In this document: positions 1 through 58,743 of the stretch, one piece after another
How positions within the stretch are numbered: the stretch's first letter is position 1
How the letters are laid out: every line of letters starts with the position of its first letter
Assembly: GCA_018436095.1 (NCBI GenBank)
Contig: JAHDMJ010000002.1
Location: 1-58,743, forward strand
From: Clostridia bacterium
GTDB lineage: Bacteria; Bacillota; Peptococcia; DRI-13; UBA5745
Direction of reading: 5' to 3'
Length of the DNA: 58,743 bases
Program-made: the position numbers and the translations under genes
The notes under the pieces: model-generated
The model's database searches: none
Seen by the model: the letters and a program-made list of their open reading frames with translations, nothing else
Told to the model about the DNA's origin: nothing

Positions 1-319
1 GAGGCCGCTGAAAAAGTCGCAGTCCGTATAGTGGCTAAAATCCGATTCACTGTTGCCAACTGCACAAAAATCGAACTTGTGTGACGGCAGCAGGGGATTT
101 TAGGTGTTTTCCGCTTCCAGATGCACAAAAATCGAGGTTGTGTGACGGACTTGACCGCAGTTCTTCGTAATCTAAGCCAATTCGAAGGAAATAGTGCAAC
201 ACAACTTCGATTTTTGTGCAGTTAGCCTCTGCTTTTAGCCAAAATTTGATGTCCGTTGCAACACAACTTCGATTTTTGTGCACCTCGCCCGATTTACCGC
301 CGACTTTTTCAGTGCCCTC
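1..319 (+). repeat. Palindromic interspersed element A, copy 1
   Basis: Non-coding element bounded by imperfect terminal inverted repeats: GAGGCCGCTGAAAAAGTCG at the left edge and its near reverse complement at 301-319. Inside, a ~22-bp motif beginning TGCACAAAAATCGA and ending TTGTGT occurs twice forward (61-82, 122-143) and twice reversed (199-220, 261-282), with 61- and 62-bp spacing. Copies lie at 41667-41993 and, inverted, at 53468-53690. The short open frames across it are by-products of the repeat. The element may begin before the window. Confidence 0.85.
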
Positions 320-320
320 A

Positions 321-478
321 TACAAACCTGCATTTTTGCACAGAAAATGTCGGCACCGCCAGAGGACAAAGCCTGCAGACCGGACAAAAGCGATTCCGAG
401 TCAAGCTTGGCAAGACAAACCTGATCATTGGCATCTTTTTTCGATGTATGGTTTAATTTTGCGGGAACTCAGCATTGA
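321..478 (+). repeat. Repeat module B, left copy
   Basis: A ~155-bp non-coding segment directly after element A. It starts with a reversed variant of the 22-bp motif (TACAAACCTGCATTTTTGCA) and runs through ACCGGACAAAAGCGATTCCG to TTTTGCGGGAACTCA. The same sequence occurs in inverted orientation at 52876-53066, with a small internal duplication there. No gene is supported between 1 and 497. Confidence 0.8.
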
Positions 479-497
479 TTAAGGCCTGAACACCAAA

Positions 498-1634
498 TTA
501 ACGAACGGTATATTTTTCGATGGCCTCTTCATTGATTTCATAGCCGACGCCGGGCTTATCGGAAATAGTAATGCAGCCCTCGCTGTCTACGGTAATGGGG
601 TCTTTCAAGATGGCGTAGAAACTGGCCAGATCATAGACCGGCGGGTCGTAAGGATACTCAATATAAAGAGCTGAGTTGCTGGCCGCCGCCAGATGGAGGC
701 TGTAGGCGAAACCCAGGCCGTTGGTCCAGCTATGGGGCTGGAAAATGATGTTATAGTATTCGCACATGCCTTGGAGCTTCTTTAGCTGGAGCATGCCTTC
801 GGAGAAAGTGGGATCCACCTGAATGATATCGTAGCAATGGTTTTCAATGAGAGCCCCGAATTCATGGACACCCCGGTTGGATTCGCCGCCGGCAATGGGC
901 AAAATGGAGTCCTGGCAGAGCCTGGCCAGTCCTTTATAGTCAAATTTGGGCAGGGGTTCTTCCAGCCACAGCACGCCCAGCTTTTCCAATTCGTTGGCTG
1001 TGCGCAAAGCCCGGGCATAATCCCAGACCACGCCGGGCTCATTGCTGGCCCAGGTAGCCGCCTGATTGGCATCGCACATAATATCGATATCCGGTCCCAG
1101 AACCTGCCGGGCCATTTCCACTTGTTCAATATCCTGGGCAATGGTTTCGCTGTGAATTCGCATCTTCATGGCCTTGAAGCCCATGTCCTTGATCTTCTGC
1201 AAATCTTTACGGCGGGTATCCAAATCACGAATCTCTGCCAGGCAGGCATAGGCTTTCATGGTTTTCCGCGAGCCCCCCAGCAGCTTATAGATGGGTTGAC
1301 TGCACTTCTTGCCGATAATATCCCAAAGGGCACATTCCACCACCCAGGCAAAGATGGCCCGCTGATGGGCGATCCGCAATACCCGGATGTGGTCTTCCAG
1401 GGCAAAGGGATCCTTACCCAGCAGATAGGGAGTGACCAATACGTCAATATTGGCAGCCGCCGCTTTTGCCGCATAGGCTGTAGTGGCGGCATAGCCGGAG
1501 ATCCCTTCATCCGTGTCGATCTTAACGTACAGGACCTGGTGAATGGAGGAACTCATGCCCGGAGCCCAGGGAGGATAAAAGGTGCCTCCCATTGGAACTT
1601 CCAGGTAGCGAGTTTCAATATGGGTAATTTTCAT
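498..1634 (-). CDS. Mandelate racemase/muconate lactonizing enzyme (enolase superfamily), probable sugar-acid dehydratase
   Basis: A 378-residue, full-length member of the enolase superfamily. The N-terminal capping domain covers about residues 1-125 and a TIM-barrel follows. Visible active-site residues are K157-x-R159 on the second strand, metal ligands D188 (CDAN), E225/E226 (LEEP) and E251 (GGES), then D274 (QVDP) and H301 (QPHS). The Asp-His pair points to the mandelate racemase subgroup, whose members often dehydrate aldonic or aldaric acids to 2-keto-3-deoxy acids. Substrate cannot be read from sequence. The start ATG is preceded by AGGAGGC. It diverges from the permease at 1922 across 287 bp, suggesting a transporter-enzyme pair. 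A 2-keto-3-deoxy-acid product would suit the HpcH/HpaI aldolase at 29500, but that link is inference. Confidence 0.85.
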   Translation of the reverse strand: MKITHIETRYLEVPMGGTFYPPWAPGMSSSIHQVLYVKIDTDEGISGYAATTAYAAKAAAANIDVLVTPYLLGKDPFALEDHIRVLRIAHQRAIFAWVVECALWDIIGKKCSQPIYKLLGGSRKTMKAYACLAEIRDLDTRRKDLQKIKDMGFKAMKMRIHSETIAQDIEQVEMARQVLGPDIDIMCDANQAATWASNEPGVVWDYARALRTANELEKLGVLWLEEPLPKFDYKGLARLCQDSILPIAGGESNRGVHEFGALIENHCYDIIQVDPTFSEGMLQLKKLQGMCEYYNIIFQPHSWTNGLGFAYSLHLAAASNSALYIEYPYDPPVYDLASFYAILKDPITVDSEGCITISDKPGVGYEINEEAIEKYTVR

Positions 1635-1761
1635 CTTAAGACAGCCTCCTTATTCATGATAAATCAATAGGGTTCACCTAATCTAATACGCAAGTCCTGT
1701 GCCAGATAGCCTTATTCCGGAGAATCAAGTATTCCGGTGAATTTGGCTGATCAGATAAATT

Positions 1762-1826
1762 GAGATCAACTTGGATAAGATGAGATTAACTTACCAACCT
1801 GGTTTTTGGTGAAGTGAAATCAACTT
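1762..1826. promoter_or_regulatory. Three direct repeats of GARATYAACTT in a divergent promoter region
   Basis: GAGATCAACTT (1762-1772), GAGATTAACTT (1782-1792) and GAAATCAACTT (1816-1826) lie in the same orientation between the divergent dehydratase and permease genes. The first two are 20 bp apart, close to two helical turns, which suits a protein binding one face of the DNA. No regulator gene is adjacent, so the role as an operator is a guess. Confidence 0.35.
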
Positions 1827-1921
1827 ATCGGTCCAGCGAAAAGCGGCTGGGCAGAATATTTTTCTTTGGCATAAAAACTGCATCTATATTTGCCGAAATC
1901 ATTTTGCGGGGAGGGCTTTAC

Positions 1922-3280
1922 ATGATTATTGTTGCAGTGCCTCTGGCAGTCTTGTTTGGAATTGTTCTGATCAAGAAGATTCCGGTGATTGGGGGAAATA
2001 TTCAGATTGCCCTGTTGATAACAGGTTTGGCAGCTTTATTAATGGGCGGTATTTACAATCCTGCTGCCTGGTTAATGGCCTGGCTGGACGGCGTAGACCG
2101 GCTGGCCTGGATTATTTTCATGGCTCTGTTCGGCAGTATTTACGCTCAGACTCAAGTGGAAATCGGCGCCATGGATACGGTGCTGAAATTTCTCCGGGCC
2201 ATGTTCGGCAGATCGCCTAAAGGCCTGGTCATCAGCATTATGATGGCCCTGACTATCGCCGGGTCCCTGCTGGGAGATGCTGTGGCGGCTGTGGCGGTTA
2301 TCGGTATTCTCATCATCAATTCCCTGCATGAAATCGGCCTTACCCCCGTACAGATTGCGGCCACCTTAGTCATTGGCAGCAGTTGGGGCTCCCTGATGCC
2401 TCCGGTCACTCAGGCATTGTTTCTGTCCTCTGCCCTTTTAGGTATAGAACCGCCGGATCCGGTGACCAATTTAGGCTATATTGCTGCTGCAGTCGGCTTG
2501 GTTATTAGTACCGTCTTTGTCTGCAAAAGCTTTGTTAAAATGGATAAATTGCCTGATGATTTGCTGCCCGAGGAAAAGGCCGGCCAGATTTTAAAAAAGG
2601 GTTGGAAATCACTGATTCCTCTGCTGACTCTGGCTGGCCTGATCATTTTGCGCCTGGGCTTTGCCATAGACCCTATCACCCTGGTGCTGGGCAGCTTTAT
2701 AGACGCCGTAAAGAGCGTTACGATTTTAAAAGGCTTCTCCAACCTTATCGTGCTTTCCATGATTGTGGTTACCCTGATTAGTTTGGTTTATGCTTCTGTC
2801 CGCCAAAATATCGGCAAGGTAATCAAGGAAGGCGTGATCAGTTGCCGTAGCTGCGTGGGTATCCAGCTTTGCTGCGGCCTGATGCTGGGCGGCTTTTATG
2901 CCGGGGGCCAGTTGAAAATGATTGAATCTTTTGCCCTGGGCATGGATTCCAATCTGCTGATTATCGGAGGCTCCATAGCCATGATGCTGGTGGGGATGCT
3001 GACGGGTTCCCAGGCCACCGCCCAAACCTCGGTACTGACCTTTATGGGACCGGCCCTGGTCGCCAAAGGCATGAATCCTGTATATGTAGCTTTAGGCGGC
3101 GCTTACATGGCCAATGCCGGCCAACTGGCCCCGCCGGTGGCCCTGATCACCTTTGTTACCTGCGGCCTGGTCAGCGCCACGCTAAACAAAGATGTGGACG
3201 TGATGAAAACCATGAATGCCTGCTGTGTGATGACCCTGACTTTTGCCGTTATCGGCTTGATTGCCTTTTATCTTGCCTGA
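1922..3280 (+). CDS. TRAP large-permease-like / ion-transporter superfamily membrane protein
   Basis: A 452-residue polytopic protein, nearly all hydrophobic helices. Two related glycine-rich hairpin regions are visible, one around GSLLGDAVAAVAVIG and one around MLTGSQATAQTSVL, as expected of the two inverted halves in ion-transporter superfamily carriers such as DctM. I chose ATG 1922 because GGGGAGGG lies at 1908-1915. An in-frame upstream start at 1814 would add 36 residues without a good ribosome binding site. No substrate-binding (DctP) or small membrane (DctQ) partner is next to it, so it may be an unpaired TRAP-type or a secondary carrier of organic anions. The divergent dehydratase suggests a sugar acid or related carboxylate as substrate. 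Confidence 0.65.
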   Translation: MIIVAVPLAVLFGIVLIKKIPVIGGNIQIALLITGLAALLMGGIYNPAAWLMAWLDGVDRLAWIIFMALFGSIYAQTQVEIGAMDTVLKFLRAMFGRSPKGLVISIMMALTIAGSLLGDAVAAVAVIGILIINSLHEIGLTPVQIAATLVIGSSWGSLMPPVTQALFLSSALLGIEPPDPVTNLGYIAAAVGLVISTVFVCKSFVKMDKLPDDLLPEEKAGQILKKGWKSLIPLLTLAGLIILRLGFAIDPITLVLGSFIDAVKSVTILKGFSNLIVLSMIVVTLISLVYASVRQNIGKVIKEGVISCRSCVGIQLCCGLMLGGFYAGGQLKMIESFALGMDSNLLIIGGSIAMMLVGMLTGSQATAQTSVLTFMGPALVAKGMNPVYVALGGAYMANAGQLAPPVALITFVTCGLVSATLNKDVDVMKTMNACCVMTLTFAVIGLIAFYLA

Positions 3281-3330
3281 ATAGAAAACCCGGACCGAAT
3301 TTTTAGCTGTACAATTTAGATGATTTAGAA

Positions 3331-3380
3331 GGAGTATCTCACAAAGGCTGCCCGGCCCCTTTGAGATACTCCATTTCTTA
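3331..3380 (+). terminator. Intrinsic terminator after the permease gene
   Basis: GGAGTATCTCA (from 3331) pairs with TGAGATACTCC (ending 3372), extended inward by AAAGG/CCTTT, and is followed by a T-rich stretch. It separates the permease from glyQS. I looked for a glycine T-box leader here and saw neither the specifier loop nor the GGTGG antiterminator motif. Confidence 0.7.
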
Positions 3381-3497
3381 TCTTTCTCATTGATTAACCA
3401 AGGCAAATATGGCATAATAATACTATTGTGGATGTGATAAAACCGCAGATAATTGGTATTTATACATCAAAGCTACTGATAAAGGAAGTGTCCGCAG

Positions 3498-4421
3498 GTG
3501 AATTTTCAAGATATGATTTTGACTCTCAATAAGTTTTGGGGTCAGCAGGACTGCATTATCGCCCAGCCCTACGATATGGAAAAAGGCGCCGGGACGATGA
3601 ATCCCGCTACTTTTTTGCGGGCTTTGGGGCCTGAACCCTGGAACGTGGCTTATGTGGAGCCTTCCCGCCGGCCCGCCGACGGCCGTTATGGGGAAAATCC
3701 CAACCGGGTTCAGCATTATTTTCAATACCAGGTGATTTTAAAGCCCTCCCCGGACAATATCCAGGAGCTTTATCTGGAGAGCCTGCGGCAGTTGGGCATT
3801 GTACCTGAGGATCATGATATTCGCTTTGTGGAGGACAACTGGGAAAACCCCTCTCTGGGCGCCGGCGGTCTGGGCTGGGAAGTCTGGCTGGACGGCATGG
3901 AGGTTACGCAGTTTACTTATTTTCAGCAGTGCGGCGGCCTGGAGTGCAAGCCGGTCAGCGGCGAGATCACTTACGGCATCGAGCGGTTATGCATGTATAT
4001 TCAAAAGAAGGACAGCATCTTCGATATCAATTGGGTAGGAGACGTTACTTACGGCGATATCTACCACCAGAATGAGGTGGACTATTCCACTTACAATTTT
4101 GAAGTAGCCAATGTGGAGATGCTTTTTAATCTTTTTGAAATGTATGAGAAAGAGGCCATGGCGGTGCTGGCCAAAGGCCTGGTGCAGCCGGCCTATGATT
4201 ACGTCTTAAAATGTTCCCACACCTTCAATCTTCTGGATGCCCGGGGGGCTATCAGCGTTACGGAGCGCACCGGCTTCATTACCCGGGTCCGCAACATGGC
4301 CCGCTCCTGCGCCCAAGGTTATGTTAATATGCGGGGCAATCTGGGCTTTCCTTTGATCAAGGATGAAGCCAAGCGGCAGCAGGCCTTGCAGGAGTTTAAC
4401 GAGAAAGGGGACCGGCAGTAA
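3498..4421 (+). CDS. glyQ: Glycyl-tRNA synthetase alpha subunit
   Basis: Catalytic subunit of the bacterial alpha2beta2 glycyl-tRNA synthetase, which charges tRNA-Gly in the cytoplasm. The 307 residues are full length for the family. Characteristic class II segments are visible, including [20 protein letters not shown] near the N terminus, the motif around [17 protein letters not shown], and [17 protein letters not shown]. The start is GTG, with AAGGAAG at 3482-3488. Its stop overlaps the glyS start by one base (TAATG), so the two subunits are translationally coupled, consistent with equal stoichiometry. Upstream there is only an intrinsic terminator, and no T-box was recognised. Confidence 0.97.
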
Positions 4422-6496
4422 TGACCAAGTACTTACTGGAAATCGGCACGGAGGAAATACCGGCCCATTTTATTGATAAAGCTTTAGCGCAAATGAAAGA
4501 GATTGTGGAAGGGGCTTTAAATCAGCACCGGATTGGTTTTGCAGAGGTACGGGCTTTGGGGACGCCCCGGCGGCTGGCTTTGCTGATCGATGGCCTGGCC
4601 GAACAGGGCGAAGACCAGGCTGAGGAAGTCAGAGGCCCGGCCCGGAAAGCAGCCTATGATGCAGAGGGCAACCCCACCAAGGCTTTAATGGGCTTTGCCG
4701 CCAGCCAGGGCGTCAGCCTGGACAACCTGTCGGTAAAAGAATTGAACGGCAATGCTTACGTCTATGCCAGCCGCCTGATTAAGGGCCAAAAGACGGTGCA
4801 GGTATTGCCGGAGATTTTAGTTAATATGGTGTCCGCTTTGAATTTTCCCAAGTTTATGCGCTGGGGAGATCTGGAGTTCAAATTTGCCCGGCCTATCCGC
4901 TGGGTGGTGTCTTTGCTGGACAGCGAAATCCTGCCCTTGACTCTGGCGGAGGTAGCAGCCGGCAGAGAAAGCCGGGGCCACCGCTTTCTAAGCCAAGGCG
5001 TTTTCCCGCTGGCTTCTGCCGCCGAATATGAGAGCAGATTAGAGCAGGAATCCGTCATTGTAGACCAGGCTAAGCGTAGAGCCGAAGTATGGCGGCAGAT
5101 TCAGGCCATTGCCGAAAAGAATCAAAGCGTAGTGGAGCCTGACGAGGAGTTACTGGACGAAGTCACTTACCTTTTGGAATGTCCCACGGCTTTAATGGGC
5201 AATTTTAAAGAGAGCTACCTGGAGATTCCCGAGGAAGTGGTGATTACCCCCATGCGGGAGCATCAGCGCTATTTCCCGGTGCGGGATAAAGCCGGCAAGC
5301 TGCTGAACCGTTTTGTTACCCTGCGCAACGGCGGCGACAGAAGGCTTGATTTGGTGGCCGAGGGCAATGAAAAGGTACTGGCGGCCCGTTTATCCGACGC
5401 CCGGTTCTTCTGGGACGAAGACCGCAAGCAGCCTTTGGAAGCCTACCTGCCTAAGCTGGAGAAAGTAGTGTTTCAGGAGAAGCTGGGCACCGTAGGGGAT
5501 AAGGTCCGCCGGATTGAGGGTCTTGCCGCCTGGATTGCCGGCGTATTGCAGGCTGAGCCCCAGGTCAAAGAAGACACTTTGCGGGCCGCTCATTTGGCCA
5601 AGGCCGATTTAGTTACCAATATGGTTTTTGAATTTACGGAGCTTCAGGGTGTGATGGGCCGCTACTATGCGTTGGAATGCGGTGAAAGGCCGGCGGTGGC
5701 TCAGGCTATACTGGAGCATTACCAGCCCCGCTTTGCCGGTGACCAGCCGGCAGCCAGCCAGGCCGGGGCCTTTGTAGCCATAGCCGATAAGATGGATACC
5801 ATTGCCGGTATTTTTGCTTTGGGCATAGAGCCCACCGGGTCTCAGGATCCTTACGCCCTGCGCCGGGCGGCCATGGGTGTTTGCCAGACCATTCTGGCCC
5901 GGGATCTGCCTTTAAACCTGGAGGATCTGGTGATTCAGGCCTTGAGCCAATATACCTATGTGCTGGCCGATGAAGCTGCCGCCTCCAAGGTATTGGCTAA
6001 GATTATAGAGTTCTTTGCCGCCCGTATCCGCAATATCCTCAGTGACGAAGGCCATCGCTACGACGTGGTGGATGCGGTGATGGCGGTGCCCTTTGCCCGG
6101 ATTCAGCAGGTGAAGGAACGGGCCCAGGCCCTAAGCAGCCTGCGGCAGCATGCCGGCTTCCAGAAGCTGTTGGCCGTTTTCACCCGGGCCAATAACCTGG
6201 CTAAAAAAGGGGAAGGGGGCAAAATCAATCCGGCCCTGTTTGCCGAAGAAGCGGAAATGGCCCTTCATGCCCAAGTGCTGGCTACTCAGAAAGCCATCGG
6301 CGGCGTCAAGGAGAAGGAAGGCTTGGCCGGCGTGATTCTTTCTTTATCTAACCTGGCCGATCCCATCAATGCTTTCTTTGAAGGCGTCATGGTTATGGCC
6401 GAGGAACCGGCAGTGCGGGCCAACCGGCTGGGGCTGCTTCAGGCAGTAGTAGACTTAACCAGGGATATAGGGGATTTGAGCAAACTTCAGGAATAG
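4421..6496 (+). CDS. glyS: Glycyl-tRNA synthetase beta subunit
   Basis: Partner of GlyQ: the 691-residue beta subunit of the tetrameric glycyl-tRNA synthetase, needed for tRNA binding. The N terminus (LLEIGTEEIPAHF) is the family signature. The central part contains an HD-like region and the C terminus a DALR-type anticodon-binding helical domain, as in other GlyS proteins. Length is normal for the family. It starts inside the glyQ stop codon (one-base overlap). The next gene, dapL, begins 42 bp downstream, so the three may be cotranscribed. Confidence 0.97.
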   Translation: MTKYLLEIGTEEIPAHFIDKALAQMKEIVEGALNQHRIGFAEVRALGTPRRLALLIDGLAEQGEDQAEEVRGPARKAAYDAEGNPTKALMGFAASQGVSLDNLSVKELNGNAYVYASRLIKGQKTVQVLPEILVNMVSALNFPKFMRWGDLEFKFARPIRWVVSLLDSEILPLTLAEVAAGRESRGHRFLSQGVFPLASAAEYESRLEQESVIVDQAKRRAEVWRQIQAIAEKNQSVVEPDEELLDEVTYLLECPTALMGNFKESYLEIPEEVVITPMREHQRYFPVRDKAGKLLNRFVTLRNGGDRRLDLVAEGNEKVLAARLSDARFFWDEDRKQPLEAYLPKLEKVVFQEKLGTVGDKVRRIEGLAAWIAGVLQAEPQVKEDTLRAAHLAKADLVTNMVFEFTELQGVMGRYYALECGERPAVAQAILEHYQPRFAGDQPAASQAGAFVAIADKMDTIAGIFALGIEPTGSQDPYALRRAAMGVCQTILARDLPLNLEDLVIQALSQYTYVLADEAAASKVLAKIIEFFAARIRNILSDEGHRYDVVDAVMAVPFARIQQVKERAQALSSLRQHAGFQKLLAVFTRANNLAKKGEGGKINPALFAEEAEMALHAQVLATQKAIGGVKEKEGLAGVILSLSNLADPINAFFEGVMVMAEEPAVRANRLGLLQAVVDLTRDIGDLSKLQE

Positions 6497-6541
6497 AGGC
6501 TAAACGGAACAGAGATTGAAAAAGAGGAGCGGTGATCATTG

Positions 6542-7726
6542 ATGAAAGCAAATACGAACTACGGCAAGCTGCAAAGCAGCTATCTGTTTACCGACATTGC
6601 CCACAGGGTGGCTACCTACCAAAAGGAAAATCCGGCGGCCAAAATCATCCGCATGGGTATCGGCGATGTGACGAATCCTCTTTGTCCGGCGGTCATTGAA
6701 GCCCTGCACGGTGCTGTGGAAGATATGAGCAAGAAGGAAACCTTCCACGGCTACGGCCCCGAACAAGGCTATGATTTTTTGCGGACAGCCATTCAGGGCT
6801 ATTACAAAGAGAAAAATGTTGAATTAAGCCTGACGGACATCTTCATTGGCGACGGCGCTAAAAGCGACCTGGGCAATATCCTGGATCTCTTTGCTCTGGA
6901 TAATACCGTAGTAGTACCGGATCCCGTTTATCCCGTTTATGTGGACACCAACGTGATGGACGGCCGGAAGATCCTTTTCATGAATGCCGAGGAGTCCAAC
7001 GGTTTCCTGCCCATGCCTCAGGCGGATACGGAAGGGGATCTCTTTTATCTCTGCTCCCCCAACAATCCTACAGGTGCAGCTTACAACCGCAGCCAGCTTG
7101 CCCAATGGGTAAACTTTGCCCGGGAGAAAAAGGCTCTGATTCTCTTTGATGCTGCTTATGAGATTTTCATCGATGACGCCGATATTCCTCACAGCATTTT
7201 TGAAATTCCCGGTGCCAGGGAATGCGCCATCGAATTCTGCTCCCTGTCGAAGACTGCCGGCTTTACCGGCGTCCGCTGCGGCTATACTATAGTGCCGGAG
7301 GAATTGACCTATGACGGCCTGTCTCTCAACCGCATGTGGGTGCGCCGCCAAACCACCAAATTCAACGGCGTTTCTTACATCACTCAAAAAGGCGCCGCCG
7401 CCGTGTTCTCGCAAGAGGGCATGAAACAGGTGAAGGATGTTATTGCTTCCTACAAAGAAAACGGCAAAATCATGGCCAAGACCTTTGAGGAGCTGGGTAT
7501 GGTATTCTTCGGCGGCTACTGCTCTCCTTACATTTGGCTGAAATGCCCCAATGATATGGAGTCCTGGGATTTCTTTGATCTGATGCTTAAGGAGGCCAAT
7601 ATCGTAGGCACCCCGGGCAGCGGCTTTGGCGCCAATGGTAAAAACTATTTCCGGCTTTCCTCCTTCAATACGAAGGAAAATACCCTGGAAGCCATGGAAA
7701 GAGTAAAAAAGATCCTCAAAAAATAG
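6542..7726 (+). CDS. dapL: LL-diaminopimelate aminotransferase
   Basis: PLP-dependent class I/II aminotransferase of about 394 residues that converts tetrahydrodipicolinate directly to LL-diaminopimelate in lysine and peptidoglycan synthesis, bypassing the acylated intermediates. DapL hallmarks are visible: YGKLQSSYLF at the N terminus, RMGIGDVTNPL, the FHGYGPEQGYDFLR segment, SPNNPTGAAY, and the PLP lysine in SLSKTAGFTG near residue 237. The ATG at 6542 is listed. A TTG three bases upstream (6539) is an equally possible start, being 9 bases from the GAGGAG site at 6524-6529. It lies between glyS and gatC. Confidence 0.93.
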   Translation: MKANTNYGKLQSSYLFTDIAHRVATYQKENPAAKIIRMGIGDVTNPLCPAVIEALHGAVEDMSKKETFHGYGPEQGYDFLRTAIQGYYKEKNVELSLTDIFIGDGAKSDLGNILDLFALDNTVVVPDPVYPVYVDTNVMDGRKILFMNAEESNGFLPMPQADTEGDLFYLCSPNNPTGAAYNRSQLAQWVNFAREKKALILFDAAYEIFIDDADIPHSIFEIPGARECAIEFCSLSKTAGFTGVRCGYTIVPEELTYDGLSLNRMWVRRQTTKFNGVSYITQKGAAAVFSQEGMKQVKDVIASYKENGKIMAKTFEELGMVFFGGYCSPYIWLKCPNDMESWDFFDLMLKEANIVGTPGSGFGANGKNYFRLSSFNTKENTLEAMERVKKILKK

Positions 7727-7791
7727 GGATGTCATAAATTTAAGTTATAGATTAGCTGTAAATCGGTTGTGGCGGAAGGAATGGACAAGAT

Positions 7792-8079
7792 ATGGAAATC
7801 ACAAAAGAAACGGTTCTGAAGGTTGCTGGCCTGGCAAAATTGGATCTGACCGAGGCAGAGGCTTTGCGTTTGGCTCACGAAATGGGTAAAATCGTGGAGT
7901 TTGCCGATAAGCTTTCCGAAATGGATTTAGAGGGCGTTATGCCCACTACCCATGCGGTCAAGATGGAAAATGTTTTTCGGGACGATGAAATGCAACCCTC
8001 ATATCCCAGAGAAGAAATTTTGGCTAACGGACCGGAGCGGGACGAGGCTTGCTTTGTGGTACCGAAAGTCGTGGAATAG
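7792..8079 (+). CDS. gatC: Asp-tRNA(Asn)/Glu-tRNA(Gln) amidotransferase subunit C
   Basis: Small 95-residue subunit that holds GatA and GatB together in the transamidosome. It matches the family in length and in its pattern: an N-terminal helix (VLKVAGLAKLDLTEAEA), the FADKLSEMDLEGVMPTTHAV segment, and the C-terminal FRDDEMQPSYPREEIL, which is the most conserved part of GatC. A GGAAGGA site precedes ATG 7792. It is the first gene of gatCAB, with gatA starting 12 bp after its stop. Confidence 0.95.
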   Translation: MEITKETVLKVAGLAKLDLTEAEALRLAHEMGKIVEFADKLSEMDLEGVMPTTHAVKMENVFRDDEMQPSYPREEILANGPERDEACFVVPKVVE

Positions 8080-8090
8080 GAGAGAACCGG

Positions 8091-9590
8091 ATGGATAATA
8101 TGCAAAAACAAGAGCTGGCTTCATTGACGCTGACTCAGGCAGCCGGTTTGTTGGCTAAAGGGGAAGCCAGCAGCAGCGAGCTGACAAAGCTGATGCTGGA
8201 CAGAATCGCAGCCAGCAATAACAACGCTTATATTACGGTAAATGCCGAAGCTATGGCTGCGGCGGAGGCTGCCGATGCCAGGCGCCGGGAGGGCGGGAGC
8301 CTCAGCCCTGTGGATGGCCTGCCTATGGCTTTGAAGGACAATTTTTGCGTCAGAGGGATGAAAACCACCTGCGCTTCCCGGATGCTGGAAAACTTCGTGC
8401 CGCCGTACACGGCCACTGTAGCGGAAAAACTGGCTGACGCCGGCACGGTGCTTCTGGGCAAGGTCAATATGGATGAGTTTGCGGCAGGCAACGCCACGGA
8501 CACTTCCTATTTCGGTCCCACCAAGAATCCCCGGGATCCCAAACGGGTGGCCGGCGGTTCTTCAGGCGGTTCCGCAGCGGCAGTGGCGGAGGACACGGCT
8601 TACTTCACCATGGGCAGCGATACCGGCGGTTCTGTCAGGCAGCCGGCGGCCTTCTGCGGCGTGGTAGGATTAAAGCCTACTTACGGCCGGGTTTCCCGCT
8701 ACGGTGTGGTAGCTTTCGCTTCTTCTCTGGATCAGGTAGGTCCTCTCAATAAGACGGTGGAAGATTGTGCTCTTACCTTATCGCTGATTGCCGGCCGGGA
8801 TCCCAGGGATGCCAGTTCGCTGCCCAACCCTGTACCGGATTATCTGGCCGGTTTAAAAGGCGCCGAAGGCTTAAAAGGTCTGCGGGTAGGTGTGCCTAAA
8901 GAATATATGGGCCCTGGCATCCAGGCGGAGATCCGGGAAAATGTCAAGAAATTGATTGCCGATTTGCAGACAGCCGGAGCCATAGTGGAAGAATGCTCCC
9001 TGCCTCAGTTGGAATATGCTTTAAGCGCCTATTACGTCATTTCCTCGGCGGAATTCAGCAGCAACCTGGGCCGCTTTGACGGCGTCAAATACGGCTACCG
9101 GGCCAAGAGCTACGACGGCTATGACGATATGCTGCGCCGTACCCGCAGCGAAGCCTTCGGCGACGAGGTAAAGCGCCGGATTCTTTTAGGCACCTATACC
9201 TTAAGCGCCGGTTACTTTGACGCTTATTACCTTCGGGCCCAAAAGGCCAGAACCCTGATCATGGAAGATTTTCGCCGGGCTTTCAGCCAATACGATATTC
9301 TGCTTACACCAACCACCCCCGTCACTGCCTGGCCCTTGGGCACGGCCTTTGAAGATCCTTCCAAGGTCTATGCCATGGATCTTTGCACTGTCTCCGTAAA
9401 CGTGGCGGGCTTGCCGGCCATAAGCCTGCCTTGGGGCACGGATAGAGAAGGTATGCCTGTGGGTGTACAGTTGATTGGCCCCACATTGTCGGAAGATCGG
9501 ATTTTGCAGGCGGCCCACGGTGTGGAAGCCCTGAGCCTGCATAATTACGGTGAGGGCCGGGGACAAAAAGGAGGCGGGGTCCATGTCTGA
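8091..9590 (+). CDS. gatA: Asp-tRNA(Asn)/Glu-tRNA(Gln) amidotransferase subunit A
   Basis: Glutaminase subunit (499 residues) that releases ammonia from glutamine for conversion of Glu-tRNA(Gln) or Asp-tRNA(Asn). It is an amidase-signature enzyme: the Ser-cisSer-Lys triad is visible as the lysine in MALKDNF, the serines in GGSSGGSAAAVA, and DTGGSVRQPAAFCG. The preferred start is ATG 8091, with AGGAGA at 8078-8083. A longer frame from 8049 would run back into gatC. It overlaps the gatB start by 8 bases. Finding gatCAB next to glyQS suggests that Gln and/or Asn tRNA are charged indirectly in this organism. Confidence 0.97.
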   Translation: MDNMQKQELASLTLTQAAGLLAKGEASSSELTKLMLDRIAASNNNAYITVNAEAMAAAEAADARRREGGSLSPVDGLPMALKDNFCVRGMKTTCASRMLENFVPPYTATVAEKLADAGTVLLGKVNMDEFAAGNATDTSYFGPTKNPRDPKRVAGGSSGGSAAAVAEDTAYFTMGSDTGGSVRQPAAFCGVVGLKPTYGRVSRYGVVAFASSLDQVGPLNKTVEDCALTLSLIAGRDPRDASSLPNPVPDYLAGLKGAEGLKGLRVGVPKEYMGPGIQAEIRENVKKLIADLQTAGAIVEECSLPQLEYALSAYYVISSAEFSSNLGRFDGVKYGYRAKSYDGYDDMLRRTRSEAFGDEVKRRILLGTYTLSAGYFDAYYLRAQKARTLIMEDFRRAFSQYDILLTPTTPVTAWPLGTAFEDPSKVYAMDLCTVSVNVAGLPAISLPWGTDREGMPVGVQLIGPTLSEDRILQAAHGVEALSLHNYGEGRGQKGGGVHV

Positions 9591-11019
9591 TTATAAAGCC
9601 GTTATCGGCTTAGAGGTTCATGCGGAGCTGGATACGGCCAGCAAGATTTACTGCGGCTGCACCACAGCCTTCGGCGGTGAAGAAAACACTCACGTTTGCC
9701 CTGTATGTCTGGGGTTGCCGGGTGCTTTGCCTTTATTAAATGAGAAGGTGGTGGAGTTCTGCATAAAAGCGGGACTGGCCCTTAATTGTAAAATCAACAA
9801 TTATTCCCGGCAGGACCGCAAGCATTATTTTTATCCAGACCTGCCCAAAAGCTTTCAGACCTCTCAGCTTGACTTGCCCATTTGCTACGACGGCTATTTA
9901 GATATCGAGGTCAATGGCCAGACGAAACGTATCGGCATCACCCGTATTCATATTGAGGAAGATGCGGGCAAACTGATCCATGGCCTGACCGGTACCAGAG
10001 TGGATTACAACCGGGGGGCCACCGGCCTGATTGAGATCGTTTCCGAGCCGGATCTGTCAAGCCCTGAGGAAGTATACGCCTATATGGAAACCCTGCGGCA
10101 GGTATTGCTTTATACCGGCGTTTCCAACTGCAAGATGGAAGAGGGCTCTTTGCGCTGCGACGTCAACGTTTCCATTCATAAAGAAGGGGAGCCCTTTGGC
10201 GTGCGGACGGAGATGAAAAACATCAACTCTTTATCTGCTGCCAAGGCGGCTACCGCCTATGAAATCAAGCGGCAAAAGCAGGTGCTGGAAGAAGGGGGCA
10301 GCCTGTTCCAGGCCACCCTGCGCTGGGACGACGCCAAAGGGATCAACTACGTCATGCGGGTGAAAGAACACGCCGATGAGTATTATTACTTCCCCGAGCC
10401 GGATATCATGCCTATTGTGATCAGCCCGGAGAAGGTAGAGGCCATTCGGGCCACCCTGCCGGAACTGCCCAAGGCCAGACAGCAGCGCTATAAAGAGCAA
10501 TACGGTTTATCGGATTACGACGCCAATATCCTTACGGTATCAAAGGCGCTCAGCGACCTCTTCGACCAGGCAGTGGCAGAATGCCAAGGCCCGGCAAAGG
10601 CCTGCGCCAACTTTATCATGGGAGATATTACCCGGCTGCTCAATGAAGAAGCCCTGCAGCCTGAGGAAGTGCCCTTTGGCGGCAAAGAACTGGCCGAATT
10701 GGCCAATCTGGCCAGCCAGGGAGCCATCAGCAGCTCCGCCGCTTCCAAGGTGGTGGAAATGCTCTTCCAGCCGGAGTTTGCCGGCAAAGGACCGAAAGCT
10801 ATCGTTGAGGAGCAAAACCTGGGCCAGGTCAGCGATCAGGGAGCCATCAAGGCCATGTGCCAGCAGGTTATCGACGCCAACCCCAAGATTGTAGAGGATT
10901 ACCGGGGCGGCAAGAAGCAGGCCATTTCCGCTTTAGTGGGCCAGGTGATGAAGGCTTCCAAGGGCAAGGCCAATCCGGCCATGGCCAATCAACTGCTGGA
11001 GGAGCTGCTGGGCAGCTAG
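9583..11019 (+). CDS. gatB: Asp-tRNA(Asn)/Glu-tRNA(Gln) amidotransferase subunit B
   Basis: The 478-residue subunit that binds the misacylated tRNA, phosphorylates the Glu or Asp and transfers ammonia to it. It begins with YKAVIGLEVHAEL, the GatB signature, and carries the zinc-site cysteines in CGC (near residue 28) and CPVC (near residue 47). The C-terminal YqeY-like helical tail ends with the KGKANPAMANQLLEELL segment. ATG 9583 is chosen because AAGGAGG lies at 9568-9574. It is the last gene of gatCAB and is followed by an intrinsic terminator at 11112. Confidence 0.97.
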   Translation: MSDYKAVIGLEVHAELDTASKIYCGCTTAFGGEENTHVCPVCLGLPGALPLLNEKVVEFCIKAGLALNCKINNYSRQDRKHYFYPDLPKSFQTSQLDLPICYDGYLDIEVNGQTKRIGITRIHIEEDAGKLIHGLTGTRVDYNRGATGLIEIVSEPDLSSPEEVYAYMETLRQVLLYTGVSNCKMEEGSLRCDVNVSIHKEGEPFGVRTEMKNINSLSAAKAATAYEIKRQKQVLEEGGSLFQATLRWDDAKGINYVMRVKEHADEYYYFPEPDIMPIVISPEKVEAIRATLPELPKARQQRYKEQYGLSDYDANILTVSKALSDLFDQAVAECQGPAKACANFIMGDITRLLNEEALQPEEVPFGGKELAELANLASQGAISSSAASKVVEMLFQPEFAGKGPKAIVEEQNLGQVSDQGAIKAMCQQVIDANPKIVEDYRGGKKQAISALVGQVMKASKGKANPAMANQLLEELLGS

Positions 11020-11111
11020 GAAGGCTATGCGGGCAGGCTGCGGCCTGCAGGAGATTTCAGTCAAACCAGCGGGCGTAAGCCTAAGCTAACCTCTAAGGAC
11101 AGCAAAGGACA

Positions 11112-11139
11112 CGGGCACCGTAAAACCGGTGTCCGTTTT
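11112..11139 (+). terminator. Intrinsic terminator after gatB
   Basis: CGGGCACCG pairs with CGGTGTCCG (one G-T wobble) around a TAAAAC loop and is followed by TTTTG. It closes the gatCAB transcription unit. The remaining 160 bp up to metF holds no recognisable gene. Confidence 0.75.
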
Positions 11140-11298
11140 GTCTATATCGGTTTCGGCAGCGGGCAGTCACATTTATGCCCGGGCCTGCTTCTGTCCTGCT
11201 TCTATCCGGCTTCTATCTTAGATACCTGTTGCGGCTATGGCTGGGATAGTGTAAAGTAGTAATAGTGTAATTTTTTCATAGGAAAGGCGGCAACAGTC

Positions 11299-12189
11299 GT
11301 GAATATTGCAGATCTGTTCAAACAGAAAAAGGTGATCTATTCTTTGGAGGTGTTTCCGCCTAAGAAGACCAGCGCTCTGGATACCGTATATACTACACTG
11401 GCCGGTATACAGGACATTCCGGCGGATTTTGTCAGCGTGACTTACGGCGCCGGCGGCAGCAACACTCAGAAGAGCAAAACCGGTGAAATAGCCGGATTTA
11501 TTAAAGAAAAGTATAAATTTGAGCCGGTGGCTCATCTTACTTGTATAGGCGCTTCCCGGGAAGATATCCGCCAGACTTTGGAGGAGCTGAAGACTAAAGG
11601 CATCAGGAATGTCTTGGCTCTTCGGGGCGATAGGAATCCGGAGGTTACCACTCCCTCGGCTTTCCGTTATGCCAGCGAGCTGACGGCATATATTAAAGAG
11701 TTGGACCCGGAGATCAACATAGCCGGCGCCTGCTACCCGGAGTGTCATGGAGAATGCAATAGCCTGGAGGAAGATATTGAGCATTTGAAGGAGAAAGTGG
11801 CTGCCGGAGCCAGCCATTTAATCAGTCAATTGTTTTTTGATAACGACTGCTTTTATGATTTCCGGGAAAAGGTGGAGGCGGCGGGAATCCAGGTGCCTAT
11901 TCAGGCGGGAATCATGCCGATTGTAAATAAAAATCAAATCGAAAAAATTGTTACTCTTTGCGGAGCCAGCCTGCCCAAAAGGTTTGTACGGGTGATCAAC
12001 CGTTATGCCGATTCACCGGAAGCCTTACGGGATGCCGGTATTGCTTATGCTACTGACCAGATCATTAATCTTTTGGCCAGCGGGGTTCGAGGCATCCATC
12101 TTTATACGATGAACAATATGGAAATCGCCTGCCGCATCGACGCCAACATCCGCAGTCTCATCGACAGTGCAAATCAAGGAAACCAGTAA
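11299..12189 (+). CDS. metF: Methylenetetrahydrofolate reductase
   Basis: Flavoprotein of 296 residues that reduces 5,10-methylene-THF to 5-methyl-THF, for methionine synthesis or the methyl branch of the Wood-Ljungdahl pathway. Family motifs: SLEVFPPKK at the N terminus with the catalytic Glu, FVSVTYGAGGSN, VLALRGDRN for folate/FAD contact, and a C-terminal RGIHLYTMNN. The length fits the bacterial MetF barrel without a regulatory domain. It starts with GTG. It is monocistronic in appearance or cotranscribed with gpsA 47 bp downstream. No metV or other acetogenesis gene is in the window, so the pathway role is undecided. Confidence 0.95.
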   Translation: MNIADLFKQKKVIYSLEVFPPKKTSALDTVYTTLAGIQDIPADFVSVTYGAGGSNTQKSKTGEIAGFIKEKYKFEPVAHLTCIGASREDIRQTLEELKTKGIRNVLALRGDRNPEVTTPSAFRYASELTAYIKELDPEINIAGACYPECHGECNSLEEDIEHLKEKVAAGASHLISQLFFDNDCFYDFREKVEAAGIQVPIQAGIMPIVNKNQIEKIVTLCGASLPKRFVRVINRYADSPEALRDAGIAYATDQIINLLASGVRGIHLYTMNNMEIACRIDANIRSLIDSANQGNQ

Positions 12190-12236
12190 AGAATCGATCA
12201 TAACGGACTATAATTTGCCGGAAGGAGATAGGATCA

Positions 12237-13271
12237 ATGAGTAAGATTACTATTTTAGGAGCGGGCAGTTGGGGAACGGCCCTGGGCGTAAGCCTCAGCT
12301 CCAAAGGCTACCCGGTAAAAATCTGGGGCATCGTTGAAGAAGAACTGCGGGATATGGATACCTATAGAGAAAACCGCCGTTATTTGCCGGGGGTAGCCCT
12401 GCCCCCAAGCTTTACCATGGTTTACAGCCGCCAGGAAGCCTTGGAAGATGCGGAGATCGTCATTTTTGCAGTGCCGGCCCAAAATTTCCGCAGCGCCCTG
12501 ACGGAAGCCCTGCCTTATCTGAAACCTGCCATGACCATCGTTAATGTGGCAAAAGGCATCGAGCAAGGCACGCTAAAGCGGTTGTCCCAGATCGCTGCCG
12601 AATTTTTGCCGCCTGAAAGCATGGCTAAATATGTGGTTGTTTCCGGTCCCTCCCATGCTGAGGAGGTGGGCCGCGGCCTGCCTACGACTTTGGTGGCGGC
12701 GGCAACGGACAGGATGTTAGCCGAGACTATTCAGGATACCTTTATGAGCGACCGCTTGCGTATGTACACCAGTACCGATGTGGTGGGCGTAGAGCTGGGA
12801 GGCGCACTAAAGAATATTATCGCGTTGGGCGCCGGCATTTCCGATGGCCTGGGTTTCGGGGATAATACAAAGGCCGCTATGATGACGAGGGGAATCTCGG
12901 AAATCAGCCGCCTGGGTGTGGCTTTAGGAGCCAAAGAGGATACCTTCTATGGCCTGGCAGGTATCGGCGATCTGATTGTCACCTGCACCAGCATGCACAG
13001 CAGAAACCGCCGCTGCGGTATTATGATTGGCGAAGGGCTGCCGCCTCAGGAAGCCATGCAGAAGGTGGGGATGGTGGTGGAAGGAGTTTATACCACGGAG
13101 GCTGCCTATGCCCTGGCCAAAGAGCTGGGCGTATCCATGCCGATTACGGAGCACATTTATGAGGTGTTAAAAGGGACGATGAATGCCCGGGATGGGGTAG
13201 TCAGTCTGATGACCCGCAGCAAAAAGCATGAGCGGGCAGAGGAAATCGTTTTTGGCTGCAAAGAAAATTAA
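12237..13271 (+). CDS. gpsA: Glycerol-3-phosphate dehydrogenase [NAD(P)+]
   Basis: Cytoplasmic enzyme (344 residues) that reduces dihydroxyacetone phosphate to sn-glycerol 3-phosphate for phospholipid synthesis. The N-terminal Rossmann motif ITILGAGSWGTALG is intact. VSGPSHAEEV, the catalytic lysine in GALKNIIALGAGI, and the C-terminal helical domain (SRNRRCG) are present. The length is typical. A GAAGGAGATAGG site precedes ATG 12237. Confidence 0.97.
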   Translation: MSKITILGAGSWGTALGVSLSSKGYPVKIWGIVEEELRDMDTYRENRRYLPGVALPPSFTMVYSRQEALEDAEIVIFAVPAQNFRSALTEALPYLKPAMTIVNVAKGIEQGTLKRLSQIAAEFLPPESMAKYVVVSGPSHAEEVGRGLPTTLVAAATDRMLAETIQDTFMSDRLRMYTSTDVVGVELGGALKNIIALGAGISDGLGFGDNTKAAMMTRGISEISRLGVALGAKEDTFYGLAGIGDLIVTCTSMHSRNRRCGIMIGEGLPPQEAMQKVGMVVEGVYTTEAAYALAKELGVSMPITEHIYEVLKGTMNARDGVVSLMTRSKKHERAEEIVFGCKEN

Positions 13272-13386
13272 GCGGCAAATTAAGCAGCGAAGAAAATCAG
13301 AAAGCATAGAAATTTGAATGCTAAAGCAAATCAGGCAGATATGGATTTGCTGAAATAAGTTTGCTGTTTTCGGAAAGAATAAATCC

Positions 13387-13420
13387 TGAATGCCGGCGGC
13401 TCATCGCCTGCCGGCGTTCA
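13387..13420. other. GC-rich hairpin between gpsA and the M18 gene
   Basis: TGAATGCCGGC (13387-13397) pairs with GCCGGCGTTCA (13410-13420), with one wobble and further pairing inside the loop. No T-run follows, so it is not a classical terminator. It may stabilise or punctuate the transcript. Nothing else was seen between 13272 and 13454. Confidence 0.5.
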
Positions 13421-13454
13421 GTCGTGGGCAAGACAGCAGCAGAAGGAGGAACAT

Positions 13455-14924
13455 ATGGCAAAAGGTAATGAAGCATACGATATTTGGTGGCATAAGGCCG
13501 AAGCGGTTGAAAAGAAGGCGGCCTTTGACTTTTGCGGCGATTATCTGGCTTTTTTGGATTCCTGCAAAACGGAACGGGAGGTCACCGCTTATACGGTGGC
13601 TCTTTTAGAGAAAAACCAGTTTAAGCCTTTGGATAAGATTCTGACCGGGGCAAAAAACCAGGCCGGCAGTTGTTTGCTGCAGCCGGGAGATAAGGTTTAT
13701 CTGGATGTACGAGGCAAAGCGGTGCTGGCGGCCATTATCGGCAAGGAGCCGGCGGCTCAGGGGGTCAATGCCGTAGCTTCCCATATCGACTCGCCCCGTT
13801 TGGATTTTAAACAAACGCCTTTTTATGAGGATACTTATATGGTGCTGGCTAAAACCCATTATTATGGCGGCATCAAGAAGTACCAGTGGGTCTGCTTGCC
13901 CCTGGCCCTTCACGGCGTTGTCTTTCTCAAAGACGGCGGGAAGGTGGAAATCAATATTGGTGAGAAGGAAGGGGAGCCTTGTTTTGTGATCACCGATCTT
14001 TTGCCCCATCTGGCCCAGAAGCAAATGGAGAAAAAAGTGGCGGAGGCTATCACCGGTGAAGGGCTCAATGTACTGCTGGGCTCTTTGCCTGCTGAGAAAG
14101 CCGGTGGTGAAGACAACGAGAAAGACGAAGGGGAAAAGGACGAAAAGGAATGCGGCCAGCTAGTCAAGGCCAATCTAATGCGGATATTGAAGGAGACTTA
14201 CGGCATTGAGGAACGGGACTTTGTTTCCGCCGAAATCGAAGTGGTGCCGGCCCAGCCCGCCCGGGATGTGGGCTTTGACCGCAGCCTTATCGGCGGTTAC
14301 GGCCAGGATGACCGGGTCTGCTCTTACGCAGCCTTGAAAGCTCTATTGGATATAGAAGGCATTCCCCAAAAAACGGCGGTGCTCTATTTCTCCGACAAAG
14401 AGGAGGTAGGCAGCCAGGGCAATACCGGCGCCCAATCTGCCAATTTAGGCAATTTCCTGGCGGAGCTTTGCGCTGCCACGACAGAAAGCTATAATGACCT
14501 GATGGCCCGGCGCTGCTATGCTGCGTCCCACCTGCTTTCCGCCGATGTAGCCGCCGCTGTGGACCCCAACTATAAAGATGTCCAGGACCCCTTGAATGCT
14601 AATTATATAGGCAAAGGCATGGTGCTGGAGAAGTATACCGGCGCCCGTGGCAAAAACGGCGGCAATGACGCCAATCCGGAGTTTATTGCCGCTCTGCGCC
14701 AGCTTTTTGACGGTGAAGAAATCGCCTGGCAGACCGGCGAGCTGGGCAAAGTGGATTTAGGCGGCGGCGGCACGGTGGCTGCTTTCATGGCCAACATGGG
14801 CATGCAGGTTATCGATTGCGGCGTACCGATGCTGTCCATGCATTCGCCCTTTGAGATTGTCAGCAAAGGGGACATCTATAATACCTATAAAGCTTATAAG
14901 GCTTTCTTGCAGAGCTATAAGTAA
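13455..14924 (+). CDS. M18 family zinc aminopeptidase
   Basis: A 489-residue aminopeptidase I/aspartyl aminopeptidase-type metallopeptidase, which forms cytoplasmic dodecamers and removes N-terminal residues from peptides. The dinuclear zinc ligands appear in order: ASHIDSPRLD (His), GYGQDDRVCSY (Asp), DKEEVGSQG (catalytic Glu pair), AAVDPN (Asp) and MLSMHSPFE (His). An acidic, lysine-rich insert near residues 216-235 (EDNEKDEGEKDEKE) looks like a flexible loop. AGAAGGAGG precedes ATG 13455. A bidirectional terminator follows. Confidence 0.93.
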   Translation: MAKGNEAYDIWWHKAEAVEKKAAFDFCGDYLAFLDSCKTEREVTAYTVALLEKNQFKPLDKILTGAKNQAGSCLLQPGDKVYLDVRGKAVLAAIIGKEPAAQGVNAVASHIDSPRLDFKQTPFYEDTYMVLAKTHYYGGIKKYQWVCLPLALHGVVFLKDGGKVEINIGEKEGEPCFVITDLLPHLAQKQMEKKVAEAITGEGLNVLLGSLPAEKAGGEDNEKDEGEKDEKECGQLVKANLMRILKETYGIEERDFVSAEIEVVPAQPARDVGFDRSLIGGYGQDDRVCSYAALKALLDIEGIPQKTAVLYFSDKEEVGSQGNTGAQSANLGNFLAELCAATTESYNDLMARRCYAASHLLSADVAAAVDPNYKDVQDPLNANYIGKGMVLEKYTGARGKNGGNDANPEFIAALRQLFDGEEIAWQTGELGKVDLGGGGTVAAFMANMGMQVIDCGVPMLSMHSPFEIVSKGDIYNTYKAYKAFLQSYK

Positions 14925-14956
14925 GCTTGGCTGTAAAAGAAAAATTAAAAGTTAAA

Positions 14957-15008
14957 AAGGGTAGGCGAAAAAGCAACAAAACACTTTTTCGGCTACCCTT
15001 ATTTTTTT
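14957..15008. terminator. Bidirectional intrinsic terminator
   Basis: A 17-bp stem (AAGGGTAGGCGAAAAAG at 14957 with its complement ending 15000, one mismatch) is flanked by T-runs on both strands. It serves the M18 gene on the plus strand and the convergent hypothetical gene on the minus strand. Confidence 0.85.
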
Positions 15009-15028
15009 CTTTGAAAGGTTTTAATTTT

Positions 15029-15895
15029 TTATGCGATAGTGGAACCTCCCAGCGGCAAAAGTGCCCGAAGTAGTTCGTGCATTTCATCAAATTTCTCTGT
15101 GCGGATATGGATGCGTTTTCTAAGACGGGATGCGAGATTAAAAGCAAAATCCATGCAAGCATCCTTATCATAGAGTTGGATAGTACTCAGGCGCATTACT
15201 TCGATACCATGCCTGGAGAGAATTGCAGCCCGTATAATATCTTTTCCTTGTTTCCGCGGGCTGCTGTGGAAGGTAAAGCTTTCGTATTCCACAGCCAGTT
15301 TTGCCGGTTTATAGTATAAATCCGCAAAGCAGCGATTTTGACCAAGCCGCTTGCCGGCTGCTTCCCTAAGCTTGATTTCATGATTAAATACGGCCCCATT
15401 GAGCCCATAACCACCTAAAGAATGGGGCAGAGCCAAGATCATATAAGCTATTGACTCCATAACGGATGCCGCGCCGTCTTCTATATATTTTACCGCCCGC
15501 AATGCCTTGACGTGCCCGTGGTGACCCGGAGTTTTTGCAAGAAAAATCTCAAGTTTTTCTTTTGTTGTAATTGCTTCGTTAGGTTTGCCCGGTGGATGGG
15601 AGCAAAGCTGTAAGCCAAGAAGGATAAGCCTCTGAATATCCAATTTGCAGGCCAATTCGAGAAATATTAATTCAGGCGAAGCGATCAGCTTGCCATTTAA
15701 TGATACCACTGCGCCAGCGGGCAGCGGTAGTTGGCATAAGTGGCTGACCTGGCCCCTTTTCTGGGAGACAAACTTGCTTTGGGAAACAGTAAATTCGGCT
15801 AAGCTCTTTTTGGCAAGATCAGCCCCAAGCACGGTTTCAATATATGGTATATTCCAATGGATCACGGCTGAAAAATGACTTGTAAATTTTTCCAT
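15029..15895 (-). CDS. Hypothetical protein with a C-terminal endonuclease-like (DUF559/Vsr-type) domain
   Basis: A 288-residue protein without a recognised name. The N-terminal two thirds match no family I know. The C-terminal third has the layout of small PD-(D/E)XK nuclease-like domains: FADLYYKPAKLAVEYES (Asp, then Glu-x-Glu on adjacent strands), an H-x-R/K-rich stretch (FHSSPRKQGKD) and a helix ending in HGIEVMRLS. This resembles the DUF559-type domain also found at the end of AbiEi-like proteins. A nuclease or nucleic-acid-binding role is inferred. No strong ribosome binding site precedes ATG 15895, and TATTATAAATATATGG lies directly upstream, so the transcript may have a very short leader. 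It stands alone, convergent with the M18 gene. Confidence 0.6.
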   Translation of the reverse strand: MEKFTSHFSAVIHWNIPYIETVLGADLAKKSLAEFTVSQSKFVSQKRGQVSHLCQLPLPAGAVVSLNGKLIASPELIFLELACKLDIQRLILLGLQLCSHPPGKPNEAITTKEKLEIFLAKTPGHHGHVKALRAVKYIEDGAASVMESIAYMILALPHSLGGYGLNGAVFNHEIKLREAAGKRLGQNRCFADLYYKPAKLAVEYESFTFHSSPRKQGKDIIRAAILSRHGIEVMRLSTIQLYDKDACMDFAFNLASRLRKRIHIRTEKFDEMHELLRALLPLGGSTIA

Positions 15896-16034
15896 ATATT
15901 TATAATACCGTCAACCAATGAAAAGTTCAAGTATGGGTTGCAGCAAATTTTTTAGATGGAAATATCGCAGGGCAGGGGGGAGTGGTTCAGAGACTGGAGA
16001 GGGTGACAGTGGAGCAAGGCAAGCATGAGTGGGG

Positions 16035-16124
16035 TGTACAAAATTTGAAGTATTATGTTCTTAATAAGAATTGATTGCAATTAAAAAGGTGATTTAAGGC
16101 CAAAACTGTACAAAATTTGAAGTT
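16035..16124 (+). repeat. Two direct repeats related to the palindromic element family
   Basis: TGTACAAAATTTGAAGT occurs at 16035-16051 and 16108-16124. It resembles the 22-bp motif of the elements at 39949, 1 and 41667 (TGTGCAAAATT..AGGTTTGT and TGCACAAAAATCGA..). A further TTTTTTGTACAAC at about 16173 could be a reversed partner. Apart from these and the small frame at 16314, the 15896-16663 gap holds no gene I can support. Confidence 0.5.
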
Positions 16125-16313
16125 TTGCGGGATTTTGCTCCCTTGTAAAGCTTACCATAGCCAGAATAACTCGTTTTTTGTACAACCTACCCAACGGATG
16201 TTTGCCTTGTAATGGAAATTATGGGATGGTAAGCTATACCTATGATAGCATACGGAGCGAATAAAGTTGTCCATCTAGGATAAGAAATAGGTGAACCTGA
16301 AGAAGATAGTAGA

Positions 16314-16454
16314 ATGAGAAAAGCTTTCTCTGTCTGTGCATTGCTGCTGTTCGCAATGCTCTCTTTTTCTGTTGGCTCCGAGCTTAAAGATGGAGTGCCT
16401 GTTGTGGGAACGGCCTCCGCCACCGTCCAGTTAAATCTGGACTCCGCTCAATAG
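16314..16454 (+). CDS. Possible 46-residue secreted peptide
   Basis: ATG 16314 opens a 46-codon frame ending at TAG 16452-16454. The protein starts MRKAFSVCALLLFAMLSFSVG, a clear signal-peptide or membrane-helix pattern (two basic residues, then a hydrophobic core), followed by about 25 polar residues ending NLDSAQ. Only a weak purine-rich stretch (GAAGAAG) precedes it. It could be a small secreted peptide or the remnant N terminus of a decayed exported protein. No family recognised. Confidence 0.35.
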   Translation: MRKAFSVCALLLFAMLSFSVGSELKDGVPVVGTASATVQLNLDSAQ

Positions 16455-16479
16455 AGATAACGCTGAAAGATACAAAAAA

Positions 16480-16552
16480 GGGCTGCCGCTCTTCGGTTTT
16501 AAGAGAGAATATCATTTTGATATGCTCTGATTAAACCAATTTGCGGCAGCCC
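16480..16552 (-). terminator. Probable terminator of the hisS transcript
   Basis: GGGCTGCCGC (16480-16489) and GCGGCAGCCC (16543-16552) form a perfect 10-bp inverted repeat with a 53-nt loop. Read on the minus strand, the stem ends in TTTTTTG, as for a terminator of hisS transcription. The long loop is unusual. Confidence 0.6.
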
Positions 16553-16663
16553 CTGTCTGCATTTTGCGATCTATATGCGATGCTTTTATGTGATTGTGCC
16601 TGGCCTGTCTGTAGTGCTACGGTGTGATTAAGGTGTTGCAATCTAATCTACAGGCTAATCCCC

Positions 16664-17935
16664 TCAGCTCTTCTTATGGAAATTGCGGAACTCGCTGTAG
16701 CCTTCTTTCTCCAGCTGCTCCCGCTGAAATTTGCTGTTTTTATTCTTGGCGGTGACCAGCACGGTGGAGCCTGCCCGCCGCTCCCGGCCGGCCTCCAGCA
16801 GCATGGCGCAAAGCTCCTCGCCGGCTAAGCCTTTCTCCGCCAGAAATGCGATTTTTTTGCCGGTGGAGGGCACTGAAAAGCCTTGATCCAGCAGGATGGA
16901 AATGATCCGCTCAAAGCCGATGGAAAGGCCGCAGGCCGGCACCTGCAGATTGGTGAAGTTGCCTACCAATTGGTCATAACGGCCGCCGCCGCCTACGGAG
17001 CTGCCGAACTCTTTCATGGCGATTTCAAAGATAGGGCCTGTGTAATAGCCCATGCCCCGCACGAGGGTAGGATCAAAAACCAAATTGAAATTGCCTTGGC
17101 TTTCTTTGTCCTTTGTGGCTTCCACACAGCTCATGATCATGCCGAGGTCGCCGATGGCAGCCATAGCGCCGGCGCCGCCTTTGGCCGCCAGCTTTTCGCT
17201 GCAGACCTCCAGCAAGCTTTTGCCTTCCCGGGGCTGGAAAAACTCCAGGTAGGCATCCACGGCGGTTTGGGGGAGACCGGCAGCCAGAAGCTCGCCGGAG
17301 ACTCCTTCTAAACCGATCTTATCCATTTTATCTAAGATAATAAAAACCTTTTCGCTGCTGTCCTCCGGAAAGCCGCTATAAGCAGCCATGGCTTTCAATA
17401 GCTGCCGGTGATTCAGGCGCAGGGTAAAATCTTGAAAACCCAGCTTGCCTAAAAGGGTAGTGGTGGCAGTGATCAGCTCGATTTCCGCCAGCATAGAGCT
17501 TTCGCCCAGAATATCGATATCGCATTGAGTAAACTGGCGGAAGCGGCCTTTCTGAGGCCGGTCGGCCCGCCAGACGCTGCCAATCTGCAGGGCCTTAAAA
17601 GGGTTGGGCAGCTTGTCCAGATTATTGGCATAAAACCTGCACAGCGATACGGTGAGATCGTAACGCAGGCCATTGTCCACCAAATCGTCGGGGGAGGCCG
17701 CCTGCTCCAGAGAAAGCTTTTCACCCCGCTTCATGATTTTGAAGATCAAGCTCTCGTTTTCACCGCCCTGCTTGCTGGTCAGGTTGCCGATATGCTCCAT
17801 GCAGGGGGTCTCGATGGGGGTGAAGCCAAAGGTTTTATAGGTTTCTTTGATTAAGCCGATGGCATAATCCCGGATGGCCATTTCTTCGGGCAAAATATCT
17901 TTCATACCCTTGACCGGTGTTTTTGTCAGCGTCAT
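16664..17935 (-). CDS. hisS: Histidyl-tRNA synthetase
   Basis: Class II synthetase of 423 residues that charges tRNA-His. Visible signatures: the GMKDILPEE N terminus, motif 2 as RFRQFTQCDIDILGE, the histidine-A box-like RGMGYYTGPIFEI, and motif 3 as GLSIGFERI. The C-terminal anticodon-binding domain (from about residue 335) is present but ends with EGYSEFRNFHKKS. ATG 17935 follows AGAAGGAGT. It lies 25 bp after the flavoprotein gene and probably shares its transcript. No T-box leader is seen upstream of either gene. Confidence 0.95.
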   Translation of the reverse strand: MTLTKTPVKGMKDILPEEMAIRDYAIGLIKETYKTFGFTPIETPCMEHIGNLTSKQGGENESLIFKIMKRGEKLSLEQAASPDDLVDNGLRYDLTVSLCRFYANNLDKLPNPFKALQIGSVWRADRPQKGRFRQFTQCDIDILGESSMLAEIELITATTTLLGKLGFQDFTLRLNHRQLLKAMAAYSGFPEDSSEKVFIILDKMDKIGLEGVSGELLAAGLPQTAVDAYLEFFQPREGKSLLEVCSEKLAAKGGAGAMAAIGDLGMIMSCVEATKDKESQGNFNLVFDPTLVRGMGYYTGPIFEIAMKEFGSSVGGGGRYDQLVGNFTNLQVPACGLSIGFERIISILLDQGFSVPSTGKKIAFLAEKGLAGEELCAMLLEAGRERRAGSTVLVTAKNKNSKFQREQLEKEGYSEFRNFHKKS

Positions 17936-17960
17936 GATTATTCTTTACTCCTTCTGTAGG

Positions 17961-18584
17961 TTAACGAATGAAATTGGTCCTTTGGCGGGGCTGCTCCGGC
18001 CTTGGCAGGTCGATGTCTTCGGCGGCAATAGTCAAGCCTTTTAACATCCAGGCCATATTGCGGCCCAGGGTGCGCATGGTCTGCAGACCCTCCAGATCCT
18101 GCAATACCTCCTGGACAGTGGTGCCGTGGGTGGAATTCCAGTACTGGGAGGAGATCACCGGCATATTGGCTATAGTGAAATACTTATTTAAACGGTCAAA
18201 GGCGCTGCTGGCGCCGCCCCGGCGGCAATTAACCACAGCCGCAGCTGGCTTATAAGCGTATAGATGATGCTTAAGGTAAAACATCCGGTCGAGGAAGGAG
18301 CATAAAGCGCCGCAGGGTCCGGCAAAATAAACAGGAGAGCCTACCACCAGGCCGTCAGCTTTCGTAAGCAGGGTAATGGCCTCATTAACGTGATCGTCAT
18401 TAAAAATGCATCTGAGACTGTCTTTACAGGCCCGGCAATCAATGCAGCCCTGGACAGCCTTATTGCCAATATGGAATATGGTGGTCTCGATGCCTTCGTC
18501 GTTGATGGCTTTGGCCACTTCCGCCAAAGCGGTATAGGTGCAGCCCTTTTCCCGGGGACTGCCGTTAAGCAATAAAACCCTCAT
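17961..18584 (-). CDS. Iron-sulfur flavoprotein (flavodoxin fold, Isf-like)
   Basis: A 207-residue flavodoxin-fold protein of the NADPH-dependent FMN reductase superfamily. The FMN phosphate loop is LNGSPREKGCTYTAL near the N terminus. A compact cysteine motif, CIDCRACKDSLRC (Cx2Cx2Cx5C), matches the spacing known for the [4Fe-4S] site of iron-sulfur flavoproteins in anaerobes. VGSPVYFAGPCGAL is the second FMN loop. An electron-transfer role, perhaps reducing oxygen species or disulfides, is expected from the family, but the partner is unknown. ATG 18584 has TTGGAGGAAA upstream. A longer frame from 18617 is less likely. It precedes hisS by 25 bp. Confidence 0.8.
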   Translation of the reverse strand: MRVLLLNGSPREKGCTYTALAEVAKAINDEGIETTIFHIGNKAVQGCIDCRACKDSLRCIFNDDHVNEAITLLTKADGLVVGSPVYFAGPCGALCSFLDRMFYLKHHLYAYKPAAAVVNCRRGGASSAFDRLNKYFTIANMPVISSQYWNSTHGTTVQEVLQDLEGLQTMRTLGRNMAWMLKGLTIAAEDIDLPRPEQPRQRTNFIR

Positions 18585-18734
18585 TATTTTTCCTCCAATC
18601 CTCAACGTAATGCTCATCTATTATTCTCGGCTATAGGCATGGCCTCCGTCAAGTGTTATTTGGAAAATCATTTTAAAAAACCATAGAAATATGATATGAT
18701 TACCCTTAATTGTATTGAAATCAGGAGGGGCTTC

Positions 18735-19820
18735 ATGAAAATCGGACTGGTAGGGTTAAACCAGACAGGCAAAACCACAATTTTTAATTTACTTACAGGC
18801 AGAGAGGAGGGCAGCCAGGCCCCGGCGGGCAAAAGCGCCGCCAATACGGGGGTAGGCCTTGTTCCCGATAGCCGTATAGATTTTTTATCTCAGATGTTTA
18901 AACCGAAAAAAATCACTTATGCCCAGATTGAGCTAACGGATGTGGCAGGTTTTTCCGCTACCGGCGAAGGACAAAAATCCGGCGCCGCTAAGTTTTTAAA
19001 CGACGTACGGCCTTGCGAGGCTTTAATCCATGTGCTGCGGGCTTTTGAATCGGATTCGGTGATTCATGAACAAGGCGCTATCGATCCGGCCCGGGACTTG
19101 GAGGCTGTGGAAACGGAGATGCTTTTTGCCGATTTGGAGCTGGTAGAAAAACGGATAGACCGCATCAAGACAGGTAAGAAAATGACGAAAGAAAATGCCG
19201 ATGAATTAGCCAGGCTGGAACGCTGCTTTGCCTGGCTGGAAGGCGGCGGCACCATGCGGGAGATGGAGCTTTCCGAAGAGGAAAGGATTGCAATACGCAA
19301 TTATGCCTTTTTGACAGAAAAACCCCGTTTAGCTGTGGTAAACCTGGATGAAAGTCAGTTTAAAAAGAAAGACTATCCTAATAAAGAAGCTGTACGGTCA
19401 TTATGTTCCCAATTAAACATTCCCCTGCTGGAATTATGCGGCGAAATGGAGTTGGAGATCAGCCGCCTGCCGGAAGAAGACAAGCTGATGTTTATGGAGG
19501 ACTTAGGCCTTAGCGAGCCGGGAATTGCTGTACTGGCCAGGGCGGTCTACGGACTTTTGGGTTTGATTTCCTTTTTGACTGCCGGCGAAGACGAAGTCAG
19601 GGCCTGGACCATCGAAGAAGGTACCAGCGCCAGAGCGGCGGCGGGCAAGATCCACTCCGATATTGAGCGGGGCTTTATCCGGGCGGAAGTTGTTAAATTT
19701 GAGGACATTAAGTCTTTAGGTTCCATGGCGAAAGTCAAAGAAAAAGGTCTTTTCCGGTTGGAAGGCAAAGAATATACGGTTATTGACGGTGATATTATCA
19801 ATTTTCGATTTAATGTTTAG
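18735..19820 (+). CDS. YchF-like Obg-family NTPase with TGS domain
   Basis: A 361-residue P-loop protein. The N terminus (KIGLVGLNQTGKTTIFNLLTG) is a Walker A motif that differs from the canonical YchF PNVGKST. ELTDVAGF is the switch region and VVNLDES is the G4 element, of the NxxE type that gives YchF proteins ATP rather than GTP specificity. A central coiled-coil-like helical region (about 125-190) and a C-terminal TGS domain (AWTIEEGTSARAAAGKIH to DGDIINFRF) complete the YchF layout. It is probably a paralog rather than the standard ribosome-associated YchF. ATG 18735 follows AGGAGGGG; a start at 18696 is less likely. Confidence 0.8.
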   Translation: MKIGLVGLNQTGKTTIFNLLTGREEGSQAPAGKSAANTGVGLVPDSRIDFLSQMFKPKKITYAQIELTDVAGFSATGEGQKSGAAKFLNDVRPCEALIHVLRAFESDSVIHEQGAIDPARDLEAVETEMLFADLELVEKRIDRIKTGKKMTKENADELARLERCFAWLEGGGTMREMELSEEERIAIRNYAFLTEKPRLAVVNLDESQFKKKDYPNKEAVRSLCSQLNIPLLELCGEMELEISRLPEEDKLMFMEDLGLSEPGIAVLARAVYGLLGLISFLTAGEDEVRAWTIEEGTSARAAAGKIHSDIERGFIRAEVVKFEDIKSLGSMAKVKEKGLFRLEGKEYTVIDGDIINFRFNV

Positions 19821-19899
19821 ACATTTTTTCTCGGCAGCAGGAGAACTGCTTTCCATGTAGAAAATGATAATAATAATTATGGTGAGGGAGGAATGTACC

Positions 19900-20319
19900 A
19901 TGCGACAGAGAAACTGTGCCGGTGGCGTTGTGTTTGTCGACAATAAGGTATTTTTACTGCGTAATGATAAAGGCGAATGGGTGTTGCCTAAGGGCGTCAT
20001 CAGAGACGGCGAATTGGCCAGCGAGGTAGCACTCAAAAGGGTGGAGCACGAAGCTGGCCTAAAAGCAAAAATCGTTGCGCCGGCCGGGGAGACCCGTTAC
20101 GAATTCTTTTCGATTTCCCGGCGGGCCCCTATCAGCAATAAGATAGACTGGTTCATTATGCAGGCCGAAGATGAGAATTACACCATCAATAAAGAGGAAG
20201 GCTTCCAGGACGGCGGCTTTTATCCCACCAGCGAGGCTGCGGACAGGATCACTTATAGTCAGGATCAGGCTTTGGTGCGTTTGGCTTACGAAAAATATCT
20301 GGCCTTTCAGAAGGAATAG
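19900..20319 (+). CDS. Nudix-fold hydrolase-like protein with a degenerate Nudix box
   Basis: A 139-residue Nudix-fold protein with the order typical of small diphosphohydrolases (NCAGGVVF, then GEWVLPKG, then the box). The box reads GVIRDGELASEVALKRVEHE. Aligned with Gx5Ex7REUxEExGU, the conserved RE is KR and the first E of EE is H, leaving only one of the usual metal-binding glutamates. It may have weak or altered catalysis or be a binding protein. ATG 19900 follows GAGGGAGG. It begins 79 bp after the YchF-like gene and is closed by a terminator at 20354. Confidence 0.75.
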   Translation: MRQRNCAGGVVFVDNKVFLLRNDKGEWVLPKGVIRDGELASEVALKRVEHEAGLKAKIVAPAGETRYEFFSISRRAPISNKIDWFIMQAEDENYTINKEEGFQDGGFYPTSEAADRITYSQDQALVRLAYEKYLAFQKE

Positions 20320-20353
20320 CCTAGGAAAAATTAATAGATTTGGTCAGTTTTAT

Positions 20354-20377
20354 GCCGGGCGGGAAGCCCGGCTTTTT
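20354..20377 (+). terminator. Intrinsic terminator after the Nudix gene
   Basis: GCCGGGC (20354-20360) pairs with GCCCGGC (20366-20372) around a 5-base loop, followed directly by TTTTT. A textbook Rho-independent terminator. Confidence 0.9.
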
Positions 20378-20419
20378 ATGTCCCGAAGGGGACAGCAGGG
20401 AGAACCTATTTGTGCCGCC

Positions 20420-20475
20420 GAGGCCGCTGAAAAGGCGGGCTGCTCATCTTAGGGCTGAAATTTTGTACAATGCAG
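20420..20475 (+). repeat. Degenerate fragment of palindromic element A
   Basis: GAGGCCGCTGAAAA at 20420-20433 is identical to the left edge of element A copy 1. It is followed about 20 bases later by TGAAATTTTGTACAA, a reversed variant of the family motif. It looks like a decayed or deleted copy. No gene lies between 20320 and 20515. Confidence 0.45.
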
Positions 20476-20515
20476 CATATAGTTGGAAAGGCGGCTCAGA
20501 ATTCCGGTATTTTTG

Positions 20516-21175
20516 CTATAGCAAAGCCTGATCGTTGATGACCAGCTTAAACTGCAGCCCCAGGGCTTCTGCCGCTTTGCGGCAAAGGATCATCCGGACC
20601 AGAAAGATTTCGAAGTAATCCATGACGGAACTGTACTGGGTTTCAACGGTTAACTGTAGTTGGATATATGTGCGCTCCTTATCGATAGTGATTTCTGAGC
20701 CGATGACCGAATAGTTTACCCGGTCGTGGATATCGGTGACGCCGGCGTTGGTATTGCGCACCCGGCTGCGCCGTACGTCGGTTTTATCGGCCAGGATCAG
20801 GGCGGCGGCAATAGGGTTTACTACCACTGCCGTGGCCTCGTCGTGATTGCCGATAGCAGAGACGATAAGGGCGATATCTTCGGCGTCGGCGTTCATATTG
20901 TTCAGGATATGAAAGGCCATTAAAGCGCCGCTTTGGGCATGGTCCGCCCGGTTTACCAGATTGCCGATGTCATGGAGGTAGCCGGCAATTTGGGCAAGTT
21001 CCACATCCCGTTCCGGAAAGCCCATGGTTTCCAGAATGTATTTGGCGGTATCCGCTACTTTGGCCACATGGGCAAAGCTATGCTCTGTAAAGCCCAGGGC
21101 CACCAGGGCCTGGTCGGCCATCCGGATATAGGTATTAATGCAGGCGTCGTTTTTAATCTGTTCGAAGGTAAGCAT
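20516..21175 (-). CDS. HD-domain phosphohydrolase
   Basis: A 219-residue HD-superfamily protein. The metal-binding residues are visible as EHSFAHV (His near 32 and 36), YLHDIGNL (HD at 68-69) and RADHAQSG (near 78). Such proteins hydrolyse phosphate esters or nucleotides; the substrate is unknown. ATG 21175 (MLTFEQIKND) begins the conserved part, and a longer frame from 21316 would add 47 unrelated residues. A perfect TATAAT lies about 12 bases before the ATG, so the mRNA may have almost no leader. It is last in the buk-ptb direction but probably has its own promoter. Confidence 0.8.
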   Translation of the reverse strand: MLTFEQIKNDACINTYIRMADQALVALGFTEHSFAHVAKVADTAKYILETMGFPERDVELAQIAGYLHDIGNLVNRADHAQSGALMAFHILNNMNADAEDIALIVSAIGNHDEATAVVVNPIAAALILADKTDVRRSRVRNTNAGVTDIHDRVNYSVIGSEITIDKERTYIQLQLTVETQYSSVMDYFEIFLVRMILCRKAAEALGLQFKLVINDQALL

Positions 21176-21233
21176 AGATATATTATACCAAAAAATTGCC
21201 GGAAAATTTACTGACGCAGAAAAATTATGCAGC

Positions 21234-21268
21234 AAGAAGCAGCGGGGCTCAAGGGATCGCTGCTTCTT
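21234..21268 (-). terminator. Hairpin after ptb, probable terminator
   Basis: AAGAAGCAGCG (21234-21244) and CGCTGCTTCTT (21258-21268) form a perfect 11-bp stem with a 13-nt loop. On the minus strand it follows the ptb stop and is trailed by a T-rich stretch about 8 bases later. It likely ends or attenuates the buk-ptb transcript. Confidence 0.55.
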
Positions 21269-21296
21269 TCCATACTCGGTTTGTCTTTCCCTATAT

Positions 21297-22199
21297 TCAA
21301 TCAATGCATAGTACACAAGCCAGAGCCAGGGAAAGCAGCTTGTCCTGAGGCGAATCGGAGCGGGAGGTCATGATGACCGGTTGCCTGGCGCCCATTATAG
21401 CTGTAGCCAATGGCTTTTTGGCAATGTAGGTTACGGCTTTATGCAGCACGTTGCCCATGCGGATATCGGACATCAGCAGAATATCGGCATTGCCGGCTAT
21501 GGGGGAATCCAAGCCCTTGTGCTTTGCCGATTCCATAGAGAGGGCATTGTCCAAGGCAAAGGGCCCGTCAACAATACAGCCGGCTATCTGTCCCCGTTGG
21601 GCCATTTTGCTAAGTACAGCGGCGTCTAATGTGTCTTGCATCGACGGGTTTACCGTCTCTAAAGAAGTAATACAGGCTACGTGAGGCTGATCGTAACCGA
21701 TGCGCTGGGCTAAAACAACCGCATTTTCAATAATCTGCTTTTTCGCCGATAGATCCGGATCGATATTGATGGCGCAATCGGTAATCAACAAAAAGCCTTC
21801 CCTGTCGGGCTTTTCAATGATGCTGATTTCGCTAAGCAAATGTGAGCCGCGGATGCCCTTTTCTTTATCCAGGACTGCCTGCATAAATACAGCAGTAGGC
21901 AGTAAACCTTTCATGGGCAGATGGGCCTGGCGGCTGTGCAGCAGCTCAATTGATTTACGGGCAGCTTGATTAATATCCGGCTCATGAAGGATTTGACAAT
22001 GATCAAGCCTGTAGTTATGCCGGTGGGCCAATTCTTCGATTTTATTCTGATCGCCAATCAAAATAAATTCCGCCAGCCGCTGCTGGCCGGCCATGTGGGC
22101 AACCTCCAGCACATCAGGATCCTGGGCCGCGGCCACAGCCACAACTTTTGAGGAAATATGCTGCACAATTTCCAATAACTCTGCAAAATTTCGGATCAT
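21297..22199 (-). CDS. ptb: Phosphate butyryltransferase
   Basis: A 300-residue phosphotransacylase of the PTA/PTB family that exchanges CoA of an acyl-CoA for phosphate. Family features: VAVAAAQDPDVLEV at the N terminus, LPTAVFMQAVLDKE, the central VDGPFALDNALS motif, and the C-terminal NVLHKAVTYIA and ARQPVIMTSRSDS. It sits 11 bp after buk on the same strand, the standard pairing for acyl-CoA to acyl-P to ATP. Some Ptb-Buk pairs use branched or other short acyl groups, so butyrate is not certain. Together with the BMC-linked oxoacid oxidoreductase it may recover ATP from the acyl-CoA formed there. Confidence 0.9.
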   Translation of the reverse strand: MIRNFAELLEIVQHISSKVVAVAAAQDPDVLEVAHMAGQQRLAEFILIGDQNKIEELAHRHNYRLDHCQILHEPDINQAARKSIELLHSRQAHLPMKGLLPTAVFMQAVLDKEKGIRGSHLLSEISIIEKPDREGFLLITDCAINIDPDLSAKKQIIENAVVLAQRIGYDQPHVACITSLETVNPSMQDTLDAAVLSKMAQRGQIAGCIVDGPFALDNALSMESAKHKGLDSPIAGNADILLMSDIRMGNVLHKAVTYIAKKPLATAIMGARQPVIMTSRSDSPQDKLLSLALACVLCID

Positions 22200-22210
22200 C
22201 CGGGCACCTC

Positions 22211-23278
22211 CTATTCATATTCGTGGACAGGCACTTTACCTTCCAGGGCCAGAGCCCCGCCTTCATGCAAAGCCCGGAGCTCGTCCTCACCGGGATAATA
22301 GTAAAGCGGCGCAATCCAATGGACCCAGCGGGCGATTTCCGCCATCAAATAATGGCTGTTGGCCAGGCCGCCGGTAAAGGCCAAGGCATCGATTTTACCC
22401 TCCAAGACGCAGGCGCAGCCGCCGATCTCTTTACCGATCTGATAGGCCATGGCACAGTAAACCTCCCGGGCCTTTTCATCACCCTTTTCAATGCGTTTTT
22501 CGATTTCAACGCAGTTTTTTGTGCCAAGATGAGCATATAATCCCCCCTGGCCGTTGATCATCCGGTAAATTTCCTGGTATTCATATTTACCGCTGCAAGC
22601 TAAAGCCAGAAGGGCTCCGGCCGGGACTGTGCCGGCCCGTTCCGGCGCCATGGGGCCGTCGCCATCCAGGCCGTTATTAACGTCGATAACGCTGCCCTCG
22701 CAGTGGGCGGCGATGGATAGTCCGCTGCCGATGTGAGTGATAACAGCCCGCAGGCTTTCATAAGGCTTGCCAAGATCAGAGGCCAGCCTGCGGCCTACCG
22801 CTTTTTGATTCAGCGCCTGAAAATAGCTTTTTCGTTCCATTTCCGGCCGGCCGGTATAGCGGGCATAGGCCCACATCTCGTCCACACTGGGCGTATCTAC
22901 CGTGTATGCCGGAACACCCCATTCCTTTCCCAGATCGAAGGCGATCTTACAGCCCACACTACAGGGATGATTACCGTATTTGCGGCTGGTGGCGTCAGCG
23001 ATCATGGCTTGATTAATACGGTAGACACCGCTGCCCATGGGCTTTACCGGTGCGCCCCGGGAAACGATGGCGCTGCAATCACAGGAGGAAAAGAGCTGCT
23101 TATCCAGCCAATTCAGCAGTGTTTGCCGGCGATGGGAATATTGATTCCACAAATCTCCCAGTTCAATGGCAAGCTGCTGGGGCATTGGCAGATTGGCCTG
23201 GGCTTTGATCTCTTTGCCGTCATAGAGGGCAACCTTCGTTGAAGTGCCTCCCACATTCAGGACGATAATTCTCGTCAT
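22211..23278 (-). CDS. buk: Butyrate kinase
   Basis: A 355-residue ASKHA-fold acyl kinase that makes ATP from butyryl-phosphate (or a related acyl-phosphate) and ADP. The phosphate-binding ILNVGGTSTKVALY opens the protein, VITHIGSGLSIAAH and DGDGPMAPERAG are the butyrate kinase active-site segments, and ALAFTGGLANS is the adenosine loop. The length is right for Buk. It is first in the buk-ptb operon. Upstream, a CATAAT -10 element and a Crp-type palindrome suggest activation by a Crp/Fnr-family regulator, shared with the divergent TRAP operon. Confidence 0.93.
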   Translation of the reverse strand: MTRIIVLNVGGTSTKVALYDGKEIKAQANLPMPQQLAIELGDLWNQYSHRRQTLLNWLDKQLFSSCDCSAIVSRGAPVKPMGSGVYRINQAMIADATSRKYGNHPCSVGCKIAFDLGKEWGVPAYTVDTPSVDEMWAYARYTGRPEMERKSYFQALNQKAVGRRLASDLGKPYESLRAVITHIGSGLSIAAHCEGSVIDVNNGLDGDGPMAPERAGTVPAGALLALACSGKYEYQEIYRMINGQGGLYAHLGTKNCVEIEKRIEKGDEKAREVYCAMAYQIGKEIGGCACVLEGKIDALAFTGGLANSHYLMAEIARWVHWIAPLYYYPGEDELRALHEGGALALEGKVPVHEYE

Positions 23279-23339
23279 GTTCTGCTCCCCGCTTTCTCTG
23301 TTCTATAAGGCATAGCCGATTTTTAAAATTGCATAACTG

Positions 23340-23382
23340 ATTATGCCAGAAGAAGGGGAGGATAGCTGTGTAAAAAAACACA
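23340..23382 (-). promoter_or_regulatory. buk promoter with Crp-type operator
   Basis: The palindrome TGTGT-AAAAAA-ACACA lies at 23367-23382. On the minus strand, CATAAT (23345-23340) is a good -10 element. The distance from operator centre (23374.5) to -10 centre (23342.5) is 32 bp, which places the operator near -41.5 of the inferred start, the class II activator position. The same geometry occurs on the other strand for dctP. Confidence 0.65.
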
Positions 23383-23421
23383 TTTTTCAAACATAATTAA
23401 ATATTACGAAAAAAAAGATTT

Positions 23422-23466
23422 TATGTGTAAAACGACACATACGCCAAAAAAATGCGGTGCTACAAT
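23422..23466 (+). promoter_or_regulatory. dctP promoter with Crp-type operator
   Basis: TATGTGTAAAACGACACATA (23422-23441) is a palindrome with 7-bp arms and the same TGTGT-N6-ACACA core as the site at 23367. TACAAT at 23461-23466 is the -10 element. Operator centre (23431.5) to -10 centre (23463.5) is again 32 bp. Transcription would start near 23473, ahead of the AGGAGGG site of dctP. Confidence 0.7.
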
Positions 23467-23510
23467 GGACATGAATTCAACACCTAAAATTGATAGGAGG
23501 GTATCAGGTC

Positions 23511-24590
23511 ATGAAGCATTGGCGGATATTTACAACTATGGTGTTCTTATTGGCCGCATGTATTGTGTTAACCGGTTGTGGCGGTAACGGCGATACCAAG
23601 GTGACTGCTGCCGGCGGCTCCCAGGGGTCCGAAGGCCCGGCTTCCCCGGCAACCGCATCCCCGGCTGTGGCGGAATACATCATTAAGGTTGGCCACACCA
23701 CTTCAGAAAATCACTCTTCACATCTGACTTTCGTCAAGTTTAAAGAGTTGATTGAGGCCAAAAGCGGCGGCCGTATTGCGGTGGAAATCTACCCCAACGG
23801 CACACTGGGAAATGACAGGGAATGTATTGAGGGTGTACAAATGGGCACAATCACCATGACCGGTATTTCCAGCGCGATGGTTGCACAATTTGAGAAAAGC
23901 CTGAGTATCTTCGATCTGCCCTTTCTGTTTCCTAACCGTGAGACTGCCTATAAAGTCTTTGAAGACCCGGCTGTTGGCGGTGTGCTGAAAACAAATATGG
24001 AGGCAAAGGGCTTTGTCTGCCTGGGCTTTGCAGAGGCGGGCTATCGGAATCTTACTACCACTGCCAAACAAGTCAAAACCATGGCGGATTTAAAAGGCAT
24101 GAAGATTCGCACCATGAGCAGCAATTACCATGTGGCGGCTTGGGAAGCTTATGGCGCCAGCCCCACTCCTATCTCTTTCAGTGAACTGTACACCGCATTG
24201 CAGCAGAAAACGGTAGACGGGCAGGAGAACCCTTATGGCTTGATTCTTTCCCAGAAATTCAATGAGGTTCAGCCCTACTGCACCGAAACCGGCCATATTC
24301 TTACCGTTGTGCCTTTGATTATCAACAAGGTATTTGTAGACAGCCTGCCTGATGATCTGGAAAAAGCGGTGCTGGAAGCGGGAGCCGAGGCTGTGCAATA
24401 TAACTATGGCTTGGCTCAGGAAGAAGAAGAGACTGCCAAACAGGAGCTTATCGACAGCGGTATGGAAATATTCCCTCTTGCCAATGAAGAGAAAGACAAA
24501 TTTCGCAAAGCTGCCATGGTCGTATACGATGCGATGAAAGCCGAAATTGGCAGCGATATCATCGATGCCGCCCTTGTGCACTTAAATTGA
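23511..24590 (+). CDS. dctP: TRAP transporter substrate-binding protein (DctP), system 1
   Basis: A 359-residue extracytoplasmic solute receptor, lipid-anchored: the signal peptide ends in the lipobox VLTGC, followed by a Gly/Ala/Pro-rich linker. The DctP fold is clear from VGHTTSENHSSH, EIYPNGTLGNDRE, KIRTMSSNYHVAAWEA (with the arginine that binds substrate carboxylates) and FSELYTALQQKTVDGQENP. The substrate is probably an organic acid. ATG 23511 is used, after AGGAGGG at 23496. It starts the operon dctP-dctQ-dctM-hydroxyacid dehydrogenase and is preceded by a Crp-type site. Two hairpins after its stop could favour its expression over that of the membrane subunits. Confidence 0.93.
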   Translation: MKHWRIFTTMVFLLAACIVLTGCGGNGDTKVTAAGGSQGSEGPASPATASPAVAEYIIKVGHTTSENHSSHLTFVKFKELIEAKSGGRIAVEIYPNGTLGNDRECIEGVQMGTITMTGISSAMVAQFEKSLSIFDLPFLFPNRETAYKVFEDPAVGGVLKTNMEAKGFVCLGFAEAGYRNLTTTAKQVKTMADLKGMKIRTMSSNYHVAAWEAYGASPTPISFSELYTALQQKTVDGQENPYGLILSQKFNEVQPYCTETGHILTVVPLIINKVFVDSLPDDLEKAVLEAGAEAVQYNYGLAQEEEETAKQELIDSGMEIFPLANEEKDKFRKAAMVVYDAMKAEIGSDIIDAALVHLN

Positions 24591-24607
24591 TTCCCTCTCA
24601 CATTTAC

Positions 24608-24664
24608 GGGCCGCCACCTAAACGGTGCGGCCCGGCTTATCCCGGCAGAGGCTTTGCCTGCCGG
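24608..24664 (+). other. Two hairpins between dctP and dctQ
   Basis: GGGCCGCCACC-TAAAC-GGTGCGGCCC (24608-24633, one bulge) is followed by CCGGCAG and CTGCCGG (24642-24664). No T-run follows. In transport operons such intercistronic stems often stabilise the binding-protein mRNA, raising its level above the membrane components. The second TRAP operon has only 25 bp at this place and lacks the stems. Confidence 0.55.
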
Positions 24665-24686
24665 TGTATCATAACGGAGGTGCATA

Positions 24687-25172
24687 ATGAAAAAGCACAG
24701 GTACATTATTGAGGAGATCATCTGCGGTATTTTAATGGTTATCGTTTTAGCTGCCGTAACCATTCAGATAGGCAATAGGCTTACGGTAAAAGCATCGCTG
24801 CCTTGGACCGAGGAGCTGGCCCGGTACTGCTTCGTCTGGATGGCCTATCTGGGCGTTAGCCTCGGCGTGAAGCGCGGCAAACATATGAATGTGGATCTCA
24901 TCAATAATGTGATCAGCCCTAAGGCAGCAAGTATTATCGGAATAATCTGTGATTTATTATTTGCCGGAATGTGTTTCTACATCATTATTTACGGCTATAA
25001 ATTTGTGGCCAAGCTTTACGGCTTTGGCCAAAAAAGCGGCGGTATGGGTATTGAGATGTGGGTGCTATACGCAGCGGCGCCGGTTGGTATGCTGATGACC
25101 TTATGCCGTATTGTTGAGAAAAATCTGCTGCTGTTCCGTAAGAAGGGCAGGGAAAGGAGGACGGCCCAATGA
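24687..25172 (+). CDS. dctQ: TRAP transporter small membrane subunit (DctQ), system 1
   Basis: A 161-residue protein with four predicted membrane helices, the size and layout of DctQ. The signature LPWTEELARYCFVWMAYLGVSLGVKRGKHM between helices 2 and 3 is typical of the family (W-x-E-E-x-x-R-Y). It links the receptor to the DctM permease. An ACGGAGG site precedes it, and it overlaps dctM by 4 bases, so the two are translationally coupled. Confidence 0.92.
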   Translation: MKKHRYIIEEIICGILMVIVLAAVTIQIGNRLTVKASLPWTEELARYCFVWMAYLGVSLGVKRGKHMNVDLINNVISPKAASIIGIICDLLFAGMCFYIIIYGYKFVAKLYGFGQKSGGMGIEMWVLYAAAPVGMLMTLCRIVEKNLLLFRKKGRERRTAQ

Positions 25173-26437
25173 TTATTTTGATTTTATTTGCTCTCTTCTT
25201 TTTCTTATTGGTGCTGTCTGTTCCCATCGGCGTTACGTTAGGGATTACCTCAATGGCTTACGGTTTCTTGTTTAACGGCATCAGGCCCGATTATTTTATC
25301 CAGTCAGCCATTACGTCCCTTGATAATTTCCCTATCCTGGCCGTACCGCTGTTTATGCTGGCCGGGGAGTTGATGACGAAGGGCGGCATTGCCCGGCAGC
25401 TCTTTGATATCGCTCATAAGCTGGTGGGGCGTATCACCGGCGGCCATGCCATTGCTACGGTGCTCACTTGCATGTTCTTCGGCGCTATCTCCGGCTCCGG
25501 CCCCGCTACGGTGGCGGCTATCGGCGGCCTGATGATTCCCATGATGGTGAATATCGGCTACGAGAAGAAATTTACCACGGCTTTGGTGGCGGCGGCCGGC
25601 GGCTTAGGCGTCATGATACCGCCCAGTATTCCTATGGTTATGTATGGCGTTGTTACGCAAAACTCCATCAGCGATCTGTTTTTGGCCGGCATTTTTCCCG
25701 GTTTCGTCTTTGGCGGCTGCCTGATGATTTATAGCTTTTTTTATTGCAAAATTACAAAACAGCAGCTTCATTGGGATCAGGAAGAAAAAACGCTGTGGCG
25801 GGCTATCTGGGATGGCAAATGGTCGATTTTAATGCCGGTAATTATTCTTGGCGGTATCTATGGCGGCTATTTTACACCCACAGAAGCGGCTTGCATCTCC
25901 GTTATCTATGCTTTGATCATCAGCATCTTTGTGACCAAGCAGATACCGCTAAAAGAAGTGCCGGACCTGTTTATTCAGTCCGCAGCCATGATCGGTCCTT
26001 TGATGATTATTGTCAGCATGGCCACATTGTTTGGCCGTATCCTTACCCTGGAAAAAGCTCCTATGATCATTTCCGGTGTGATCACTGCATTCTCTGATAA
26101 TGTTGTAGTGATTATGATTATCATTAACCTGTTTCTTTTATTTGTTGGCGCCGTTATGGACACTGTGGCTGCAATCCTGATTGTAGCGCCGGTATTGCTG
26201 CCTATCGTACAGAATTTTGGTGTGGATCCTATCCACTTTGGCGTGATTATGGTTGTCAATCTGGCCATCGGCTTTATCACTCCGCCCATCGGCATTAACC
26301 TTTATGTGGCCAGCGGCATCAGCGGTTTGTCCATTACGGAGATTACCAGCAGAATAGGCTATCCCCTGCTGGTGATGCTGGCGGCCCTGCTGATTGTAAC
26401 CTTTATTCCGGCTGTATCGCTGGTGCTTTTGACTTAA
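25169..26437 (+). CDS. dctM: TRAP transporter large permease (DctM), system 1
   Basis: A 422-residue permease with about 12 membrane helices, the ion-coupled translocation subunit of the TRAP system. DctM motifs are visible: ILAVPLFMLAGELMTKGG, FFGAISGSGPATVAAIGG, GGLGVMIPPSIPMVMYG and the second inverted half VNLAIGFITPPIGINLYVA. It overlaps dctQ by 4 bases and is followed after 19 bp by a 2-hydroxyacid dehydrogenase in the same transcript. Confidence 0.95.
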   Translation: MIILILFALFFFLLVLSVPIGVTLGITSMAYGFLFNGIRPDYFIQSAITSLDNFPILAVPLFMLAGELMTKGGIARQLFDIAHKLVGRITGGHAIATVLTCMFFGAISGSGPATVAAIGGLMIPMMVNIGYEKKFTTALVAAAGGLGVMIPPSIPMVMYGVVTQNSISDLFLAGIFPGFVFGGCLMIYSFFYCKITKQQLHWDQEEKTLWRAIWDGKWSILMPVIILGGIYGGYFTPTEAACISVIYALIISIFVTKQIPLKEVPDLFIQSAAMIGPLMIIVSMATLFGRILTLEKAPMIISGVITAFSDNVVVIMIIINLFLLFVGAVMDTVAAILIVAPVLLPIVQNFGVDPIHFGVIMVVNLAIGFITPPIGINLYVASGISGLSITEITSRIGYPLLVMLAALLIVTFIPAVSLVLLT

Positions 26438-26456
26438 TGAGAGGGGTTGAACATAG

Positions 26457-27434
26457 ATGACCGTCAAAATCGGTATAACAGACGGCTTCCGCCTGGAAGT
26501 GGATTTTGCAATGGAAAAGCATTTTTTTGCCGAAGCCGGCTTTGAATTGAAAGTCTGCAATTGCAAATCGGAAGATGAAATCATTGAACATCTGGCGGAT
26601 TGCCGGATACATTGTACGGTAGCCGGTTCCTATAGTGAAAGGGTGCTGCGGGCCCTGCCGGAGCTTAAAGGCATTGCCCGTTATGGCATTGGCCTTGACA
26701 CCATCGATGTACCCTTGGCTACCGAATTAGGTATTCAGGTATGCAATGAGCCTGCCTACTGTGTGGAAGATGTGGCTAACCATGCCTTTGCCATGATTAT
26801 GGATTTATCCCGCAAGCTGACATTTTATACTACGGAGCTGCGCCGGGGGAACTGGGGCTTTTCAAAAGGTTACCCGGCCAAGAGAATGCAAAATCGCACC
26901 GTAGGCCTGGTAGGCTTCGGTGCGATTGCCAGACGGCTCAAAGAATTATTAACGCCGTGGAATGTTAGATTTTTGGTATATGATCCTTTTTTGGATGAAA
27001 AGGCCATCGCCGCCGCCGGGGCGGAGAAGGTGGAAATCAACGAACTGATGGAGCTTGCGGATATTATATCCATCCATTGCCCCCTCACTGAGGAAACCCG
27101 GCATCTTTTCAATAGGGAGGCTTTTATCAAGATGAAGCCTCAGGCGCTGCTGGTGAATACTTCCCGGGGTCCGGTCATCGATACCCTGGCCCTGGCCCAG
27201 GCGATAAAGGAGGGTCAAATCTATGGGGCCGCCCTGGATGTGATGGAGCAGGAGCCCATCTCGCCGGAGCATCCCCTTTGCTCCCTCAGTCAGGTTGTCT
27301 TATCGCCTCATGCCGCCCATTTTAGTGAGGAATCTTTTTTGATCCTGCGCAAAAGCGTGGCGGCTCAGGCCCTGCAAATAGCCAGAGGAGAAAGGCCCGC
27401 TTATTTGTTTAACAAAAGCCTTTGGAAAAACTGA
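26457..27434 (+). CDS. D-isomer-specific 2-hydroxyacid dehydrogenase, copy 1
   Basis: A 325-residue NAD-dependent dehydrogenase of the phosphoglycerate/glyoxylate/hydroxypyruvate reductase family, interconverting 2-oxo and D-2-hydroxy acids. The Rossmann motif is GLVGFGAIARRL; NTSRGPVIDT carries the catalytic Arg region, and SPHAAHFSEES contains the catalytic His. Substrate cannot be assigned. It follows dctM by 19 bp and is convergent with the Crp/Fnr gene (18 bp apart). A similar gene sits beside the second TRAP system. Because both flank the BMC operon, reduction of an oxoacid or re-oxidation of NADH in the same pathway is likely. Confidence 0.87.
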   Translation: MTVKIGITDGFRLEVDFAMEKHFFAEAGFELKVCNCKSEDEIIEHLADCRIHCTVAGSYSERVLRALPELKGIARYGIGLDTIDVPLATELGIQVCNEPAYCVEDVANHAFAMIMDLSRKLTFYTTELRRGNWGFSKGYPAKRMQNRTVGLVGFGAIARRLKELLTPWNVRFLVYDPFLDEKAIAAAGAEKVEINELMELADIISIHCPLTEETRHLFNREAFIKMKPQALLVNTSRGPVIDTLALAQAIKEGQIYGAALDVMEQEPISPEHPLCSLSQVVLSPHAAHFSEESFLILRKSVAAQALQIARGERPAYLFNKSLWKN

Positions 27435-27451
27435 GGCCATACACCAGAAAA

Positions 27452-28126
27452 CTATTCGTCAGAGGTCATATATTCCAGCAGTTTTTCCCGGTGAGGGATC
27501 ACCAGCTTGTGGCGTAATTTTACGATAAGCCCCAAACTGCGCAGTTTGGTCATGGTTTTTGTAACGGCCTCCCGGCGTACCCCCAGCATATTGCCCAGCT
27601 CGTTATCGGTGATCTGAAAATTGAGGACGTCGCCTTCCGGGGTGGTGCTGCCATAGACCTCAAACAGGCTGAATAGCAAGGCGATAACCCGTTTTTCCAC
27701 CGTTAAAAACGACATGCATTCCACCTGAAAGGTGAGCAGGCGGATTTTGCGGCCCATTGAGTTTAGCATGTACATAAAAATTTCCGGGTTTTGAGCCAGT
27801 AAGTTTGTTGTGGTCTTGCGGTCCAGGCGCAATACTTGGCTGTCTGTCATGGCAATGGCTGATGCAAAGTATAAATCATCATCGAAAAAGGAGGTTTCGC
27901 CGAAAAAAGTGCCGGGCTCATGGATAGCCAAAGTGCGCTCCTTGCCGTCTTCATTGACAATGAACACTTTGATTTTTCCTTCCACTACGTAGTACAAGTG
28001 CTCAGCCTGGTCTTCCTGGCCATAGATGACGGCTCCTTGGCTGATCCGCCGCAAGTGGCTGGAAAAACCGGCCATGATTTGGACAACGTTTTTCTGAGGT
28101 TTCACCCAAGGTGAAGAGTTATGCAA
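27452..28126 (-). CDS. Crp/Fnr-family transcriptional regulator, copy 1
   Basis: A 224-residue regulator: N-terminal cyclic-nucleotide-binding-type beta-roll (about 20-125, EHLYYVVEGKIKVF, EPGTFFGETSFF), a dimerisation helix and a C-terminal winged helix with recognition helix VRREAVTKTMTKL. The phosphate-binding cassette lacks the Arg-Ala-Ala of cAMP receptors, so cAMP is unlikely as effector. The Arg-Glu pair in the recognition helix is the one that reads TGTG half-sites in CRP, in line with the TGTGT/ACACA operators near 23400. Start: the GTG at 28135 lies inside the AGGAGG sequence, so TTG 28126, eight bases downstream of that site, is preferred. It diverges from the BMC operon. Confidence 0.85.
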   Translation of the reverse strand: MHNSSPWVKPQKNVVQIMAGFSSHLRRISQGAVIYGQEDQAEHLYYVVEGKIKVFIVNEDGKERTLAIHEPGTFFGETSFFDDDLYFASAIAMTDSQVLRLDRKTTTNLLAQNPEIFMYMLNSMGRKIRLLTFQVECMSFLTVEKRVIALLFSLFEVYGSTTPEGDVLNFQITDNELGNMLGVRREAVTKTMTKLRSLGLIVKLRHKLVIPHREKLLEYMTSDE

Positions 28127-28244
28127 ACTGGCCACCTCCTTCGTTTATCCATGATACTATAACTAGTGCTTTGTGGCAACTTTTAGTGGCTACAGAGTAC
28201 TACCCCCCTGGTGACAAGAACCCTTCAGAAAGGAGAAATGGCAA

Positions 28245-28478
28245 ATGATACGATGTCTTGTGACGGAAACGCTGACCGCCCAGATCAAGATGGCAGGTTT
28301 GGCGGGAAAGAAGCTGCTGGTCTGCCGGCCGGCAGAAAAACCGGAGAATGTCATTGTGGCAGTGGATACGCTGGGCGCCGGTATTGGCAGCGAAGTGCTG
28401 GTTTCCAAAAACTATTCAACAAGGCAAGAGGAATATGGCGTTGATTGTATGGTGTCCGCTATATTGGACCCGAAATAA
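28245..28478 (+). CDS. BMC vertex protein (EutN/CcmL family, BMC-P)
   Basis: A 77-residue protein of the EutN/CcmL family that forms the pentamers capping the vertices of bacterial microcompartments. It shows the family order: a first strand (RCLVTETLTAQI), LAGKKLLVCRPAE, the strongly conserved VAVDTLGAGIGSEVLV, and a C-terminal VDCMVSAIL. AGGAG lies 9 bases before ATG 28245. It is the first gene of the BMC operon, divergent from the Crp/Fnr gene. The 118-bp gap holds a GTGGC direct repeat (28173 and 28186) but no TGTGT-N6-ACACA site. Confidence 0.9.
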   Translation: MIRCLVTETLTAQIKMAGLAGKKLLVCRPAEKPENVIVAVDTLGAGIGSEVLVSKNYSTRQEEYGVDCMVSAILDPK

Positions 28479-28494
28479 GAAAGGAGGAAATCTG

Positions 28495-28755
28495 ATGGAA
28501 TCATTAGGATTTATTGAGGTTAAGGGCTATGTTCCCGCCTTTGCGGCAGAGGATGCGGCGCTGAAAGCGGCGGACGTTAAGCTGGTTAAGCGGGTGGCTA
28601 TTGGAGCCGGCATGGTTACCGTAGTGATTGCCGGCGAGATCGGAGCGGTGCGCACGGCAGTGGACGCCGGGGCCAATGGGGTAAAGCGTCTGGGCAATCT
28701 GATCGGCTGTTTTACGCTGGCCCGGCCGGCGGAAGAAATCAAGACTATTATCTAA
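28495..28755 (+). CDS. BMC shell hexamer protein 1 (BMC-H)
   Basis: An 86-residue single BMC domain (Pfam00936 type) that assembles into hexamers tiling the shell facets. It has the consensus ESLGFIEVKGYVPAFAAEDAALKAADV, the pore loop with IGAG (around residues 39-42), MVTVVIAGEIGAVRTAVDAG, and the C-terminal ARPAEEI. ATG 28495 follows AAAGGAGG; it is 16 bp after the vertex gene. A cysteine sits in LIGCFTLARP. The downstream gap contains a MITE-like element. Confidence 0.93.
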   Translation: MESLGFIEVKGYVPAFAAEDAALKAADVKLVKRVAIGAGMVTVVIAGEIGAVRTAVDAGANGVKRLGNLIGCFTLARPAEEIKTII

Positions 28756-28914
28756 GTGTATTGCCCCGTTGATATTTGGAATTACTGCGCCGGATATTTT
28801 TTCAAGTGCAAGGCGAAGGAACGAGGCATAGCCGGCAGCTATGGTGAGCGACGACAACGCCGCAATTGGGAAAATAGACAAGAAGTAAACCGAATTCTCA
28901 ACGGGACAGTACAC
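28756..28914. mobile_element. MITE-like element with terminal inverted repeats inside the BMC operon
   Basis: A 159-bp non-coding element between two shell genes. GTGTATTGCCCCGTTGA (28756-28772) and TCAACGGGACAGTACAC (28898-28914) are inverted repeats with two mismatches over 17 bp, with weaker similarity reaching about 30 bp inward. The interior contains GGCGAAGGAACGAGGCATAG and GGTGAGCGACGACAACGC. The left end abuts the TAA of the upstream gene. No transposase is encoded. Its interior style is similar to that of the element at 45601. Confidence 0.65.
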
Positions 28915-28936
28915 AAAAAGAAGGGGAGGTAAAATT

Positions 28937-29212
28937 ATGGATTCCTGGGGCTTTATCGAAGTAATCGGCTTTATTCCCGCTATTGCCGCGGCAGATGCGA
29001 TGATCAAAACCGCCAACGTAGAGCTGGTGGGCCTGGAGCAAATCGGCGGCGCCATGCTGACAGTGGGCGTGAAAGGTGAAATCGGCGCGGTCAAAGCTGC
29101 TGTAGATGCGGGAGTGCTTGCCGCCAAGCAAAACGGGGAATTAGTAGCAGCCAATGTGCTGGCCCGGCCCAATCCGGAGGTTGCCGGACTGCTGAAAATG
29201 AAGTTAGGATAG
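28937..29212 (+). CDS. BMC shell hexamer protein 2 (BMC-H)
   Basis: A 91-residue single BMC domain. Family pattern: DSWGFIEVIGFIPAIAAADAMIKTANVELVG, pore loop with IGGA near residues 39-42, MLTVGVKGEIGAVKAAVDAG, and ANVLARPNPEV. The pore residues differ from those of the other two shell proteins, suggesting different metabolite selectivity. AAGGGGAGG precedes ATG 28937. It lies downstream of the MITE-like element and 11 bp upstream of the third shell gene. Confidence 0.94.
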   Translation: MDSWGFIEVIGFIPAIAAADAMIKTANVELVGLEQIGGAMLTVGVKGEIGAVKAAVDAGVLAAKQNGELVAANVLARPNPEVAGLLKMKLG

Positions 29213-29223
29213 GAGGGAGACAG

Positions 29224-29472
29224 ATGACTTCTCTGGGATATATTGAAGTAATTGGCCTGGTTGCCGCTATTGAGGCAGCCGATGCAGGGCTTAAAGCAGC
29301 AAATGTTGAATTGGCGGGCAAAGAAAATCCCGGCGCCGGTATGATTACGGTTGTATTTAAAGGTGAAATTGGTTCCATTAGAGCGGCTTTAGATGCGGCA
29401 GAGGCGGCGGCAGCCAGAATCAGCAAGGTCGTAAGCACCAACGTGATCGCCCGCCCCTTCCAGACTGCATAA
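29224..29472 (+). CDS. BMC shell hexamer protein 3 (BMC-H)
   Basis: An 82-residue single BMC domain: TSLGYIEVIGLVAAIEAADAGLKAANVELAG, pore loop with PGAG (a proline in place of the usual Ile/Val-Gly start), MITVVFKGEIGSIRAALDAAEAAA, and the short C terminus STNVIARPFQTA. AGGAGGG lies before ATG 29224. It precedes the aldolase gene by 27 bp. With the vertex protein and the two other hexamer proteins it makes a minimal shell set; no tandem-domain (BMC-T) protein is encoded in the window. Confidence 0.94.
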   Translation: MTSLGYIEVIGLVAAIEAADAGLKAANVELAGKENPGAGMITVVFKGEIGSIRAALDAAEAAAARISKVVSTNVIARPFQTA

Positions 29473-29499
29473 GAAGTTGCCGAAAAGGAGTGCTTTACC

Positions 29500-30558
29500 A
29501 TGCCTACATACATTACGGCGGCGGAGATAGCCGCTTGTCATACTAAAGGAGAGAAGGTTTTCGCCTGCGGGGCAGATGCGGTGTTGACGGATCTGGCCCG
29601 GGAAGAAGCGGATAAGCTGGGGATCGAACTTATCAGGCAGGGGGATAACAAAGGCGCGGGGGCACAGCCCCAGCCTGCCTCGCCGCTCCAGGCCCAAGCT
29701 CAAACTCAAGTTCAAGCTTCATCGCTTAAGCAAGCGAAATCCCAAAGCGGCGGCATCTACGGCGTACAGGGCTTTGAGCCGCCGGCTCCGCTAACGCATA
29801 AACGGCCATTCAAAGAAGTGCTGGGCTCCGGCCGTAAAATTGCCGGTACGTTTATCGGTACGCCTCATCCGGTGATGACCGAGTTTGTGGGTAAGCTGGG
29901 TTTTGATTTTTTATGCATCGATGCCGAGCATACGCCTATTCACCTGGCCACCCTTCAGGAAATGCTGCAAAGCATGGGTGCTGTCCCTGCCTATGGTGTT
30001 GTACGGGTACCGATGATTTCCTATCAATATATGTCCGGCGCCCTGGATATTGGGGCAGACGCCTTGCTGATTCCTCAGATTCGCACCGGCCAGGATATGG
30101 ATATCGTTGAGCAAGCCTGTTTGTATCCTCCTCAGGGCCGCAGAGGCATCGGCCCTTCCCGGGCCACCTCTTATGGCCTTGAAATCGGTAAAAAAGGCCA
30201 GGAGCCCAATCGGGATACGGCGATTATTATTCAAATTGAGACGAAGGAAGCATTGGATAATTTAGATGCTGTGATTTCCCGGGATATTGTGGATATGGTG
30301 TTTATCGGGCCGGGAGATCTTTCCATGAATTTAGGCGTATTCGGTCAAACCGGCCATCCCATTATGGTGGAGCAAATCGGGCGTATACAGGAAACTGCCG
30401 GAAGATACGGTAAACCTATCGGCATTTTTGCCGGGAATATGGAGGCTGCCGGCAATTGGCTGGATAAGGGTTTTGATATGGTGCTGATCAACTCGGAGCT
30501 GGGGCTTTTGGGCGAGCATATTGCAGGCAAGATGGCTGCTTTGCGGTCCCATATGTAG
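29500..30558 (+). CDS. HpcH/HpaI-family aldolase with N-terminal BMC-targeting-like extension
   Basis: A 352-residue class II (metal-dependent) aldolase of the HpcH/HpaI family, which cleaves 4-hydroxy-2-oxoacids or 2-keto-3-deoxy acids to pyruvate (or a related oxoacid) and an aldehyde. The barrel starts near residue 100. Active-site residues: D141-x-x-H144 (IDAEHTP), R169 (VVRVP), and metal ligands E247 (IQIET) and D273 (GPGDLS). The family is usually about 250 residues long; here 100 extra N-terminal residues comprise a folded-looking segment (1-46, with ADAVLTDLAREEADKLGIEL) and a Gln/Ala/Pro/Ser-rich linker (50-95). The same 45-residue segment begins the next enzyme. Such extensions in BMC operons usually direct enzymes into the shell. 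Substrate unknown. Confidence 0.88.
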   Translation: MPTYITAAEIAACHTKGEKVFACGADAVLTDLAREEADKLGIELIRQGDNKGAGAQPQPASPLQAQAQTQVQASSLKQAKSQSGGIYGVQGFEPPAPLTHKRPFKEVLGSGRKIAGTFIGTPHPVMTEFVGKLGFDFLCIDAEHTPIHLATLQEMLQSMGAVPAYGVVRVPMISYQYMSGALDIGADALLIPQIRTGQDMDIVEQACLYPPQGRRGIGPSRATSYGLEIGKKGQEPNRDTAIIIQIETKEALDNLDAVISRDIVDMVFIGPGDLSMNLGVFGQTGHPIMVEQIGRIQETAGRYGKPIGIFAGNMEAAGNWLDKGFDMVLINSELGLLGEHIAGKMAALRSHM

Positions 30559-30594
30559 TGCTGCAAAATTCAATAATAAGAAAGGAGGGGTTGG

Positions 30595-32256
30595 GTGAGA
30601 CAAGTGATATCTTCCGATGATATCTGGAATCTGGTGGAAGGGGGTAAAACCACGCTGCACCTGGAGGGTGAATATGTGTTGACCGACATTGCCCGGGATA
30701 TGGTCAAACGATATGGTATTGCCATTGCCGGACCCGCCCCGGGAATGATAGCGGCGACGGCCGGATCCTTGTCCCAAGAGGCGCCGGTTCCCCGGCAGGC
30801 GGCTTTGGGACCGGAAATACAAAGGGCAGACGCAACCGGAAAATCGGAGGGGGCGGCCTTTGCCAGAGGTTTGGGTCAGGCTTTTCGGAAGGATAAGGGG
30901 ATGACAGCCCCAAGAGCTCTGAATCAAGCGGACTTATTGATCACCAATGGCCGTATTGTATTGCCGGAGGCGGGCGTTATCGAAGGGGGTCTGGCCATAA
31001 AAGATGGCAAGGTGCTGGCAATCATAGCGCCTGACGCCCATTATCCGACGGAACGTTTGCTGGATGCCGGCGGCAATTATGTGTTGCCGGGCATTATCGA
31101 TCCCCATGTTCATCTGGGGATGTTTGCGCCGCTGGAGGAGGAGCTGGCCACGGAATCCCGAAGCTCCCTTCTGGGCGGCGTAACAACCATGGGCTGCTTT
31201 TTCAACCAAAAGGAGAGTTACCGCAGATTCCTGGAAGAACTGCCCGGCAAAGTAGCCCAATATAGCGGAGCCGACCTTTTCCCTCATCTGACCTTGCGGG
31301 AGCAGGTCCACCTTGAGGAACTAAGCCTGTACCGCACAAAGGGAGTTTCCTCCTTTAAGTCCTATATGTGCGGGATTCCCGGTTTATTGCCTCATCAAAG
31401 CGACGGGTTTATCGTTGCCGCTATGCAATCTTTAAAGATGCTGCCCGGGGAACCGGTGCTGTGTATCCACTGTGAGAATACATCCCTGGTGGATGCGGCA
31501 CTGGAACAGGCGGCAGCGTTGCCGGAGCTGGATCTGCGGCAGTGGGGAGCAACTCATCCGGCTATGGCCGAAGAGGAGGCACTGATCCGGGCCGCCTATT
31601 TTGCCAGCAAAATGGGCGTCAACCTCTACGCCGTACATATCGGCACAAAGGATGCTATTGAGACGGCCCGTTCAATTAAAGGACCCCGCATTCATATTGA
31701 GACCACTTCTCCTTATTTAAGCCTGGATGACAGTACGGCCGGCAGCGTTGACGCCAAAATGGCGCCGCCTATCCGGGATCAGGCAAGCCGGGAGGCGCTG
31801 TGGCGAGGGCTTGTAGAGGGTACCGTTGATACAATCGGCACCGACAACGTAACGATGACAAGGGCAGAAAAACAGGTGGAAAAGGGTATGGCAGGGGCAA
31901 TACCGGGTTATCCGGCAATGGCAACCCACTTGGTATCGGTGCTGGACGGCGCTATCCGCCGCAATATTCCATTGGAAACGGTTATAGCGAAGATGACATT
32001 AAATCCGGCGAAGATTTTTGGGATTTATCCCCGCAAGGGCACCCTGCTGCCCGGCAGCGATGCAGATATTGTGATTGTTGACCCCTGCCGGGAACAGGCA
32101 GTTGATCCGGGAACACTGGGCAGCCGCTCTGATTTTTCACTATTTACCGGTAGAACCTTGCGGGGTTGGCCTGTGGCTACCATTAAAGGCGGGGAATTGG
32201 TTTGTCAAAACGGGCAGATGGTATCAGGGGCCAGAGGAAGCTTTCTTATCCGTTAG
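30595..32256 (+). CDS. Dihydropyrimidinase/hydantoinase-like amidohydrolase with N-terminal BMC-targeting-like extension
   Basis: A 553-residue amidohydrolase-superfamily enzyme of the cyclic amidase group (dihydropyrimidinase, hydantoinase, allantoinase). The dinuclear metal site is complete: H171-x-H173 (DPHVHLG), the carboxylated lysine K255 (SSFKSYMC), H292 (CIHCEN), H348 (AVHIGT) and D417 (IGTDN). The catalytic body starts near residue 108. The first 45 residues align without gaps with those of the aldolase, sharing VLTD-AR at 28-34 and GI at 41-42, and a low-complexity linker follows. It therefore probably enters the same microcompartment. GTG 30595 has AAGGAGGGG upstream. The ring-opened substrate (imide, ureide or other) cannot be named. 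Confidence 0.87.
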   Translation: MRQVISSDDIWNLVEGGKTTLHLEGEYVLTDIARDMVKRYGIAIAGPAPGMIAATAGSLSQEAPVPRQAALGPEIQRADATGKSEGAAFARGLGQAFRKDKGMTAPRALNQADLLITNGRIVLPEAGVIEGGLAIKDGKVLAIIAPDAHYPTERLLDAGGNYVLPGIIDPHVHLGMFAPLEEELATESRSSLLGGVTTMGCFFNQKESYRRFLEELPGKVAQYSGADLFPHLTLREQVHLEELSLYRTKGVSSFKSYMCGIPGLLPHQSDGFIVAAMQSLKMLPGEPVLCIHCENTSLVDAALEQAAALPELDLRQWGATHPAMAEEEALIRAAYFASKMGVNLYAVHIGTKDAIETARSIKGPRIHIETTSPYLSLDDSTAGSVDAKMAPPIRDQASREALWRGLVEGTVDTIGTDNVTMTRAEKQVEKGMAGAIPGYPAMATHLVSVLDGAIRRNIPLETVIAKMTLNPAKIFGIYPRKGTLLPGSDADIVIVDPCREQAVDPGTLGSRSDFSLFTGRTLRGWPVATIKGGELVCQNGQMVSGARGSFLIR

Positions 32257-32307
32257 ACGAAAGATTCCGAACCTTGCTATAGAAGATAAGTGTTTAGGAG
32301 TGTGACT

Positions 32308-32853
32308 ATGAAAGAGATACGGCTCCACGGACGAGGCGGTCAGGGAATTGTCAAATCCGCTGAAGTAATTGTATATGCCGCAGTGCAAGAGGGCAAATTT
32401 GTCGCTTGCTTCCCTTATTTTGGTTTCGAAAAAAAAGGCGGTCCGGTCAGTGCTTTTGTCCGGATTGATAACAAAAAAATCCGCGAAAAAAATCAAGTCT
32501 ATTTTCCCCATTGTATTATTGTGCTGGATCCCACAATTATGGGAGCCACTGACGTATTCCAAGGAGCAAGAGAGGATTGCGTGTTAGTGATCAATGCCAG
32601 GTCTGTTGATAGCTTAGATATTCCGGATCAGATCACGACCATTACTTATATTGACGCCACGGCTTTATCCGAGGAATTGTTGGGGCGTAAAGTGCCGAAT
32701 ACGGTGATGCTGGGAGCCTATGCCAAAGCCACCGGTTGGACCGATGTGGAAAAGCTGGCTGGCCGGGCCGGCGAAATTTGGGGCGAAAAAAACAGGGACG
32801 CTGTGCTGCGGGGCTATTCCGACGTAACGGTGATCAGAAGAGGGGAGGTCTAA
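32308..32853 (+). CDS. porG: 2-Oxoacid:ferredoxin oxidoreductase, gamma subunit
   Basis: A 181-residue gamma-type subunit of pyruvate/2-oxoacid:ferredoxin oxidoreductases, contributing to CoA binding and complex assembly. The N-terminal EIRLHGRGGQGIVKSAEVI is diagnostic, followed by PYFGFEKKGGPVSAFVRI. ATG 32308 is preferred, with TAGGAG at 32295; a start at 32290 would add six residues. It is first in a gamma-delta-alpha-beta order familiar from four-subunit enzymes of thermophiles and archaea. The complex oxidatively decarboxylates a 2-oxoacid to acyl-CoA, CO2 and reduced ferredoxin; pyruvate from the upstream aldolase is the obvious candidate. Confidence 0.9.
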   Translation: MKEIRLHGRGGQGIVKSAEVIVYAAVQEGKFVACFPYFGFEKKGGPVSAFVRIDNKKIREKNQVYFPHCIIVLDPTIMGATDVFQGAREDCVLVINARSVDSLDIPDQITTITYIDATALSEELLGRKVPNTVMLGAYAKATGWTDVEKLAGRAGEIWGEKNRDAVLRGYSDVTVIRRGEV

Positions 32854-32855
32854 TC

Positions 32856-33116
32856 GTGATCAAAACAAAGTATATTTGTGCCGTTGCCGAGGAGCTAAAC
32901 GATATCAATACCGGGGCCTGGAAAACCTATCCGCTGCTCCTTGATCAGGCAAAATGCATCAAATGCGGTTTATGTATCCAATATTGTCCCACCAATTCGG
33001 TAATCCGTGACGAAAAAGACGGTTTTTTCATCAGCCTTGAGTATTGCAAGGGTTGCGGCGTCTGCATCAACGAATGTCCCAGAGGAGCTATCAGCTATGT
33101 GAAGGAGGATCAATAA
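32856..33116 (+). CDS. porD: 2-Oxoacid:ferredoxin oxidoreductase, delta (ferredoxin) subunit
   Basis: An 86-residue 2x[4Fe-4S] ferredoxin-type subunit. Both cluster motifs are complete: CIKCGLCIQYCP and CKGCGVCINECP. It passes electrons from the thiamine site to external ferredoxin. The start is GTG 32856, with GGGGAGG at 32842-32848; the open frame reaches further upstream but overlaps porG. The gene is packed between porG (2 bp) and porA (1 bp). Confidence 0.92.
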   Translation: MIKTKYICAVAEELNDINTGAWKTYPLLLDQAKCIKCGLCIQYCPTNSVIRDEKDGFFISLEYCKGCGVCINECPRGAISYVKEDQ

Positions 33117-33117
33117 T

Positions 33118-34308
33118 ATGGAGAAGCTTGTAGTTGTAGACGGCAATCATGCGGCTGCTTTGGGCGCCCTGCTGTGCAGACCCGACGTGGTGGCGGCCTA
33201 CCCTATCACTCCCCAGACGCCCCTGGTTGAGCACTTCACTCAGTACATAGCAGACGGCGCCCTGGACTGTGCTATTTTGGAACCGGAGTCAGAACATTCT
33301 GCCATGAGCATATTGGAAGGGGCTTCCTTAGCCGGCGGCCGCACCTTTACCGCTACGTCATCCCAAGGGCTGGCTTTGATGTACGAGCCTTATTTTCGGG
33401 CCTCCACCATGCGGCTGCCTATCGTTATGGATATTGTCAACAGGGAGATGATTTCCCCCCAGACTATCTGGGGAGGGCCTCAGGATTCCCTGTCCGTGCG
33501 GGACGCAGGCTGGATTCAAATTTACGTTGAAGATAATCAGGAGATTTTGGACATGAATGTGCAGGCTTTCAAAATTGCCGAGCATAAAGATGTGCTATTG
33601 CCTGTTAATATCTGTTTTGACGGTTTTTACCTTTCTCACATGACAGAAGGCGTACTGGTCTGTGAGCAGGAGAAAGTAGACGCCTTTTTGCCCAAATACC
33701 TGCCGGAGCATGTGAAGCTGGACCCTGAGCGGCCTATGGCTGTGGATCCGCTGACGCCGGGGGCCTATCTGCAATATTACCGGGAGCTCCATATGCAGGC
33801 TATGGATAATGCGAAGAAGGTGATCCAGCAGGTCAATGATGAGTTTGCTCAATTATTTGGGCGCAGCTACGGCGGTTTGGTAGATACTTACCGCCTTGAG
33901 GATGCGGATTACGTGTTGATAACCATGGGCTCTCTAACCGGAACGGCCCGGGTAGCAGTGGATTACGCCCGCCAAAAGGGTGTTAAAGTTGGGATTTTGA
34001 AGCTGCGCAGCATCCGGCCTTTCCCGAAGGAGCTTGTCCAGCAGTATTTGAAGGGCCGTAAGGCTGCCGGCGTGGTGGACCGCAACGTCAGCTTTGGCTG
34101 GCATTGTGGCATCACCTATTTGGAGGTACTGTCCGCCATGGGCGGCGCACTGAATATGCCGTTGTTGCCCTTTATTGGAGGCTTGGGAGGCGAGGACCTG
34201 ACTATCGAGCTTTTGGCTAAAGCAATCGACTATATTGTTGCGGCAGGTAAAGGTCGGTATAACACGCCTCAGCAGGCAATTTGGCTGGTAAAGGGGGAAG
34301 AGGAATGA
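33118..34308 (+). CDS. porA: 2-Oxoacid:ferredoxin oxidoreductase, alpha subunit
   Basis: A 396-residue alpha subunit containing the pyrimidine-binding domain and the central domain. Signature segments: AAYPITPQTPLVEHF, the catalytic-site Glu region LEPESEHSAMSILEGASLAGGRTFTATSS, and MRLPIVMDIVNRE. The C-terminal part carries the domain II transketolase-like fold (VGILKLRSIRPFP). Whether pyruvate or another oxoacid is used cannot be told from sequence. AAGGAGG lies before ATG 33118. It overlaps porB by four bases (ATGA). Confidence 0.92.
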   Translation: MEKLVVVDGNHAAALGALLCRPDVVAAYPITPQTPLVEHFTQYIADGALDCAILEPESEHSAMSILEGASLAGGRTFTATSSQGLALMYEPYFRASTMRLPIVMDIVNREMISPQTIWGGPQDSLSVRDAGWIQIYVEDNQEILDMNVQAFKIAEHKDVLLPVNICFDGFYLSHMTEGVLVCEQEKVDAFLPKYLPEHVKLDPERPMAVDPLTPGAYLQYYRELHMQAMDNAKKVIQQVNDEFAQLFGRSYGGLVDTYRLEDADYVLITMGSLTGTARVAVDYARQKGVKVGILKLRSIRPFPKELVQQYLKGRKAAGVVDRNVSFGWHCGITYLEVLSAMGGALNMPLLPFIGGLGGEDLTIELLAKAIDYIVAAGKGRYNTPQQAIWLVKGEEE

Positions 34309-35234
34309 GGGCTGCAGAGATGAAGACTATCAAGATGAGCGCAACCGATAAAATGCTGGCTTATGCCGATATGGTGGCTCCGGGCATTACCTCCTGTGAG
34401 GGCTGCAACGTGGAGTTGACCATGCGTACGGTGCTCAAGGTACTGGGGCCAAACACCATTGTGGCCATCCCCCCGGGTTGTATGGGCGGTGTGCAGACGG
34501 TGGGCTGGGAAGACAGGATGGGTACAAAAATCCCGGTGTTTTTCCCGCTGCTGGATAATACCGCATCCATGCTGGGCGGCATCAAGAAGTATTATGAGCA
34601 TATTGGCCGTCATGTAAATGTGGTGGCCTTTGCCGGCGACGGAGCCAGTGTGGATGCCGGTTTTCAAGCCCTCTCAGGAGCTGCCGAGCGGGGAGATAAT
34701 ATCATTTATATCTGTTATGACAATGAAGGATACATGAATACGGGCTTTCAGCGCAGCGGCTCTACCACAAAAGGCTCCTGGACCTCCACAACACCGGTGG
34801 GCGCCGCTCACAAGGGTAAAAAGACCCACCGCAAGGATGCGCCAATGATTATGGCTATGCACGATATTCCTTACGTGGCTACAGCTTCGCCGGCTTATAT
34901 CCCGGATTTGATCGCCAAAGTGGAAAAGGCTATGCAGGTTCGGGACGGTATGGCTTACATTCATGTATATAATGCCTGTTCCACCGGCTGGGGCTACCAG
35001 CCATGCAAAAGTATAGATATTTGCCGCCGTTCGGTGCAGACCCGCTTTTATCCGCTGTATGAGGTGGAGCACGGAAAATTCAAGCTTTCTTTGGATATAA
35101 AACAGCCAAAGCCGGTGAAAGATTTTCTCAACCAGCTAAAAAAATTTCGCCATCTAAGTGAAAGTGATATCCTGGAGATACAAGAGTTGGTTGACCGCCG
35201 CTGGAACCGGCTGCTGGGCCTTTGCCAAATTTGA
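34305..35234 (+). CDS. porB: 2-Oxoacid:ferredoxin oxidoreductase, beta subunit
   Basis: A 309-residue beta subunit that binds thiamine diphosphate. The GDG...N cofactor motif is visible as FAGDGASVDAGFQALSGAAERGDNIIYICYDNEGYMNTG. Cysteines for the proximal [4Fe-4S] cluster are CEGCN near the N terminus, together with others in PPGCMGG and YNACSTGWGYQP. ATG 34305 overlaps the porA stop (ATGA). Its stop lies 1 bp from the stop of the convergent second Crp/Fnr gene, with no room for a terminator. Confidence 0.93.
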   Translation: MRAAEMKTIKMSATDKMLAYADMVAPGITSCEGCNVELTMRTVLKVLGPNTIVAIPPGCMGGVQTVGWEDRMGTKIPVFFPLLDNTASMLGGIKKYYEHIGRHVNVVAFAGDGASVDAGFQALSGAAERGDNIIYICYDNEGYMNTGFQRSGSTTKGSWTSTTPVGAAHKGKKTHRKDAPMIMAMHDIPYVATASPAYIPDLIAKVEKAMQVRDGMAYIHVYNACSTGWGYQPCKSIDICRRSVQTRFYPLYEVEHGKFKLSLDIKQPKPVKDFLNQLKKFRHLSESDILEIQELVDRRWNRLLGLCQI

Positions 35235-35235
35235 T

Positions 35236-35931
35236 CTACCGGGAGAGGCCCAGTCCGTTTATCATATCGGAAAGCTTCTGGTGATCATAAATATACAGAC
35301 GCTTGTTTTTTTTCTCAAGGATACCCTCAGCTTTGAATTTACTGAGGATTTTGGTTACTGTCTCCCGGCGGATACCTAGATAATTCGCTAAATCCTGATC
35401 TGTAGTCGGCAGATCGACGACAATAGCGCCGGATTTATCCTTGCGGCCAAAATCATTGATCAAGCCTTGAATTACAATGGCCAGATGGGTTTTGTTGTCG
35501 AAGAAGGTCAAATACTCCACCTGTGCCGTAAGAATGCGGATTTTCATGCTCATGGATATAATCATCGATAGGGTGAACTCCGAATTCTCGGCGGCAATAC
35601 GTTTGAAATCGCTGCGGCTGATCCGGATCAGCTTTGTATTCGTTATGGCTTGGGCTGACGCCATGCTGTCGATATTGAGAAAAAAGCTGTTTTCGTTGAT
35701 GAATACTCCCGGATTTAGTACGCTGAGCATCTTTTCTTCGCCTCTGATGTTCGTCATTGTGATTTTGACCAGGCCTTCGACGATATAGTACAAATAACGG
35801 TTCTTTTGGCCTTGATCAAAAATGAAAGTGTCTTTTAAACAAGCTATCGTTGTCAGGGATGGATCGGTGGAGAGGTAATCAATAAAAGACTGGCGGTTGA
35901 TCCAAAGAGAATGGATGTCAATGGCGGACAT
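35236..35931 (-). CDS. Crp/Fnr-family transcriptional regulator, copy 2
   Basis: A 231-residue regulator with the same layout as copy 1: beta-roll effector domain (YLYYIVEGLVKITM, NPGVFINENSFF), long dimerisation helix, and a C-terminal winged helix with recognition helix IRRETVTKILSKF. This recognition helix is even closer to that of CRP (SRETVGRIL) than copy 1. The canonical cAMP-binding residues are absent. ATG 35931 has AAGGAGG five bases upstream; the frame could extend to 36021 without a good ribosome site. It is transcribed away from the second hydroxyacid dehydrogenase. TTGACA-N17-CAAAAT on the minus strand near 36004-35976 could be its promoter. Confidence 0.85.
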   Translation of the reverse strand: MSAIDIHSLWINRQSFIDYLSTDPSLTTIACLKDTFIFDQGQKNRYLYYIVEGLVKITMTNIRGEEKMLSVLNPGVFINENSFFLNIDSMASAQAITNTKLIRISRSDFKRIAAENSEFTLSMIISMSMKIRILTAQVEYLTFFDNKTHLAIVIQGLINDFGRKDKSGAIVVDLPTTDQDLANYLGIRRETVTKILSKFKAEGILEKKNKRLYIYDHQKLSDMINGLGLSR

Positions 35932-36063
35932 GGCGGCCTCCTTAATCAGCAAGGGCAGATTAATGATACACTCGGAATTTTGACAGAGCAAAACAGGTAT
36001 GTCAAGTGTAGTGATGCCCAATTAAAAACTTATTAGTTGCCATTTGGAAAGGGAAGGATACAA

Positions 36064-37047
36064 ATGAAGATTTGCTTTGTGGATAAACAATGGCTGTCAA
36101 AGGAGACCATGGAGATACAGCGGCGGGCCTTTGAAGGAAGAGGCATGGAAATTACCTTTCATGACTACACATCTCCCCAGGAAATTATTCAGAATAATCG
36201 GGATGCCGCTGCTCTGATGGTGGTGGCGGTGCCGATTACCCGCAATGTTATTGAGGCAATGCCTAATCTCAAGTTTATTGGCCGCTGCGGCATCGGTTAC
36301 GATTCGGTAGATTTGGAGGCCGCCACTCAGAGGGGCATTGCCGTATGCAACGTGCCGGATTACTGCGCTCATGAAGTAGCCAGCCACAGCCTGGCCCTGG
36401 CCTTGGCCCTGCGCAGGCAGCTTTTTCCTTTCGCAGCCCGGGCCAGAGCCGGAGGTTACGGCCAGGGCAGCGGCTATCCGGTGGAACGAATAAAAGGACA
36501 GGTATTTGCTTTACTGGGTTACGGGCGAATTGCCCGGGAACTTGCGGCCATGGCCCGGGGAATCGGTATGCAGGTAGCAGTGTATGATCCTTACGTGAAA
36601 GAGATCAGCGATTCCCATACAACATTATATGCCGATATCGGCGAAGTGCTGGACAGGGCGGATATTCTATCCGTGCATACGCCTTTGACGCCGCAAACCA
36701 GGCATATGCTGGCAGCTCCCCAGTTTAAAAGGATGAAAAACACAGCTATATTGATTAATACCTCCAGAGGCCCGGTAATCCATACCGGGGATATGATGGA
36801 AGCGCTGAAAAAAGGAGAAATTGCCGGCGCCGGGCTGGACGTCTGTGAAGGCGAGCCCCTTGGAGCGGACCATCCGCTGCTGCAGATGGAAAATGTTATT
36901 TTTACACCTCATGTTGCCATGTACTCTGAGGCGGCAATGAAAGACTTGCATAATAAATTGACGGGACAAGCCTTGGATGTATTGCAAGGCCGTTATACGG
37001 AAAATATTGTGAATCCTGAAGTCAGGAACTATGGGGTCTGGTTGTAA
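36064..37047 (+). CDS. D-isomer-specific 2-hydroxyacid dehydrogenase, copy 2
   Basis: A 327-residue NAD-dependent dehydrogenase of the same family as the gene at 26457. The cofactor motif is ALLGYGRIAREL, NTSRGPVIHT carries the catalytic Arg region, and FTPHVAMYSE the catalytic His. The start ATG 36064 follows GGGAAGGA. It precedes the second TRAP operon (dctP 32 bp downstream). The order is dehydrogenase then TRAP, the mirror of the first copy, where TRAP precedes the dehydrogenase. An oxoacid reductase role is inferred. Confidence 0.87.
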   Translation: MKICFVDKQWLSKETMEIQRRAFEGRGMEITFHDYTSPQEIIQNNRDAAALMVVAVPITRNVIEAMPNLKFIGRCGIGYDSVDLEAATQRGIAVCNVPDYCAHEVASHSLALALALRRQLFPFAARARAGGYGQGSGYPVERIKGQVFALLGYGRIARELAAMARGIGMQVAVYDPYVKEISDSHTTLYADIGEVLDRADILSVHTPLTPQTRHMLAAPQFKRMKNTAILINTSRGPVIHTGDMMEALKKGEIAGAGLDVCEGEPLGADHPLLQMENVIFTPHVAMYSEAAMKDLHNKLTGQALDVLQGRYTENIVNPEVRNYGVWL

Positions 37048-37079
37048 TATAGCCAAATATGAGACAGGAGGACGGAAAG

Positions 37080-38108
37080 ATGAAAAAGGCAGGAATAGGG
37101 ATTTGTTTAATGTTGGCGATCATATTTGTTCTGGGCGCTTGCGGAGGCTCCGCAGCCCGGGAGGGGCAAGGCTCCAATGTTGCCCCCCAGGAAAAGGTGC
37201 ACATTACGGTGGGCCATGCCGGTTCCGAGGCTACGCTGATGCATCGGGCCTGGGAGGTATTTAAGAAAGAAGTAGAAGAGGCCTCCGGCGGAAAAATGAC
37301 CGTTGAAATCTATGCCAACGGCCAACTAGGTGGTGACCAGCAGTTGCAGGAGGCTGTGCAGAACGGTGATCTGATCGCTACCGCATGCAACACAGCGGCA
37401 TTAACCGGCTTTGAACCAAAGCTTGGCGTATTTGCAACACCTTTTTTATTTGCCGATAACCAGGCCGCCTATGAGCTTTTAGATGGTGAATTTGGTGATA
37501 AAATGCTGAATTTAATGGAAGAAAGCGGCTTTAAGGGGCTGGGTTTTTATGAATCCGTCCATTTCCGGGTGCTAAGCGCCAACAAACCTGTACATACGCC
37601 TGACGACTTGAAGGGCGTAAAAATCAGGGTGATGCAGAATCCGATTCATATTGCCATTTGGGAAGCCCTCGGCGCCGGTCCCACATCTATACCTTTTTCC
37701 GAGCTTTATACCGCTTTGCAGCAGAAAACCGTTGACGCCCAGGAGAACCCTTTGGAGCTGATTGTGGCGCAACGCTTCTATGAAGTACAGCAAGCGGTGA
37801 CGTTAACGAATCATCTTTTTTCCGTCGGCATGGCCACAATGAACCTGGATTTCTACAACTCCCTGTCTGCCGAACAGCAAAAGATTGTGGATGACGCTAT
37901 CGAAAAGGCGGTTGCCTTCCAGCGTGAGGCTGGAGCCGCTGAATATAAGGATTATTTAAAAACGCTGCAAGACGCCGGCATTGAGGTCGTGACGCTGACG
38001 CCCCAGGAGCTGGAGCTATTTCGGGAAAAGGCCAAGGCTGCCTATCCGGTAATCGCAAAAGAAGTAGGGCAGGATTTATTGGATGAGTTGTTGGCTGCCA
38101 CAAAATAG
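37080..38108 (+). CDS. dctP: TRAP transporter substrate-binding protein (DctP), system 2
   Basis: A 342-residue receptor with a lipoprotein signal (lipobox FVLGAC). DctP features: VGHAGSEATLMHRAWEV, EIYANGQLGGDQQ, KIRVMQNPIHIAIWEALGAGPT with the carboxylate-binding Arg, and FSELYTALQQKTVDAQENP. These regions are close to those of system 1, so both probably bind related organic acids. ATG 37080 follows CAGGAGGACGG. It starts dctPQM of system 2, directly after the second hydroxyacid dehydrogenase. Confidence 0.93.
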   Translation: MKKAGIGICLMLAIIFVLGACGGSAAREGQGSNVAPQEKVHITVGHAGSEATLMHRAWEVFKKEVEEASGGKMTVEIYANGQLGGDQQLQEAVQNGDLIATACNTAALTGFEPKLGVFATPFLFADNQAAYELLDGEFGDKMLNLMEESGFKGLGFYESVHFRVLSANKPVHTPDDLKGVKIRVMQNPIHIAIWEALGAGPTSIPFSELYTALQQKTVDAQENPLELIVAQRFYEVQQAVTLTNHLFSVGMATMNLDFYNSLSAEQQKIVDDAIEKAVAFQREAGAAEYKDYLKTLQDAGIEVVTLTPQELELFREKAKAAYPVIAKEVGQDLLDELLAATK

Positions 38109-38133
38109 CAGCTATCCCGAAGGGAGAGATTCG

Positions 38134-38619
38134 ATGAAAATTATCGGCAGAATCGATGACCACCTGGAAGAGGTGATGCTGGTCTTTTTAATGGCCTATT
38201 TCGTGTTTGTCGTAGTGGCGCAAGTTATTGCCCGTTTTGTGCTGCAGGTGCCGGCTGCCTGGACCGAGGAAACCGGACGCTATGCCTTCATCTGGCTTAC
38301 TTTCATCGGCGCCAGTTACGCCACAAAAAAAGGTATGCACATCCGTATGGATGTTATCGAAAGTTATTTAGGTCCGATAGCCGCCAGAAGGATGAAACTT
38401 TTATCTATGCTGATTTTTTTAGCGTTTTTATTGATCATGAGCGGAATAGGCCTCAGCGTATGTCAAACATTATTGGTCAAGCCCCAGAAAAGTCCGGTGC
38501 TGGGGCTGCCGATGCTGGCGGTGTATGCCGCCATGCCGGTGGGGATGATCTTGTCCGCCATTCGAATGCTGCAATGGTTCTACCTGGAGCTATATAAAAA
38601 GAAAACCGCCGGCATATAG
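38134..38619 (+). CDS. dctQ: TRAP transporter small membrane subunit (DctQ), system 2
   Basis: A 161-residue protein with four predicted membrane helices and the DctQ signature PAAWTEETGRYAFIWLTFIGASYATKKGMHIRMD. It couples the receptor to DctM. AAGGGAG precedes ATG 38134; the start is 25 bp after dctP and the stop 14 bp before dctM. Same length as its counterpart in system 1. Confidence 0.92.
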   Translation: MKIIGRIDDHLEEVMLVFLMAYFVFVVVAQVIARFVLQVPAAWTEETGRYAFIWLTFIGASYATKKGMHIRMDVIESYLGPIAARRMKLLSMLIFLAFLLIMSGIGLSVCQTLLVKPQKSPVLGLPMLAVYAAMPVGMILSAIRMLQWFYLELYKKKTAGI

Positions 38620-38633
38620 GAAAGGAGTCAGGT

Positions 38634-39917
38634 ATGGCTGTAGGTATATTGTTCATCGCCTTTTTTGCGCTGTTGGCCTTAGGTGTTCCGGTAGCGGGAT
38701 CAATAGGCCTGGCATTGCTGGTCAACGGCCTGGCCGGTTCCGGTATTGCCCCGGCTTATATTGGGCGTTCTTTGATACAGGGGTTGGATTCTTTCACTGT
38801 TCTTGCGGTTCCCTTATTTATTTTAGCCGGCGAGATCATGGGGCAGGGCGGCATCTCAAAGCGCCTGTTCAATCTGGCCAATGCAATGGTAGGCAAGTTT
38901 ACCGGCGGCGTGCCAATGGCTACGGTGCTGACCTGCATGCTGTTCGGGGCAATTTCCGGCTCCGGGCAGGCCACTTTTGCGGCGGTAGGCAGCATCATGA
39001 TTCCGGAGATGGAAAGGCAGGGTTACGACAAGGGTTTTGTCACCGGACTAACCGCTTCCTCAGGCGGTCTAGGCGTATTGATCCCGCCCAGCCTGCCTAT
39101 GGTGATGTATGCTCTTGCGGCTAATTCATCCATCGGCACAATGTTTTCCGCAGGTATTTTACCAGGGATTTTATGCGGTTTGGCCTTGATGATTTATGCT
39201 TATCTCTTTTGCAGACGCCATCCGATTTCGGGAACAAGCTTTACCCCGACAATGGGCGTATTTCAAAGTATTAAAGAGGGCTTTTGGGCTTTACTGACGC
39301 CGGTGATTATTCTTGGAGGAATCTACGGCAGCATTTTTACCTCGACGGAAGCAGCCGGCGTTGCCGTGGTATACGCTTTGATTGTCAGTATATTTGTCTA
39401 CCGCACCATTGTGCTGAAGGATTTGCCGCGCATTTTTCTGCGGGCTGCGGCGCTGAATGCCCCGATTTTATTAATCGTCGGCATTGCTACGGTGCTGGGA
39501 CGAGTACTGGCTATGCAGAAAGTTCCCACAATGATCGCCAGTGGTATTTTGTCGGTTACCACATCCGGGATATTGATTATTATTTTGATCAATATTCTGC
39601 TTCTCATTGTTGGCATGTTGATGGAGACTTTGGCTGCTATTGTGATACTGGCGCCTATTTTGCTGCCGATCATCGATGGGATTGGCATGAGCCCGGTGCA
39701 CTTTGGCGTAATTATGGTGGCAAACCTGGCCATTGGTTTTGTAACGCCGCCTGTGGGTACAAATCTCTACACTGCCGCAGCGCTGACCGGCATCCATGTC
39801 AAAGATCTGACTAAAGCGATCATTGGGCTAGTTTGCGCTCTTTTAATTGCCCAAGTTTTACTGGTAATGTTTCCGCAAATATCCCTGTTCCTGCCCAGGT
39901 TGTTTGGCCAGCTCTAA
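38634..39917 (+). CDS. dctM: TRAP transporter large permease (DctM), system 2
   Basis: A 427-residue permease of about 12 helices. Conserved DctM segments are present: VLAVPLFILAGEIMGQGG, LFGAISGSGQATFAAVGS, GGLGVLIPPSLPMVMY, and VANLAIGFVTPPVGTNLYTA. It ends the TRAP 2 operon. No terminator with a T-run follows; instead a palindromic repeat element with a 19-bp hairpin begins about 30 bp downstream and may act in its place. Confidence 0.95.
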   Translation: MAVGILFIAFFALLALGVPVAGSIGLALLVNGLAGSGIAPAYIGRSLIQGLDSFTVLAVPLFILAGEIMGQGGISKRLFNLANAMVGKFTGGVPMATVLTCMLFGAISGSGQATFAAVGSIMIPEMERQGYDKGFVTGLTASSGGLGVLIPPSLPMVMYALAANSSIGTMFSAGILPGILCGLALMIYAYLFCRRHPISGTSFTPTMGVFQSIKEGFWALLTPVIILGGIYGSIFTSTEAAGVAVVYALIVSIFVYRTIVLKDLPRIFLRAAALNAPILLIVGIATVLGRVLAMQKVPTMIASGILSVTTSGILIIILINILLLIVGMLMETLAAIVILAPILLPIIDGIGMSPVHFGVIMVANLAIGFVTPPVGTNLYTAAALTGIHVKDLTKAIIGLVCALLIAQVLLVMFPQISLFLPRLFGQL

Positions 39918-39948
39918 TCCGGCTAATCTGTGCAGAGCAGGAGCAAAA

Positions 39949-40151
39949 TGTGCAAAATTGCAGGTTTGTCGTCGTTCGCATAGGCTAACTGTGCAAAATT
40001 GCAGGTTTGTAACCCCCTAAATCACGGTTTCGGAACAAATTTGGCCTGAAAATAGGGTTTTTACCCTGTTTTCAGGCCAAATCATCTACTACAAACTTGA
40101 AATTTTGCACAAAAGGCCTCTCGCCAGAGTACAAACTTGAAATTTTGCACA
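39949..40151 (+). repeat. Palindromic element with paired 21-bp motifs around a 19-bp hairpin
   Basis: TGTGCAAAATTGCAGGTTTG occurs at 39949 and 39990 (forward), and ACAAACTTGAAATTTTGCAC at 40091 and 40131 (reverse). Between them ATTTGGCCTGAAAATAGGG (40039-40057) pairs with its complement at 40064-40082. The F-F-hairpin-R-R order, with 41- and 40-bp spacing, is the same plan as element A but with a different motif version. It fills the gap between dctM and the MBL gene; no gene is present. Confidence 0.8.
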
Positions 40152-40181
40152 AAAGGCTCTAGTACCAAGTAGGTATAGATT

Positions 40182-41027
40182 CTATTCCCCTTCCACCACA
40201 GTGCCTACATGGCAGAAGAAGAATTTTTCTTTGAATTCCTGGGACAGCCCCATGGCGGCAATATCTCCCGTGCAGTGAGAGACCCCCAGCCGCTCGATAT
40301 TAAAGCCCTTCAGAGCCTCGATGCTCTTTTCCCGCTGTTCCGGCGAGGCAGGTCCCAAATGGGTGCCGCCGATCACCGTATGGATACGCTTTTCACCGGT
40401 TTTTTCTATGGCATGGTTCAGGATATTGATGATGCCGGCATGGGAGCAGCCCAGCACCACAAAAAGGCCTTTTTCCGTCTTAATGACCAAAGACTGATCG
40501 TCGGGCAGGGGATCCTGTACATAGTCGGATTCGCAGCCGCAGCCGCAGGGAATGACCTGGTCCAAATCCCCGGTTTCGAAATCGTTTTTGCGGGGCACCT
40601 CCCCGGTAAGATACATGCCGGGGACGACTTCGCTGAACTCTGTGTTGTAAACGAAGCTGGCGCCCTGGGATTCCAAGGCAGGCTTGGCAAAGGGGATGCC
40701 GATGTATTTGACCTTGCCTCCCCGGGTCATGTAGCTTTCTTTGAATAATTCGGGGTGGCTGTAGACCTTCACCTTGCCGGCGGCGGTGACGGCGGCAAGC
40801 AAACCGCCGGTATGGTCGATGTGGTGGTGGCTGAGGATAATGCCTTGAATGCCGGACAGATCCTTTTTGAAATAGTGGGCATTGTTGATTAAGGCCAAAC
40901 CCTGGCCGGTGTCAAAAAGGAAGTTGCCCTGATCAGTCTCCAGAAAAACCGACCAGCCGTGTTCGGCCAAAGCGCCTATATTGCTGTAGACGCAGTTTTC
41001 GCATAATACCGTAGCTTTAACTTTCAT
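40182..41027 (-). CDS. MBL-fold metallohydrolase
   Basis: A 281-residue metallo-beta-lactamase-fold protein of the branch often annotated as 7,8-dihydropterin-6-methyl-4-(beta-D-ribofuranosyl)aminobenzene-phosphate synthase-like. The metal motif is ILSHHHIDHTGG, with further ligands in VLGCSHAGI and the C-terminal GVSHCTGD. FLFDTGQG near residue 40 is typical. The true reaction is unknown. AGAGGAGAAAA precedes ATG 41027. A MarR-type operator at 41049-41068 overlaps the promoter region, and the MarR gene lies just upstream on the same strand. Confidence 0.83.
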   Translation of the reverse strand: MKVKATVLCENCVYSNIGALAEHGWSVFLETDQGNFLFDTGQGLALINNAHYFKKDLSGIQGIILSHHHIDHTGGLLAAVTAAGKVKVYSHPELFKESYMTRGGKVKYIGIPFAKPALESQGASFVYNTEFSEVVPGMYLTGEVPRKNDFETGDLDQVIPCGCGCESDYVQDPLPDDQSLVIKTEKGLFVVLGCSHAGIINILNHAIEKTGEKRIHTVIGGTHLGPASPEQREKSIEALKGFNIERLGVSHCTGDIAAMGLSQEFKEKFFFCHVGTVVEGE

Positions 41028-41048
41028 TTTTTCTCCTCTTTTCTAAAA

Positions 41049-41068
41049 TTAGTATAATCACTAAACTA
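41049..41068. promoter_or_regulatory. MarR-type operator upstream of the MBL gene
   Basis: TAGTATAATCACTAAACTA (41050-41068) matches the operator at 41566-41584 at 17 of 19 positions. It lies between the MarR stop and the MBL start, so MarR probably also represses the MBL gene. Confidence 0.6.
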
Positions 41069-41089
41069 TATGAATAAAAATAGGACAGC

Positions 41090-41560
41090 CTAAGATTTTA
41101 GCAACTCACAGAGCTTTTCTACAGCCGTCTCAAATATTTCGATTTCCTCCTGGGTTAGTTTGGCTCTTAGCTGATCGTAAAAATGAAGATGATCCTGCCT
41201 ATGGGCCCGGTAAGCGCTAACGCCTTTTGGAGTCAGGGAAAGCAAAGCCGCCCGGGAATCTTCGGGGTGGGCAGTGCGCTGAACAAGGTTTCGGCTTTCC
41301 AAACGCTTAACCATTTGAGTCACGGCGCCCTTCGTTATGGATAAACGGCTGGCCAGCTCGCTCATCAGAATGGCTTTGCCGCAGCCGATGGCATCGATGG
41401 TATGGATTTCGCTGGGGGTAAGGGGGCCGGCCTCCCCAAAGCTCCGGGGATTTTTTTCCAGACGCTGCAACTGGACAAACAGGCGGCCCAGATTCCGGCT
41501 ACCTCTATCCTCGCAAAATTCACGATTTTCTTTCAATGAGTTTCTCATTTCTTTATCCAT
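41090..41560 (-). CDS. MarR-family transcriptional regulator
   Basis: A 156-residue winged-helix regulator. The LTPSEIHTIDAIG, LMSELASRLSITKGAVTQMVKRLESRNLV and RAALLSLTPKG segments are the MarR helix-turn-helix and wing. Such proteins usually repress their own and a neighbouring gene until a small ligand or oxidant binds. A perfect palindrome lies just before its start, and a near copy precedes the MBL gene, so it likely controls both. ATG 41560 has no strong ribosome site; an internal ATG at codon 5 is an alternative. Confidence 0.88.
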   Translation of the reverse strand: MDKEMRNSLKENREFCEDRGSRNLGRLFVQLQRLEKNPRSFGEAGPLTPSEIHTIDAIGCGKAILMSELASRLSITKGAVTQMVKRLESRNLVQRTAHPEDSRAALLSLTPKGVSAYRAHRQDHLHFYDQLRAKLTQEEIEIFETAVEKLCELLKS

Positions 41561-41565
41561 AACTA

Positions 41566-41584
41566 TAGTTTAGTCACTAAACTA
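41566..41584. promoter_or_regulatory. MarR autoregulatory operator
   Basis: TAGTTTAGTCACTAAACTA is a perfect palindrome with 8-bp arms around TCA, 6 bp upstream of the MarR start codon. Repressor bound here would block MarR transcription. Confidence 0.65.
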
Positions 41585-41666
41585 ATTTTTGTCAAGAGGA
41601 ATCTATTATGAGGATTCAGCAGTGGCAGCAATGACCCCCTAAATGTGCAAAAAACCAGATAGTGCA

Positions 41667-41993
41667 GAGGCTGCTGAAAAAGTCGCAGGGGTTATGTCCG
41701 TATTGAGGCTAAAATCGGATTCGCTGGGTCAGATGCACAAAAATCGAGGTTGTGTGACGGCAGGCAGGGGACTTGACCCGTTTTTTGCTTCCGGATGCAC
41801 AAAAATCGAAGTTGTGTACGGATTATAGGGCAGCTTTTTCGTAATCTAAGCCAATTTAAAGCTCATAGTACAACACAACCTCGATTTTTGTGCAGTTAGC
41901 CTCTGCTTTTAGCCTAAATTTGATGTCCGCTGCGACACAACCTCGATTTTTGTGCACCTCGCCTGATTTGCCGGCGACTTTTTCAGTGCTCTC
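41667..41993 (+). repeat. Palindromic interspersed element A, copy 2
   Basis: A 327-bp copy of element A in the same orientation as copy 1. Terminal repeats are GAGGCTGCTGAAAAAGTCG and, at 41975-41993, CGACTTTTTCAGTGCTCTC. The internal motif is forward at 41734 and 41796 and reversed at 41873 and 41935. The rest of the 41585-42190 gap holds a short tandem repeat and AT-rich sequence, and no gene. Confidence 0.85.
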
Positions 41994-42120
41994 GATAGTG
42001 CATGGATATTGCGGCAATATACGCAAATTTTTGATTGAATAGGTGAACATAAAGAATAAATATACTAATTTATGTACATTCCATCTTTCGTTTAATGGCC
42101 TTTAATGCATTATCTCATTT

Positions 42121-42158
42121 TTTGTGCACTTGGCCTTTGTTTGTGCACTTGGCCTTCG
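42121..42158 (+). repeat. Tandem 19-bp repeat
   Basis: TTTGTGCACTTGGCCTTTG is followed directly by the same 19 bases with one change, then by a partial third unit (TTTGTG). It lies downstream of the nikE-like gene on its 3' side. No function is evident. Confidence 0.6.
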
Positions 42159-42190
42159 TTTGTGGAGTTGTCTCTTCTTTCTTGAAGCCA

Positions 42191-42982
42191 TCAGGCCTCA
42201 AAATCAATAATGGAATGAAGCAAGCGCAAGGCATATTCATCTTTGGTTTCAGCAAGCCGCTCCACAGCGATTTGCTCCGTCACCCGGCCCTGGTACAGGA
42301 ATAAAACGTTGTCGCACATGTAGGTAACGGCAGTCAGATCATGAGTAATAAAGGCATAGGTTAAGTCCAGCCGTTCCTTTAATTCCTTCAGCAGATCCAT
42401 GATTTGCACCTGGGTATGGGTATCAAGGGAAGAAATCGCCTCGTCAAAGAGAATCAGCTCCGGCTTACAGGCCACGGCCCGGGCAATGCAAACCCGCTGT
42501 AGCTGGCCGCCGGAAAGCTGGTGGGGAAAACGGCCGGCAAAGGAGGCCTCCAAGCCTACCAGATCCAGAAGGCGGGTAACCTCTTTTTCGTAATTCAGGG
42601 CAATGCCTTCCCGCCGCTGCCTGGCCCTGATACCTTCGCCGATGACGTCCCGGATGAGAAAACGGGGATTAGCGGAGGTAGTATAATCCTGAAAAACAAC
42701 GCTGAGCCTATTCTGCAGAGCCCTTTTCCCCTGTCTGGAGCGGTAAACGGACATACCGTCCAATAAAACCTGGCCTTTTTCCGGTTTCAGCAGGCCGCAG
42801 AGCACCCGGCCCAAGGTGGATTTACCGCTGCCGGATTCGCCTAAAATGCCGAGGCAGGAGCCTTTGGGCAGAGACAAAGATACGTCAAAGAGCACTTGTT
42901 TTCTCGATGCTCCAAATACTTTCTCTTGTTGTTCACTGCGAAAGCTGACGCAGATATTTTGCATTTCGATCATCGGGATCAT
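42191..42982 (-). CDS. nikE: Nickel/peptide ABC transporter ATP-binding protein (NikE/DppF type)
   Basis: A 263-residue ABC ATPase. Walker A is [11 protein letters not shown], the ABC signature [14 protein letters not shown], Walker [13 protein letters not shown], and the switch His is in FITHDL. It belongs to the OppF/DppF/NikE class, with the usual VVFQDY Q-loop. It pairs with the ATPase gene upstream (4-base overlap) to energise NikBC. It is the last gene of nikABCDE; no clear T-run terminator follows. Confidence 0.88.
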
Positions 42983-43800
42983 TGAGACGCCTCCTTTTGC
43001 AGGGCCAAACGGTAGCGGGCCATAACGGCGCTGCGTTTTTCCACCAAAAGCTTTGTATAGGGATCAATAGCGTGATGGAGGATATGGGAAAACTCTCCTT
43101 TATCCACAATTTCCCCATTGCTCATGACTAAGATACGGTCAGCTACTTTTGAGACAGCCCCTAAATCATGGGTGATAAAGAGCATGGCTGTTTGATGGCC
43201 GGATTTAATTTTTTGAAATTCCTGGAGGATTTCAAATTGAGTGATGGCATCGATGGCGGTGGTAGGCTCATCGGCAATCAGCAGATCCGGCTCCAAAGCG
43301 ATGGCAATGCCGATCATGATCCGCTGCAGCATGCCGCCGGAGAGCTGATGAGGATACTTTTCCAAGACTTCCGCCGGGTCCTTGATTTGCATCCGCTCCA
43401 GGATGTCCAGGGACCGGCTGCGAATTTGGGCTTTATCCCACTGGGTGTGAACGGCAAAGGTCTCAGCCATTTGGTTGCCGATGCGGTAGAGGGGGTCGAA
43501 GCAGGTCATGGGGTTTTGCAAAACCATAGTGATTTGACGGCCCCGCAGCCGCCGCAGGGACTCTTTGCTTTCCTTTAGAAGATCCCGGCCATTAAATACA
43601 GCTTGCCCGGAAACCTGAAAGCTTTTGTCCAGCAGGCCGGCAAAGGCTTTGACGGTCATGCTTTTGCCGCTGCCGGATTCCCCTAAGATGCCGAGGCACT
43701 CACCCTGATTGACGGAAAAACTGACGTTTTTAACTATGGGATGCAGCCCTTTCTTTGTCTTAAGCGAGACACAGAGGTCCCGCACCTCGATTACGCTCAT
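42979..43800 (-). CDS. nikD: Nickel/peptide ABC transporter ATP-binding protein (NikD/DppD type)
   Basis: A 273-residue ABC ATPase. Walker A is [11 protein letters not shown], signature LSGGMLQRIMIGIA, Walker B LLIADEPTTAID, and H-loop FITHDLG. It shows the OppD/DppD/NikD layout, with MVLQNPMTCFDPLYRIG after the Q-loop. It overlaps nikC and nikE by four bases each, so the operon is tightly coupled. Confidence 0.88.
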   Translation of the reverse strand: MSVIEVRDLCVSLKTKKGLHPIVKNVSFSVNQGECLGILGESGSGKSMTVKAFAGLLDKSFQVSGQAVFNGRDLLKESKESLRRLRGRQITMVLQNPMTCFDPLYRIGNQMAETFAVHTQWDKAQIRSRSLDILERMQIKDPAEVLEKYPHQLSGGMLQRIMIGIAIALEPDLLIADEPTTAIDAITQFEILQEFQKIKSGHQTAMLFITHDLGAVSKVADRILVMSNGEIVDKGEFSHILHHAIDPYTKLLVEKRSAVMARYRLALQKEASQ

Positions 43801-44621
43801 TCGCTTACCTCCTTGGGGTCCAGCACATCCCGCAGAGCATCGCCCATCAGGTTGAAAGCGGATACCAGGACAACGATGGCGATGCCGGGTACAATCATCT
43901 GGGTGGGGTTGCTGGTCATCACGTTCTTTGCTTCATTCAGCATGGCGCCCCACTCAGGGGTAGGCGCCTGGACGCCAAGACCCAAGAAGGACAGGGTAGA
44001 GATATTAATAATAGCCCAGCCTACATCCAGGGAAGCCAAAACCGCTAAATCTGAGGCAATGGACGGTACCAGATGGCGCAGGAGAACGAATCTTTCCGGC
44101 GTGCCGATGCAGCGGGAAAACAGCACATAATTGCTATTGCGGTGCTGCATTACGCCGGTGCGGATCATGCGGGCGTACCAGGCCCACTTGATGAATACAT
44201 TGGCAATGATCACATTCTGTACGCTGACCCCCAATAGGGCAACCACGGCAAAGACCATTACCTGGCTGGGGAAAGAAAGCATCACGTCCACAACCCGCAT
44301 GATCACTTCTTCTATCCAGCCCCGGAAATAGCCGGCCAGAAGCCCCATCAAGGCGCCTAAGCAGATGGTGCCCAGCATGGTCAGCACAGCCAGACCTAAA
44401 GTGGGGCGGATGCCATAGATCATCCTGGAAAGGAGGCAGCGGCCCAGGTTATCGGTACCCAGGGGATATTCGGCGCTGTAGGGCGCAAACTTATTGATAA
44501 TATCTGTGGCAAGAGGATCGTTGGGAGCAATCCAGGGTGCAAAAATGCCGATGAGGGCCACGAGAAGAACCAGGCTTACCGTAGCTACGGCGGTTTTATG
44601 ATGAAGGAACCTCTGGAGCAT
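43797..44621 (-). CDS. nikC: Nickel/peptide ABC transporter permease (NikC/DppC type)
   Basis: A 274-residue inner-membrane permease with about six helices. The BPD_transp_1 domain ends with the EAA-like loop IGTPERFVLLRHLVP that docks the ATPases. APWIAPNDPLATD after the first helix and YPLGTDNLGRCLLSRMIYG are hallmarks of the DppC/NikC branch. The start overlaps the nikB stop by one base. Confidence 0.9.
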   Translation of the reverse strand: MLQRFLHHKTAVATVSLVLLVALIGIFAPWIAPNDPLATDIINKFAPYSAEYPLGTDNLGRCLLSRMIYGIRPTLGLAVLTMLGTICLGALMGLLAGYFRGWIEEVIMRVVDVMLSFPSQVMVFAVVALLGVSVQNVIIANVFIKWAWYARMIRTGVMQHRNSNYVLFSRCIGTPERFVLLRHLVPSIASDLAVLASLDVGWAIINISTLSFLGLGVQAPTPEWGAMLNEAKNVMTSNPTQMIVPGIAIVVLVSAFNLMGDALRDVLDPKEVSE

Positions 44622-45562
44622 CAGGCAGCCTCCTTTCTGAGCCGGGGATCGGCCAGGGATTGCAAAATATCAAAAAGCAGATTAAACATAACGAATAGTA
44701 CGCCAATTAAGAGCACATAAGTTTGAATCACCGGATAGTCCCGGTTGAAAATCGAGCTGATGCACAAGGTGCCCAGGCCCGGCCAGGCAAAGACGTTTTC
44801 CACAACAATGGTGCCGGAAATCAACTGGGGAATACTCATGCCTAAAGCGACGATGCAGGTATGCATAGAGTTTTTGAGGATATGCTTGACTAAAATAGAT
44901 TTTTGGGGCAAGCCCCGGACATTGGCGTACAACACATAATCCTGCTTCATGTTTTCCAGCATATTATTGCGGATCAGCCGGATAAAGGTGGCGATGTAGC
45001 TTAGAGAAACGGTGCAAGCCGGCAGGATCAGGTGCCGCCAGCTGCCGCTGCCGCTGGTGGGCAACAGGTCCAGCTTAATGGATACGCTCCACATCAGCAA
45101 GAGGCCCACCCAGTAAGCAGGCATGGCCGTGGTAATAAAGATAATTCCCCGCATGATTCTGTCAAACCAACTGTCCTTATAGACGGCACAGAAGAAGCCG
45201 ATAGGCAAGCTGAGCAGAATGACCAGGATGAAGGAAGCTCCGGCCAGCCGCAAGGTGGCGGGCAGGCAGCGAAGGAGCTCCCCGGCTACAGTGCGGGAAG
45301 GATTGACATAGCTGATGCCGAAATCGCCTTTCAGGCAGTTGACCAGCCAGGTGAGATAGCGGACCAGGTAAGGCTTGTCCAGACCTAATTCCGCCCGGAC
45401 CTCCGCAATGGCCTCATCGGTAATAATAGGAACCTGGCGTACCCGCAGAGCCACTTCCGCCGGGTCCGAAGGAATCAGATTAATAAAGACGAAGCAGACA
45501 AAGGAAATGCATAATAAAAGCGGTATGGCCGTAAGCAGCCGTTTGATTATATATTGTTTCAT
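44621..45562 (-). CDS. nikB: Nickel/peptide ABC transporter permease (NikB/DppB type)
   Basis: A 313-residue permease of about six helices. The N terminus MKQYIIKRLLTAIPLLLCISFVCF and the RVRQVPIITDEAIAEVRAELGLDKP loop are typical of DppB/NikB; the EAA loop is ANVRGLPQKSILVKHIL. ATG 45562 follows GGAGAGG; a longer frame from 45658 would run into the MITE-like element. The 339-bp gap to nikA contains that element, which may affect expression of the genes downstream. Confidence 0.9.
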   Translation of the reverse strand: MKQYIIKRLLTAIPLLLCISFVCFVFINLIPSDPAEVALRVRQVPIITDEAIAEVRAELGLDKPYLVRYLTWLVNCLKGDFGISYVNPSRTVAGELLRCLPATLRLAGASFILVILLSLPIGFFCAVYKDSWFDRIMRGIIFITTAMPAYWVGLLLMWSVSIKLDLLPTSGSGSWRHLILPACTVSLSYIATFIRLIRNNMLENMKQDYVLYANVRGLPQKSILVKHILKNSMHTCIVALGMSIPQLISGTIVVENVFAWPGLGTLCISSIFNRDYPVIQTYVLLIGVLFVMFNLLFDILQSLADPRLRKEAA

Positions 45563-45600
45563 TAATGATCCTCTCCAAACAAAGGCAGAGCCGCCCCTCA

Positions 45601-45856
45601 ATACTGTTGCCGGATTAAAAACTGTCTGAAATTGCCGAGAATTTTTTGAGCAAGACAAGTCGTGAGGAGAGCGAATACCCGTAGTGGTATTTAACTGACG
45701 AGCAACGCAGGTTCTGCAAGCTCAATCCTACGGATACAATTCGCTATCCGATGATACTCAGGGCGCAAATGTTCTGCTATCCGCAGATATTTGGGCGCAG
45801 ATGTATTGTTCAAAAAAGGCCGGCAAGATAGATGGTTTTTAATCCGGAAATAGTAT
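45601..45856. mobile_element. MITE-like element with ~26-bp terminal inverted repeats inside the nik operon
   Basis: A 256-bp non-coding element between nikA and nikB. The left end (45601-45626, containing CCGGATTAAAAAC) and right end (45831-45856, containing GTTTTTAATCCGG) are inverted repeats agreeing at most of 26 positions, including ATACT/AGTAT at the tips. The interior holds TTTTTTGAGCAAGACAAGTC and GTGAGGAGAGCGAATACC, a purine-rich style similar to the interior of the element at 28756. No transposase is encoded. Confidence 0.75.
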
Positions 45857-45901
45857 AAAAGGCGACTCCGCACAGGCCGCGGCTTGCGCCGTCGAAAAAT
45901 T

Positions 45902-47539
45902 TTAAAAATACATGTCCGCAAAAGGAACTTCATATTGGGTTTGGGTAAAGCCCACTCCCTGCAAATCCGAGCGGTAAATGGCCTTGTTGCATTCGTAGGT
46001 CAAGGGTATATAGACTGCATCTTCGTGGAGCCGTGTCAGAACAAACTTATACAACTCCTGACGCTGGGCTTCGTCGGTGGAAACCAGGATATCGCTGATG
46101 GCCTGGTCGATTTCCTTTTTATCTTCTAAACCCTGCTGGGCAGCATAGTCGCCGTAAACCGGCGCCCGCATGGCGGCCAGAGAGGATTGAGGATCGTAAG
46201 GCATACCCCAGCAGATATTGAACACCATATCAAAATTGCCTGTTTTCATATTATCCCGGTAAGATTGTTCTTCTTCGCCGTGGATGTTCAGGGAGACGCC
46301 TATCTTGCTGTATTCGCCCTGCAGATATTCCGAAATGGTCCGTTCAGTGACGCTGTCGCTGTTGTACAGCAGCTTGAGTTCCAGCCGCTGGCTGCCTTTA
46401 ACCCGGATGCCGTCGCTGCCCGCAATCCAGCCGGCGGCGGTAAGCATTTCATCAGCGGCGGCAGTGTCGTAGCCGTAGGGCTTCAAGCCGATGCTGCAAT
46501 AGGGTACGGTTTCGGCAAAAAGGGTTTCGGCCGGCTCCTCCAGTCCATAAAAAATACCGTCGGAAATGGCTTGCTTGTTGGTGGCGTGTTGCAGAGCCTG
46601 GCGCACTGCTTTATCGGCCAAAATAGCATTAGTTGTATTCAGAACGATCTGACGGGTAGAGGTAGGGGCAGAGAGGGCCACGGAAAACTTATCGCTGTTC
46701 CTATACTGGTTGATTGCGTCGGCGTCGATCATGTTTTTACCGAAGATCAGATCAATTTCTCCCTTTTGCAGAGCCAGGATGCGGGTTTGATTGTCAGGAA
46801 TGACTTTAACGGTGATCTTGGCGATAGCCGGTTTTTCACCCCAATAATTCTCATTGCGTTCAAAGACGGCAAATTCATCGGTAACGAAATTGCTCAGGAC
46901 ATAAGGGCCTGTACCGATATATTGATTTACCCCGTCCTTGGTGCTGCCATCTTTCATAGCGGCGGGGGAAATCATGGCAAAGGGCCGGGTGACCCCTAAT
47001 TCCGTCAGCATGGGATAGTAGGGTTCGGACAGTTCAATCACAAAGGTATTGGCGTCGGGAGCCGAAACGCCCACCAGCAGATTCATCATTTCCAGCCAGG
47101 TATGGCGGTCCTTATTTTCAATGATGGCGTCGAAATTGGCTTTGATGGCATAAGCGTCGCAAATCTCGCCGTCGGAAAAGTAGACGCCGCTGCGGATATT
47201 GAAGGTATAGACCTTGCCGTCGGGGCTGACCTGCCAGTCTTCAGCCAGACAGCCTTCATAACCGTCTTCGGTTATGTTTACCAAGGTTTCATAGAGCATT
47301 TCCTGGGCATACATTTCCCCGGCATAAAGATGGGGGTTAAGATCCCGGATATCCCGGTAGTTTACAAAAATCAATTCTTCCCTGGCAGCAGGCTGAGAGG
47401 CCGAACCATCAGCAGGAGAAACGGTGCCCGGATTAGTAGAACCGCTGCTGCCTGGATTAGCCCCGTTGCCGCAGCCCGCCAGCAAAGCCAGGCTCATTAT
47501 TACTGCCGGCAATAAGGTAGATAAACGTGTTTTTACCAT
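45902..47539 (-). CDS. nikA: Nickel ABC transporter substrate-binding lipoprotein (NikA-like)
   Basis: A 545-residue family 5 solute-binding protein with a lipoprotein signal (lipobox LLAGC) and a Gly/Ser/Pro linker of about 30 residues. It follows E. coli NikA closely in key places: LNPHLYAGEMYAQEMLYE, DRHTWLEMMNLL, TRPFAMISP (the Arg that in NikA contacts the nickel chelate), FERNENYWGEKPAI, and WGMPYDPQSSLAAMRAP, including the Trp and Tyr of the binding site. The histidine near NikA position 416 appears to be Tyr-Gly here, so chelate recognition may differ. It heads nikABCDE. The upstream region contains a palindrome shared with the LysR promoter. Confidence 0.88.
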   Translation of the reverse strand: MVKTRLSTLLPAVIMSLALLAGCGNGANPGSSGSTNPGTVSPADGSASQPAAREELIFVNYRDIRDLNPHLYAGEMYAQEMLYETLVNITEDGYEGCLAEDWQVSPDGKVYTFNIRSGVYFSDGEICDAYAIKANFDAIIENKDRHTWLEMMNLLVGVSAPDANTFVIELSEPYYPMLTELGVTRPFAMISPAAMKDGSTKDGVNQYIGTGPYVLSNFVTDEFAVFERNENYWGEKPAIAKITVKVIPDNQTRILALQKGEIDLIFGKNMIDADAINQYRNSDKFSVALSAPTSTRQIVLNTTNAILADKAVRQALQHATNKQAISDGIFYGLEEPAETLFAETVPYCSIGLKPYGYDTAAADEMLTAAGWIAGSDGIRVKGSQRLELKLLYNSDSVTERTISEYLQGEYSKIGVSLNIHGEEEQSYRDNMKTGNFDMVFNICWGMPYDPQSSLAAMRAPVYGDYAAQQGLEDKKEIDQAISDILVSTDEAQRQELYKFVLTRLHEDAVYIPLTYECNKAIYRSDLQGVGFTQTQYEVPFADMYF

Positions 47540-47593
47540 AATGTCTCCTCCAAAACCAAGATTATAGGTGAATTCCTGGTCAAGTATAGCATG

Positions 47594-47609
47594 GTTAGCC
47601 TAAGCTTAC
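47594..47609. promoter_or_regulatory. Candidate LysR operator upstream of nikA
   Basis: GTTAGC-CTAA-GCTTAC, preceded by ATG so that one half reads ATGGTTAGC. The same half-site, inverted, forms part of the palindrome at 48712-48727 upstream of the LysR gene. It is about 55 bp before the nikA start codon. Confidence 0.5.
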
Positions 47610-47631
47610 TAATGCGGATTTACAAAGCAGA

Positions 47632-47751
47632 GTTATAACAATCCGTTATAACGCCTCAGTAGAAAATTTTTCGATTGTAGAAAAATTTTCTTACCTTTGT
47701 GCGTTTCAACGAGGTTAGGGTATGTGATGACTGAAAAAAGTGCAAAGGTAA
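47632..47751. other. Cluster of inverted repeats between lysR and nikA
   Basis: Two copies of the 8-bp palindrome GTTATAAC lie 13 bp apart (47632-47639 and 47645-47652), a possible second operator. A perfect 11-bp stem, GAAAATTTTTC and GAAAAATTTTC (47662-47690), and a wider pair, TTACCTTTG and CAAAGGTAA (47691-47699 and 47743-47751), follow. They may form a structured leader or the 3' end of the lysR transcript. I could not match it to a known riboswitch. Confidence 0.45.
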
Positions 47752-47773
47752 GGAGAGTGCCGCAGAAGCCTCG

Positions 47774-48676
47774 TTATAGGATATCTTTGAGATTTTTAAT
47801 AAACCACTGGGCTGATTCGCTTAATCTATGCTGCTCGGGATATATATAGCCGATTACCAAAAAGGGCTCGCAATTGTTGATGGGCAGCGCCTTAATATCG
47901 TATTGCTCGTATTGGGAGGGTAAAAAATTAAGGCCGATACTGCAGACATCCGTATGGAGCAGCAGATCGATAATCAGGTGGTCGCTGTTGGTATACATAG
48001 CGTAATTGAGGCCCTCCGTAGGGATGGCGCCCACGTTGACCTGGGCCAAATGGTGTTCCATGGAAAAATAATCCCGGATTCCCCGGACGAAGCGCAGCCG
48101 GGACAATTCCGAGAGCTCAATACTTTCATGAAAATACAGGGGATGCTTGGGCCCCACATAAACACAGGCTTCTTTCACATCCAGAGGCTCAAACTGCAAT
48201 TTTTTGTGAGACAAAATATGTTTGAAGGTTTGCAGTTGCTTTTGGGCTACATAAACGATGCCGATTTCAGATATGCCTTCGGACACATGATTGCTGATTT
48301 CCTCTGCCGCCCCTTCCCGGTGCTCCACGATATATTGATCACCCCAGATTTTATAGTAGTCAATGAGCAGGCGGGCGATCATATTGCTGGGATAAGAAGA
48401 CAGAGTGAACTTGCGGCCTTGATTGTGGTCGGCCAGGGAGCTGATAAATGCCGCGTCATTTAAAATATGGCGGGCATATTCCAAAACCCGCTCTCCATAG
48501 GGGGTGGGGCGAACACCCCGGCCCGTCCGTTCTAAAAGGCGCCGGCCCAGCTCCGTTTCCAATGCCCTGATTACTTTGCTGACATTGGGCTGAGAGGTGT
48601 AGAGACATTCGGCGGCTTTATTTAAGCTGCCATGGTGGCAGGCCACCACGAAAAATTCCAGTTGCCGAAATTCCAT
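47774..48676 (-). CDS. LysR-family transcriptional regulator (nik-linked)
   Basis: A 300-residue LysR-type regulator. The N-terminal winged helix is QLEFFVVACHHGSLNKAAECLYTSQPNVSKVIRALETELGRRLLER, and a periplasmic-binding-protein-like effector domain follows from about residue 90. It lies upstream of nikA in the same direction (234-bp gap). GTTAGC-TATT-GCTAAC upstream of its own start and a related site before nikA suggest that it regulates both. The effector is unknown. AGGGAGGTATT precedes ATG 48676. Confidence 0.9.
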   Translation of the reverse strand: MEFRQLEFFVVACHHGSLNKAAECLYTSQPNVSKVIRALETELGRRLLERTGRGVRPTPYGERVLEYARHILNDAAFISSLADHNQGRKFTLSSYPSNMIARLLIDYYKIWGDQYIVEHREGAAEEISNHVSEGISEIGIVYVAQKQLQTFKHILSHKKLQFEPLDVKEACVYVGPKHPLYFHESIELSELSRLRFVRGIRDYFSMEHHLAQVNVGAIPTEGLNYAMYTNSDHLIIDLLLHTDVCSIGLNFLPSQYEQYDIKALPINNCEPFLVIGYIYPEQHRLSESAQWFIKNLKDIL

Positions 48677-48711
48677 TATATAATACCTCCCTGGTTATAT
48701 TTTTGCAGAAT

Positions 48712-48727
48712 GTTAGCTATTGCTAAC
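48712..48727. promoter_or_regulatory. Candidate LysR autoregulatory operator
   Basis: GTTAGC-TATT-GCTAAC is a perfect inverted repeat with 6-bp arms, about 36 bp before the LysR start. It contains a T-N11-A LysR box and shares the half-site ATGGTTAGC with the nikA-proximal site at 47594. Confidence 0.55.
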
Positions 48728-48781
48728 CATAGTATAGCGTTTCACGGCAAATGTCAATTTAAGCGGGATAAATAGAGATTT

Positions 48782-48810
48782 TTGACAGGTTATCTCAGGT
48801 GTGGTAATAT
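48782..48810 (+). promoter_or_regulatory. Strong sigma-70-type promoter for the small acidic protein
   Basis: A perfect -35 hexamer TTGACA (48782-48787), a 17-bp spacer, and TAATAT (48805-48810) as the -10 element. Transcription would start about 25 bp before the small gene at 48842. Confidence 0.75.
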
Positions 48811-48841
48811 AAATATAAGTATATAAACGGGAGGGATACAA

Positions 48842-48985
48842 ATGGCTGAAGATAAGGTTAAAGCTGAGGATAAAAAGATAGTCTCTGATAACGGCGATGA
48901 TTTTCAATTTGAAGATGCCGTCTGCTCCGCTGAGTTTGCTGAAGGCTGCAAAGTCCCGGAAGATAAAGAGAAGGAAGAAAAATAA
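48842..48985 (+). CDS. Small acidic protein of 47 residues, unknown function
   Basis: ATG 48842 is preceded by GGGAGGG at a good distance and opens a 47-codon frame ending TAA 48983-48985. The product is strongly charged, rich in Lys, Glu and Asp at both ends (MAEDKVKAEDKK and PEDKEKEEK), with two cysteines (DAVCSAEFAEGCK) separated by eight residues in a short central region that could bind a metal or form a disulfide. A consensus promoter and an intrinsic terminator frame it exactly, so it is a complete monocistronic gene. No known family recognised. Confidence 0.75.
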   Translation: MAEDKVKAEDKKIVSDNGDDFQFEDAVCSAEFAEGCKVPEDKEKEEK

Positions 48986-49014
48986 TCCTGGTTGATGAAG
49001 AGTAGATAAATTAA

Positions 49015-49040
49015 GGAGCTGCGGGTTGCAGCTCCTTTTT
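49015..49040 (+). terminator. Intrinsic terminator after the small acidic gene
   Basis: GGAGCTGC (49015-49022) pairs with GCAGCTCC (49028-49035) around GGGTT, followed by TTTTT. A textbook terminator 29 bp after the stop codon. Confidence 0.92.
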
Positions 49041-49165
49041 GATGCGTTTTTAGGGGTATTTATTTATGGTTTAAGAGGGGTTATAATGATTAACGGTGGC
49101 CAGCCTGTAATATGCCGTTGTCGTGGAGAATTCATTAGTTTAGCGGGAAATGGGTTGATGGGTAC

Positions 49166-50695
49166 GTGATAAAATATTATAGGCGGATTTTCCATAAAAT
49201 TTCAAATAGTTTATCTTTAAATATGGACTTTAAGAATAGCGATGAGTTTATAAAGAAGTACACCATCATCAGCCTGCAGCGGGCAAAATTATTTAAATGG
49301 GTGACATTTTTTGTATGCTTCTTTAGCTTTTTTCTGGATCTGATTTTAAGTAAGGACGGTACCATTGACCTGCTTTACCGGCAAGTCCTTATATTCGTGC
49401 ACCTTATAGGCCTGGTATTGTCTCTGGTTTATGTCATTCTTTACCGTGTTCTTGAAAAATCACAAAAATACCGATTTTCCTCGATTACCAAAGCGGTCGT
49501 TATCTCTGATGTTTTTTTGACATTGCTGGCCGGCGCCATTTTATCTATAAACAGTCAGAGATTTACAGGCAATATTGATGCTTACATAATGGTGGTTTTT
49601 GTGGTTGCCATGGTCGCCCCTATGTATCCTAAATGGGTATTGGGCGTTTATGCTATTATTCATACCTTTTTTCTGACAGCCCTTTCTTTTTACTACCAGA
49701 ACAATACGGTTTTTATTAAACAGGCAAATGCTACATCTATTGTGTTAGTGGCATTGGTGGTATTTATGATGTTTTATAAATATCATATTAAACACTTTTT
49801 GAATGAAGAGAGGCTTAAAGAAGATAAAGGAACCTTTCTTAAATTATTTGAAATAAATCCGTTCCCGCTGATCATATGCAATTTTCAGGATGGTAAAATC
49901 CGTTATGCAAATCGCCGGGCGCTATTGTTTTATGATATAAAAAAAGAGCAATTAGCTGACCTTAACCATAAAGATATTTATAAGAATGAGTCTGATGTAA
50001 ATATAATAGGTGAGCTCTTGAAAACAAATAAGGCGGTAAATAATTATATAGTAGAACAAAAAACCTTCTCGGGAGCGGTTAAGCGTCTGATCGTAAATTA
50101 TGAGCTCATCGATTATTTCGGCGAGCAATCAATTTTAATGGGGGTTGCGGACATTGCGGAAATCAAGAGAATAGAGCAGGAATTGACTATGCATGCCAAT
50201 GTCGATTGTCTGACCAGTGTTTTTAACAGAAGATCAGGGATGGAGCTTGTAAAAAAGAAGTATGAGAGAGCTAAGCAAGAGAAATCGGGCTTTACTCTTT
50301 GTTTTATTGATATAGATAATTTAAAAACAGTAAACGACAAATTCGGGCATTTGGAAGGAGATTCGTTTATTATTGAGGTTTGTAAAGTAATAAAGGAAGA
50401 GATCAGGTCTAAAGGCTTTATTTTCCGCTATGGCGGCGATGAATTCATGATATTGTTCGACAGTGATGAGGAAGCTGAGATTAACAGCGTTTGCCGCAGA
50501 ATTGCCCAGCGTTTTGAGGCTTTGAATAAAAGTAATTTTAAGCCTTATTTGATAAACGCAAGCATAGGCACATTTTCTTATAAACCGGAGATGGATTTGA
50601 GCCTGGAGCAAATTATTGAAATAGTAGATAGGGATATGTATCACAACAAGCGGAAAAAACAGGCAAAAGAAAGCGCAATTAAAGTATTCAGATGA
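49166..50695 (+). CDS. Membrane-bound PAS-GGDEF diguanylate cyclase
   Basis: A 509-residue signalling protein. About six hydrophobic helices span residues 45-215. A PAS-like domain follows (about 225-335, FLKLFEINPFPLIICNFQDGKIRYANRRAL), then a GGDEF domain (about 345-505) with VDCLTSVFNRR, DIDNLKTVNDKFGH and the intact active-site RYGGDEF. It should make cyclic di-GMP from GTP at the membrane in response to a ligand sensed by the N-terminal part. The product-inhibition I-site (RxxD) is not seen; the corresponding residues read RSKG. The start is taken as GTG 49166, with a weak ribosome site. It ends 8 bp inside the convergent chromate transporter gene. Confidence 0.9.
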   Translation: MIKYYRRIFHKISNSLSLNMDFKNSDEFIKKYTIISLQRAKLFKWVTFFVCFFSFFLDLILSKDGTIDLLYRQVLIFVHLIGLVLSLVYVILYRVLEKSQKYRFSSITKAVVISDVFLTLLAGAILSINSQRFTGNIDAYIMVVFVVAMVAPMYPKWVLGVYAIIHTFFLTALSFYYQNNTVFIKQANATSIVLVALVVFMMFYKYHIKHFLNEERLKEDKGTFLKLFEINPFPLIICNFQDGKIRYANRRALLFYDIKKEQLADLNHKDIYKNESDVNIIGELLKTNKAVNNYIVEQKTFSGAVKRLIVNYELIDYFGEQSILMGVADIAEIKRIEQELTMHANVDCLTSVFNRRSGMELVKKKYERAKQEKSGFTLCFIDIDNLKTVNDKFGHLEGDSFIIEVCKVIKEEIRSKGFIFRYGGDEFMILFDSDEEAEINSVCRRIAQRFEALNKSNFKPYLINASIGTFSYKPEMDLSLEQIIEIVDRDMYHNKRKKQAKESAIKVFR

Positions 50696-51242
50696 AATAA
50701 CATAACCAGCCAATGGCGCCGGCTAGTAAGGTTAGCCCAATAGGACTAATATTGCAGCGAATATGCAGGATAAAGGCAGCAATCAATATTGCCAGGGACA
50801 GAAAATCAAAATGTGCGTTTTGCCAATCAAAAAGATTGGCCATGTCGAATGCAGTTGACAGCATAATCGATATGGCTACTGCAAAAATAAGCCCCACCGA
50901 AGCAGCTTTGACACTGGTTAAGGCTGCTTTTAAATATGCATTATTGTTGATCTTTTCTTCATATTGCATGAAAGCCGGTACAAAGACCAGGGAGGGAATA
51001 CTGACGGCAAAGGTTGAAGCCAGCGCCCCCAAAAAACCGCCATAAACCTGTCCCACATACGTTGCGGAGTTAATGGCAATAGGTCCGGGTATCAAGACGT
51101 CTAAAGCGTTCAAATCAGCAAATTGGCTGACTGTCATACCAAATTTGGAGGCTTCTTCAAAAATTAAGGACAGCATCGCATAACCGCCGCCAAATCCTAA
51201 AAAGCCTATTTTTAAAAAGGTAGAAAATATTTGCAATATCAT
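50688..51242 (-). CDS. Chromate transporter family, half-size subunit (second half)
   Basis: A 184-residue membrane protein of the CHR family in its short form, one domain of about six helices. KIGFLGFGGGYAMLSLI near the N terminus and DLNALDVLIPGPIAINSATYVGQ are family signatures (FGGG and PGP motifs). Two short CHR proteins act together in place of one long ChrA. The substrate may be chromate, but natural anions or other roles are possible. It overlaps the upstream half by four bases and the convergent GGDEF gene by eight. Confidence 0.85.
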   Translation of the reverse strand: MILQIFSTFLKIGFLGFGGGYAMLSLIFEEASKFGMTVSQFADLNALDVLIPGPIAINSATYVGQVYGGFLGALASTFAVSIPSLVFVPAFMQYEEKINNNAYLKAALTSVKAASVGLIFAVAISIMLSTAFDMANLFDWQNAHFDFLSLAILIAAFILHIRCNISPIGLTLLAGAIGWLCYFI

Positions 51243-51778
51243 TTTTTATCCTTTCCGCTATAAATCAGCACTCCGACAAGTGCGGATAAGACGATCAAAA
51301 CCGGCGCCCCGACAAAATTAAGCAAGGTGAAAATAAAACAAATAAGCGCAATAATGATGTTTGCCTTAGCTTTTAAATTGTATCTGGCGATAGTGTAGGC
51401 CGCCGCAAATAAAAAAGAGGCTGAAGTAGCCCGAATCGCAACTAATGCACTCAGCATCGGCCCTTCCTGAGGCAGCATCTGATAAAGCAATGTGGCCGCC
51501 GACATGAGGACATATGCCGGCAAGACCGCTCCGGCGCCGGCAAAAAACATGCCGCTGGCGCCGTTTATTTTCTTTCCCACAAAACAAGCATTGGTAAGAG
51601 CGATAACCCCCGGGAATGTTTGCGATAAAGCCGCATATTCGTATAGGCTTTCTTTATCAATCAAGCTGCGTTTTTCACACAATTCCCTTTCAATAACGGG
51701 CAGCATGGCCATACCGCCGGAGAAGGTGAATGCGCCTGCCAATAAATAGACCTTAAGCAAGATCAAATTTTTTTTCAT
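51239..51778 (-). CDS. Chromate transporter family, half-size subunit (first half)
   Basis: A 179-residue short CHR-family protein, partner of the next gene. Motifs are LLAGAFTFSGGMAMLPVIERE and YAALSQTFPGVIALTNACFVGKKING. The two halves resemble the inverted N- and C-terminal domains of long ChrA. It is the first gene of the pair and lies divergent from a LysR gene, across a 105-bp region with a palindrome at 51855. Confidence 0.85.
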   Translation of the reverse strand: MKKNLILLKVYLLAGAFTFSGGMAMLPVIERELCEKRSLIDKESLYEYAALSQTFPGVIALTNACFVGKKINGASGMFFAGAGAVLPAYVLMSAATLLYQMLPQEGPMLSALVAIRATSASFLFAAAYTIARYNLKAKANIIIALICFIFTLLNFVGAPVLIVLSALVGVLIYSGKDKK

Positions 51779-51854
51779 AGCAACCTCCCAAAAACACCGA
51801 ATATGATTATATCAGCTTTCTCTCTTGAATAAAAATATATATATGGTACTATAA

Positions 51855-51874
51855 CCATAACTATAAAGTTATGG
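51855..51874. promoter_or_regulatory. Palindromic operator between the chromate transporter and lysR genes
   Basis: CCATAACT-ATAA-AGTTATGG is a perfect 8-bp inverted repeat directly upstream of the LysR start codon. A second AT-rich half-like ACTATAAC lies next to it. It probably binds the adjacent LysR regulator and controls the divergent genes. Confidence 0.55.
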
Positions 51875-51883
51875 GGTGGTAGT

Positions 51884-52804
51884 GTGAATATACGTCAATT
51901 AGAAATCTTTTTGGCAGTATGTGAAAGCATATCAATAACAGAAGCGGCCAGGCAACTCCACTTATCCCAGCCTGCAATTTCAAAAACCATCAGAGAGCTG
52001 GAAACAGATATTGGCCTTTTATTCTTTGATAGAATTAACGGGAAGCTGTATTTAAACGAAGAAGGCAAAGCCTTCCGGGTCAAGGCCGACCAGTTGCTGA
52101 AAGACTTTAAATCCTTGGAGGGTTTCAGCAAGCATAGCGGCAGAGAAGTTCCTTTGCGAATAGGAACAAGCCTGACCATAGCAATGAATTCGTTACCATA
52201 TGCGGTAAGCCAATTTAAAACTAAGTATCCCGAAACTCCCTTGAAGATTTATTCGGAAAATGTGCAGCAGATTCAAAGAAGACTGCTAAGCGGTGAAATC
52301 GATATTGCTTTTATAGAAGGCTTTGAGTCAAATCAAGGTTTTGAGGCAGAATTGCTTTCGGAGTATTCGCTTTTTTTAGTGTGTGCTGCTTCTATTGAAC
52401 AGGCACTAATAGGCGGCGACAAAATAAAACGCCAGGATTTGCTTAGGCTGCCATTTTTATTAAGAGAAAAGGGAAGTACCCTGCGGGATTGCTTTGATGC
52501 ATTAATGCATAAGCTTAAGTTAGACATAGCGCCCGTACTGGAAAGCATCAATACGGAAGTGCTGATTAGAGCCGCCAAAGCAGGCATGGGCATAACTGTA
52601 TTGCCGGAGCCTATGGCAAAAAGCTATTTAAGCGAAAAGGTTTTTCAACGTCTCCGTATTGAGAATTATAGTATGTCTACCGTTAATTACGCTGTAACAT
52701 TAAAAGGCAAGGTTAAGAACAAAAGACACAAGGATATCATCGAATATTTTAAACAGGGAGAGATGCAGCAAGGGGACCTGTATTCAGCCGCCGCACAAAT
52801 TTGA
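51884..52804 (+). CDS. LysR-family transcriptional regulator (chr-linked)
   Basis: A 306-residue LysR-type regulator. The winged helix is IRQLEIFLAVCESISITEAARQLHLSQPAISKTIRELETDIGLLFFDR, followed by an effector-binding domain from about residue 88 (PLRIGTSLTIAMNSLP). The start is GTG 51884. It is divergent from the split chromate transporter, the usual arrangement for a LysR regulator and its target. After its stop comes more than 1.1 kb without genes. Confidence 0.92.
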   Translation: MNIRQLEIFLAVCESISITEAARQLHLSQPAISKTIRELETDIGLLFFDRINGKLYLNEEGKAFRVKADQLLKDFKSLEGFSKHSGREVPLRIGTSLTIAMNSLPYAVSQFKTKYPETPLKIYSENVQQIQRRLLSGEIDIAFIEGFESNQGFEAELLSEYSLFLVCAASIEQALIGGDKIKRQDLLRLPFLLREKGSTLRDCFDALMHKLKLDIAPVLESINTEVLIRAAKAGMGITVLPEPMAKSYLSEKVFQRLRIENYSMSTVNYAVTLKGKVKNKRHKDIIEYFKQGEMQQGDLYSAAAQI

Positions 52805-52875
52805 GCAGTAGGAAGGGGTGTACAGTGGCGACAGGTCAGTATCGCCGATCTGCCAGTAGCCAGTGAAATGTGACC

Positions 52876-53066
52876 TGAGTTCCCGCAAAATTAAATCATA
52901 CATCGAGAAAAGCAGCCAATGACCAGATTTGTCTTCCAAGCTTGACTCGGAATTCGCTTTTGTCCGGTCTGCAGGTTTTGCCCCCTCTGCAGGTTTTGCC
53001 CTCTGCTGGTGCGGACATTTTCTTGGACTGGCTCAAGGGCCAGTTGAGCAAAAATGCAAGTTTGTA
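52876..53066 (-). repeat. Repeat module B, right copy (inverted)
   Basis: On the minus strand this repeats 321-478, from the motif TACAAACTTGCATTTTTGC to TTTTGCGGGAACTCA. It differs by small insertions, one being a duplicated GGCAAAACCTGCAG unit. The open frames across it are not considered genes. Confidence 0.8.
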
Positions 53067-53237
53067 GACACCCCTTAGAGTTATGGCGGCTCAAAAAACA
53101 GGTGGAAAGGTATGACTCGACTATATATAGTGCCCTGGCAGAAACGAGTTCACTACCAAACTGCAAAAAATGCTTAAGCTTTCTAACATTTCCTCTGATT
53201 AGGGTCTCTAGACGTAGACAAACTTGCAATTTTGCAC
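53045..53237. repeat. Inverted motif pair of the palindromic family
   Basis: TGAGCAAAAATGCAAGTTTG (from 53045) and ACAAACTTGCAATTTTGCAC (53218-53237) are inverted relative to each other, enclosing about 150 bp without a gene. The motif is a variant of those at 39949 and 321. Confidence 0.55.
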
Positions 53238-53467
53238 CGAGAGGGACCTATAATAAGCCAACCACCCCCTGCCGGTGGCTGCCGGTGGGGAGTTATGCGG
53301 CCATCTCTTTACCGATTAGGCTAATTAAGCATAAATACTCTTATGATCCCTAATTAAATTATTCTCCAAACAAAAAAGCCACTCAATGAGTGGAAATGTC
53401 ACTTAGTTAAGAAAAAGTGGTGAATCCATGGGAACGTAAATTCGGATTGGATTGGGTTGTGCCCGGC

Positions 53468-53690
53468 CGCACAAAAAACGAAGTTGTGTTGCAGCGAACA
53501 TCAAATTAAGACTAAAAGCAGAGGCTAACTGCACAAAAAACGAAGTTGTGTTGCACTATTTCCTTCAAATTTGGCTCAGATTACGAAAAACTACCCTCTA
53601 ATCCGTCACACAACTTCGATTTTTGTGCATCTGGAAGCAAAAAACGGTCAAATCCGCTGCCTGCCGGAACACAACCTCGATTTTTGTGCA
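53468..53690 (-). repeat. Palindromic interspersed element A, copy 3 (inverted)
   Basis: Element A in opposite orientation. Motif copies lie at 53468, 53530, 53608 and 53669, and the connecting sequence (for example TTTTTCGTAATCTGAGCCAA on the minus strand) matches copy 1. The terminal GAGGC...AAAAAGTCG ends of copies 1 and 2 are missing here, so it is truncated on both sides. Confidence 0.8.
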
Positions 53691-53722
53691 GTTAGCATTT
53701 GAAAATCAAAAGTGTGGTCAAA

Positions 53723-53765
53723 TAAAAACCAAAGCCCCGCCAGACTATATCTGACGGGGTTTTCT
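53723..53765. terminator. Bidirectional hairpin terminator, formerly of the tRNA gene
   Basis: CCCCGCCAG (53735-53743) pairs with CTGACGGGG (53751-53759) with one wobble. On the minus strand it is followed by TTTGGTTTTT, as the terminator downstream of the tRNA 3' end at 53770. On the plus strand TTTTCTT follows. Confidence 0.75.
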
Positions 53766-53769
53766 TAAG

Positions 53770-53793
53770 AGGTGCGAGTCGGATTTGAACCGC
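53770..53793 (-). other. tRNA 3'-end fragment, attachment site (att) of the integrated element
   Basis: On the minus strand GCGGTTCAAATCCGACTCGC is the T-loop and 3' T-stem of a tRNA, followed by the acceptor strand ending ACCT. The 5' T-stem does not pair (TGCGG against CCGAC), and the upstream sequence (TTATAAAAT) is not tRNA-like, so only the 3' end is present. A terminator follows on the minus strand. This is the typical remnant left when an element integrates into a tRNA gene. Confidence 0.7.
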
Positions 53794-53968
53794 ATTTTAT
53801 AAATTTTGCTTGAATAATACTGTTTATGACTTGGCTGGCTAGTGCGGTTTTGATGTTGCCTTGTTCATCCTGCAATACATAAAAATACGCCCTTAAAATC
53901 AAAAGTGTGGTCAAAAGTGTGGTCAGGTAATGTTAGTCGGTGGTGTACGATAAAATGCACAGTTAAAA

Positions 53969-55042
53969 TCACGCGCTTAAAATATCCTTGAAAATCTGTT
54001 CGATTTTGTTTGCGGTAGCCTCACGCTCCCCCTTGACTTCGTGGCCATAGGTGCCATAGGAATCCATGGCCTTGGAATGACCAATGAGGGGTTTCAGCCA
54101 GCTCTCAGGCAACTCTTTTACAATAGAGACAAAGGTGTGCCGAATCTCATATAGTGTCACATATGGGATATTATTGTGGGCGCAATACCTTTGCCAATAA
54201 CGCAGTAGTCCCTTGGGGTGTCCATCATAAAATGCCTGCTCGTTAAATGGCGTCAGCTTCTTTTGGGCGTCCCATTCAGCGATTGCGCTGGGCGTCAGCT
54301 GAAACATTCTAATAGCGTTAGCGTTCTTGCCTTCGGTCACATCGCCTTTTTCGTTAATTGATCGTCTTATGTATAGTTTTGTTCCCTTCCGGTCTGCTCG
54401 TTTAAGCCCGTATATTTCTCCTGGCCGCAGCCCAGTCAGGACGGCAAACCGGTATAGGTGTATATATGGATCGGTAACGACTTTACCCTTAAACACGGTT
54501 TCGTCGGATGTAAACAAGGTAACCAGGTCTTCGGGCTGTAATATTTTCCTTTCGCCGACTCTGGCATCTTTGCGAATTTTCACCTCATCGGGATAATAGG
54601 TTGTTACTTTTTTTCTTCGGGCAAATCGAATAAAGCTAAAAGCTGTTGCCCTTATATTAGAGATCGTCTTTTTTGATAGCCCAGCAACATAGGCATTATC
54701 CAAAATGGTTTGTAAATCATCATCATTTACTTTAATGATTTTCTTATTGCCAATAACCGGGAGTATCCACTTATTGCCGTAGCTTTCTTCCTTCCTGGCC
54801 GAATCTTCACGGATAATTTCCTTTAGATTTTTGATGTAGCTTTTAAATAAATCCCGGCTTTTAATATTCCCATCGGCGATATCGTCATCTAACCAAGCGT
54901 CGGCTTTAGCGTTAGCCTCACGCTGGCCGTTGCGGCCCGAGACAGAGGAGTAAAAGGATTTTCTTTCCCCGTCTTTCTGCACGTTGATCCTCCAGCGATT
55001 CTGACTTTCTACCCACGCCGCCGTATTTGTCCGCTTGCCCAT
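53969..55042 (-). CDS. int: Site-specific integrase, tyrosine recombinase family
   Basis: A 357-residue phage/ICE-type tyrosine recombinase. An N-terminal arm-binding-like region (1-60, VESQNRWRINVQKDGERKSFYS) is followed by a SAM-like core-binding domain (about 75-165) and the catalytic domain. Visible residues: the first Arg in LTGLRPGEIYGLK, YEIRHTF for box II (the usual His two before the second Arg pair is Tyr-Glu), LIGHSKAMDS, and the nucleophile in YGTYGH. ATG 55042 is preferred; a start at 55117 lacks a ribosome site. It lies 175 bp from the tRNA fragment and reads toward it, as integrases do at their att site. Confidence 0.92.
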   Translation of the reverse strand: MGKRTNTAAWVESQNRWRINVQKDGERKSFYSSVSGRNGQREANAKADAWLDDDIADGNIKSRDLFKSYIKNLKEIIREDSARKEESYGNKWILPVIGNKKIIKVNDDDLQTILDNAYVAGLSKKTISNIRATAFSFIRFARRKKVTTYYPDEVKIRKDARVGERKILQPEDLVTLFTSDETVFKGKVVTDPYIHLYRFAVLTGLRPGEIYGLKRADRKGTKLYIRRSINEKGDVTEGKNANAIRMFQLTPSAIAEWDAQKKLTPFNEQAFYDGHPKGLLRYWQRYCAHNNIPYVTLYEIRHTFVSIVKELPESWLKPLIGHSKAMDSYGTYGHEVKGEREATANKIEQIFKDILSA

Positions 55043-55190
55043 AATAAATACCCGCCTTTCGATTTCGTTATAGCGGGGACAGACCAGGCATGATATAATT
55101 GTTTTGCGACGGATCATGTGGGCCTGGCCCCTGTGATTCTGCCCCTTTTCGGTATTTGCGGTACCGGGAGGGGCTTTTTATTTTACTTTG

Positions 55191-56261
55191 TCAGAATGGG
55201 GTGACCTCTAGTTCCTCCATTTCTAGTAATCCCTGTTGAGTGGCACTTTTCTCTTTTAAAAGCTCCTCTTTTTCCTTATGCCAGGGTTTAAGGAGCCCCT
55301 TGTCAAGGAACGTTGTGCTTGAGCCGCACATAATGCAATAACGAGCATTTCCTTCAGCCATGCTGCCACACGAACTATCAAAAGGGTGCAAGTTGGTACA
55401 TCTATTAATTACTGGAGAACCACATATTTTACAAAATTCTGCATCAGAAGATATTTCTTGGTTATCACAACAAAGACATTTTTTTACCCGACCGTCTTTA
55501 CCAATTTCGATAGATGGATAAATCAAAGTATCTTCCCCCTTATATTTTGAGAGTTTTGCTGAACAAATAGGGCAACGAATGGCTTGGTTATTAATTGTTT
55601 TATATTTACATCTCGAACAATACTTAGCTAACTCATCATCAACAAAGTCTTGAAATAGCACTAGGATTCTTTTTTCTGCCGATGAATAAAATTTTGTAGA
55701 TGAGAACCATTTTAGATAATCTTTTGCTCTAATCAAAGAGGCTTTTTGTGATATCCCGCAGTATCTAGAAATATCTAACGCAGATGCTATGTTTAAGGCT
55801 TTTAGGACTGGATGCGGGACTAAAAGATAAGATGCAAACAAGTCAGCTTCTTCTTCAAGAAGAATATACTCCTGCTCAGGAAGTCCTTCCCTAAACAATC
55901 TCAACTTATCGGAACGCTTGTGATGTTCAAGCAATATATGGCCTAATTCATGGGCTATGTTCCAACGGTATCGACCAGAACGCAATAGGGCAAAATCCAC
56001 ATCATTGTAATAAATTATATATTTTCCGCCATCTTTGTTGTAAAAATCTACACATGAGTCCCTGGATTCCGCAAACTCAATCATTTCCTTGAGGGTCAGG
56101 TTGCGTCTCTGCATTTGCATGCTATAAGGAACCAAGCGTATATTTGAGAATGATGCCACAATATTCTTGATATCAACAGGCAGAGAGTGGCATGGAAATT
56201 TATTTAAACAGGTGAAGGCGACTGCCTTAATTGCAGTTCTACGATATTTATTTCTGATCAT
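55191..56261 (-). CDS. ImmA/IrrE-family metallopeptidase with C-terminal zinc-ribbon repeats
   Basis: A phage-encoded zinc peptidase (about 356 residues). HELGH, with the third ligand region EEEADLFASYLL some 30 residues later, identifies the ImmA/IrrE family, whose members cleave the neighbouring repressor to induce the element. Unusually, the last 150 residues carry several CxxC pairs (CSRC, CPIC, CLCC, CKIC, CIMC), forming two or three zinc ribbons as in bacterial zinc-ribbon proteins. The family is often only 120-250 residues, so this is an extended form. ATG 56261 follows GAGGA; a TTG at 56279 is an alternative. It overlaps the repressor gene, consistent with a repressor-antirepressor pair. 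Confidence 0.87.
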   Translation of the reverse strand: MIRNKYRRTAIKAVAFTCLNKFPCHSLPVDIKNIVASFSNIRLVPYSMQMQRRNLTLKEMIEFAESRDSCVDFYNKDGGKYIIYYNDVDFALLRSGRYRWNIAHELGHILLEHHKRSDKLRLFREGLPEQEYILLEEEADLFASYLLVPHPVLKALNIASALDISRYCGISQKASLIRAKDYLKWFSSTKFYSSAEKRILVLFQDFVDDELAKYCSRCKYKTINNQAIRCPICSAKLSKYKGEDTLIYPSIEIGKDGRVKKCLCCDNQEISSDAEFCKICGSPVINRCTNLHPFDSSCGSMAEGNARYCIMCGSSTTFLDKGLLKPWHKEKEELLKEKSATQQGLLEMEELEVTPF

Positions 56262-56604
56262 TTCCGAAATAATCCTCAAAACTAGCTTCTAATATGCGCA
56301 TCATTTTTGCTTTATCTTCGTTTGACATAGCTTCCCTCGCACGATGAATTCTGCGAATATCTTCATCATTATTAGGAAAATCATTCTCTGCTTCAGCAGA
56401 AGTGCCATCTTCCCCCAAAAGAAAGTTTAATGCGACTCCTAATTTTTGGGCGTATTCGTTTGCTATTGTAATTTTTGGCGTGCGCTGACTTGTTTCATAT
56501 CTACTAATCACTTGCTTTGATGTGCCGAGAAAATCTGCCATCTCTTGTTGAGACATTCCCTTGTTGAGTCTGATTTGTTTAATCCTATCGCCGAAGCTGT
56601 GCAA
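56248..56604 (-). CDS. Phage repressor, XRE/cI-like helix-turn-helix protein
   Basis: A 118-residue regulator. The N-terminal domain is a classic XRE helix-turn-helix (IKQIRLNKGMSQQEMADFLGTSKQVISRYETSQRTP). The C-terminal half is acidic and lacks the Ser-Lys peptidase of LexA/cI proteins, fitting a repressor inactivated by the downstream ImmA-like peptidase. The start is TTG 56604, with AGGAGG 9 bases upstream. It is divergent from the Cro-like gene across a 185-bp operator region holding repeated TCACCAA. Confidence 0.9.
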   Translation of the reverse strand: MHSFGDRIKQIRLNKGMSQQEMADFLGTSKQVISRYETSQRTPKITIANEYAQKLGVALNFLLGEDGTSAEAENDFPNNDEDIRRIHRAREAMSNEDKAKMMRILEASFEDYFGNDQK

Positions 56605-56662
56605 TTTCCTCTGCCTCCTATCAAATCAAGTAATATTACTAAGTTTAATATAAAGCATCTTG

Positions 56663-56758
56663 TCACCAAAGTAAAGACAAAAAATTTTATTATGAAAAAA
56701 TAATCACCAAACGATTGACAATGAAAATACTTGTTGTTATACTTGTTTTAGTCACCAA
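56663..56758. promoter_or_regulatory. Lysis-lysogeny control region with TCACCAA repeats
   Basis: TCACCAA occurs at 56663, 56704 and 56752, all in one orientation. A consensus promoter (TTGACA at 56715-56720, 17-bp spacer, TATACT at 56738-56743) reads toward the Cro-like gene; the second and third repeats flank it. A fourth copy lies at 56999, inside the end of the Cro-like gene. They are the likely binding sites of repressor and Cro. Confidence 0.6.
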
Positions 56759-56789
56759 CTGGGCAACGAAGGAAAGGGGGTGGGCACAA

Positions 56790-57044
56790 GTGGCTACCAA
56801 GGTTAGAGAGTTTCGTAGTTTGATTTTCAAGCATTATGACACAGAATCCCAGTTTGCGGAAAAGCTAAACTGGCCAAGACAAAGGCTTAATAAGATAACC
56901 AACGGGCAGAAGATTCCCGATATCCAGGAACTTGACGAATTATCAAGAGGCCTTGATGTGTCTGTTGGCACTTTGGCAAATATTTTTTTAAATCAAACGT
57001 CACCAAATGGGCTACAAAACAAAAATAATCAAGACCAAAAATGA
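56790..57044 (+). CDS. Cro-like XRE helix-turn-helix regulator
   Basis: An 84-residue protein with a compact helix-turn-helix (REFRSLIFKHYDTESQFAEKLNWPRQRLNKITNGQKIPDIQELDELSRGL). The GTG 56790 start is preferred because GGAAAGGGGG lies upstream; a longer frame from 56715 would cross the promoter. As first gene of the rightward operon, opposite the repressor, it occupies the Cro position. Confidence 0.8.
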   Translation: MATKVREFRSLIFKHYDTESQFAEKLNWPRQRLNKITNGQKIPDIQELDELSRGLDVSVGTLANIFLNQTSPNGLQNKNNQDQK

Positions 57045-57063
57045 GCGTAAGAAAGGAGACTTT

Positions 57064-57849
57064 ATGAACGAATTACAGATTTTCAAGCATGGCGAATTTG
57101 GCGAGATTCGCACAATTGAGGAAAACGGCAAAGTGCTGTTTTGCGGAAAAGATGTAGCAGCAGCTCTGGGATACAAAGATACTACCAAGGCAATGAAACA
57201 GCATTGTAAGGGGGTGGTGAAACGCCACCTAGGGGTAGAAACCGGTGTAAAAGCAGACGGCACCCCGGCTATTCAAAACCTGGAAATGAATTTCATTCCC
57301 GAAGGTGACATTTACCGGCTGGCAGCAAAGTCAGAGCTGCCTGGAGCCGAAGCATTTGAGCAATGGATATTTGATGAGGTTCTACCCAGCATCCGAAAAC
57401 ACGGTGCATATATGACCCCTGAGACACTGGAGGCGGCCCTGCTGAACCCGGAAACCATTATCAAGATCGCTACAGCGTTAAAAGAAGAGCGGGACAAGCG
57501 TAAAGCTTTGGAGGTGGCTAATTCCGCTCTTGTTGTGGACAACCAGATCATGCAACCCAAAGCGGATTATTTCGATGAACTGGTAGACAGGGGCCTCTTA
57601 ACCAATCTTCGGGAAACGGCCAAGCAGTTGGGCGTAAAGGAACGGCAATTCATTACTTTTCTCCTGGAAAAGAAATACCTTTACCGTGACAAGCGGGGCA
57701 AATTGCTTCCTTATGCAGAGAAAAATAGCGGTCTGTTCGAGGTCAAGGAGTGCTTCAACGATAAAACAGAGTGGGCAGGAACGCAGACTCTTGTTACTCC
57801 AAAAGGGCGTGAAACCTTTCGATTGTTGTACATTGGTAAGTCAGCGTAA
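57064..57849 (+). CDS. Phage antirepressor (BRO-N and ANT/KilA-C domains)
   Basis: A 261-residue phage regulatory protein. The N-terminal BRO domain is clear: FGEIRTIEENGKVLFCGKDVAAALGYKDTTKAM and PGAEAFEQWIFDEVLPSIRKHGAYM. The C-terminal half (from about 165, QPKADYFDELVDRGLLTNLRETAKQLGVKERQFITFLLEKKYLYRDKRGKLLPYAE) is the ANT domain. Such proteins oppose the phage repressor or bind DNA. ATG 57064 is preceded by AAGAAAGGAG; a frame from 57007 would overlap the Cro-like gene. Confidence 0.92.
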   Translation: MNELQIFKHGEFGEIRTIEENGKVLFCGKDVAAALGYKDTTKAMKQHCKGVVKRHLGVETGVKADGTPAIQNLEMNFIPEGDIYRLAAKSELPGAEAFEQWIFDEVLPSIRKHGAYMTPETLEAALLNPETIIKIATALKEERDKRKALEVANSALVVDNQIMQPKADYFDELVDRGLLTNLRETAKQLGVKERQFITFLLEKKYLYRDKRGKLLPYAEKNSGLFEVKECFNDKTEWAGTQTLVTPKGRETFRLLYIGKSA

Positions 57850-57913
57850 GAGCAATGATCTTTGACAAAGCATAAAAAAAGGCCCCTACTTCGGGGCAGA
57901 AAGGAGGAAGGCT

Positions 57914-58177
57914 GTGACAAAGCATCTTAAAAGGCTTAAAGGCAAGCTGTACGACGAAGAGATATCTTACCGTGACTTATCGGCGATGCTCAAAAAAGCT
58001 GGACTACCCAACCATAGCATAGGCTATATCTCCGACCGGATGGCAGGTAAGCGCCATTGGGACACAGAGGAAATGTATGCTCTGGCCGATATCCTGCACA
58101 TTCCCGACGATGAAATACTGTCTTACTTCCCCCGGAAGCAGAAGGCGTCGGCACCAAGGCAGCTTAAAGTCGTATGA
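57914..58177 (+). CDS. Small phage helix-turn-helix protein (DUF739-like)
   Basis: An 87-residue protein resembling short phage XRE-type regulators of the DUF739 kind: an LKGKLYDEEISYRDLSAMLKKAGLP first helix pair, a recognition-like segment (SIGYISDRMAGKRHWDTEEMYALADIL) and the terminal IPDDEILSYFP typical of that group. It starts with GTG 57914 after GAAAGGAGGAAGG. Its stop overlaps the next start by four bases (ATGA). The precise role is unknown. Confidence 0.65.
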   Translation: MTKHLKRLKGKLYDEEISYRDLSAMLKKAGLPNHSIGYISDRMAGKRHWDTEEMYALADILHIPDDEILSYFPRKQKASAPRQLKVV

Positions 58178-58743
58178 AGCCCCTGCGCACCGCAAAAGCC
58201 GTTGTCAAAGCCGCTATCGCCGCCTACGTGGCCACCGCAACCATCGTAGTCTGCGCCGCATCCATCCACGCCGCCACGGTGACGATACCGGCCTATCCGG
58301 CACCGCCGATGCAGCAGCCGGGCAAGGGGCATCAGGCGATTATGCCGATAGCAGCGCAGGTATTGCAGCCGCTGTGGGTAGCCGATACGGCAGCGGCTAA
58401 CGAGGTGGACAAGCCAGGCGAGATTTACACTTTAACAGGGTACTGTCCATGTCCCATTTGCTGCGGCATCTGGTCAGCCGAGCACCCAAGCCGCATCGGT
58501 ACAGACTATCAGCAGCTTACCGCATCGGGCACGGTGCCTACAGCAGGCAGGACATGTGGGGCCGATTGGGCCACACTTACACCGGGGACGGTGATAGAGA
58601 TTGAGGGCTACGGTCAGCGCATCGTTGAGGACAAGCCTGCGGATTGGGTGGTAGAGCGGTACGGCGGCAAGATACTGGATATCTACTGTGCCACACACGA
58701 TGAGGCGGCGGCGGTAGGGAAAAGGGAGGTGAGAGTTTGGATA
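58174..58743 (+). CDS. Exported 3D-domain (RlpA-like barrel) protein, truncated by the window end
   Basis: ATG 58174 overlaps the upstream stop and the frame stays open to the end of the window (190 codons seen). An N-terminal hydrophobic segment (VVKAAIAAYVATATIVVCAASIHA) looks like a signal peptide. From about residue 83 a 3D-type domain is visible: TGYCPCPICCG, LTASGTVPTAGRTCGAD, TVIEIEGYGQRIVEDK and ILDIYCATHDEA, where the family shows three aspartates. Related domains occur in peptidoglycan-acting proteins and in phages. Cysteines are unusually frequent (CPCPICC). The C terminus is not seen. Confidence 0.7.
   Translation, partial: MKPLRTAKAVVKAAIAAYVATATIVVCAASIHAATVTIPAYPAPPMQQPGKGHQAIMPIAAQVLQPLWVADTAAANEVDKPGEIYTLTGYCPCPICCGIWSAEHPSRIGTDYQQLTASGTVPTAGRTCGADWATLTPGTVIEIEGYGQRIVEDKPADWVVERYGGKILDIYCATHDEAAAVGKREVRVWI

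Follow-up and report, generated by a model that had tools for sequence, protein, structure and literature searches.

A portable N-terminal module on two enzymes of a bacterial microcompartment locus, a candidate shell-side connector related to EutQ and PduM

What does this locus encode, and what do its enzymes have in common? The window, a stretch of 58,743 nucleotides from a Clostridia bacterium (contig JAHDMJ010000002.1), contains genes of a bacterial microcompartment (BMC), which are collected in Table 1. Its shell genes are three with PF00936 and one with PF03319; the earlier note had the three BMC-H right, but missed the BMC-P. The true start of the first BMC-H gene is likely at 28495 and not at 28348, as judged from its start codon and ribosome site. 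Right after the BMC-P and the three BMC-H genes come those of an HpcH/HpaI aldolase and a hydantoinase-type amidohydrolase, both of which begin at residue 1 with the module described here. Their enzyme bodies are indeed unrelated, the first being a PF03328 HpcH/HpaI aldolase and the second of the hydantoinase/dihydropyrimidinase type, with a match to the L-hydantoinase of PDB entry 1gkr at E=4.5e-54. Both look functional, because the active-site motifs of the aldolase (DAEHTP 141, VRVP 168, QIET 245, GPGDLS 270) and the metal-site motifs of the amidohydrolase (HxH 171, K in FKSY 254, IHCEN 291, VHIGT 347, GTDN 415) are all present. The proposed low-complexity linker between segment and body is borne out by composition in both enzymes, with about 54 residues in the aldolase (19% Q, 15% A, 13% G, 11% P) and about 65 in the amidohydrolase (23% A, 12% G, 9% P). 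Of the catalytic starts, placed earlier at residues ~100-108, that of the aldolase holds (~102-104), while the amidohydrolase domain begins at ~112 (onset ~112-115) and not at 108. A 2-oxoacid:ferredoxin oxidoreductase (Por), encoded by the following four genes, probably provides the next step of the pathway.

Table 1. Shell genes, module-bearing enzymes and adjoining oxidoreductase genes of the locus (positions in the window)
Feature	Position	Strand	Basis or remark
BMC-P (EutN/CcmL) pentamer	28245..28478	+	PF03319 at G000:C19:28245-28469, E=2.3e-14; ATG 28245
BMC-H 1	28495..28755	+	PF00936 E=4.3e-19; start codon and ribosome site
BMC-H 2	28937..29212	+	PF00936 E=2.5e-23
BMC-H 3	29224..29472	+	PF00936 E=1.3e-22
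HpcH/HpaI aldolase gene	29500-30558	+	352 aa
Module, aldolase residues 1-47	29500..29640	+	homology to EutQ/EutT N-termini; AF2 model
Gln/Ala/Gly/Pro-rich linker, aldolase residues 48-101	29641..29802	+	composition
HpcH/HpaI-type class II pyruvate aldolase domain	29803..30558	+	PF03328 E=1.3e-29; HpaI 5.7e-46
Hydantoinase-type amidohydrolase gene	30595-32256	+	GTG start, 553 aa
Module, amidohydrolase residues 1-47	30595..30735	+	alignment, profile match, AF2 model
Ala/Gly/Pro-rich linker, amidohydrolase residues 47-111	30733..30927	+	composition
Hydantoinase/dihydropyrimidinase-type amidohydrolase domain	30928..32256	+	TIGR02033 E=1.1e-65
2-oxoacid:ferredoxin oxidoreductase, four genes	32290..35234	+	PorC/PorA families
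Por subunits	PorC 32290-32853; PorD ~32850-33116; PorA 33118-34308; PorB 34281-35234	+	

The earlier note held that the two N-termini align without gaps, and a MAFFT alignment is gapless over residues 1-56, with the identities it named (I5, I10, G17, V28-L29-T30-D31, A33-R34, G41-I42) all exact. As pairwise identity amounts to just 23% across these 56 columns, the segments might be alike by chance, or be a recent, functionless local copy between neighbouring genes. However, none of 2000 shuffles reached their Smith-Waterman score of 42 (shuffle mean 19.3), and an independent profile, built from 65 carrier segments of other organisms and excluding window and E. coli sequences, matched each segment separately at E=1.7e-6. 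This profile also found EutT (7.2e-7), EutQ (1e-5) and a flavoprotein in the GRM locus of the window's own genome (1.5e-7), and matched none of 14 other E. coli Eut proteins and none of 200 shuffled sequences. Moreover, the aldolase segment is nearer to E. coli EutQ (score 61 over a 41-column local alignment, 0/2000 shuffles) than to the neighbouring amidohydrolase, which argues against a local copy; against E. coli EutT it scores 45 (0/2000 shuffles). With the pattern also recurring on many unrelated enzymes of BMC loci, chance similarity is ruled out by the shuffles and the independent profile, and the reading as a whole, local copying included, is left with practically no probability. Thus, residues 1-47 of the aldolase and of the amidohydrolase are, on sequence grounds, homologous.

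The two segments are also predicted to share one small fold, βαββαβ. AlphaFold2 gave a mean pLDDT of 87 for the aldolase copy (108 aligned sequences; E4-5 H7-15 E20-24 H31-40 E43-47) and of 85 for the amidohydrolase copy (71 aligned sequences; E3-5 H7-16 E20-22 E27-29 H31-40 E43-45). The features of the family, two helices with flanking strands and a second helix that follows T-P/D-x-A-R/K, are found in both copies, and by inspection the halves of the model look like a duplicated β-α-β unit. The PDB holds no sequence relative, the hits of the search being either due to chance or to artefactual repeats of a long secretion protein. Foldseek found no PDB match with an E-value below 0.36, and VIA-align none with a Z-score above 4.8, its matches being spread over unrelated folds.

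By its profile matches, the segment belongs to a family of portable modules of about 45 residues for which there is no Pfam model; no known Pfam domain was found on the aldolase segment. Positions 2-63 of the NCBIfam EutQ model match aldolase residues 2-62 weakly (E=0.0094), and positions 1-45 of the EutQ profile match residues 1-44 at E=0.0017. Among 67 module sequences, in which T30 and A33 each occur in at least 90% of the rows, 57 are matched by TIGR02536, 35 by EutQ, 32 by PduM (TIGR04493; best match 6e-8) and 18 by EutT, while no non-BMC family matched more than two of them or fell below E=0.03. The PduM matches lie at the C-terminal end of the model, in its final ~40 residues, and in a profile-profile comparison (hhalign) the module lines up with PduM 122-161 (E=8.8e-6); this link is one between profiles, as a single PduM sequence scores just 0.04 against the profile. 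The module sits at the N-terminus in EutQ and EutT and at the C-terminus in the TIGR02536 flavoproteins and PduM. It is also found at one of the two ends in some proteins of the PduL, aldehyde dehydrogenase, aminotransferase and RpiB types and in mini-adaptors. The window enzymes themselves are not EutQ proteins: the C-terminal cupin domain (PF06249) of that family is absent from them, their bodies being an aldolase and an amidohydrolase. In the open-access full texts, no published account of the shared module was found.

How widely is the module distributed? A first profile, built from four sequences and run against 46 genomes of the class, found beyond the window only EutQ, EutT and BMC flavoproteins, together with two chance matches. 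A larger profile found the module in 85 of 398 genomes of the phylum. Clustered with the module masked, its carriers comprise EutT, EutQ, the TIGR02536 flavoproteins, PduL phosphotransacylases with the module at either the N- or the C-terminus, one aldehyde dehydrogenase and one class V aminotransferase; there are also several small adaptor-like proteins, and ten of the carriers are ACT-domain proteins. An internal match at one locus (L151) was considered as a chance hit and this was rejected, as its carrier is EutT (Cob_adeno_trans) near a contig end, in a frame that was probably begun too early; at another (L123), no open frame carries the module. The scan of ~85,000 species contributed two further carriers, an RpiB-type isomerase (L254, PF02502) and a protein of 113 residues in which a linker joins an encapsulation-peptide-like helix to the module (L257). 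For an orthologue of the aldolase, the ~85,000 species yielded 31 pattern matches and no relatives, a weak negative since the search relied on just six exact patterns of 8 residues.

Terminal position, a flexible linker of ~54 or ~65 residues to the body and a place in a BMC locus are also what one would expect of a classical encapsulation peptide (EP). Such a peptide is one amphipathic helix of ~15-20 residues (PMC8217296), whereas the segment spans 45 residues and combines two helices with flanking strands. In addition, many carriers own a separate EP-like helix at the other end: many of the C-terminal carriers begin with such an amphipathic helix, and small carriers pair one with the module. 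We therefore regard a classical encapsulation peptide as a very improbable identity for the segment.

The proposal that the segment is a shared cargo-targeting domain gains support from a strong enrichment of the module in BMC loci; what that proposal overlooked is its membership in EutQ, EutT and PduM. A profile search with the segment had been suggested, and within the phylum 87 of the 99 module loci have shell genes inside the fetched stretch (at most 20 kb), the other 12 being those of ten ACT-domain proteins and of two EutT near contig ends. PF00936 occurs in 77 of the 85 genomes with the module as against 30 of the 313 without it (odds ratio 91, p=2e-47). In the scan of ~85,000 species, with one genome per species, shell genes lie within 10 kb in 79 of 80 module loci, a figure biased towards Eut loci by the EutQ-like seeds. 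These counts cover one phylum (398 genomes) and one pattern scan (~85,000 species), and divergent shell proteins may have escaped the neighbourhood profile, made of 12 domains from three loci. The genome of the window itself (3.7 Mb) has only three matches to the module, all in its two BMC loci: the aldolase, the amidohydrolase and the flavoprotein of the second locus. The module is, however, not strictly exclusive to BMCs. All 8 of the 85 module genomes that lack BMC genes carry it on an ACT-domain protein, and 8 of the 11 genomes with ACT-domain carriers have no PF00936 gene; the module can thus have a role besides that at a shell, in one bacterial family. Conversely, 30 of 107 BMC genomes are without the module, which is therefore dispensable for BMCs in general; PF15953 has no match in these 30 genomes.

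A widespread occurrence of the segment on aldolases or hydantoinases outside BMCs would have spoken against its role, and none was seen. Ordinary HpcH aldolases (60 relatives, 17 genomes, with three paralogues from the window's own genome among them) do not align before residues ~82-114 and so lack the segment. As for the amidohydrolase, the Por gene set adjoins it also at three other loci (L133, L288, L289). At L133, a related BMC locus from a different genome of the phylum, genes for BMC-P, BMC-H and one BMC-domain protein accompany those of an amidohydrolase 44% identical to that of the window and of Por subunits 47-60% identical, and here the module sits on a class V aminotransferase instead. 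In two further genomes, the amidohydrolase (41-43% identical, 446-451 aa) stands beside Por genes with no shell genes nearby, and the amidohydrolases of these two shell-free loci do not have the module. The module therefore accompanies encapsulation, and it can sit on different enzymes of apparently one pathway. Judged by the enzyme families, this pathway would open a cyclic amide with the hydrolase and then cleave or oxidise a 2-oxoacid. Inspection by eye of the open reading frames between 20 and 41 kb and a Pfam scan of part of the frames revealed no aldehyde dehydrogenase, PduL-type phosphotransacylase or alcohol dehydrogenase. The locus looks like a rare BMC type.

Could the module instead be a general protein-binding or ligand-sensing domain, possibly a relative of the E3-binding (peripheral subunit-binding) domain of 2-oxoacid dehydrogenases, that ties the enzymes to the adjacent Por, with the link to BMCs being secondary? 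The Por genes are indeed next to the amidohydrolase, the ACT-domain fusions occur in genomes without BMCs, and Pfam E3_binding weakly matches 27 of 108 modules (best E=1.5e-4), as well as one EutQ (6.3e-4). E3_binding is the only recurrent weak Pfam match of note. Yet the inspected matches to this model (PF02817), on two relatives, score 20.4 and 18.0 bits and so remain below the curated Pfam cut-off of 23.7; they cover the TPxARDxAxExGI helix region. The predicted fold has short strands around two helices. The model does not match the aldolase copy. The E3-binding fold is not among the PDB matches listed for the module, of which the best has a Z-score of 4.8, but this absence would not by itself speak against a shared fold. 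An assignment as a permuted peripheral subunit-binding domain was likewise dropped as unproven, the E3_binding matches being below cut-off. Since the module is very strongly associated with shell genes and is missing from the amidohydrolases that stand beside Por genes without a shell, we consider this explanation improbable.

We think it probable, by analogy with EutQ, that the module fastens both enzymes to the inner face of the shell, as a shell-side connector that tethers them without an adaptor. What the analysis shows is that the module is homologous between its carriers, that it has a predicted fold, that it is linked to BMC genes and that many enzymes with unrelated bodies carry it. 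The analogy is informative, since the window module corresponds by homology to helices H1/H2 of EutQ. EutQ deleted for residues 9-41 (H1/H2) stays with the cargo and is parted from the shell in vivo, while EutQ deleted for 62-99 stays with the shell; residues 1-99 are able to target GFP to the compartment, and it is residues 63-99, not 2-62, to which cargo peptides bind (PMC12487888). Binding of EutM in vitro needs EutQ 1-100 and is abolished by the EutM exchange Q64K (PMC4827028). Of the EutM positions K53, D57 and Q64, on which EutQ binding in vitro depends, the first two are conserved as K/R and D in each BMC-H of the window; position 64 is K in two of them, which counts against docking, and A in the other, so that BMC-H 3 would be the first candidate for the partner tile. 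By the same analogy, we infer that the window copies bind the shell of their own locus.

Alternatively, the module could be a connector between cargo and cargo, which forms the core by holding lumen enzymes to one another or to a core adaptor and has only indirect contact with the shell. Encapsulation peptides condense cargo, and the same module on both window enzymes would fit homotypic clustering. PduM, a known core-shell linker, remains with the core and shows little association with the shell when residues 1-37 of its partner PduB are missing (PMC9132943). However, the phenotypes of the EutQ deletions place the module on the shell side, and EutM binding in vitro needs the part of EutQ that includes it. 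A cargo-cargo connector is thus unlikely, though the least so of the alternatives considered here.

How would shell docking work? The module would be a portable, independently folding shell-side connector of ~45 residues. In EutQ, PduM and the TIGR02536 flavoproteins, it would be combined with an EP-like or cargo-binding helix into a bridge between core and shell, a two-headed adaptor with its EP side to the core and its module side to the shell. In the window, a flexible linker would join the module directly to the catalytic enzymes, so that aldolase and amidohydrolase would be held on the lumenal face of the shell; the docking site would be the BMC-H hexamers, perhaps their interfaces. A direct tether is suggested for both enzymes because their linkers are without a strong EP-like amphipathic helix. 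More broadly, we lean towards a joint claim in two parts: that the ~45-residue domain is a general shell-side connector of metabolosomes, which unites EutQ, PduM, EutT, the TIGR02536 flavoproteins, some PduL and the mini-adaptors, and that a rare BMC with amidohydrolase and 2-oxoacid:ferredoxin oxidoreductase has fused this module to its core enzymes, in place of the scheme of adaptor and encapsulation peptide. The core enzymes in this fusion reading are the HpcH aldolase and the amidohydrolase of the window and the class V aminotransferase of the related locus.

In EutQ of the ethanolamine BMC, the homologous residues 1-~45 (H1/H2) are likewise N-terminal, followed by a flexible linker, and required for the association of shell and cargo; there, however, the linker leads to the EP-binding helices H3/H4 and a cupin, whereas in the window it leads straight to the enzyme. 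In PduM of the propanediol BMC, the loss of which partly separates core and shell, the module forms the C-terminal ~40 residues, while the encapsulation peptide is N-terminal; a 2025 paper states that no sequence homologues of PduM are known beyond the Pdu MCPs (PMC12108088). The TIGR02536 flavoproteins, one of which lies in the second BMC locus of this genome (G000:C17:170908-171684), carry the same module, but C-terminal of a flavoprotein domain that usually opens with an EP-like helix. In the cobalamin adenosyltransferase EutT, as in the window, an N-terminal module is followed by an enzyme, although a different one. As to the locus, BMC loci with amidohydrolases have been described as the BUF type (Axen et al., 2014; PMC4207490), which resembles the window in combining shell genes and amidohydrolases with no obvious aldehyde dehydrogenase in the cluster. 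In contrast, no HpcH aldolase is named among its enzymes, and neither its carbon monoxide hydrogenase nor its deaminase or formiminotransferase was observed at the window locus.

What does this mean for microcompartments? The window adds a probable BMC type having only BMC-H and BMC-P tiles. EutQ and PduM are known linkers of cargo and shell, and one movable module in EutQ, in PduM and on whole enzymes would make a common mechanism of shell docking directly testable. The module may further serve as a sequence marker with which to find BMC enzymes encoded apart from shell genes, and engineered compartments would gain from it a second kind of targeting tag.

The ~45-residue module that opens the aldolase and the amidohydrolase of the window recurs in mini-adaptors of 95-120 aa, which have no parts besides this module, an encapsulation-peptide-like helix and a linker; in all four loci concerned (L257, L181, L126, L120) their genes are adjoined by BMC genes. 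It is found at the C-terminus of a flavoprotein in the second BMC locus of the window's own genome (L014). The RpiB-type isomerase is a signature enzyme of SPU compartments, and one such protein, in L254, bears the module as well. No shell gene lies within 10 kb of it, making it a candidate BMC cargo protein encoded at a distance from its shell genes. Nearly all module-bearing ACT-domain proteins come from a single bacterial family, and most of their host genomes are without any BMC gene.

Features discussed, with coordinates
Feature	Location	Strand	Remark
Phosphate butyryltransferase and butyrate kinase genes	window 21297-23278	-	upstream of BMC locus, opposite strand
BMC-P (EutN/CcmL) gene	window 28245-28478
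Glycyl-radical-enzyme BMC locus	G000:C17:158000-177500 (L014)		own genome
BMC locus of the window's kind	G151:C17:8620-19415 (L133)		second such locus
Mini-adaptor	L257:9803-10144
Mini-adaptor	L181:6055-6417	-
Mini-adaptor	L126:9498-9785
Mini-adaptor	L120:5847-6137	-
RpiB-type isomerase	L254:9995-10672		Bacteroidia MAG; N-terminal module
ACT-domain proteins	L103, L104, L116, L154, L165, L173, L177, L182, L183, L186		~155 aa; N-terminal module

Within the window, the BMC-P gene had gone unmentioned in the earlier note; a longer frame of the BMC-H gene that follows, starting at 28348, runs over it. The butyrate genes could possibly supply the ATP-yielding end of the window pathway. Other genes on the flanks of the locus code for two TRAP transporters, two 2-hydroxyacid dehydrogenases and two Crp-type regulators.

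L133 combines BMC-P, BMC-H, amidohydrolase and PorCDAB genes with those for an ADP-forming acyl-CoA synthetase, a beta-eliminating lyase and a class V aminotransferase, the last bearing the module N-terminally. In two further loci, L288 and L289, an amidohydrolase orthologue lacking the module adjoins Por genes close to molybdoenzyme-like genes, with shell genes absent; these may represent an unencapsulated version of the window pathway.
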